Shown in pieces: positions 1 through 64,000 of a stretch of DNA of 64,000 nt. Source of the stretch: Bolinopsis microptera. Its lineage: Eukaryota; Ctenophora; Tentaculata; Lobata; Bolinopsidae. A program made the translations under genes and the position numbers. The stretch covers positions 14,769,628-14,833,627 of the forward strand of contig NC_087075.1 of assembly GCF_026151205.1 (NCBI RefSeq), given 5' to 3'. The notes under the pieces were generated by a model, which was not told the origin of the DNA, did no database searches, and saw only the letters and a list, made by a program, of their open reading frames with translations. Positions within the stretch are counted from its first letter, which is position 1; each line of letters begins with the position of its first letter.

Positions 1-1
1 A

Positions 2-174
2 AATCAACGTGTACTACCTAAACTAGAATCCCTCGCAAGTATTGTCCAACGATCACGAGCAGATAAGTCCGGATCTGCCAACAACTCCGAAGCACCAACC
101 TCAACAGACCGAAATTATAGCACTAGAAACCAGGCAGCAGCTAAACTAGAACGGTATTTGGAAACCTGTTAAAC
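2..174 (+). CDS. Possible 3' coding end of an unidentified gene (partial)
   Basis: One plus-strand frame is open from the window edge to a TAA at 172-174, giving about 57 residues rich in Ser, Asn, Glu and Arg. It has no motif I recognise. If real it would be the C-terminal end of a gene starting outside the window and converging on the BMAL gene. The length is modest and the opposite strand is also fairly open, so it could be chance. Confidence 0.22.
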
Positions 175-310
175 TGTTAGTGATTTCTAGTGACGATTGG
201 GTTCAGTTGTCGTTTCAAAGTTAATTAGGTAGACTGATTGGGTTTATAATTAATTTCCCAAGCTACTCTGTTTAGGAAAAGTCCAAATTGGGTTCAGTTG
301 TCCGGTAGCC

Positions 311-511
311 GAAAATTAATGACCGGGAAAAATATGGCGGAATTTTCCAAAACCCACCAAGCATCAAAATGTATTACTATTAGTTTACCTTACTCGGGAA
401 CATTATAGCGGGTTAATTTATGACTGGGAAAATTAATGACCGGGAAAAATATGGCGGAATTTTCCAAAACCCACCACTTTATCCCAGTCATAATATTCCC
501 GAGTAAGGTAA
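311..511. repeat. Short duplicated and inverted repeat block, MITE-like
   Basis: A 49-bp segment at 311-359 recurs directly at 428-476. A segment beginning TACCTTACTCGGGAA near 385 is present inverted at about 495-511 (TTCCCGAGTAAGGTA), and GACTGGGA near 421 is inverted as TCCCAGTC near 482. This looks like a small foldback or MITE-type element next to the last visible BMAL exon. No coding potential. Confidence 0.5.
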
Positions 512-595
512 TAATATTTCCTTGTAGTTTCAGTTAAAACACACCATCACGACCACCAACTAATTACCTAATTAACTAATGACAGCATTACTCAC

Positions 596-6659
<6,064 letters not shown>

Positions 6660-7545
6660 CTGAGGGGGTGTGCAATTAGATCAGGTGTTTCTGTAAGGGG
6701 GTGTGGAATTAGATCAGTGTTTCTGAGGGGGGTGTGGAATTAGATCAGGTGTTTCTGTAAGGGGGGTGTGCAATTAGATCAGTGTTTCTGAGGGGGTGTG
6801 GAATTAGATCAGTGTTTCTGTAAGGGGGGTGTGGAATTAGATCAGGTGTTTCTGTAAGGGGGGTGTGGAATTAGATCAGGTGTTTCTGTAAGGGGGTGTG
6901 AATTAGATCAGAGGTGTTCTGAGGGGGTGGAATAGATCAGGTGTTTCTAAGGGGATCAGGTGTTTCTGTAAGGGGGGGTGAATTAGAACAGGTGTTATCG
7001 TAAGGGGTGTGGAATTAATCAGTGTTTCTGAAGGGGGTGTGGATTAATCAGGTGTTTCTGAGGGGTGACTAGATCAGTGTTCTGAAGGGGGAGTGTAGGA
7101 TTAATCAGGTGTTTCTGAAGGGGTGTGGAATTAGATCAGTTTTCGTAAGGGGTGTGGAATTAGATCAGGTGTTTCGAAGGGGTGGGATTAGTCAGGTTTC
7201 GAATGGGTTGAATTAGATCAGGTGTTCTGTAAGGGGGGTGTGACTAATCAGGTGATTCTGTAAGGGGGTGTGAATTAGATCAGTGTATCCTGTAATGGGG
7301 GGTGTGAATTAATCAGTTTTCTTAGGGCCCCCTGTGAATTAGATCAGTGTCATCTGTAAGGGGGGTGTGGAATTAGATCAGTGTTTCTGTAAGGGGGGTG
7401 TGAATTAGATCAGTGTTTCTGTAAGGGGTGTGGAATTAGATCAGGTGTTCCTGTAAGGGTGGTTGCCCTGAATCACAGGTTTCTGTAAGGGGGTGTGAAT
7501 TAGATCAGGTTTATCTGAGGGGTTGAAATTAGTCAGGTGTTTCTG
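6660..7545. repeat. About 34-bp minisatellite copying the BMAL exon-1 acceptor
   Basis: On the gene strand each unit contains CACACCCCCTCAG or CACACCCCCTTACAG, followed by AAACAC(C)TGATCTAATT. The real acceptor of the bHLH exon is GCACACCCCCTCAG ending at 6660, directly against the first unit. Later units toward 7.5 kb are ragged with many small indels, either decay or poor consensus. About 25 units. Confidence 0.85.
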
Positions 7546-7859
7546 TAAGGTTTAGAATACAATCTGAATATATTGCAGTCATAAATTTGCTGACGAGTAC
7601 GCCTAGTTTGCTACTGAACTTGTGAACTGGACAACTGGTTAAGACCAGTGCAGTTCCATAGCGTTGCCCTTCGGATGAACTATCCTTCATCTTGGCTGGC
7701 GTTCCACATGCACGGAATGATTTAACGTTGGGAGTGACGGAAGTGGGTTGCAGCGTGTACCCTTAGGCTTGCCTACCCATTACAGAAGTTAGATGCAGTC
7801 AATATTAAAGCCAGCAGGTATCAGAGCTTGTGACACCTGCACTGCTTGCATGGGGAGGA

Positions 7860-8146
7860 AGCGTGCACGTCCAAGTGTCGGACGGCGTGTGTGCACATGA
7901 GTAATGTTTACTTGGTGGGGAGGCGTGACGTGTGTGCACATGAGTAATGTTACTTGGTGGGGGAGGCGTGACGTGTGATGCACATGAGTAATGTATACTT
8001 GGTGGGGAGGCGTGACGTGTGTGCACATGAGTAATGTATACTTGGTGGGGGAGGCGGGACGTGTGTACATGAGTAATGTATACTTGGTGGGGGAGGCGTG
8101 ACGTGTGTGCACATGAGTAATGTTTACTTGGTGGGGGAGGCGTTTA
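7860..8146. repeat. About 42-bp minisatellite
   Basis: Seven units containing GTGCACATGAGTAATGT, then TACTTGGTGGGGGAGGCG and TGACGTGT. Reading frames across it are products of the repeat. It lies between the BMAL 5' region and the unidentified exon at 8.4 kb. Confidence 0.9.
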
Positions 8147-8430
8147 ATTAAAGATGGGTGCAATTTTTGTCACTGCAGTGAGAGAGGGTTTGATTTACTG
8201 CACAACTGCACAAGATGGGACCTACCTCAGCTTCAGAACAACTGACCTCTCAGAACAACTGACTCTCAGCAAATTTATATCGTGGTTTAATAAGATGAAG
8301 ACGTTTTAAAAATCTTTATTTTACAGTAATTTGGCGGGATAGTAAATATTGTCTGGTCCAGCTTTGTTTTCATGTACTTGAGAGACACTTCACGGTTGTT
8401 TCTACTTCAGAATAGTGGTTACAAAAAGAC

Positions 8431-8528
8431 TCACAATTTCATCTTCTTGTTAGGTGGGTCGTCAAAGAGGACTCCATCAGGTTTGATAGCGTTGTTGATA
8501 GCGTTCTGTAAGGTGTGTAACTCTGACG
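8431..8528 (-). CDS. Terminal exon of an unrecognised protein
   Basis: After an acceptor (TTTTTTCAG) the exon reads xSELHTLQNAINNAIKPDGV, then LFDDPPNKKMKL and a TGA at 8433-8431. The composition, clean acceptor and basic NKKMK tail look like real coding sequence. The stop overlaps a good donor-like GTGAGT, so it could also be an internal exon spliced two bases before the stop. I do not recognise the family. It lies between BMAL and METAP2 on the same strand and belongs to neither by sequence. Confidence 0.5.
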
Positions 8529-9767
8529 CTGAAAAAAGGAAACTCCGTTAAAACAACATTAGTTATTTGACCCACTGAGTTAGCGCAAACAAGCAAAATC
8601 AAATATTAGTTAATTATTGTGCTCTTCAAAATTCATTTAAACCACAAACTGCTCAATGCAAGTTATGGTGATTAAACCTAGTAACACATGGTAACACATG
8701 CACCGTAACACATGGTAAAGTGGTAAAACGCACACATGGAACACGTCATGGTAACACCTTAGTAACACATGGTAACACTGGTAACGCCTAGTAAACCTAG
8801 TAACACCTAGTAACACTGTAACACATGGTAACACCGTACCTGGTTACCCCTAGTAACGCCAACACATGGGTCCTGTTACACCTAGAACCTTCACCTTACG
8901 CCCTAGTAACACCTAGTAAACACCGTACCTGGTAACACCTAGTGAACTTACCCGACAACAACCAGTGAGACTGTTATCAATCGGAACTACCTTTACACCA
9001 TTAACCATAACCATTTATCCACTGCTACAAAGATTTCACTGTTAAAGTATGAACTTAAAAATATTATGTAACGATTTTACCTAGACAACGTGTCAAAATA
9101 TCAAATTAATCGATTTGGTTGTTACATCATCTAAGTTAGTTGCTAATTATTTATTTATTTATAAGTTAGTTCACAATAAAACATCGGTCAAGTTAATCAG
9201 GTACAAAATAAGTATGGAAAATGTTAATTTAAAAAGCAATCATGTTTCACAATTTTAAAAGAAATCCACCACTGTAGAAGGACCACACATATGCCTATTA
9301 AAAGAACGTAACAAACGTAATATTATGAAGAGCAATTATAATGACGTATCAAACGACAATCCTCATAGTAACAGTAATTCTGTGGTACTACCTCTAAAAA
9401 CTGACATTCCTAACTTTCTGATGTACTCCAAAATGTATCGTGAATTATGTGCATATTATCTCCTTGCAACTACCTTACAATCATTTAGCCTGACTTTTAA
9501 GGTGAATCCATCTTTTTGAAGGAACTTAATAAAACGAAAATTCAAAAGCGCGGCCTCTAAATCAGGGTCACTGAATGTATCTTAATTTTACTACAATCAC
9601 TTCTAATATAATCTTCTATCTAAAACCATGATTTCAAATATTAAAATTGAGGAAAACTAAACAAAAAACAGAGCACAAAGTCCCTGATGTATCATAAGAG
9701 ACTCCAGTAACCAGTTACTCTCGTCACTAGTAGTCCTCTCCAGTGAACAGTTAATATTATGAAGGAG
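8529..9767. other. Intergenic/intronic stretch with AACACCTAGT repeats
   Basis: From about 8670 to 8945 there are degenerate 10-bp units of GTAACACCTA / GTAACACATG. The remainder to 9767 is AT-rich with no recognised exon. A 64-codon frame at 9325-9519 has no supporting feature. Confidence 0.5.
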
Positions 9768-25038
<15,271 letters not shown>

Positions 25039-25386
25039 TATCTAGTTGAAACGTAATAGAATTAAAATAGGGTTCACTGGTCGCGGGAGAATATACTAGA
25101 TTTAAAAAGGTGTAAAAATAACAAATCAAGATAATTATATGGAATTTTGCAACCTAAGAGTATGATCAGCGAATTGATAAGAATTCTTTTACCGTATGGT
25201 TAAAATCAGACTATTGCCGGTTATAGGTCGGGAGAGGGGGGGGGGGGTCAGGTACTAAGTTCTGTACGTGTTATAGGTATAATTCAAAGATTCTTATAGA
25301 TACAATAGATACAAGAACATAATATGGTGTTAACTCAAGTTCGAAAGATGAACAATTTACAGTACGAACAAACAATCAAATGAGTT

Positions 25387-25735
25387 TCAGAATATGTCTT
25401 CAACAGGAATCATAAGACCATCTGCATCTTTATCATTGACATCGCATACACTCCAAAATATTCGTCAGCCTGAAAAGAAAAATAGCTTGAAAATTGACAT
25501 GCGTTTCATTTCCCTCACACACATTTCAATAAATGTGTGGCTATTAGAATGACCAAGACATCTGAAGAGCTGAAGACATGAGAGCCTTGAATCGTTTACT
25601 TACAAACCGGTACTGATCAAGAGTCTGCTCACTCTTAAAAACACATACATTAATCATTATATTATCAGAACTAAAACCCTAAAACCCTTCGTAGAACATA
25701 CCGGTCCCCCACACCGTTCTTTATCGTCGTTCTTG
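25387..25735 (-). CDS. C-terminal exons of an EF-hand protein
   Basis: Three exon pieces. 25702 up to about 25735 ends KNDDKERCGG(P) with donor GTATGT. 25633-25604 reads SEQTLDQYRF with donor GTAAGT. 25469-25387 begins ADEYFGV and ends with EF-hand loop DKDADGLMIPVE, then DIF and TGA. The loop has acidic residues at positions 1, 3, 5 and 12 and Gly at 6, the calcium-binding pattern. The last exon needs one extra base between GGAGTG and GATGTC to stay in frame, so there is a 1-bp deletion or assembly error. The family is not identified and upstream exons are obscured by a 26-bp repeat. Transcribed in the same direction as METAP2 and just upstream of it. Confidence 0.5.
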
Positions 25736-25965
25736 AAGAGTCCTCCTTCTACTCCTTCTTGAAGAGCTCCTTCTACTCCTTCTTGAAGAGTCCTCCTTCT
25801 ACTCCTTCTTGAAGAGTCCTCCTTCTACTTCTTCTTGAAGAGCTCCTTCTACTCCTTCTTGAAGAGTCCTCCTTCTACTCCTTCTTGAGTCTTGATTCCT
25901 CCTTCTACTCCTTCTTGAAGAGTCCTCCTTCTACTCCTTCTTGAGTCTTGAGTCCTCCAGTGTAT
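25736..25965. repeat. 26-bp minisatellite at an EF-hand gene exon
   Basis: About eight units of TCCTTCTACTCCTTCTTGAA plus GAGTCC. The array continues directly from the exon reading KNDDKER and ends beside another exon-like segment (about 25962-26011) that follows a CTCTTTCAG acceptor. Confidence 0.8.
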
Positions 25966-26009
25966 ACCCCATCTCTGTTGTATCTTCTAGCTTCATCCAA
26001 GACTGTACG

Positions 26010-26070
26010 TCGCCCTGAAAGAGACGATGTATCAAGGGACAGAGCAATAGATTGATAGAGTATTAGTTAC
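26010..26070. repeat. Dispersed repeat copy flanking the BTB region (left)
   Basis: CTGAAAGAGACGATGTATCA, then AGGGACAGAGCAATAGATTG. A close copy lies at 29567-29620 with the same orientation. Both include CTCTTTCAG (minus strand), an acceptor-like sequence. Confidence 0.7.
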
Positions 26071-27597
26071 ATAATATGTATATAATAATAATTACGTCTT
26101 AATAACTGCAGAGTTTCTCGACACAAAGAGTCTACAATGTTGTTTGCTACAATGATTGTGCAACACGTTCTGATGATTAAATTTGCAGCACTAGTCATCG
26201 CATACGACAACTAAATCATTTTAATTTGAGATGAGTTATTGAAGAATGTGTTCATCTATGATTAAGTTGCACCTTGCAAGTAAAACAATTCAGCATTCGT
26301 AAACATTAAAATTAGAATTAGAATTATATTCAAACTTACACAGCAATACAATAACAAGAATTGCGCCCGTTGTTTCGTTTTGGCGGACGCTAGATTTCCG
26401 TTCACTATATTTATAAATTATATAAGCTCTAATCAGCTCACTTCATAATAATAATATACACATAGTACACTATACTACGCATGCCACGTACAAATTGGGC
26501 TTATTACCTAATACTATACATTAATTGATACACTCGCGCCGCGCATTCATTGACATGCTAGCTATATACATCATATCTCCGCAAGCAATACTCGCGCGCT
26601 GCACTGCGCGCTAGTTGTCATGGTAACTAACGAAAGGACGGACGACATATTTAAACCCACCTATCTCGTTCTCCAAAATCCACGTTTTTCTGCAAAAACG
26701 TCCATTCGTAACCTTTCACTATTGTCTTTTTACAAAAGAGTGTGAACGGAAAAAATAGTAAATAATTTAAAGATGCTTCGATCTGCTGTGCAGGACATTC
26801 AAATCAGCAAAAAACTGATTATAGAGTGCTCTTCTAAGGACTAAGAATCAAAACATATAGTATATAAAGTTGGGGGAAAGGAAACATCCGCGGTAAATCG
26901 GGAGTTTGCAGTAAATCAGGGTTTTTTTGTTTACATTATACATGTTAAGCCCTATTTGGGAAAGGAGACCGCGCGGTAAATTCGGGGGGGGGGGGGGGGG
27001 GGGTTAAATGGGGGTTTTACATTATATTGCAATTGGTTTATTATTATTAAAAACTTCAATACATGTCTGCAATCTAAAAAACAATTGATTCGCCAAAACC
27101 ATACAAATAAGCACATTTCAAAAAGTCACCTACAAGTACAAATATTCAAATCTAGCAGTAATAGTATTTAATTAATCTCTAGAAAGACACTCAATTATTT
27201 TTAAAAAGGAGAATCAAATACACAACAATTTAATACTTTTTTAGACCAAAATCGTATTTGATAATTTCAAAAATCGTCAGTTATAAAACATATTAAAAAA
27301 CGTACCCAACAAAATGATTCAAGCTATTTTATCATGACCTCCTAGGAGACACATCACATTATGCAATTTCGATATCTTTGAAATCTTCAATACAGAACGA
27401 TGTAATATTTCATCAAAACGATTCAAATTTCAATATTCAATAAAGATATATAGTACTTAAATATACTGATTCTTCGCTAATAAATCGAGTTTTCTTATAA
27501 ACTGTTAATAAACAGCATGGCAGAAATCGAAGAAACTACAGCCACAGCCCACAACGAAGATTTACTTATCATTCACTCAAAAAGTTATATCCATTTA
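26071..27597. other. Intergenic or intronic AT-rich stretch
   Basis: No exon recognised. Contains GC-poor sequence, a CpG-containing patch near 26530-26610 (CTCGCGCG..GCGCGC), and a G-rich run around 26985-27003 next to repeated GGTAAAT/GGGTTTT sequence. Confidence 0.5.
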
Positions 27598-29233
27598 GTA
27601 ATATAATTTGCATTTAAGCTTGAAATTCCCTTCAAAGGTTTCGTCAACAGCTGGAATTTCACTCTCCTTGAAATCAATTTCTCTCCAGCACAAATGAAAT
27701 CGTTTACCTTGATGATAGCCATGTAGCCCACTTGCCCAGGTCAGAGGAGGCATAGGTTCCCAATTTACGAACTGGTTAGGACCACTTTTTGCTTTGCCCG
27801 AAACAGAAAAGCAGAGATGCATTTGTTGAGGATAAATGGTTTCGCTGCTTGAGCTAATTGATTAAAGCCATCTACATCTTTTGGGATAAACTCAAAAAGA
27901 ACATTAGGTGAATTTGAACGGTAACCTGCATTTGAAGACCTCGATCTTATCGAAAAGCTTGAAACTGAAGCTTTATTTTCCAGATGAGTCTCTTTTGGTG
28001 GGGTAAAGTGAAAAACGTGGGACTGTTTAAACAGCTTGAGAACTGATACGCATCTGTCGGCCATCAGGGAGGTTTCCTTTTGCAGACTAGTTTTGAACAT
28101 TTTAGCAATGAAGAAAAGAAATCATCCATTGCCTTTGTTTGAAACTGTTTATTTATGAGGTACTCATCTGAAACTTTCCTCCATCGTTGCTCCATTCTGA
28201 TAGTGACTATTTCGTGTTCAACATCCTCAGACCAATTTGGTATTAAATTACTCTCAGCATGAAAATACATCCAGAATATCATTCCATCAATAAACTGATA
28301 AAGGTTCTTAACTGTTGAAGTCTCACGAAAAAGTTTGATAAATTTTGAGTAGCTGCTCGTTTCCTTGAGTTTTTGACTGATGTAATAGTTGGGACGGCAA
28401 CATATTGGGTCAGGAATTTTTAAATCCGCAGCTGTAATGGGTTTAACAATGGCAATTTGAGAGACTCTACGAGTGCTTTCTAACTGTATCTTACTGATGA
28501 ACTTTGTATCTTCCAATGTCAGGGTTTCTAAACGATGCAGGGTTTCAAACAAGCTGAAATAAGTTCCACTATCACGGATCAAACATCTTGCTAGTAAAAC
28601 TGGGTCCAAAAGAAGCTTTACATTTTCAGTCATAGATTTAGATTCTCTTACACATCCTTCAACTAATCTTGCCAGTATTTCGACCTCATTTCCAGCGACT
28701 ACTTTAAGCAACTCCAAAGAAGTTGAGCTAATATCATTCAAATCTTCGTTCGATGGCACAATCAGGCAGATTGATTCAGTGGGGAAGAAAATTTCAGATG
28801 ACAACCTTTTGAGAAGATCTATCAATCGGCTATCTTTACAGGTCTCAAAAGCATAACCTGCCTCCGAAATAAGAAAATGAAGATATTCCATATCTTTGTA
28901 CTCTTTTCTGGCTATACCCTCAAAAAACTGTATGCACTTGCAGATGAGCCACGAAACAACAAATATATTAGCCATTTTATAAAACTCCCTAAAGATGTTA
29001 GCACTCAAAGATTTTGATTTCCCTGTATATAGACATTGAATGAAGCATTCAACAGCATCATATTCAAAGTCATCCATTTCATGGCTTGTCACTTTCAGGT
29101 CTTGAATAATTTCTCTGAAAACTGGGCTATTCCAACAGAGAACCTCTGAACTAACAGGTACTTTTTCGCCCCCTTTCAGAATAAGTGTAAAGTCCCTAGG
29201 AAGATTTCTCTTGAATGCTCTTGAATCGAGCAT
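27598..29233 (-). pseudogene. BTB-domain protein gene broken into three frames
   Basis: The main frame 29233-28064 (389 codons) has an N-terminal BTB/POZ fold at about residues 14-105 (DFTLILKGGEKVPVSSEVL, then FREIIQDL, AVECFIQCLYTGKS). A long helical middle follows. It runs into CSKLVCKRKPP and a stop. A second frame (28100-27765) continues with NSPNVLFEFIPKDVDGFNQL. A third (27822-27595) continues with GPNQFVNWEPMPPLTWASGL then HGYHQGKRF. Overlaps at about 28090 and 27810 look like two single-base frameshifts in one intronless gene. A TGA directly precedes the start ATG. An upstream frame (MGEPQPSTFVTLPRES) suggests a third shift. Real decay and assembly error are both possible. BTB proteins usually act as dimeric adaptors, often for CUL3 ligases; no specific role can be assigned. 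Confidence 0.75.
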
Positions 29234-29566
29234 TCAAGTCGAGGTTTGCTTTCTCTTGGCAGTGTGACAAATGTTGACGGTTGTGGCTCTCCCATAGTAA
29301 CATTTAACTTTCTAAAGCTATAAGAATCACGACAATTAGTTAATCATATCAGCATTAAACGTCTGACAGCAGAAAGAAAACTTATTGTACTAAGATCCAT
29401 GTGTAATATTATAAGTAAATGTGTCACAAACCGTTTAGTGAGCTTCAGCAGCTTGTCTGGCATCTTTAAGAGCACAATCCTTCATCTTTACTTTCACATT
29501 GAGCCACAGCTAAGGTTTTGGTCTCTAAACTGGCATCCACATTTTATCTTTCCCTTTCACGCTCTG

Positions 29567-29620
29567 AAAGAGACAATTTATCAAGGGACAGACCAACATA
29601 TTGATAGAGTATTAGTCCCT
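29567..29620. repeat. Dispersed repeat copy flanking the BTB region (right)
   Basis: CTGAAAGAGACAATTTATCA, then AGGGACAGACCAACATATTG, matches the copy at 26010-26070. The pair brackets the BTB pseudogene by about 3.5 kb. Confidence 0.7.
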
Positions 29621-30481
29621 ATATTAAGACGCAATGAAACTATTGGACCACGATGCATGGGGACTTGCCACCCCATGGCAACATTAAAATATATTGACTC
29701 AGTTACATCGTTTCCTGTTAAAATAAAACTCCGTTACAAATTGAACTTACAAATTTACCTTCAACCACAGGTGTTTTTATTCTTCCTCTCATTCTTTATA
29801 TTCTTTCGACTAGCTTTCTGTTCCGCATTAGCAAGGGTTGTTAAAGTCATAATCTAGAGTGTTTTAAGATTTGTCAAAAATTGAATTTTTTGTTTTATTT
29901 GATAATCATAAATTAATAAATCAACCTATCAAAATTCTAAATGAATTTGAAATTTTAAACTTGTCCAGAGATAGACTTGGAATGGTTATATACATTATGC
30001 AGAAGTTATGGTAGAAGGTTATACAAATCTTAAAACACTGTATAAAAATAATAAATTATTAACATAAGATATAGAATATCTCCATATAACAGTATCTGCA
30101 AATCAATAAGAGGTTTTGTGAGCATCAAATTCTGACTGTTGCCGTATAGTTAGAAATAGAGTCAGGTTCTAGGTCATAATAGTGCAGTGAGTTCAAATAA
30201 CGACAAAATACTGTGTAAAAACTTTTTGATAAGTCTTAGTGCACTGAACTGCTACTTAATGGTCCAAAATTTCAAAAGTTTAAACTTAAACAAATATATC
30301 AATCTGCTTGTGATCAATATTAGCAAGTTCGCAACAAACTCTTGGTTGTAACCTAAGCCATAGATGATTTATAGATGACTCAAATGGAAAAGACACATTG
30401 AATTTAGCTAGTTTCCTGGTTAACAGACTGGCAGACATGTACAAAGTACCACAAACTTCATTCATAATCACACACAGTGCA
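29621..30481. other. Intergenic sequence 3' of TOMM22
   Basis: AT-rich, with no exon recognised. TOMM22 transcripts would end here on the minus strand. A 152-codon plus frame just upstream (29399-29857) has no motif or context. Confidence 0.5.
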
Positions 30482-32335
30482 CTATTTAGCAAACAATTTC
30501 TCCTGCCGCACCTTCTTCATGTCATCAGCAGCTTGAATCTGAGTTATCTCGATGGCCACTGGAAGGGCCATTATAATAGCAGATGTAGTTGTGATCCATA
30601 TCGCACTCTTTATAAAATGATACAGCCACAGCGATGAGGTTTTGGTGGTGGTGGCCACAAAGGCTCCTCCCGTCCTGGCTGAACGTGGGAACATTTCTGA
30701 AATACAAATATGGGACATTTAATTTCATTTCAATTGGTTCAAATTTAAGTACATTCTGTTATAAACTTTTAATAAATCAGTTGTGAATTGTAAATTATCA
30801 ATAAGGGGTCGTTCACATATTACTTTTATATATAATATTTGAGCAATTTTTACCCCTCTCCCCCCTCCGTAATCAACCGTAATCAATACCCACCCCCCCC
30901 CCCCCTCCTGACAACAAAATTACGTAATCATGGCCTGACCCCGGCCCCCTACCCCGATCATTATGAGCCGAAATCATTGTCATGATATCCAGCCAAGAAC
31001 TTTCCAAACTACTTACTTTAGCAGTCACGTACCCAATCCATTCCTAAATTTTATCACTTTCAGAGTGAAATTGAGCGGATTTGAATTAAAATATTGTCAA
31101 ATTGTTATTATTCTAGAGGGTAAAAAAGAAAATTTTGATTACATACTCAACAGCCAATCAACCACCCCCTCCCCCCCCCTGTAGTCAACCGTAATCATTT
31201 GGAAACCCCCTCTCCGTAAGGGGTCGTTCACATATCACGTAATCAGCTGAGGGAGGAGGGGGTTTCCGAATGATAAGTTAAAACGTGCGCTATTAGCTAA
31301 TCAACATAATCACGCCCTGCTTGATTGGACCCTCAAAGATTTTGACTGCACAAATGTTATTGTCCAAACATAACTGGCTGGTCACACACATCTCAATTAA
31401 AATTACGCTAGGCCACTGTTTTCCAAGTCTTGTCCTGTGAGTAAAGTATGTGTGAGAAAGTTTTAATAAAATCATTGTATATCTATTTTTGAATTTTAAA
31501 AATCTAATTTGAGAATGAACGTTAAAGAAATTTTTAATTAGCACTGTATAGTTTAAGATATTTATAGCTTATTATAACAATTGATACAAAGGCCATAATC
31601 TTTCACCAGCTCTCCAATATCCACCTTGAAGCTGCATTTTATATCCTAAATATAAACTAAATCATGTTTTAGTGTAGACTTTTTGTCACAACAAGACTGC
31701 AACCGTACCTATAGTAACAATTATAAACAGAACCTCTAATGTCTGCTAACAATTTATCTTCTAGTCCTAATCTGAGCCTTGTCTCTAAAAACTTAACTGA
31801 ACTAGCGTTTCGGTGTGTGCAAAAGCTTCCAGGCACGCGCATTCCTTGCCCCGTTAGTTACCTGTCCTTCATAAACCAAACTAGCAGTCAGGACAAAAAG
31901 TCATACACCAAATGGGCATTATATTTTATGAATTGTTTTACATCTTTTTATTCTGTAAAAATGTGCTAAAATTAAATTTCTTGTTTCATTGAAATTTCTT
32001 GTTTCATTGATTACGCTACTGTAATTTTGACACAATAGCTATGTGTAAAACTGATTACGGAAGGGGGGGGGGGGTCAAAATGTTCCAAAAATTGATTACG
32101 TAATATGTGAACGACCCCTAATCATTTAGAAACCCCCTCCCCCTCCCCCTCCCCCTCGGCTGACCCCTAACAGGATAATAAATCAAGAGGCTTGCATATA
32201 ATAATACCATGTAAAATATAGTGTATCTTTACCTCTAAGACCAATTATTCTCTCAAGATAAGTTTCCTCCAGCTCTTCATCTGGAATTAAGTCAAGATCA
32301 TCAACATCTTCTATCATTGCAGGTGGAGCAGCCAT
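30482..32335 (-). CDS. TOMM22: TOMM22, mitochondrial import receptor subunit Tom22
   Basis: Central receptor of the outer-membrane TOM complex. Exon 1 is 32335-32233: MAAPPAMIEDVDDLDLIPDE, then ELEETYLERIIGLR, an acidic cytosolic receptor segment. Exon 2 is 30696-30482 and begins by completing Glu, then MFPRSARTGG. The donor GTAAAG and acceptor TTTGTATTTCAG join in phase 1. A single transmembrane helix (about residues 62-84) contains IWITTTSAIIMALPVAIEI, matching the vertebrate AALWIGTTS-type helix. The product is 105 residues, shorter than the roughly 142 of human; the Gln-rich intermembrane-space tail is replaced by a short QAADDMKKVRQEKLFAK end. The intron of about 1.5 kb holds MITE-type repeats. 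Confidence 0.93.
30802..32122. mobile_element. MITE cluster with GGGGTCGTTCACATAT ends, TAA-flanked
   Basis: The end motif TAA followed by GGGGTCGTTCACATAT occurs at 30802 and 31217, and inverted (ATATGTGAACGACCCC then TAA) ending at 32122. A TAA target duplication with these ends fits PIF/Harbinger-type elements. Either 31217-32122 is one element beside a partial copy, or the two left ends reflect nesting. C-rich tracts (CCCCCTCCGTAATCA) recur inside. No transposase. Confidence 0.7.
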
Positions 32336-32459
32336 CCTGTTCTTAAGAAATTTGTATCAGTATTTTCCGATACAGTAAAACATTGATTTACCATAAACCA
32401 TGGGCAAAGGAAAAAAGGGAGTAAATAAGGGACAAACATCTATCACAAGCCAAATTTTT

Positions 32460-33545
32460 TTAAACTTATTGTAAAGAAACTGCAATTTTCCCCCCTCACC
32501 ACTCCCCCTTTAAATTTAAAAACCCATATCATTGAAATACAATATTAATCAAAACCCAAAAACCCTATCCCCCCCCAAAAATTTTCCCCAAATTTTTAAA
32601 AAAAATCCCCTCTAAAAAAAATTCCCCCCTTTTAAAACAAAAAATTTAATATTTTTAAAATTAAAAAAACACCCCCCCCTTAAATTTTTAAAAAAATTCC
32701 CCAATACCCCATTTAAAACCTCCATAAATTTCCCTTCCCTTTTTAACCCCAAACAAATTTTTTCAATCTAAATTAGAAATTTTTTGCTTTTTAAAAACAC
32801 AAAACAAATTTTTAATCAAAAATCATCTTCAAATTCAACCAACCCCCCCCCCTTTTATCCCCCCCAACAAAAAATCCCCTTTTAAAAATTTATTTCCCCC
32901 CAAAAGGTAAATTTACTTTAAACCCCCCCAATTTTAAAATTTTTCCCTTAAACCTCCAATAAGTTTTTATTTTTGAATTCCTTTTCCCCAAATGGGAATT
33001 TTCCCCATACGTCCCCCAGCAAGTGAAACGGGTTAAGGGAACCCCAAATAACTTTAACAAAAAATCCCTTTAAAAATTTTAAATATATAAGAATTTCGGG
33101 CCCCGGGAACCAACGCAAAGATTTAAAATTTCCCTACTGCCTACAAAGTAAAATTTTTTTATTTTTTGTATCCCCGAGGGGTTTATAAATTTTTTATTAA
33201 TTTCCAACCCAAAAAATTCCCAAAACCCAAATTCCCCCCATCTTTTTTTTTTAAATCATTTATTTTTCCCCTTTTTAAAAAAAATTTTCCCCCTCTAACC
33301 CTCCACTCCCAAAAATTCATTTAAACCAACCCCAAAATTCCTTAACAAAAAAATTTTTTTATCTTACAACCCCAACCCCCCCACCCAAATACTATCAGCC
33401 TTTTTTTATTAAAGGGTTCTTTAAAAAATTCCGAAAACTTTAAACTTGTTGCCCTTTAAAGTAAATGTAAAGTAAAATCTTTTGTCAATAGGTTTTTTGC
33501 TTTTTACCCTTAAAGCCCCCCCCCCGGCCCCCCAACTTAATAATC
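32460..33545. other. Second low-complexity, probably corrupted block
   Basis: Homopolymer-dominated (CCCC, AAAA, TTTT) with abrupt edges, between TOMM22 exon 1 and the RTE element. It may hide the 5' part of that LINE (its endonuclease domain). Nothing coding can be read. Confidence 0.65.
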
Positions 33546-33639
33546 CCAAAAAAAGAGTTTATCAGCTGATATCATCATTTAATTTGTTTCGACTTGCTGA
33601 ATTTTATCACTCGGTAATTTATTAAGCTTGTTTCACCAA

Positions 33640-35521
33640 ACATCAGTATGCAGTGGAAGTGAAGAACAGGTACAGCGCTCTCCTGCAAGAAGCAGAGCTC
33701 CAGTCTGACTATGACCTGATGGTTGATAGTGTCAAGACCACAGGCTCTTCGAATACTTCCGAAGAAAAAGAAGAAGAAAAAGGGAAACCCATATAACGAC
33801 CCTAATATTGCACACCATCGCAATATTCTCAAGACTGCATCTCTGGGTCATAGGACTTCTCCCTCCTTCTCATCTAAAGAAAAGCTCGAAGACGCCAAGA
33901 AGCAGCTGGACGAAGCATACAACACCGCTACTGCACAGTATGTCCAACAACAGACTGCATGTCTGGAGCAGACTAACCCTGAGCACAGGCATCGGAGCTC
34001 TTGGCGCATCATCAGAGAGCTAACGTCTCCTAACACCGTGCCCTATAGTAAAGTGCCTGGGGGCACCACCGAACAGCGGCTCAACGTTTGGTTTGAGCAC
34101 TTCAAGTCGCTCCTCGGGACAGAGCAGCCACCCCCTGACCTCTCCTTGCCCTTCTACAACCAGAGAGTCTCGGACACCCTTCCCATTAGCTGTCTTCCTT
34201 TCTCCATGTCCGAACTCGATTCAGTCCTCAAGTCCATCAAGTCCTCCAAGTCACCAGGCCTAGATAGCATCCCTCCCTCAGTTTGGAAGCTTCCCCAACT
34301 TCGTGACGACCTCCTCAGTTTCTGCAACAGGGCCTTAATTGATGGAGTAATCCCTGAAGCCTGGACAACGGCATCTATTATACCCATCCCCAAGAAAGGC
34401 GACCTGACCAACCCCGGGAACTATCGAGGTATCTCATTGGCTCCGGTTGCAGCGAAAGTTTTCAACAAACTCATCCTCAACCGGATTTACCCATACCTGG
34501 ATCCCCTACTGCGGCCAAACCAAAATGGCTTCCGCAGAGGAAGATCTACCCTCCCTCAGATACTTGCCCTACGACGCATCCTAGAAGAGTGTAAAATCGG
34601 AAATCGATCAGCAGCTATCGTGTTCGTCGACTTTTCGAAAGCATTCGACAGTATCAACAGGGATGCCTTGTTTCACATCCTCTCCCTCTACGGCGTCCCT
34701 GCTCCCATAACTGATGCTATCAGGCTCCTGTATGACTCATCGCACTCCAGAGTCAAAACCATTGACGGCCTTACAGACTTCTTTAGAACACTCATCGGGG
34801 TCCTTCAGGGTGATACACTCGCTCCTTTCCTCTTCATCATCGTCCTCGATTATGTCCTTAGGAACTGCATGACTCTTGACCATGGCCTAACCATCATCCC
34901 CAGGCAAAGTCGGAGAGTACCTGCGGTCAGAGTCACAGATCTTGACTTCGCTGACGACCTGGCCTTGACTGCCGATACCATAGAGCAAGTCCAGCAACTG
35001 CTCTCGGATTTAGAGACTGCAGCAGCACATGTCGGACTTGCGATGAATGCTTCCAAGACCGAATACATGACCATCAACATTCCTGATGCTGCCCCCGTGA
35101 ACTCAATATCCGGTTACCAGATCAAGCAGGTTGATGACTTCAAATACTTGGGCTCATATATTGCAGAGAGCAGGAAGGACTTCAACACCAGGAAAGGCAT
35201 GGCTTGGTCAGCCTGTATCAAACTGCAGAAGGTATGGACCTCTGGCATTGCTGACCAGCTGAAAGTCAAGTTCTTCAGAGCATGCATCGAACCTGTTCTG
35301 CTGTATGGCTCAGAAACCTGGACCTTGAACAAGCAGTTTGAGAAGCGTCTCGACGGGTGCTACACCAGGCTCCTAATGAAAGCCAGGAATCTTTCATGGA
35401 AGAAGCATCCAACCCTAAAGCAAATCTATGGTGACCTCCCTTCCATCTCCACCATCGTTGCACAGAGACGTGCCAGATTTGCTGGGCATTGCATGAGAGC
35501 TTCAGATCAGGTCATTGCTAC
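33640..35521 (+). mobile_element. RTE-type LINE reverse transcriptase, 5'-truncated and interrupted
   Basis: Non-LTR retrotransposon. Recognisable reading begins near 33645 (VEVKNRYSALLQEAELQSDY) in one frame and shifts near 33750-33775, at a GAAGAAAAAGAAGAAGAAA stretch, into the frame that runs to 35618. RT motifs: NPGNYRGISLAPVAAKVFNK, FVDFSKAFDSINR, GVLQGDTLAPFLF and LDFADDLAL (FADD catalytic box at about residue 410 of the frame). The C-terminal part has LYGSETWTL, then RRARFAGHC, typical of RTE elements. The true sequence ends at 35521, where an L2 LINE is inserted; the remaining codons of the frame are foreign. The endonuclease is absent. The copy is dead. Confidence 0.9.
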
Positions 35522-36005
35522 ACACTGTATAGCATGTGGAACAAGCGCGGTGCCGCGCCTAAGCAGCAAAATAGTTATTTATTTTAAAATTTATTTTTGT
35601 ATCTCAAAAATGATGTAAAGTTTTTAATATGACGTAGAATTAAAGCTATTTCCGTACAGCCTAAGTGCTAAGCATGCTCGTTAGATAAACTATGAACAAT
35701 GAACATAACATGCTAGCTTTCTTTATTTTGTAAGTCGTGTCGGCTGACATCTTGGGTTGTACTGGATGTAACAAGTTTATTATCGGATGTCTACTTATAT
35801 TTATTATGATATCATTATTCATTGTAATAATAATAATAATAAATACAACTTTTATAAACCGCCTTATAGCTAAATCATATAACTCGATATAATTTAATCC
35901 TGGAGATAAACTCCAGTGCTTTCTAAAGCGGCTCTTACATTAACTGAGCTTAGTTTAATTGAAAATTAGACATGACAAGTTCATTTTACCTATGTAAATG
36001 CAAAA

Positions 36006-38903
36006 TCAATCAAATGCTAGAGAAAAGAAGTATGTTTTAAGTTTGGTCTTGAAAGATGTAACTGACTCAGCTGATCTTATGTCGTATGGCAAGGAATTAA
36101 ATACTTTAACTGCACAGTGACTAAAAGCTTTCTCTGTGTTTACATAGTTAGGAGAGGGCAGAAAACTAAGGTAAAAATAATCATTATCAAGACGTACATT
36201 TTTAAAACTTTGCTGCCTAGGAGATATCAACTCTTTTAAGTAAGGAGGAGCTATATTATTTAAACACTTGTAGGCAAGTAGGGCAATCTTAAAATCTATT
36301 CTAAATCTAACTGGTAGAAAATGAACTTTCTTAAGTAGTGGAGTAGTGTGTGCCTTTCTTCCTCTCCCGAAAATAAATCTTACAGCAGAATTTTGCACCT
36401 TCTGTAAACGACTTAAATCATAAGAGCTCAGTCCAAAATATACGCTATTGCAATAATCAATTCTAGAGAGTACTAGAGCATGAACAAGCTGAATCTTAAG
36501 GTTAAAAGACAGTTTTGATGCAATAAACCACAAATTTCTGATCTGAATATTACATGCTTGAACCACTGACGTAATCTGATCACTCATTGAAAGATAACTG
36601 TCCAAATACAGCCCAAGACTCTTCACAGTTCCACTAACAACATGTGGCTCTTGATCCTTAACAATCTGTAGAGAGGCTGGAATATTTTTTGAGTCAAATT
36701 TAGAGGATATAACGATGACTTCAGTCTTAGAAGAATTCAGTTGAAGGAAATTGTTTGTCATCCATTTCTTGATATCAGACATACAGTGTTCCATATTGTG
36801 CTCTAGCTGTGATGGGTCATCAGAATCAAGAGTGAAATACAGCTGGGTGTCATCAGCATACAAATGAATACAGCACCCATGCATACTTGCAATGTTCTCA
36901 AGATCTTTGGTGTACAATATGAATAGCAGGGGGCCAAGGATTGAACCTTGTGGCACACCTATCTCAAGAACAGTTGATGAGGAAGACGAATCCTTGACTT
37001 TGACACAAAATGAACGGTTAGCCAAGTAGGACCTGATCCATGTAAGAGCAATGCCTGTAATGCCATAAGCAGATCTTAGCTTCTTGATTAATCTTGGGTG
37101 ATTGACAGTATCAAAGGCAGCACTCAAATCTAGAAGTAAAAGAACAACTTTAGTTTTCTTGTCAATAGTTATCAAGATGTCGTTATGGATTCTGGTTGTT
37201 GCAGTTTCACAGCTATGAAACTTCCTATAGCCGGACTGAACTTTAGAAAGCAAGTTGTTATCCTCAAGATAACTGGTGAGCTGTATAGATACACACTTCT
37301 CAATGATTTTTGACAAGAATGAGAGATTGCTAATAGGCCTATAGTTAGATAGAGATTCACCGTCAAGGCCACGTTTCTTCAAACTTGGACGAATGAGAGC
37401 CTCCTTAAGTTTTATAGGAAACTCACCTTTAACTAATGATTCATTGACTATAAATGAGATCAGAGGAAGGAGTTCTGGGAGACACTTGATGAGAATCTTT
37501 GTAGGTATGGGGTCAAGATCACAGAATTTGTTAGACATATTCTTTATGATGCTTACTAGTTCCTCATCAGACACGTGACGGAATTGTACTATCTTTGGGC
37601 TATTAGAAAGAGGAACAGATTCATCTGAGTTAGGAGAATCTTCAAGGGATTGTTGTTCTAAATAAATGTTGTTGTATATTTTGTCCACCTTTGATTTAAA
37701 GAACTGTGCAAAGTTGTTAGCACTCTCAAGATTTGAAGAGCAAGAAGGTGTAGTAGTACTAACTTTTTCTTTATTGAGCAACTTATTAACGATGGAATAA
37801 GTCTTTTTAGCATCACCTGCACTATCTTGTAACCTTGTTTTGTAGAAGTGATCTCTTGTGGATACAATGACTGAGGATGCTCTCTCTGATGCTTTCCTGT
37901 ACAGTCGTTTATAATCTGGGCAATCATGATTCTTTTGATACAGTCTCTCAATCTTTCTTCTCATTGCTTTTGCTTGTTGACAGTGTGTAGACCACCATTC
38001 AGCGTTATGATCTTTTCTTGGGATGAAAGTTTTTTCTTTAGCATGCTTGTCCAAAATACTGCTCAACTCAGACTCATAGATATCAACTGCACTATCGAGG
38101 TCATTGAAGCAATCAGTGTCACATAGTTTTGACTTAAGAATGTCCTCAACAAAAGCATCTAGGTCTATGCAAGCAATGTTTCTGTAAGTAATTGGTTCTA
38201 GAGTGCCTATGGGTGCTGGAGATACATTGCAATTAAAAGCAACAAAGTAGTGGTCAGACGATGTGCCAGAATCAGTAATGACAGGATCTAGAACTTCAAT
38301 GCAATCGTGAGTAAAAGAATCATCCCTGGTAATTACAAGATCTAATATGCCCCCATCTCTGTGTGTTGCAGCTGAAATTTGTTGCACCCACCCACAAGAC
38401 TTAAGTAGTGAATTAAACCTTTGTGCAACTGAATCATTTTCGTCTTCAATGTGGATATTAAAATCACCCATGATCAAGGGCTTTCCAGGTTTGTCTACTA
38501 AATCAACCAAGAGTTGCTCAAAGTCAGTTAGAAATTGGGGGATGTTAGCACTCTGAGATGTGGAGGTGCCAGAACGGTAAATTGAAACAATTCGTAGTAT
38601 ATCTCCAGAAGATGATTTGAAGGTACATTCACAAGACTCAAACGTTTTGAATCGCTTGCACTTCTGAGGAGTCACTTTAAGACTTTTCTTATATAGAACA
38701 GCAACACCTCCTCCCCGCCCAGCTCTTGGCTGGCTATGAATGGAATATCCAAGTTCTTTCATCTCAGAAAACTTAGCATTGTCATCTTTTCTCAGCCAAG
38801 TTTCTGTAGCACAGCAAATATCAGTATCAAAGTCTTCAAGCAATTGCATGACTCCAGCAGTTTTATTGCATATGGATCTGCAATTGAACAGGGCAAAGTT
38901 CAT
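36006..38903 (-). CDS. L2-type LINE ORF2: AP endonuclease plus reverse transcriptase, intact
   Basis: 965 codons without interruption. The N-terminal apurinic-like endonuclease has catalytic-type residues visible: Asn7 (FNCRS), Glu34 (TETWL), GDFN near residue 145 and SDH near residue 218. The RT domain has RPISNLSFLSKIIEKCVS, LLDLSAAFDTVNH, GVPQGSILGPLLFILY and LYADDTQLYF (YADD near residue 680). The C-terminal KVFNSLPYDIRSAESVTSFK is typical of the L2/CR1 group. It starts 29 nt after the ORF1 stop, a normal spacing. The intact frame implies recent insertion and a possibly active source family; this copy lacks the 5' end. Confidence 0.95.
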   Translation of the reverse strand: MNFALFNCRSICNKTAGVMQLLEDFDTDICCATETWLRKDDNAKFSEMKELGYSIHSQPRAGRGGGVAVLYKKSLKVTPQKCKRFKTFESCECTFKSSSGDILRIVSIYRSGTSTSQSANIPQFLTDFEQLLVDLVDKPGKPLIMGDFNIHIEDENDSVAQRFNSLLKSCGWVQQISAATHRDGGILDLVITRDDSFTHDCIEVLDPVITDSGTSSDHYFVAFNCNVSPAPIGTLEPITYRNIACIDLDAFVEDILKSKLCDTDCFNDLDSAVDIYESELSSILDKHAKEKTFIPRKDHNAEWWSTHCQQAKAMRRKIERLYQKNHDCPDYKRLYRKASERASSVIVSTRDHFYKTRLQDSAGDAKKTYSIVNKLLNKEKVSTTTPSCSSNLESANNFAQFFKSKVDKIYNNIYLEQQSLEDSPNSDESVPLSNSPKIVQFRHVSDEELVSIIKNMSNKFCDLDPIPTKILIKCLPELLPLISFIVNESLVKGEFPIKLKEALIRPSLKKRGLDGESLSNYRPISNLSFLSKIIEKCVSIQLTSYLEDNNLLSKVQSGYRKFHSCETATTRIHNDILITIDKKTKVVLLLLDLSAAFDTVNHPRLIKKLRSAYGITGIALTWIRSYLANRSFCVKVKDSSSSSTVLEIGVPQGSILGPLLFILYTKDLENIASMHGCCIHLYADDTQLYFTLDSDDPSQLEHNMEHCMSDIKKWMTNNFLQLNSSKTEVIVISSKFDSKNIPASLQIVKDQEPHVVSGTVKSLGLYLDSYLSMSDQITSVVQACNIQIRNLWFIASKLSFNLKIQLVHALVLSRIDYCNSVYFGLSSYDLSRLQKVQNSAVRFIFGRGRKAHTTPLLKKVHFLPVRFRIDFKIALLAYKCLNNIAPPYLKELISPRQQSFKNVRLDNDYFYLSFLPSPNYVNTEKAFSHCAVKVFNSLPYDIRSAESVTSFKTKLKTYFFSLAFD

Positions 38904-38932
38904 ACTCTGACATTCTGACTTAGAGTTTGTAG

Positions 38933-39520
38933 CTAGTTTTTTGAAGTAAGGATGTTTTGTTTATACCGATTCAATGCCTGTTGCATGATGGGGCACTGCT
39001 CTGAGCTGGAATGGTGAGTGTTACAGTGAGATGAGACTCTTGGATCTTTTGACAGACTGCAATTGCGACATCTATGTCTGCTAGGGTCTTCCTTGTAATG
39101 ACAGTCTGATGTTCTATGCCTACCGCTGCAATACATACAAACCAGAGTTTCTTTCTCAGGACAATTTTGGGAAATATGGTGGAGCTTCTGACAATTATAG
39201 CACTGCTTGATGATGAATCTATCCTTTACAGGACAAGCACTATTCAGAATGAAGATTTTGCCGTCTCCTGTCAATAGGTTCCTAATCTGAGGAGAGACCT
39301 TGATCCCAGCAGTAGTGTACCTTAGTCCAACATTTATGTACACAATTTCAAAGAAATGCTCATTATCTAGCAAGTGTTTAAGTCCAGGATTTTTCAAGGG
39401 AATAATATCTAGAAGAGCTTTTTTAGTCTGTAACCGGAAATCTTCAGCGGGCAAACCAGAGCGTTCAATGGTTTCGAATATCTGACTGGGAATATTATGG
39501 CAATAAAATTTAAATTTTGT
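38933..39520 (-). CDS. L2-type LINE ORF1, 5'-truncated, zinc-knuckle protein
   Basis: Open from about 39520 to a stop at 38935-38933. It includes CYNCQKLHHISQNC (CCHC-type knuckle), then CMYCSGRHRTSDC and CRNCSLSKDPRVSSHC, as in gag-like nucleic-acid-binding ORF1 proteins of L2/CR1 LINEs. The first ATG in frame is at 39454, but the frame extends upstream to the insertion junction, so the natural N-terminus is lost. Confidence 0.85.
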   Translation of the reverse strand, partial: TKFKFYCHNIPSQIFETIERSGLPAEDFRLQTKKALLDIIPLKNPGLKHLLDNEHFFEIVYINVGLRYTTAGIKVSPQIRNLLTGDGKIFILNSACPVKDRFIIKQCYNCQKLHHISQNCPEKETLVCMYCSGRHRTSDCHYKEDPSRHRCRNCSLSKDPRVSSHCNTHHSSSEQCPIMQQALNRYKQNILTSKN

Positions 39521-39544
39521 TTTACTTAAAAATTTTGTTTTACT

Positions 39545-39740
39545 CTACCATCCTTCCTTGGCGGCTGCCACAGTTCAGGCGTGGGAGGAGACCACTCTCT
39601 TTTCTTGACACCGTAGCCAGGGACACAGGGTTGCGGGTAGAAGATCTCCGAACAGTTATGTGCGACAGAACCATCTGGAGACGTAGAGTGGAGGAGATTT
39701 CGATCGAGCATCGCCCAAAGTAAAGTAAAGTCACCAAAAT
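39545..39740 (+). mobile_element. Detached 3' end of the RTE LINE
   Basis: Encodes ILPWRLPQFRRGRRPLSFLD, then TVARDTGLRVEDLRTVMCD and IWRRRVEEI before a TAA, the usual RTE C-terminus, followed by an AAAGTAAAGTAAAG tail. It belongs to the element ending at 35521, 4 kb away. Confidence 0.9.
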
Positions 39741-42700
39741 AACACTTACATTGATGATTGATCCGCTCTGATGACTAATATCTTAATATGCTATATTAAT
39801 GAATAAGAGTGAATTGTAACCCGATGGAAACCTGTGTAACAGTCGTCAAGCACCAAAAACTGGTTGCTATGCCTGTAATTAATTAACACATAACAGGCGT
39901 CGCGCGCGCAAAATAGACTCCTTTTATACACATAATTATAGGGGAGTGGTCTATATTGCGAAGGAGCAGACTTTTGTCATCACCGTAGGACCGTCGGGCC
40001 AAGAGCAGGGAAAAAAATTAAGATTAAAATTATGATCCTTTCAGTAAAGATTTCCCTGTAACATAGAGGGTACGCAACCCCAGGCACAGCAAGAGTTTCT
40101 TTATGTAATAGTTTCTTATCATCAATTTACTAGTAAATTATTCAAACAATATACACATAATATAACAATTACCCTATATAAAATTCAATATAAATTCAAT
40201 AGAAAACTAAATAAAATGTATAACTAAATAAAGTTTATAAACACGTAGTATAAGTAAGCCAGTTTAAAGAACTGGCTCCAAATTTATATCTAATTCTGCT
40301 ATTTTTACTGCACTACTACTCTTCAACCCTCTCTCTCCTCTCTTTCTTATCATCATCTATCTATCTATGATCTAGCTCTGTTATATAAATGGTATGGATT
40401 TTCATTTTCTGATAACGATAAAAGTTGTATATTTAAGTATTCCCTAATCGAATCTACTTTTTACTGCATCAAAAAAACATCAATTACAACGAAAGTTATG
40501 GATAATCATAGCGTAAATTGTAATGTGAGCTTGTTATGATATATCATAGAGCATGCCTTATTGAATTTTTATATTGAATTTGTATATAGGGTCATTGCTA
40601 TATTATGTGCATATTATATGAATCTCTACTTTTATCATAGAGCATGCACATGGCTGTTTATTTAATTTCACCGTCTCTACTTGTATGTTTCCCAGATAGT
40701 TTGGAATGACTGTATTGGATTTTCATAAATAACTTTTATCATCAGTTACTGTTCTGCAGTAAACTTTTTCAATCATTTTTAATTGTATGTTGGAGTATTC
40801 AGATTGTTTGTAAATTTTGAGTTCTATAGAATTTGTATAAAATTTTTAATATTTTTGGGATTTCCATTTTTATTATTTTGTATAATATTTTGATTTGCTG
40901 ATGAGTTCCATACTGAGATCTTTTGTGCATTGTGGTCATCATCCATTTTTCAAGTCCTTTTTGAAAAAATACTTTTGTCCAATTTAAGAGACTATAATTG
41001 TTTTATTGATTACAAAAAAAATGTTGTTGGTATTTAACCAAATTTGAACTTAAGAACTTAACCATTTCAAACTTGAAACTAAAACTTCAAAATTATTTTT
41101 TAATAGTCCCCTACATAATCAATAATGTAACACAAATTTCGCCCCAAAAGTAATTTGAAATGTGAATTAAATATAAAATCACGCGCTATTTATATAATTG
41201 TAACATAACAATTAAATAGATCCTGTGCGCGGCGCATACAGCCGCACTTAATGATTTCTTAACAATGTGTGGCTGTGCGCGGCGGGTTCACATAGCCATG
41301 TGTATACGCGTACTATACTGCGTGACGCCTTCGGCGGTCGCGCGCTACTGCAATCGAGAGGGCTTTGGTTAGAGCAACGCGGTGGGCTGTATATGTGGTT
41401 GAAATTCAAATTTGAATTTATTTATGGATGTAACATTATATATTGATTTATTGATTAATTGATTAATTGTTTAATTAATTGATTAATTGTTTTGTGGTAA
41501 ATGAAAAATATCTCTTTCTTTAAAAACAATTTTTTTATATTTATATCTCCACCAAAAGCTAATTTTATTTTATTCGTATGAAATAAGTTTATAAATTACT
41601 ATACTAACTTGACGCATTCCGACAAAAATTGAAAATTGAACGCCGAACGGGAAATCGTTTGAAATCTTTTTTAAAGCACTTTGACAACTCGTGCTTGCTT
41701 TCAGAATAAAACAAATATTCAGAATAAAACAAATATTATATTCAAATCTCTTTATTCAACAATATTAAATCATTATAGAACCTAATTTGTGGCTTGATCG
41801 TTATGTTAGGGCTATTCTGTTAGCTGATGCTGACAGGCACCGCATGGGGCAGAGACTTAGGACCATTACGCTGGAGGCTTACAATGACCCTTTTTGAACC
41901 CCATGGCAGTGCTAGTTTTATTATGGTAGTTTTATTATGGCTTTATGGTAGTTTTATTATGGCTTTATTCAGAGCTTACCCGCCTGCAGTGGCGCGAAAG
42001 CACATCATGGATAGGTGCAGTGATTTTTAAAAACTCGTTTTTATGTGGCCCAGAATGATTATTCGGAACCCTAACCGTCTCATTTGAACCCAATTAACCC
42101 TAACCCAATTAATTACTAAAGCATATGCTGAAATGTGAAACCCTAACTATAACAAGAAATTAAACCAACTTCCTTATATATGGTCATTTCACGTGATCGA
42201 GACAGTTTTTGCCGATATGTCGCCAGGGACATTTTAACCCTTTGTCATGTGGGTGATTCGTAATCAGCGGTTGAAAATTTATTTTGAACAGCTAGATTAT
42301 GTTCGAAAATTGTTAAGCTTTTGAACAAAAAAGTATTTTAGAGAATAAAAAAGTTATGCACGAGTTTAATTGTGAGCCACTTTTTTGGTAGCTTTAAGTA
42401 GTTATAGCCTTACCAACTCGGTGAAAGAAATGATTAAAAAACCAAAAAATTCCATGCTCGAAGCCAAGTGTGATGCTATACTTAGGGGGACGCCAAATCG
42501 TCGTTTGAATGTGGGACAATTTCGGAAACTTAACTAAAGTACTAGCAAAACTGCGCGTTTTGCTCTAGATACACACTTTTTTAGAGATTTTACCAGCGTA
42601 TCCTCTAAAATCACCTAATTTATTAAATTTTAGGGAGGGGCACCAAAAGGAGAGGAGGCGCCAACAGGGGGGCGCTTTTTTGGCGGGGCGCCAACAGGCA

Positions 42701-42819
42701 ACGTTATGCCACTGGTGACACCTCCTCCAAGAGAGCTCTAATAATAAAACAAAGTTTTGAAATAAAATATAGTTATATTTTACTAGCAGCAAGAGAAAAA
42801 GAGGCATCCAGTAGGCTCA
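39741..42819. other. Intergenic sequence with transposon remnants
   Basis: AT-rich. GGGTCATTGCTATATTATGTG at 40591-40611 recurs at about 43524-43544 beside a decayed element. A short plus-strand frame near 41788-41898 (RYVRAILLADADRHRMGQRL, then TITLEAYNDPF) looks like a transposon-protein tail. A palindromic GGCGCCAACAGG segment lies near 42660-42700. No host gene recognised. Confidence 0.5.
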
Positions 42820-42829
42820 ACACAATGTC

Positions 42830-43380
42830 ACTCCAAACTTGCAAGCTCCTCAATTGCAAATTAGGGGCTACATGATGATTACCCATAATCACATCAGAGA
42901 CACAATGGCCAATCTCGTGCGTGAGGTATGTCATGATGTGTAAGTTGAATTCCAGCTACAGACGGTAAATGAGGGTGACTGTCTCAACCCCAAAACTAAA
43001 ACAGGTGACCAAGCTCGGCTTGATGTATCTGCTAGAGGAGTTTGGACTCCATTTGATAACACCTTTCTTGACATTAGGGTTTCACGCCCCAATTGCTTAT
43101 CAAATAGGACAAAGACTCTTTGAAGAAGTATACAAAATGAGCGAGAACTTAAAGAAAAATTAGTACCTAGAGAGAGTGGACAAGGCAACCTTCATCCCGG
43201 CCATATTTCTCACATCTGGTATGTCGAAAGAGTTTAAGCAATTTGTCAACAAATGAGCAGATCTGCGCTTTGATCTACTCAGAACCTGTATAATCTCTAT
43301 CAGGGGATACAGAGGTACCAGAACTCTTCCACCCACGGCAATACGTGATTTGGACCTTAACCTGATCAACACTCCTAAAC
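42830..43380 (+). pseudogene. Decayed mobile-element ORF of a type common in cnidarians
   Basis: Conceptual reading gives GYMMITHNHIRDTMANLVRE, then CLNPKTKTGDQARLDVSARG and VWTPFDNTFLDIRVS, ending with a CLISIRGYRGTR-type tail after frameshifts. The order (Cys/His-poor RHN-like helix, acidic RLDV, then FxDIRV, C-terminal GYRG) is one I associate with transposon-linked ORFs abundant in cnidarian genomes. The D...(D/E)-like spacing suggests a restriction-endonuclease-like fold, which is inference. At least two frameshifts or stops, so not functional. Confidence 0.6.
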
Positions 43381-43559
43381 CCTAAAAGGTCATGGAGTGC
43401 TTGTTGGATGGGGGTCTAAACTGCTTTTTGTTGTGATGTGAATTTGTTATATATTATTGCAAAGGGTTTTTATTTTAACCTCAGTTTTTAAAATTTGTAC
43501 CATTTTTAAAGAATTTTTATATAGGGTCATTGCTATATTATGTGTATATTGTTTGAATA

Positions 43560-43830
43560 ATTTTCCTCTCAGTAGTGCATCACAATAAAAACAGTGAGAC
43601 TATCCTTTTTTGGGATCACTAATGAGCAGATCTCATAGCCAGAAAGAGGAGAGAGATACTGTGATGTAGTAAGGCATGTAAGAACAAGGATAGGATTTGC
43701 TAGAACAACTCTTATCGCTTTTCGTGGGTACAGAGGAAAAAAGATTGACATCAAACACGAGACCCCTCTATCAGAAGTCTCGTACAGCCTCATCCCTGCC
43801 CAGATGATGGAGTATATGATGTGTTGTATT
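43560..43830 (+). pseudogene. Second fragment of the same cnidarian-type element
   Basis: Reads ADLIARKRRERYCDVVRHVR, then TRIGFARTTLIAFRGYRGKK and further residues to about 43827. It corresponds to the C-terminal part of the fragment at 42830-43380, so there are two partial copies, separated by sequence that includes the GGGTCATTGCTATATTATG repeat. Confidence 0.55.
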
Positions 43831-44245
43831 TTGTGTGTATATATATATTTGATTGTTTAAAGTTCAATTCAATGAAACAATAAGTGGTTTGAATGGGGCT
43901 TGTAATCGGATGGTTGCAAGTTTAAAACCTGCAGGTGTCATGTAATTATAGTATAATTTCGTTTTGTAAACCTCCACTTGGATATTCAGATATGTTTTCT
44001 ACTTAGTTTCTTCTTTCTTTTTAAACCTATTATGCGTGATTTACAGTATAACCCCTTTTAGTTCACACTTTCTATATTTCAATATTGTTAACAAACCAGC
44101 TTGAACTTAAATGGTATTAATTCTAATAGTATGTTAGGCTGCAAGGTGGGACTGTCGCGCATGTTGTTGTGTTGATTGCAATGATGTATAGTGTACAGTT
44201 TATTGCTGTTCTTATTGTTCTCATCCTTAGTTTCGACAGAGCAAG

Positions 44246-44996
44246 ATGGTAGATGTAACAGCTCTTTCAAATTATGAACTTCGTGACAATCTTACTGAAT
44301 TAGGATTTCAACCAGGTAAATATTTACATATCAAATTAATCAAATAGCTTCAGATATTTTATCCATATTAAATTAATTATAGACTGAAATGGATAATCTT
44401 TATATCAAACAAAAATATGTATCATTCATTGAATTTTGAGTCAGATAACAGTCACAATCATAGCTGTATTCTATTTCAATTTTTTGAATTTATGGATATT
44501 TTAACTGGACATTTTTTGAAGGTCCGATAACTGAAACAACAAGAAGGGTGTATGAATTGAAGTATCTGCAAATGATTGGGGAAGTTGACAGTTCAGGTAG
44601 GAGAATTTTAAGTTACATCAATCCTCAAAAGCAAGTCGGATCATTGATTTTCCCTTACTTAAAAACGTATTTTAATACATTTAGCTTCAATTTAGTATGT
44701 AACACTGTTGCACAGTGTGCCCACTGTGTGTTGACAATTACACGCTGCTTTTTCCAGATTCAGACGGAGGTATAGACTTAGCCAGTGCTCGACCCGTCAG
44801 ATTAACCTCTCCCGTAAAGCGCACCAACATTCCACACCCAACACCTGAACCAGCTTCAGCCTCATCCTCGGCTTCTGATTCCGAGCAGATTCAGGTGACA
44901 CCAGCTGAGCGGAGTGCCAAGTGGAAAGTGCGCATAGCGGCTGTTTTTGCACTTGCCATTATTATGTATTTCTACTTTGGTTCGGGGTCTAATTAA
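44246..44996 (+). CDS. Emerin-like LEM-domain inner nuclear membrane protein, 3 exons
   Basis: Likely binds barrier-to-autointegration factor and tethers chromatin at the nuclear envelope. Exons are 44246-44315, 44522-44596 and 44758-44996, all joining in phase 1. The product is 127 residues. Residues 1-45 form the LEM domain (SNYELRDNLTELGFQPGPIT, then ETTRRVYELKYLQ), matching the LEM consensus with GPIT..TR..YE. A Ser/Pro-rich linker follows (PTPEPASASSSASDSEQ). One C-terminal transmembrane segment (about residues 106-122, IAAVFALAIIMYFYF) ends in GSGSN, giving a tail-anchored topology. Much shorter than human emerin (254); closest in layout to nematode emerin. The start ATG is preceded by an acceptor-like TTAG, so a 5' UTR exon is likely. 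Confidence 0.9.
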
Positions 44997-45777
44997 AACT
45001 TTGAGTAACTCCATCATTTCTTATTTGATGTGATGTTTCAGTTGAGGATAGGGGCATAAGGTTCTGGGAATCTTCAGTATTTTAAATGGAGATTTGTTAT
45101 GTCTTGCATGAGCAATCTGCGCCAATCAATAGAAGATTTCGAAGGATTTTTGATTATTTTCAGTGCGTAATCATGATGAGCAAGTGACTGTAAAACTTTT
45201 GTGAATCTTGGTATGGTACCAACTAACACCGAGTTTATGAATAAAAAAGAACTTGCCATCATGGATATTTTAAATTCTCTAGTATTATTGTATTATGAGC
45301 ATTGCTAAACTGTAAACATTTGTAAATCTTTATTCTCTGTAGCATTTTTAACCACCTCTCTCCTTTGTTAGGAGAACCTCTTGATGTTACTATCACCAAG
45401 TTGGTACTAGTGCTTGTTGTAACTTCTTTAGAACATAATAAATGTGTTGCTCCTTTTAGATCCAATTACTAATCATAATATTCTTGTCTCATTGATAGCG
45501 ATATCAAATCATAGAAATGATTTTAATTTATCATATTTTTCACATTTACTTGTCTGTAAATTTTTAACTACAAAGTTTAATGCATAGCAAAACAGTTTTT
45601 GACATAAGTTTTTGCAAAGATGCATAAATACACCGTGTTATTATCGATACTTTTATACTTGTTGAATGTGATAATGTATTTGCTCTAATTTTGATTACCA
45701 ATATAAATATCGTTATCAAAACACCAACTGTGCATTTTACTGACGCTGTAATAATGATATTATCTATAACTACCCGC

Positions 45778-45816
<39 letters not shown>

Positions 45817-46303
45817 ACTCGGTGTTCTTGTGTTAAGATTGATTCAAGTTTCAAAATCTTAATTTTGATGATCAATTTCTACTTCAGTTAATATTGAGTC
45901 TTGTCTAATTTACTGGTTGATCACACAAATTCATTATTTGAAGTTCTATTTTTAGTTTCTGACCTTACCTTATCATTTCAAAAAGACATGTTAACCACTA
46001 AAGAAGAGACCTAACAGACTGGTCCTCCATAATGAGAGAAGTGCCACTTGGTTGAGAGGGTTAAATAGTCTCTAAATAGTAACTAAACACTACCATGACG
46101 TCACTTCAAGGTATATTGCAGTGAAATTGAAATAAAGTATATAGTTTTATACCAAATAGTTCCTGGTGTTACGTCAGATCCGTGCTTTGAGTATTTGAGT
46201 ATTTAAGCTATAGTTTAAATGTAATTTAAATAATATCATGATATTATATATACCTTAAAATTAACAATATTTAACACAGCTTCCCATCACCTATTTTAAT
46301 ACA
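44997..46303. other. 3' flank of the LEM gene and spacer to nischarin
   Basis: AT-rich. An A33 run at 45782-45814 may be the tail of a retrocopy or SINE, although no matching body was identified. No exon recognised. Confidence 0.5.
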
Positions 46304-46495
46304 GCAGAACTGTACCAGGTTCACTGCCCCTCACTGCACCAGGTTCACTAACCCTCACTGTACCAGGTTCACTAACCCTCACTTTACCAGGTTCACTGCC
46401 CCTCACTGTACCAGGTTCACTAACCCTCACTTTACCAGGTTCACTAACCCTAACAGTACCAGGTTCACTAACCCTCACTGTACCAGGTTCACTGC
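46304..46495. repeat. About 24-bp minisatellite just upstream of the nischarin start
   Basis: Eight units of CCAGGTTCACTAACCCTCAC plus TGTA, with CACTGCCCC variants, ending 27 bp before the ATG at 46522. It would lie in the 5' UTR or core promoter. Confidence 0.9.
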
Positions 46496-46521
46496 CGGAC
46501 TCAGCAAGTGGTCTGTGGAGA

Positions 46522-49500
46522 ATGGACCGGGAGTACGGGGTATCCAACACACGTGTTAAACACATTGTTATACACGAGGCCCATATCAGAGAGTCACCTG
46601 ATAGACACGTGGTAAGTGCTGATAGACACGTGGTAAGTACTGATAGACACGTGGTAAGTGCTGATAGACACGTGGTAAGTGCTGATAGACACGTGGTAAG
46701 TACTGATAGACACGTGGTAAGTGCTGATAGACACGTGGTAAGTACTGATAGACACGTGGTAAGTGCTGATAGACACGTGGTAAGTGCTGATAGACACGTG
46801 GTAAGTACTGATAGACACGTGGTAAGTACTGATAGACACGTGGTAAGTACTGATAGACACGTGGTAAGTACTGATAGACACGTGGTAAGTACTGATAGAC
46901 ACGTGGTAAGTGCTGATAGACACGTGGTAAGTACTGATAGACACGTGGTAAGTACCGATAGACACGTGGTAAGTACTGATAGACACGTGGTAAGTACTGA
47001 TAGACACGTGGTAAGTACTGATAGACACGTGGTAAGTACTGATAGACACGTGGTAAGTACTGATAGACACGTGGTAAGTACTGATAGACACGTGGTAAGT
47101 ACTGATAGACACGTGGTAAGTACTCTAGTAGCAGGGTGTAGTTGCACGGATAGACAGAGAGGAGTCTGGGGCAAATTTGAGGAGTCTGGGGCAAAATTTA
47201 TAGCGTTCACAGAATAACCCCCTCATACCAAATCAATATCCCCTCAGGTTTACAGAATAGACGTGTTCACACAGGAGAGAAACTGGTGTGTGTACCGGCG
47301 CTACAGCGAGTTCCGCAAACTTCACGACAAGATATCAGACAGTTTCAAGATGTTTAAAGGTTCCTTCCCTCCTAAGCAACTATCTGGTAACCTCTCTCCT
47401 GCTATTATAGAACAGAGACGGAGTTCCCTGGAGCATTACCTTCTGAAAATAGTTAATTGGTAAGCAGTGTTCAGTGTTTTACAAGTAAATTACAAGTAAA
47501 TTACAAGTAAATTACAAGTAAATTACAAGTAAATTACAAGTGTATTACAAGTAAATTACAAGTAAATTACAAGTAATAAGTAACTAACTTCAAGTAACAA
47601 GTAACTTTATGAGGAATTCGTCACGGCTTGATTTAAATTTTTAATTTCCCGAATGGAAGATAGTATTACCTACTTATCACTAAACAAACAATGTTGGAAA
47701 TCACAAAGTACTTCTCATTTACCCTCTGTCTCCCAGCCACAACCAGGACGTGTCCTCGTGTTCCACAGATATTGTCTTGTTTTCTTTTTGGCTATAAGCA
47801 CTATTATCATGTATGTCTCCAAGCCTCTGTAACCCTCTGTCTCCACAGCCACAACCAGGACGTGTCCTCGTGCTCCACAGTACTCCGCTTCCTGGACCTG
47901 CACCACAACGACGTGTACTACGTCACCAGCTCCCTGTGCCGCTATGTTAGGACGTTTGGGGAGGCGATTATAAACGAGGGACACTACTTTGTGTTGTCTC
48001 CTACTCAGCTGTTTTGTGTTCACAAGAGGCTGAGGATACCCAACAGTGATGCTGGTTAGTTGAAACTAAACAGTGATGCTGGTTAGTTGAAACTAAACAG
48101 TGATGCTGGTTAGTTGAAACTAAACAGTGATGCTGGTTAGTTGAAACTAAACAGTGATGCTGGTTAGTTGAAACTAAACAGTGATGCTGGTTAGTTGAAA
48201 CTAAACAGTGATGCTGGTTAGTTGAAACTAAACAGTGATGCTGGTTAGTTGAAACTAAACAGTGATGCTGGTTAGTTGAAACTAAACAGTGATGCTGGTT
48301 AGTTGAAACTAAACAGTGATGCTGGTTAGTTGAAACTAAACAGTGATGCTGGTTAGTTGAAACTAAACAGTGATGCTGGTTAGTTGAAACTAAACAGTGA
48401 TGCTGGTTAGTTGAAACTAAACAGTGATGCTGGTTAGTTGAAACTAAACAGTGATGCTGGTTAGTTGAAACTAAACAGTGATGCTGGTTAGTTGAAACTA
48501 AACAGTGATGCTGGTTAGTTGAAACTAAACAGTGATGCTGGTTAGTTGAAACTAAACAGTGATGCTGGTTAGTTGAAACTAAACAGTGATGCTGGTTAGT
48601 TGAAACTAAACAGTGATGCTGGTTAGTTGAAACTAAACAGTGATGCTGGTTAGTTGAAACTAAACAGTGATGCTGGTTAGTTGAAACTAAACAGTGATGC
48701 TGGTTAGTTGAAACTAAACAGTGATGCTGGTTAGTTGAAACTAAACAGTGATGCTGGTTAGTTGAAACTAAACAGTGATGCTGGTTAGTTGAAACTAAAC
48801 AGTGATGCTGGTTAGTTGAAACTAAACAGTGATGCTGGTTAGTTGAAACAGTGATGCTGGTTAGTTGAAACTAAACAGTGATGCTGGTTAGTTGAAACTA
48901 AACAGTGATGCTGGTTAGTTGAAACTAAACAGTGATGCTGGTTAGTTGAAACAGTGATGCTGGTTAGTTGAAACTAAACAGTGATGCTGGTTAGTTGAAA
49001 CTAAACAGTGATGCTGGTTAGTTGAAACAGTGATGCTGGTTAGTTGAAACTAAACAGTGATGCTGGTTAGTTGAAACAGTGATGCTGGTTAGTTGAAACT
49101 AAACAGTGATGCTGGTTAGTTGAAACTAAACAGTGATGCTGGTTAGTTGAAACTAAACAGTGATGCTGGTTAGTTGAAACTAAACAGTGATGCTGGTTAG
49201 TTGAAACTAAATTTGAATTTTATTAAATAATTTTCGCGGTTTTGATTAAAGTTTTGACCAATGAGGTCGGTGAGAGTGACACAAGTCTCCATCAAGGTAG
49301 AAGCAGTATATTATCCGGAGAAAAATTTGATGCAATGAACATGTTGATTTCTCCTGCCGGGCAATGGGTGAAAGTCAAACGTTTTAAACTTTCAGACAGC
49401 TAGTCAAGAATTTTTGTTGATAATTTTAATCGAAAAACTTAATTAATTAATTAATAAATAATTAATAAATTATTAATTTAACACTGTTTCAGACTACAAA

Positions 49501-52500
49501 GCTGACACAGTGTTCTGTGACCTGGGTTCACTGTACGATTTCCTGGGTCGACTCACTAAAGTTTGTATTAAACCAGCTAGTCTACAAGACCAGGGTATAA
49601 GATGTGAGATTGCTCTTTTAAAGAATGTCAAGGAACTTCAGATCCAGACATTCTCTGTTTCACTTATCAAAGGTAAATTGTTGGGATTAATCCTTCTTTT
49701 CTCCGGTCTAACTGCTGCTGATTTCAACAATGAGGCTTGTTGAAACTTGAGACTTTTTCATATGTTTATTTAAATCCAAGTGTTGTTATATGAGATAGTG
49801 TTGGTTAAGAAATACAGTCAAATTTATCATCTGAGGCCTTTTATAGATGGGGTTAAAAAGCAATGCAAACCTATTAAAGTTTTAAAAATTTTACGATTTC
49901 GTTTAGCAGGGTAAAATCATTTCTCTGAAACCCGTCTCCTATTTCAGGGCTAGCAGCAGTTCAGCTACAGATACAGCGCCTGAAAGCTACTCAAGCTCTC
50001 ACTGCTATGAAGGATTTACTGATTGATTGTGTACTTGAAAGAAAAACCCAGGTAATTGGTACTAATTGGTGCTAATGTTTGCTAATTGGAGATCATTAGA
50101 GATTATCAGATAGCTTTTGTGTCTGAACTCGTAATTCGAACTCGTAATGAAATATTATCATTAGTTGGTGAAGATGTAGTACATATTAACGAGGAAAGAA
50201 CCTGATCTATAATGAACCAAATTAAGAGTCAAAATAACTCGTTTGAATGCTTGAGCTTCTACTCGGAATTTTAATTATGTGCCCCAAAATAACGTTTGAT
50301 GATCATTCATACAAACACCTCCAAAGCTTAAAGGAAGTATTTTAAATGTGTTTGCTTAATCTGTAATATGTGAGTCGGATTGGGTTGATTAAAATAGTTG
50401 AAATAGTTGAAATAGTTAAAATAGTTGAAATAGTTAAAATAGTTGAAATAGTTGAAATAGTTGAAATAGTTGAAATAGTTGAAATAGTTGAAATAGTTAA
50501 AATAGTTGAAATAGTTGAAATAGTTGAAATAGTTGAAATAGTTCCCCATCGTTCAAGGTGACCTACAACGGAAAGGGACTATGGAAGTCGAGATCATGGG
50601 AACTAACCGTTCCCGTTTTAGTAAGAGTTCCCGTTTAAGTTATGTTTTAATAATATGATCCCCGTGTATGAAATACATTTTATCGTACGGTGGATTGTCG
50701 AAGTGATTAATATCCACTGCTGGATTGAAGATTGACATACCTGCCCCGTTTTTCTAATGGAATTATAAAATGTTATACTAATTACCTATTCACAATAATA
50801 ACCTGAAATATCGTAAGTTACAATCATTCCCAAAATTTTACTGTTTCGGCTGTAAACTTTAAACTGTTCATCGTAAATTCAAGTCAGATTTTTGTTGTAT
50901 CTTTGCTATACAATTATATTTTACACCAGCGCATGGTTTTGAGCACCGTATTCTGTATTCCGTATTGTCTAAAAACGTAATCAATCTATTTCCTTTATCC
51001 CATTTAAACCGATGTAAGCTCAGTAAATTTGGTTTTATTTTAATTTTATGCTGGCGCGTTGCCAAATAATCAGGATCGCTGACAAAAGTGCCATATTGTA
51101 AAAAGCTAAAAATAAGAATTATGTCTATTTAATTATGTCTATTGTGTGATCATGGGGAATTTACAGATTTGATTACGGAATTTAGGGTGTTATAATTGAT
51201 GACCCATCTATACTACGAGATCTATAATAATGTACATTTAAATTTGTGTAAATAATCAGTTAATTAATTAGTGTATTGATAAATCAATAAATCAATTGAT
51301 CACTAATTACCAATTAATTGGCCACACAAGTAGGAAGTAAAATAAGGACCCGAGCACAGACTAAAATAGATCATAATAAGAGCACAGCTCAAAATAGAAC
51401 AAAATCTGATTGGCAGTCACGCTGCACGTGACTGCCCGCACGTGACTGGCGCGCGTCCAATGGACGTTATGAAGGAGATTTGTTTTGGTTATAGCAGGAG
51501 AGATCACGTTTAGAGTGCGTCTGTCTGATTAGCCCACGTCACTGCACACGTGACTGTGCAGAGCCAATAGGGTGCTATGTAACTTGTGTAAGGTGTGTAC
51601 GCTAGGTGCGTGTAAGGGACATCTAATTTATTATTAAACACAGCTGGCCAGCAGAGAATCGAAAATATAAGGACTTTTTATGGATGAAAATCGAAGCGAA
51701 AACCTTGTAACCCTATGTTTTCGAGTACGCTGAACAAGATTAAACTGGTTATAATTATCATACTCAAGGGCAAATTGCTTTAAAATGTACTTGAATGTCA
51801 TAGATGCAATTATACCGGCTTATCGAGTGGCACCAGTCTCTCTCGCCACTAGTTCTCAGCTTATTATCGGGCTCGTGAAGGAAAGATCTCGAGTTCAGAT
51901 GACGAAAACCATTTTCCCAAATAATGATTTTAAAATCTATTTTTCATACAGTAAGCAAGAAAAGCAGTCGGTAAGCAGTAAAAATGTTAAAATATGTGTA
52001 CATGATCAGTGTCTAATATCACATATAATCTTCATCAGAACGGGGTGAAACCTGGTTTCTTCACGTTCTTGTTGGTACGATCTTGACTGTCATGTCAATC
52101 TCGTCATCAAGTCGGAATGCTGGTGTGTCCAGACTTGAGTTTTTGTTAGGAGAGTGCTCTACCTTCTTTGGGGACCTGAATAACTGAAGGGGGTTCCTAT
52201 ACTTTGGTACAGGATAGTTCTTAGTTGGGGTCCCCAAACCTCTCTTGCTCCTCTCTTGACCATGGATAGCGGCTGGAGAGCGAGGAAGTGAGGCTGATCG
52301 GCCAGGTGGAGAAAAGGATGCCGATGTAGTTTGTGGGGCTGTGAGTGGCGAGGCCCCCTGCAACGATCCCATCTTCGGCTTTGCCTTTTCCTTGCCCTTC
52401 GGAGCCGATGATTTCAGCAAGCTGGTGAAAGAGATCAGCTCCTTTCTGCCCCCTAGACTGTGCCCAACCCGTAACACGAGATCAGCGAATTTACGTCGCC

Positions 52501-54685
52501 ACGAATTTGGTAACCGTAGTAACAGTGTGTCACGTGTTAATTATGAGCCAATCATGGCAACCTGCGTGATAACTGATATAGAGATATATAAGGGACCGAT
52601 AGATAAGGTGAGCTCAGATACATTCTTTATATCCACATATATCCGTGGGAACTATTAAATAGTGTGTAAGTGTGGATCAATAACACTGTTCAGATTTTCG
52701 GGCACCAAAAATAAAGTGCAACTCCTATTCGGTTCGTGGGATATATCGCTTCTGGACAAATATTATGCGGGCTATATCAGCACGTGCTGTATTAGAGGGA
52801 TAACAAATATCATCTACCGGCGCTGGCCCGCTGTACTACAAACAGCCCGCTACTGGATATATTGACACAAATTTACTAGCTGTAGTGCTGTACACTCAAA
52901 ATTTGAGTCTCAAACCGTATTTGAGTCTAAAATACGGTTACTGAATTTGTGTCGAGCATGCCTAGTTTTTACTTTTAGCTATAATATCCATCTTAGAAAA
53001 CCGAATTGAGGATTCCCAGCACTCAAATACAGTCAATAAATACTTTGATGTCCCTATGTTCCAAATTTATGGATTCATCTACTGTACACGGCACTGCATT
53101 GGGTAATCGTACTGTAGTGCGACACGTACTCTAGTGCGACAAGTACAGCTCTAGTGCGAAGTCCGACAAAAACACCCTCTTTCGCACTACAGTACGTGTC
53201 GCACTACGATCCAATTCCAGGTAGCGTACTCTAGTGCGACACAATATCCTGTCTTATTTCCATGTTCAGGTCAGATCCTCTTTCGCACTAGAGTGTATGA
53301 GTGCCCTTCTTGTGGACCTGATTCGTCGGGTCTTTTCACTTTACTTATTTCGAAGTGATCTTGTGGACCCGATTCGTCGGTTCACGTCATGTATTTCGAA
53401 GTGATCCACTGATCATAATTCCTTCGGCTTCGGGTCAATGATTTTAAATTGAATATTATACAGTCCAGGTATAGCGTACTGTAGTGCGACAGTGTCGGCC
53501 TTGAAAATTCTCTGTCGCACTTCAGGCTCTGCACAGTCACGTTTGCAGTGATGTGCGCTAACAGGAGTGTCAACCAATCTGTAAGTAGCCCTAACACAGT
53601 CATATGATAATAATTAGTTCATCATAAAACCGCTATGAATAAAACTGCGGACTAGAAATACCGCTTATACTCTTATAGAAGTCCCGATACAATCCTTGAT
53701 ACTGGTTAATATACGTATTCGTTAATGTTAGCAAATGTTTGAGAAAATGGTTTTCGTCTTCTGAGCTAGAGATCTTTCCTTCACGAGCCTGATAATAAGC
53801 TGAGAACTAGTGGCGAGAGAGACTGGTGCCACTCGATAAGCCGGTATAATTGCATCTATGACATTCAAGTACATTTTAAAGCAATTTGCCCTTGAGTATG
53901 ATAATTATAACCAGTTTAATCTTGTTCAGCGTACTCGAAAACATAGGGTTACAAGGTTTTCGCTTCGATTTTCATCCATAAAAAGTCCTTATATTTTCGA
54001 TTCTCTGCCGGCCAGCTGTGTTTAATAATAAATTAGATGTCCCTTACACGCACCTAGCGTACACACCTTACACAAGTTACATAGCACCCTATTGGCTCTG
54101 CACAGTCACGTGTGCAGTGACGTGGGCTAATCAGACAGACGCACTCTAAACGTGATCTCTCCTGCTATAACCAAAACAAATCTCCTTCATAACGTCCATT
54201 GGACGCGCGCCAGTCACGTGCGGGCAGTCACGTGCAGCGTGACTGCCAATCAGATTTTGTTCTATTTTGAGCTGTGCTCTTATTATGATCTATTTTAGTC
54301 TGTGCTCGGGTCCTTATTTTACTTCCTACTTGTGTGGCCAATTGATAATCCCTAATTTTTCAGCCCAAACAGCCAGCAGCGGAGAGAAGTGAGTCCAACA
54401 CTAAAATGAGGGACTCGTACAACTCAAAAATGATGTTCAACTCGTACGTTTAAGTTTAATAATTTAATTGGTCGGATTGAATCTGGTTAAACTGTTGAGG
54501 CTGCCTAGCCTCATGTTAATTAAACAATTATGTAATTGGCTTTAAGATATAATTAACCTAATTAACCACATTTATATCTTTTCAGGTTCACGATACATCC
54601 GTGGATATCACTACTTTATCTAGACCTATCTCACAATTCTATCCGACAACTTGACGACTCTTTCTCTCTGCTTCCCAACCTCCAG
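46522..54685 (+). CDS. NISCH: Nischarin (PX domain plus leucine-rich repeats), 5' part
   Basis: Endosomal/cytosolic scaffold known in vertebrates to bind phosphoinositides, integrin alpha5, PAK and Rac. Exons: 46522-46611, 47248-47459, 47849-48054, 49493-49672, 49948-50051, 54364-54443 and 54586-54685; every junction phase agrees. Exons 1-2 form the PX domain (VKHIVIHEA, then VYRIDVF and WCVYRRYSEFRKLHDKI, FPPKQLSGNLSPAIIEQRR). Exon 3 has VLRFLDLHHNDVYYV and FVLSPTQLFCV. Exons 4-5 are the pre-LRR region. Exon 7 has SLLYLDLSHNSIRQLDDSF, an LRR. Domain order and several motifs match human nischarin. About 324 residues are seen of an expected 1,000 or more; no later exon was recognised in the remaining 9.3 kb. 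Odd: splice sites of exons 1 and 3 lie inside tandem arrays, and a transposon ends 22 bp before exon 6's acceptor. Confidence 0.92.
46600..47119. repeat. 21-bp array containing the nischarin exon-1 splice donor, 25 donor copies
   Basis: Each unit reads GATAGACACGTG (last 12 bases of exon 1), then GTAAGT and ACT/GCT. Donor positions run from 46612 to 47116 in steps of 21 (504 bp, 24 intervals). The exon frame stays open through all units as DRHVVSA or DRHVVST. Each unit also carries CACGTG. Confidence 0.97.
47478..47580. repeat. 11-bp AAGTAAATTAC array in nischarin intron 2
   Basis: About nine units of ACAAGTAAATT beginning shortly after the exon-2 donor (GTAAGC at 47460). Confidence 0.9.
47730..47880. 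repeat. Duplicated nischarin exon-3 acceptor
   Basis: CCCTCTGTCTCCCAG followed by CCACAACCAGGACGTGTCCT at about 47721-47766 is nearly repeated as CCCTCTGTCTCCACAG and the same exon start at 47833-47880. The upstream copy soon reaches an in-frame TAA, so only the second copy gives the conserved exon. Confidence 0.9.
48041..49208. repeat. 26-bp array containing the nischarin exon-3 splice donor, about 45 units
   Basis: The unit is AACAGTGATGCTG (last 13 bases of exon 3), then GTTAGTTGAAACT. Most units are identical. Five are shortened by loss of CTAAA. The array starts inside the exon (donor at 48055) and fills most of intron 3. Confidence 0.97.
50385..50543. repeat. 9-bp TTGAAATAG array
   Basis: About 17 units of AATAGTTGA / AATAGTTAA in nischarin intron 5, open in both directions because the unit is a multiple of three. 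Not coding. Confidence 0.93.
52061..52477 (-). CDS. Unidentified ORF inside the long-TIR element
   Basis: The frame is open for 138 codons from a GTG and about 20 codons further upstream without an ATG (NSWRRKFADLVLRVGH). It is rich in Lys, Pro and Ser, with RSPKKVEHSPNKNSS and DDEIDMTVKIVPTRT at the end. Composition looks protein-like rather than random, so it may be a captured host-gene fragment or an element-encoded tail. No family recognised and no start context seen. Confidence 0.35.
   Translation of the reverse strand: MLRVGHSLGGRKELISFTSLLKSSAPKGKEKAKPKMGSLQGASPLTAPQTTSASFSPPGRSASLPRSPAAIHGQERSKRGLGTPTKNYPVPKYRNPLQLFRSPKKVEHSPNKNSSLDTPAFRLDDEIDMTVKIVPTRT
53100..53530. repeat. Iterated TAGTGCGAC motifs in both orientations
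   Basis: About nine copies of (G/C)TAGTGCGA(C/A) or its inverse TCGCACTA(G/C) within 430 bp, for example GTACTGTAGTGCGACACGTA near 53110 and its inverse near 53180-53200. Also a direct duplication of CTTGTGGAC(C)TGATTCGTCGG at about 53310 and 53361. It lies in the interior of the long-TIR element. Confidence 0.8.
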
Positions 54686-54941
54686 GTTATTACTAATTAC
54701 TAATTACTAATTACTAAGTAGTTGCTAATTAGGTAAGTAGTTGCTTATTATGTAATTAGTTACTGAGTATTATTTACTATAATTACCTTTAGTTTACTGA
54801 TAACTGAGTATTAGTTTTTTTATTAAATACTTTTCAAATTTTACAGAGTACAGCAATAGATGAATATAAAATAGAATCGTTCAAAATATCGCCCCCATCT
54901 GTAAAATATGATGGGCACCCAAACACGGTAAACACATAGTG

Positions 54942-56340
54942 GTCCGACTAACTGTGTTCACTGCCCTATTTCAAATTTCAACCAAACTTCTGCGCTGTGA
55001 GCAGCAGTCACTTTGTATTGAGATTTGTGCGAGCAGTGCAGAGGTCACTGTGATTCTGCTGTAATGAGCAGAGCTAGAAACGAGTTGGAATAAAATCAAA
55101 ACATTGCAAAATTCACGGACGCCTTGCTAGCACAAATGTACCAATTGCTTCAGTAAAGTCAAGCCCAAGATCCAGCAGCCAGTGCAAGCTCTTATAAGTT
55201 CGTGGCGTCAATATAACCGAGGATAATGCCAAGCAGTTTTAATGGCATGATGGCCTTTTGTTAATCCTTGACGATGTAAGGGGAGTTAGCAACGGTTTTG
55301 TTTACCACAATAAAGGCTGGGACCCTCTGCTCTGCTTGAAATGCTCATAAGTAAAGCATAAATGGTAGCTGTTTTGGACTCTAACGCCACTCAAAAATCT
55401 CACATCAACGGTCTTGAACATTCGCTGACATGATACAGGCGACCGTGGAGGCGTTGAATTTAATACCAGGTCACTGAGAGCAATTAGGACGGATGCCCCT
55501 TATAAGAATTTTGACAGAAATATTATACATTTTAGAACACTTAAAAAAGAATGCCTGTTAATATCCGGCCAGAAAAATTATTGGAAACCGACCGAAACCG
55601 AAACCGAAACCGGAGATTAAAGAGCCGAATATCCGGCTGAACCGGATTCAGCCGGATATCCAGGTTCAGTTTCCTATGCTAGAAGAGCTTTATTTCTACT
55701 ATGGTCCATGGAGTATTTCTTCTTCTGGCTATTAAAATTTTACTTGTTGACTTAAAACTTACTATGTGTTAATTTTATCGCGGAGGATTTCTTTTGATCA
55801 CAACTAAATAATCCCCGTTTGACCTGAATAACCCCTAACAGGCCCGTACACCGAATACATCTGAAGACGATGTTCAACAGTAAGAGTGTACTGAGGTGTA
55901 CCCTGCTAAACGCAAGTTAGGACCGCCATAGTCCTCCTCATTAACACCTGAAAACAAGGGGTGATTTGTACCCTGTCTTGATGATGCTATAGGATCATTT
56001 TAGTAGATAAATAAGATTTACTGTGTGATAAGGTACACAATTCTCTACTGTAGCTACCACTAGAATATTTGGTTAGAAGTAGAAAACATAATGTAACCAG
56101 TGTAAATCATTGTAAATGTAACAGTGAGTAAAGTAACGTGGTAAATCTTGCAAATGTAACAGTGTTAATGTAACAGTGTTACAACCTCTCCACAGTGCTG
56201 TTGAGTACCTTGAACTGCCCATGTAACCATGGAGACTCCCTGCTACCAACTAAAGAAGGGTGAATGTGGTGGAGGAGGTGGAGCGGTCAGGTTCTAAACG
56301 TGGGTGTATGTCCTCACTTGATGACGGTCCATATCTGTAC
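54942..56340. repeat. Duplicated block, copy A
   Basis: Homologous throughout to 62091-63497, starting at GTCCGACTAACTGTG and continuing through ACCGAAACCGAAACCGG, then ATATCCGGCTG..CAGCCGGATATCC, to TGTAACAGTGTTACAAC. The copies differ by many small indels. The CCGAAACCG/ATATCCGG segment resembles non-autonomous hAT elements, but no transposase frame or clear TIR was found. Confidence 0.85.
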
Positions 56341-57750
56341 ATCAGTCCAGTCAGTCTGTAGTTTAGTCAGTAGCATGTATTCAGTCAGTAGTCTGTAGTT
56401 CAGTCAGTAGTCTGTAGTTCAGTCAGATAGTCCTGTATTCAGTCCATAGTCCGTAGTTCAGTCAGTAGTCTGTACTTCAGTCAGAGTCTGTACTTCAGTC
56501 AGTAGTCTGTAGTTCAGTCAGTAGTCTGTAGTTTCAGTCAGTAGTCGTACTTCAGTCAGTAGTCCCTGTACTTCAGTCAGTATCTGTATTCGTCAGTAGT
56601 CTGTAGTTCAGTCAGTATGTCTGTAACTTCAGTCAGTAGTCCTGTACTTCAGTCAGTAGTCCTGTACTTCAGGTCAGTAGCTGTAGTGTCAGTCAGTAGT
56701 CAGATAGTTCATCAGTAGTCTGTACTCCAGTCCATAGTCCTGTACTCAGTCAGTAGTCCGTAGTCAGTCAGTATCTGTAGTTTCAGTCAGTAGTCTGTAC
56801 TTCAGTCAGTAGTCTGTACTTCAGTCAGTAGTCGTAGCTCAAGTCATAGTCTGTAGTTCAGTCAGTAGTCTTATTTAGTCAGTAGTCTGTAGTCAGGTCA
56901 GTAGTCTGTACATCAGTCAGTAGTCTGTACTTCAGTCAGTAGCTGTACGTCAGTCAGTAGTCTGTACTTCGTTTTTTCATTTTTAAAAAAAAGTCTGTAG
57001 TTCAGTTCAGTAGTCTGGATTCAGTCATAATCTGTACTTCAGTCTGTAGTCTTACTTCCAGTCCGTATCTGTAGTTCAGGTCAGTATCTGTACTTCAGTC
57101 AGTAGTGTCTGTAGTTTAGTCAGGAGCATGTATTTTCAGTCGTAGTCGTAGTTTCAGTCAGTAGTCTGGTAGTTCAGTCAGTAGTCTTATTCATCAGTAG
57201 TCTGTAGTTCAGTCAGTAGTCGTACTTCAGCAGTAGTACCTGTACTTAGTCAGTAGTCTGTACTTCAGTCAGTAGTCTGTACTTCATCAGTAGTCTGTAT
57301 TCAGGGTCCAGTAGGCTGTAGTTCAGTCAGTAGTCCTGTACTTCAGCAGTAGTCTGTAGTTTAGTCAGTAGCATGTGTTCAGTCAGTAGTCTGTGAGTTC
57401 AGTCAGTAGTCCTTGTAGTTCTTTCATGTAGTGCTGTAGTTCAGACAGTAGTCTGTAGTTCAGTCAGTAGTCTTGTATCTTCAGTCAGAGTCTGTAACTT
57501 CAGTCGTAGTCTGCTAACTTCCAGTCAGGTATCTGTAGTTCAGTCAGTAGTCTGTAGTCAGTCCAGTAGTCTGTACTTCATCAGTAGTCTGTACTTCAGT
57601 CAGTAGTCTTAATTCAGTCAGTAGTCGTACTTCATCAGTAGTCTGACTTCAGTCAGTAGTCTGTATTCAGTCAGTAGTCTGTAGTTCAGTCAGAAGTCTG
57701 TAGTTTAGTCAGTAGTTCTGGTAGTTCAGACATATCTGTACGACTTCAGT
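56340..57750. repeat. About 19-bp CAGTAGTCTGTAGTTCAGT satellite, array A
   Basis: Roughly 75 ragged units of CAGTAGTCTGTA(G/C)TTCAGT directly following copy A of the duplicated block, with frequent 1-2-bp gains and losses. Confidence 0.93.
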
Positions 57751-60700
57751 CGTCAATCTTATATCACTTGTATTAATACTATACTGCCGTGTATGAACCT
57801 CGAGAGCCTCATGCTATGGTCAATATGAATGAAAATGAACAAAAGAATATGATTATATCGGTGATAAATGATAGTGAATACGAAGTTTTAGTTAATTGAT
57901 GGATTGGCACTATCCCCGGAGGCAGGTACTCTTGCATATAACGCTTAAAAATGTTACTTACACTCAATTTAAAGATATACACACATACGATAAATATAAT
58001 AACACTATTAGGGAATGAAAATAGTTCTTTATCTCTTACATTAATTTAGAACAGTAATACAAAGTCGAAAGAATTCACGATATCTTATCAGAGAAATGGC
58101 AGTGAAATTTGTTTGGATGGCGTGTAGCATTGTAAAATACCTCGTAGATAGTCATATTTCGTTTCTGCGATAAAAAGTTTTGTGTTTTTCGTTTGCTGTA
58201 CTTCCCGCAACTTTATCACACCTTTTATCACACTTCTAACATGGGCAACGAGCGACTGTGGAGTGTGGGTATTCTGAGTTACCAAATATTCCACGTGAAC
58301 ATCTAAACAGTGTAAAATAGTTTAAAGCACGATATTAAACACCGAAATCAACTCCTGAGTATGCCTCAATAGACTCTTTTGTAATTTTTTGCTCGTCGAT
58401 ATCTGGCTGTTGATTTTCATCAGCACGGTGATTTTTCATCAATTTACACAAGATAGAACCATTTGTCCGGGCACCAAAAATTTACCTGAAACTGGCCGTG
58501 TTCTGATGTGGATATTGATTAAATACAGAATTCTTTAAAAAATTGTATTTTCAAAAGAAAAAAGTAGAGCATATATTCTCGGAAAAATCCATATCCAAAA
58601 AGTCTAAAGATGATGCCATTCTGATCTGGGAAAACCATTGGAAGATCTTACATACAAGGTAAACGATAAACACAGTGTATTGGTAATTATATAATATTAC
58701 TAGTGTAAACCCGGCCTACGGCCGGGATTTCACTGCCGCAGTTAATGAAGGTAGGAGTAATTACCCGCTGAGTCCAAAACCGGATTAGGCAGCAATTCTA
58801 TTCGGAGGTGCACTCACGTATCCAATAGTATGCTTAAAGATAGGTAATTCTTAAGAATAATCAATAAAATTAACCCTAACAAGCAACCATGCACCACACC
58901 ACAGCCCTATCATATTTGTGAACATGCATACATTGTCGTATGAAAGTATGAACTCTCTCTACAGTCCAGAACAGACCGTTTGAAGCACTCCCTCCCCTAA
59001 TAAGTTTATAGTATTATAATGACCCTGTAATATATACGCCATGTAATATATACGCTACATATGACAGAGAGAGAGCTAGGCACCCGACCTCCTGCCGTTC
59101 TCTCAAGCCATTTTATGTAACATATTTTGTGGTACAAAACCATCAATTAAACCACTTACCACCGGCCGAAGTTTTATAAAATTTTGCTTATTGGCCTTCG
59201 TCGAGTTTTGTCGCACTATACCGAAAAAACCATCCCCGTAACTATTACCGTTTGTTTTTGATAACCTGGTCGGAAATTACACACAGACACACACACAAGA
59301 CACACACGAAGACACCCACACATTCTGGTGTTATTAAGTTGATAATACACCTTGCTATGACCCTGACCTTTGGTATCGTCTCATTGGCACAATCCAAAAT
59401 AGTCACTCTCGTAACAACATAAAAATGTGGATATTCTGGTGTTGTTAGAAACTAGTCCCCTGGTATGCTGATGCTCGGGTGTTGTTCTGAAGTTGTGAGG
59501 GTTGATGTGTAGTGACTGCCCAATTGATACTGGCTTTATCAGAGTAGTTTGATGTGAATTTGCATTTCTATGTTAATGTATTGTGGCACCAGATCAGCTT
59601 TGAATTAGATCGTAGCTCAGATAAAATATTTTGATAACAAATCAAGCGCAATGTTAAATGCATTCCGAAATGAAAAATGAAATGAAGAAACTAGAGACTG
59701 TAGAAGTATTTTATACAATATTGAATTCTTTGTGTTGAGATATCTAATTAGTATATCATAAATCTGCTAAGGTACTGATAGCAGCGAGGATTTAACAGTG
59801 TTATCGAGAACAACGCGGAAGTGACGAGGAAGCAGAAGGTGAAGAGGTTAGTTTCCTCTTTTGTAGATTTTAAGAAGAGAAATTTACTTACAGAACGGTG
59901 GGCGTGAAGTTCACCACACTGTCTATACTCAACTCAGAGATTCATACTAAATTAATCAAACAATTTCTAAACAGCCTTCTTTTGAACATCATTATAATGT
60001 AACCACCTATAACATAGTATCTATCTATCTTTAAAGGCTCCAGTAAGTTCCACTTCATTTCAGACTAACCTCCTGTGACGGTGTAATCATGGGGACAGTT
60101 CTTATCCTGCTCGGTTGTTGATGTAGTACTGTTGACCAAGACCACGCAAACTCAACCTCACCAACCAAACCGGAGATAGTGAACGTTTCTGTCAAGCAAA
60201 CAGGATTTCATCAAGAATATGGTAGGGTGGATTTCATTCGATTAAGTACTAGTGACCACCTGTACCTTCTTCATAAGAATCTCTTTTAGTAGGAATGTAT
60301 TCAATGTGCGTTATTAGCCGAACCTATTTCCGGTAGTTTTCATCTTAAAAATACTTTTAAATGATGTGCCACTATTTTAAACAAAAATACAGTTTTTGGA
60401 TTATCTGAGAGTTGAAGTTGTAACATTAAAAACAGGTGCTACAAGGAGTCTCCAGATTGTTGCAGAGTACGGGTACTGGTGAACTGGGAGCCAAGGAGTA
60501 ACAGCCCTTCTCAAAGAGTGCAGTGCTCCTGAAGAAAGTGTGGATATTGTCCGGGTGGGTGTCCAATACGTTAACGATGGCAACCTTATTTTAGTGAGGT
60601 GGTTATAATTGTGCCGCCCCGAGGGGATATTAAATTGTTTTTAATTTCCTCTCTCCAAGTTGAGATTGATAATACAATAATAAGTTGACTCATATCTATA

Positions 60701-61109
60701 ATCCTCTGAACATTTCTGGTGCAATTCTAAGAGAATTACGTGAGTTATTAAAGGGTCCGCGTATGGGCAGTTTTAGCTTCTTGGGCCACTCTGTATAATT
60801 GGGTAGCTCTGGCAGTGTAGTCCAGGTCATACATTTATAATTAAAAAATTTTAAATTTAGCAGGAGATAAAATTATTTAATCATCTCTGTTTTAATTACT
60901 GTCTAATTAACACAGTCTAATCTAACACAGGACTGTACGCGGTAGGATGAAAGCACTTTCGGAGAAAACAGTAACCTTCTCTTCTCTGACGGCCAGCCAC
61001 CTTGTTAATACCCGTTAAGAAACAGGCTGGCTAACAGGACGAGATGGTACCTCCTTGGGGTACTCCTGGTAGGTACTCTCCGACTTAGGGACTGTTTAGC
61101 TGGGGTGAG

Positions 61110-61235
61110 GCAACGTCAATTAATGTCAGTATGTCCATAAAAACCCCAAACTGACATTGACATTTAATTGACATTAATTGACATTAATTGACATTATTGA
61201 CATTAATGGACATAAATGACATTAAATTTGACATT
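61110..61235. repeat. TTGACATTAA repeat with an inverted leader (copy 1)
   Basis: CAATTAATGTCAGTATGTCC at about 61113 is followed by AACTGACATTGACATTTAAT and many TTGACATTAA units, so the leader can pair with the array. A second copy of this arrangement is at 61754-61860. Confidence 0.8.
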
Positions 61236-61753
61236 ATTCGATAAATAGTTCAAGATAGTCACGTCTATGTAAGTAAGATCGGTTTCAAAATAAACAAAAA
61301 TGTCCTAAATAATTATGATATGTTCTTATCTTTGATCCTTAGTTCAAAGACACCAAAAAATTTCAGCGTTCCAACTCTTCCATCTTCGGTCCCCACCGGC
61401 CAGCCCATATTTATTGGTTTCTTATACAGGTAAAATACTAGAATCGGCTTTTTTTAGTATGAGGAGTAATGTGCTGTTTAAAATTCGTTATTTCAAAATA
61501 AATTCATGAAGGGGCATTTCGTTTAATGTGGGTTTTAAGTTTCTGATGATGTGAGAACCACGCCCTTGGATGGCCAAGCCCATTAAGAAACTTAAATTCG
61601 GAAACCCGTATTATTTAGTGTTATTTTTAATGATCTGAATTTTTTCACAGTTCACAGTTCCATATGTGATAGTATGAATACGATTGATGATATAAACGTT
61701 TCTAAAGTGCTAAAAATGATGGTAGAACTACATAATCTTGGTCGAAAAATATC

Positions 61754-61860
61754 ATGTCAATTAATGTCAGCATTTCCAAAATTTTTGCAAAACTGACATT
61801 AATTGACATTTAATTGACATAATTGACATTATTGACAAATTGACATTAATTGACGTTCAT
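61754..61860. repeat. TTGACATTAA repeat with an inverted leader (copy 2)
   Basis: GTCAATTAATGTCAGCATTT, then AACTGACATTAATTGACATT and further units. Same architecture as copy 1 about 640 bp upstream. Confidence 0.8.
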
Positions 61861-62090
61861 TCCCCCCCGTTTTGCAGAGTAGGAACCGACCGTCTAAGGT
61901 TTTGGGCATGCCGGACCAGAAAACGAAAACCGGATATTCCGGTTTGTCGCATTTTCCGGGCCGGAACTCGGGGTAATAAGCAAGAAGATATTTAAGGCTG
62001 CCGGAAAAATGAGAATTTAATCCTTTGATTGTGGGGTTTTATCAATATAATTTAAAAGCCATGTGGACGACAATGAGAAAAGTGCTTACA

Positions 62091-63497
62091 GTCCGACTAA
62101 CTGTGTCACGCCCTATTTCAAATTTCAACCAAACTTCTGCGCTGTGAGTCAGCAGTCCACTTGTGAATGTTGTGCGAGCAGTCAGAGGTCACATGATTGA
62201 TCTGCTGTATGACAGAGCTAGAAACGAGTCGGAATAAAATCACAACCTTGCGCAAGAATTCACTCCGCCTTGCCTAGCACAAATGTACAATTGCTTTCAG
62301 TATTAAAGCCCAAGATCCAGCACCAGTGCCAGCTCTTATAAGTTCGTGGCGTCAATATAACCGAGGATAATGTCCAAAGTTTTTTTATAATGGCTTGATG
62401 GCCTGTGTTTTAATCCTTGACATGTAAAGGGGAGTTAGCAACGGGTTTGTTTTTACCACAATAAACAGGGACCCTCTGGCTCTGCTTGAAATGCTCTTAA
62501 AGAAAAGCATAAATGGTAGCTGTTTTACTCTAACCCACTCAACAAATCTCACTTTCAACGGGTCCTTGACATTTCGCTGACAGATAACAGGCCGACCGCT
62601 GAGCGTGGAATTTACCGGTCACTGAGAGCAATGACTGGATGCCCCTTAGTAAGAATTTTGACGGGAGAAATATTATACATTTTAGGAACACTAAAAAAGA
62701 AATGTCTCTGTTGAATATCCGGGCCAAATTTTTGGAAACCGACCGAAACCGGAACCGGAACCGAGATGAAAGCGAATATCCGGCTGGAACCGGATTCAGC
62801 GGATATCCGGTCAGTTCCTATGCTAGGAGGAGCTTTATTTCTACTATGGTGCCATGGAGATATTGTCTTCTTCTGGCTATTAAATATTTTACTTGTTTAC
62901 TTAAAAACTTCCTTTGTGTTATTTTATCGCGTGGTTCTTTTATTCACAACTAAATAATCCCCGTTTGACCCTGAATACCCTAACAGGGCCTCCGTACACC
63001 TAATACATTGAAGACCATGTACAACAGTAAGCGATCGTACTGAGGTGTTCCCTCTGCAAACGCAGTTAGCCGCCATAGTCCTCCTCATCAACCTGGAAAA
63101 CAAGGTGTGTATTTTTTTTTTTTTTGTTAGTTTTGTACCCTGTCTGATGATGGCATATAGGTTCATTTTAGTAGATAAATTAAGGATTTACTGTGTGAGT
63201 AAGGTACACAATTCTCTACTGTAGCTACTCACTGAATAATTGTTAGAAGTTGTTAACTAATGTAACAGTGTAATCATTGTAGAATTGTAACAGTGTATAT
63301 GTAACAGTGTAAATCATTGCAATGTAACAGTGTTAATGTAACAGTGTTACAACTCCAGACAGTGCTGTTGGAGTACATTGAACTGCATGAACCATGGAGA
63401 CACCCTGCTACCAACTAAAGAAGGGTGAATGTGGTGGAGGATGTGGAGGTGGTCAGGGTTACTAAACGTGGGGGTGTATGTCTCACTTGATGACGGT
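62091..63497. repeat. Duplicated block, copy B
   Basis: Matches 54942-56340 in order and content with many small indels (for example GAGTCAGCAGTCCAC versus GAGCAGCAGTCAC). Offset between copies is about 7.15 kb. Confidence 0.85.
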
Positions 63498-64000
63498 CAT
63501 TAGTCTGTACTTCAGTCAGTAGTCGTAGTTTAGTCAGTAGCATGTAGTCAGTATCAGTATCTGTAGTTCAGTCAGTAGTCCTGGAGTTCAGTCAGTAAGT
63601 CTGTAAGTTTCGTCCAGTAGTCTGTAGTTCAGTCAGTAGTCCCTGTACATTCAGTCAGTAGTTCTGTACTTCAGTCAGTAGACTGTAGTTCAGTCAGTAG
63701 TCTGAGTTCATCAGTAGTCCTGTACTTCAGGTCATAGTCATGTACTTCAGTCCATAGTCTGTGAGTTTTATCAGTCAGTATCAGGTAAGTTCAGTCAGTA
63801 GTCTGTACTTCATCAGTATCTTGTAACTTCAGTCAGTAGTCCTTGTACTTCAGTCAGTAGTCTGTAGTTTCAGTCAGTAGTCTGTAGTTCAAGTCCAGTA
63901 GTCTGTACTCCAGTCAGTAGTCTGTACTTCAGTCAGTAGTCGGTAGTTCAGTCATTAGTCTTATTTCAGTCAGTATCCTGACTTCAGTCAGTAGTCCCGT
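63497..64000. repeat. About 19-bp CAGTAGTCTGTAGTTCAGT satellite, array B, runs off the window
   Basis: Same unit and position relative to copy B as array A to copy A. It continues to the window edge. Confidence 0.93.

Follow-up and report, generated by a model that had tools for sequence, protein, structure and literature searches.

The border between exon 1 and intron 1 of a nischarin gene in Bolinopsis microptera was found to carry a minisatellite of 25 units of 21 bp, each containing the splice donor word GTAAGT. This array is probably a border-spanning minisatellite that is tolerated, with the first donor (donor 1) as the main working site and the later donors used at a low level at most. 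The window, i.e. the whole stretch of 64,000 nt that was analyzed, was G000:C4:14769628-14833627, in a genome of 264.65 Mb in 232 contigs.

Exon 1 (46522-46611, plus strand; 90 bp; MDREYGVSNTRVKHIVIHEAHIRESPDRHV) began with the start codon, ATG, and ended in GACACGTG immediately before the gtaagt of donor 1. The array on the same strand (46598-47124) was detected by TRF with a period of 21, 25.1 copies, 97% matches and a score of 998, and the listing of its units gave GTAAGT in 25 of 25. The two results agreed, and confirmed the tandem block across the exon 1 donor that had been described in the initial annotation. The donors had also been called identical there. This was correct over GTAAGT, but not beyond it: the last base of the unit, which is donor position +7, was A in 18 units and G in 7. 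The only other variation was a C at base 2 in one of the 25 units. Unit 1 overlapped the coding exon, its first 14 bases being the last 14 of exon 1. If donor 1 is used, intron 1 spans 46612-47247, and exon 2 starts at 47248, preceded by ...cccctcag.

The gene model continued on the plus strand with exon 2 (47248-47459), which encodes the PX core (VYRIDVFTQERNWCVYRRYSEF...), exon 3 (47849-48054), which ends ...RIPNSDA at the donor GTTAGT, exon 4 (49493-49672), exon 5 (49948-50051), exon 6 (54364-54443) and exon 7 (54586-54685), which contains the leucine-rich repeat motif LLYLDLSHNSIRQLDDSFSLLPNLQ. In the frame test described below, exon 7 was taken one base longer, to 54686.

The product of exons 1-5, spliced via donor 1, matched the PX domain PF00787 (E 1.2e-17). 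Its best solved-structure match was nischarin (8esf_A, E 7.6e-23), and 3p0c_A, also nischarin, was among the 27 matches. These results upheld the identification of a nischarin PX exon. The nischarin features present were the PX domain, a nischarin-like stretch after it, and the one leucine-rich repeat motif in exon 7; a sense-strand motif scan of about 29 kb past the window and of 40 kb around the second gene copy (see below) gave no further leucine-rich repeat exon. In a large protein collection, P0001 was the sole match (1 of 196 candidates), aligning to 34% of the query at 45% identity, and its sequence MYRVDVFTQERNWCVYRRYSEF was the counterpart of the start of exon 2.

When any of the 25 GTAAGT sites was joined to exon 2, the frame was kept and all seven modeled exons remained open (25/25), as had been claimed. 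Donor n would add n-1 blocks of seven residues, also as claimed, and the same DRHV/VYRID junction was rebuilt in each possible isoform. The whole array was one open frame.

The protein alignments at this junction favored donor 1. The alignment with human nischarin (8esf_A) covered residues 24-256 of the donor-1 product and crossed the junction at residue 30/31 with no gap there. The designed CISK PX domain was likewise gap-free at the junction, and SNX16 had a one-residue insertion a few residues past it. This comparison was made on three alignments out of the 27 structure matches.

A second donor-spanning minisatellite was present in intron 3 (48042-49211, plus strand). Exon 3 ended in AACAGTGATGCTG followed by GTTAGTTGAAACTA, and this 27-bp unit was repeated 44 times (44.1 copies, 44 GTTAGT sites). 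An open product was obtained only from the first site, both in the window (1 of 44, with 43 closed) and in the second gene copy (1 of 18, with 17 closed). The first extra unit read GGT TAG.

The second gene copy was on the same contig at a distance of about 230 kb, where the 5' part of the gene recurred in inverted orientation (G000:C4:14585043-14585782). Similarity to it came in pieces over 42481-54813 of the window, and the aligned pieces, exons and arrays included, were 92-99% identical. The copy may be a true duplication, or it may represent two haplotypes placed in one contig (a misplaced haplotype). Over the seven exons, the two copies differed at 13 positions in 324 codons. All the differences were synonymous, with no amino acid change, so that both gene copies look constrained.

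The arrays, on the other hand, differed in size between the window and the copy: 25 versus 19 units for the 21-bp array, 44 versus 18 for the 27-bp array and 9 versus 4 for an 11-bp array. The values of 25 and 19 both come from the same assembly, one from each gene copy. In intron 1 of the copy, the 19 units of 21 bp were followed by a 35-bp subarray with more donors, which brought the total of GTAAGT to 22. Of these, 19 were open, two shifted the frame, and one was in frame but met a stop. The A and G unit variants of the 21-bp array were common to both copies. This suggests that the array was already present before the two gene copies separated and has been retained since.

The copy also had a 22-bp array over the exon 2 acceptor. 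The start of exon 3 (32 bases, with an acceptor-like end in front of them) was duplicated about 111 bases upstream in the window and in the copy alike; in the window this duplicate lay in intron 2 (47737-47768, plus strand), had one mismatch and was preceded by an acceptor-like cag. In intron 5 of the window, a segment of about 3 kb (51313-54346) had inverted ends of 600 bp that were 99% alike. It was absent from the copy, which had about 8 kb extra elsewhere in its intron 5. From its structure, this segment looks like a young terminal-inverted-repeat insertion.

We infer that donor 1 is the main site from three of these results, namely the gap-free protein alignment, the constrained protein next to drifting arrays, and the closure of the intron 3 array. 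Splicing at donor 1 would yield the ordinary nischarin PX domain. The minisatellite would have arisen from a short tandem duplication straddling the exon 1/intron 1 border, which then grew to 25 units. Since unit 1 is the one that belongs to the exon, added units would be intronic whenever splicing occurs at donor 1, and expansion would thus be nearly neutral. The open frame would be a by-product of the 21-bp period and a stop-free unit. With each later donor, a further seven residues would be placed N-terminal to the PX strand VYRID. Such use is probably low-level at most; by analogy with human IFI6 (see below), donors 2 and 3 are the likeliest sites.

Some observations counted against this reading. 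One was the 19 open donors among the 22 of the copy, and another was the A and G variants shared by both copies. In addition, the sequence did not single out donor 1: GTAAGT was equal at all 25 sites, and donor 1 had G at +7, where 18 of the 25 units had A. At this position, A is the base complementary to U1, and G is less so.

The openness of the 21-bp array was compared with chance. A 21-mer starting with GTAAGT at phase 0 was stop-free in 0.71 of random draws. Multiplied by the one-third chance that a period is divisible by 3, this gave about 0.24, or about one in four. One fully open array among four donor-spanning arrays fits this chance.

The other arrays came from a scan of neighboring and random DNA. 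The random sample consisted of 20 stretches of 10 kb on three contigs (200 kb in total), in which 67 arrays (at least 3 copies, periods of 8-70, at least 75% matches) covered 11.8 kb, or 5.9%. A first-unit donor score of at least 6.5 gave 32 rows; the intron 3 array, at 6.4, was under this cut. The rows inspected by sequence were nischarin and its copy, L011, L017, L024 and L028. Four independent donor-spanning arrays were found in 344 kb, which is a hand count and not a rate, as only some of the 32 rows were inspected.

L024, from the random sample, had on its minus strand (from 2284 down) a putative exon ending ...SLETKIEAMKK before gtaaact; the unit was 35 bp long, and the main run contained 14 donors at even spacing. 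A stop was met already in the first extra unit. L028, from 80 kb of chosen neighboring DNA, had a 39-bp unit with four donors (8071-8226) after an open frame of 154 codons, the end of which, ...YDNQDLP, was followed by gtgagaca. Both exons were judged by eye from the open frame and splice signals. Open downstream donors amounted to 24 of 24 in intron 1 of nischarin, 0 of 43 in intron 3 and 1 of 3 in L028.

Two further arrays were noted. In L003 (1504-1583), a 21-bp array, GTAAGTACTGATAGGGACAGG, was similar to the nischarin unit and is a candidate donor-spanning array. L005 (1-3343; G000:C4:2478949-2482291) was filled entirely by a 22-bp unit repeated about 152 times, which read GGTAAGTGTTTTATTACAGTGT on the minus strand. 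Every copy held the donor GTAAGT and the acceptor-like end TTTTATTACAG.

It is conceivable, though rather unlikely, that border-straddling minisatellites are common in this animal, that those with stop-free units of a multiple of 3 form a standing source of isoforms of different length, with the 25 donors of nischarin as one instance, and that repeat number tunes the use of later donors. The local sample, i.e. the 200 kb and the window, gave no excess of the donor motif in minisatellites generally. GTAAGT occurred in the units of none of the 67 sampled arrays (0.7 expected) and of one of the 32 arrays in the window (0.5 expected). With a donor matrix, the 67 sampled arrays did not score above their shuffled units. 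Thirteen of the 32 window arrays reached the lowest cut versus 8.7 expected, and as many were reached in 5 of 100 shuffles; the higher cuts gave nothing for these 32 arrays.

Word matches were also counted over the whole genome. Three GTAAGT in short gaps had 12,546 matches, versus 2,508 for the reversed word, 4,239 for the control GATAGT and 3,345 for its reverse. In genome-wide matches, tandem GTAAGT thus exceeded the three controls, which have its letter composition, by a factor of 3 to 5. Single words were about equal in the 200 kb (104 GTAAGT, 86 reversed and 110 GATAGT). Three AGGTAAGT in short gaps had 958 matches and the reversed word had none; a cluster at C1:761375-762150 was among the AGGTAAGT matches listed and absent among the GTAAGT matches listed. 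Word matches are not arrays, as one array yields many matches and a few very large arrays could explain the excess. Word counts thus do not separate more numerous from merely larger donor-bearing arrays, and the excess leans toward border-spanning arrays as a standing source of isoforms.

The initial annotation proposed a length-variable splicing system, in which repeat number and donor choice together set the length of the PX loop. For this, several to many donors would have to be in use to a useful extent. One part of it held, in that a donor-spanning array in frame is present. All 25 donors being open and every isoform restoring DRHV/VYRID agree with such a system, and human IFI6 reportedly uses two downstream repeats as donors. 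The other part, that repeat number sets loop length, was not supported. The junction was free of inserts in the three PX alignments compared. The copy encoded an identical protein while its array number had drifted, 3 of its 22 donors were closed, and its 35-bp subarray broke the frame. The intron 3 array was closed beyond its first donor, as was L024, and L028 was open at only one of three downstream donors. This makes such a system improbable.

That the copy number is an artefact of assembly is comparably improbable. The number is that of the assembled sequence, but such arrays were present in both gene copies, with different sizes and unit variants. The 25-unit array is more probably a tolerated minisatellite spliced mainly at donor 1.

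RNA folding was considered as a device by which rod-like repeat RNA would hide the spare donors and leave donor 1 exposed. A stretch of 300 nt (exon end and array) folded at -95.1 kcal/mol (z -3.2), and none of 200 dinucleotide shuffles was as good. In 4 of 6 comparisons, the predicted accessibility of donor 1 was higher than the mean for the remaining donors. However, tandemly repeated shuffled units folded as well in 0.22 and 0.52 of 200 shuffles (for two unit types), so that the fold was ordinary for a tandem array. Predicted accessibility was near zero throughout in both copies, and the differences were tiny and changed sign with the window size of the prediction. A masking rod was thus unsupported, and we consider it very unlikely.

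Among 38 arrays from the window and L006-L025 (periods of 12-60, at least 85% matches), eight had units in the best-folding 5% relative to shuffled units when folded as tandem RNA. Self-pairing units may grow more easily as arrays.

Finally, the intron-proximal of two equal donors is preferred under some conditions, and the array, being open throughout, could in principle be exon with its last, acceptor-nearest donors as the main ones; this is scarcely credible, as the resulting VSTDRHV repeat would place up to 24 x 7 = 168 residues before the PX strand, in a number differing between the gene copies, and late donors in intron 3 give no open product.

The runs of 25 and 44 donors in the window, and of 22 and 18 in the copy, are a natural experiment on the choice that the spliceosome makes among equal donors. 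If the first donor alone is used in all four runs, a strict first-donor rule would follow. Use of later donors restricted to intron 1 would instead make the decay of faulty messages the filter.

Introns can be gained by tandem duplications that carry splice signals. The nischarin array is alike in that the duplication carries the donor, but unlike in that it straddles the border of an existing intron and no new intron is made. The DDX3Y minisatellite MSY2 was dropped as a precedent, as a transcription start has been placed there. A literature search on the G1P3 splice donor and tandem repeats gave no match.

The closest known system is human IFI6 (6-16, G1P3), the minisatellite of which has a 12-bp unit. 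Multiple splice donors in it were reportedly described by Turri, Cuin and Porter in 1995. According to a later account, two downstream repeat units of IFI6 serve as donor sites, giving three mRNA species (PMC4526556). The nischarin array resembles this system in offering tandem donors within a minisatellite; in IFI6 the later donors make isoforms. It differs in its 21-bp unit, in being known here from genomic sequence where IFI6 is known from transcripts, and in that the gene has another array, in intron 3, that is closed after the first donor. The kind of arrangement is already known from human IFI6, and nischarin is another gene in which it occurs.
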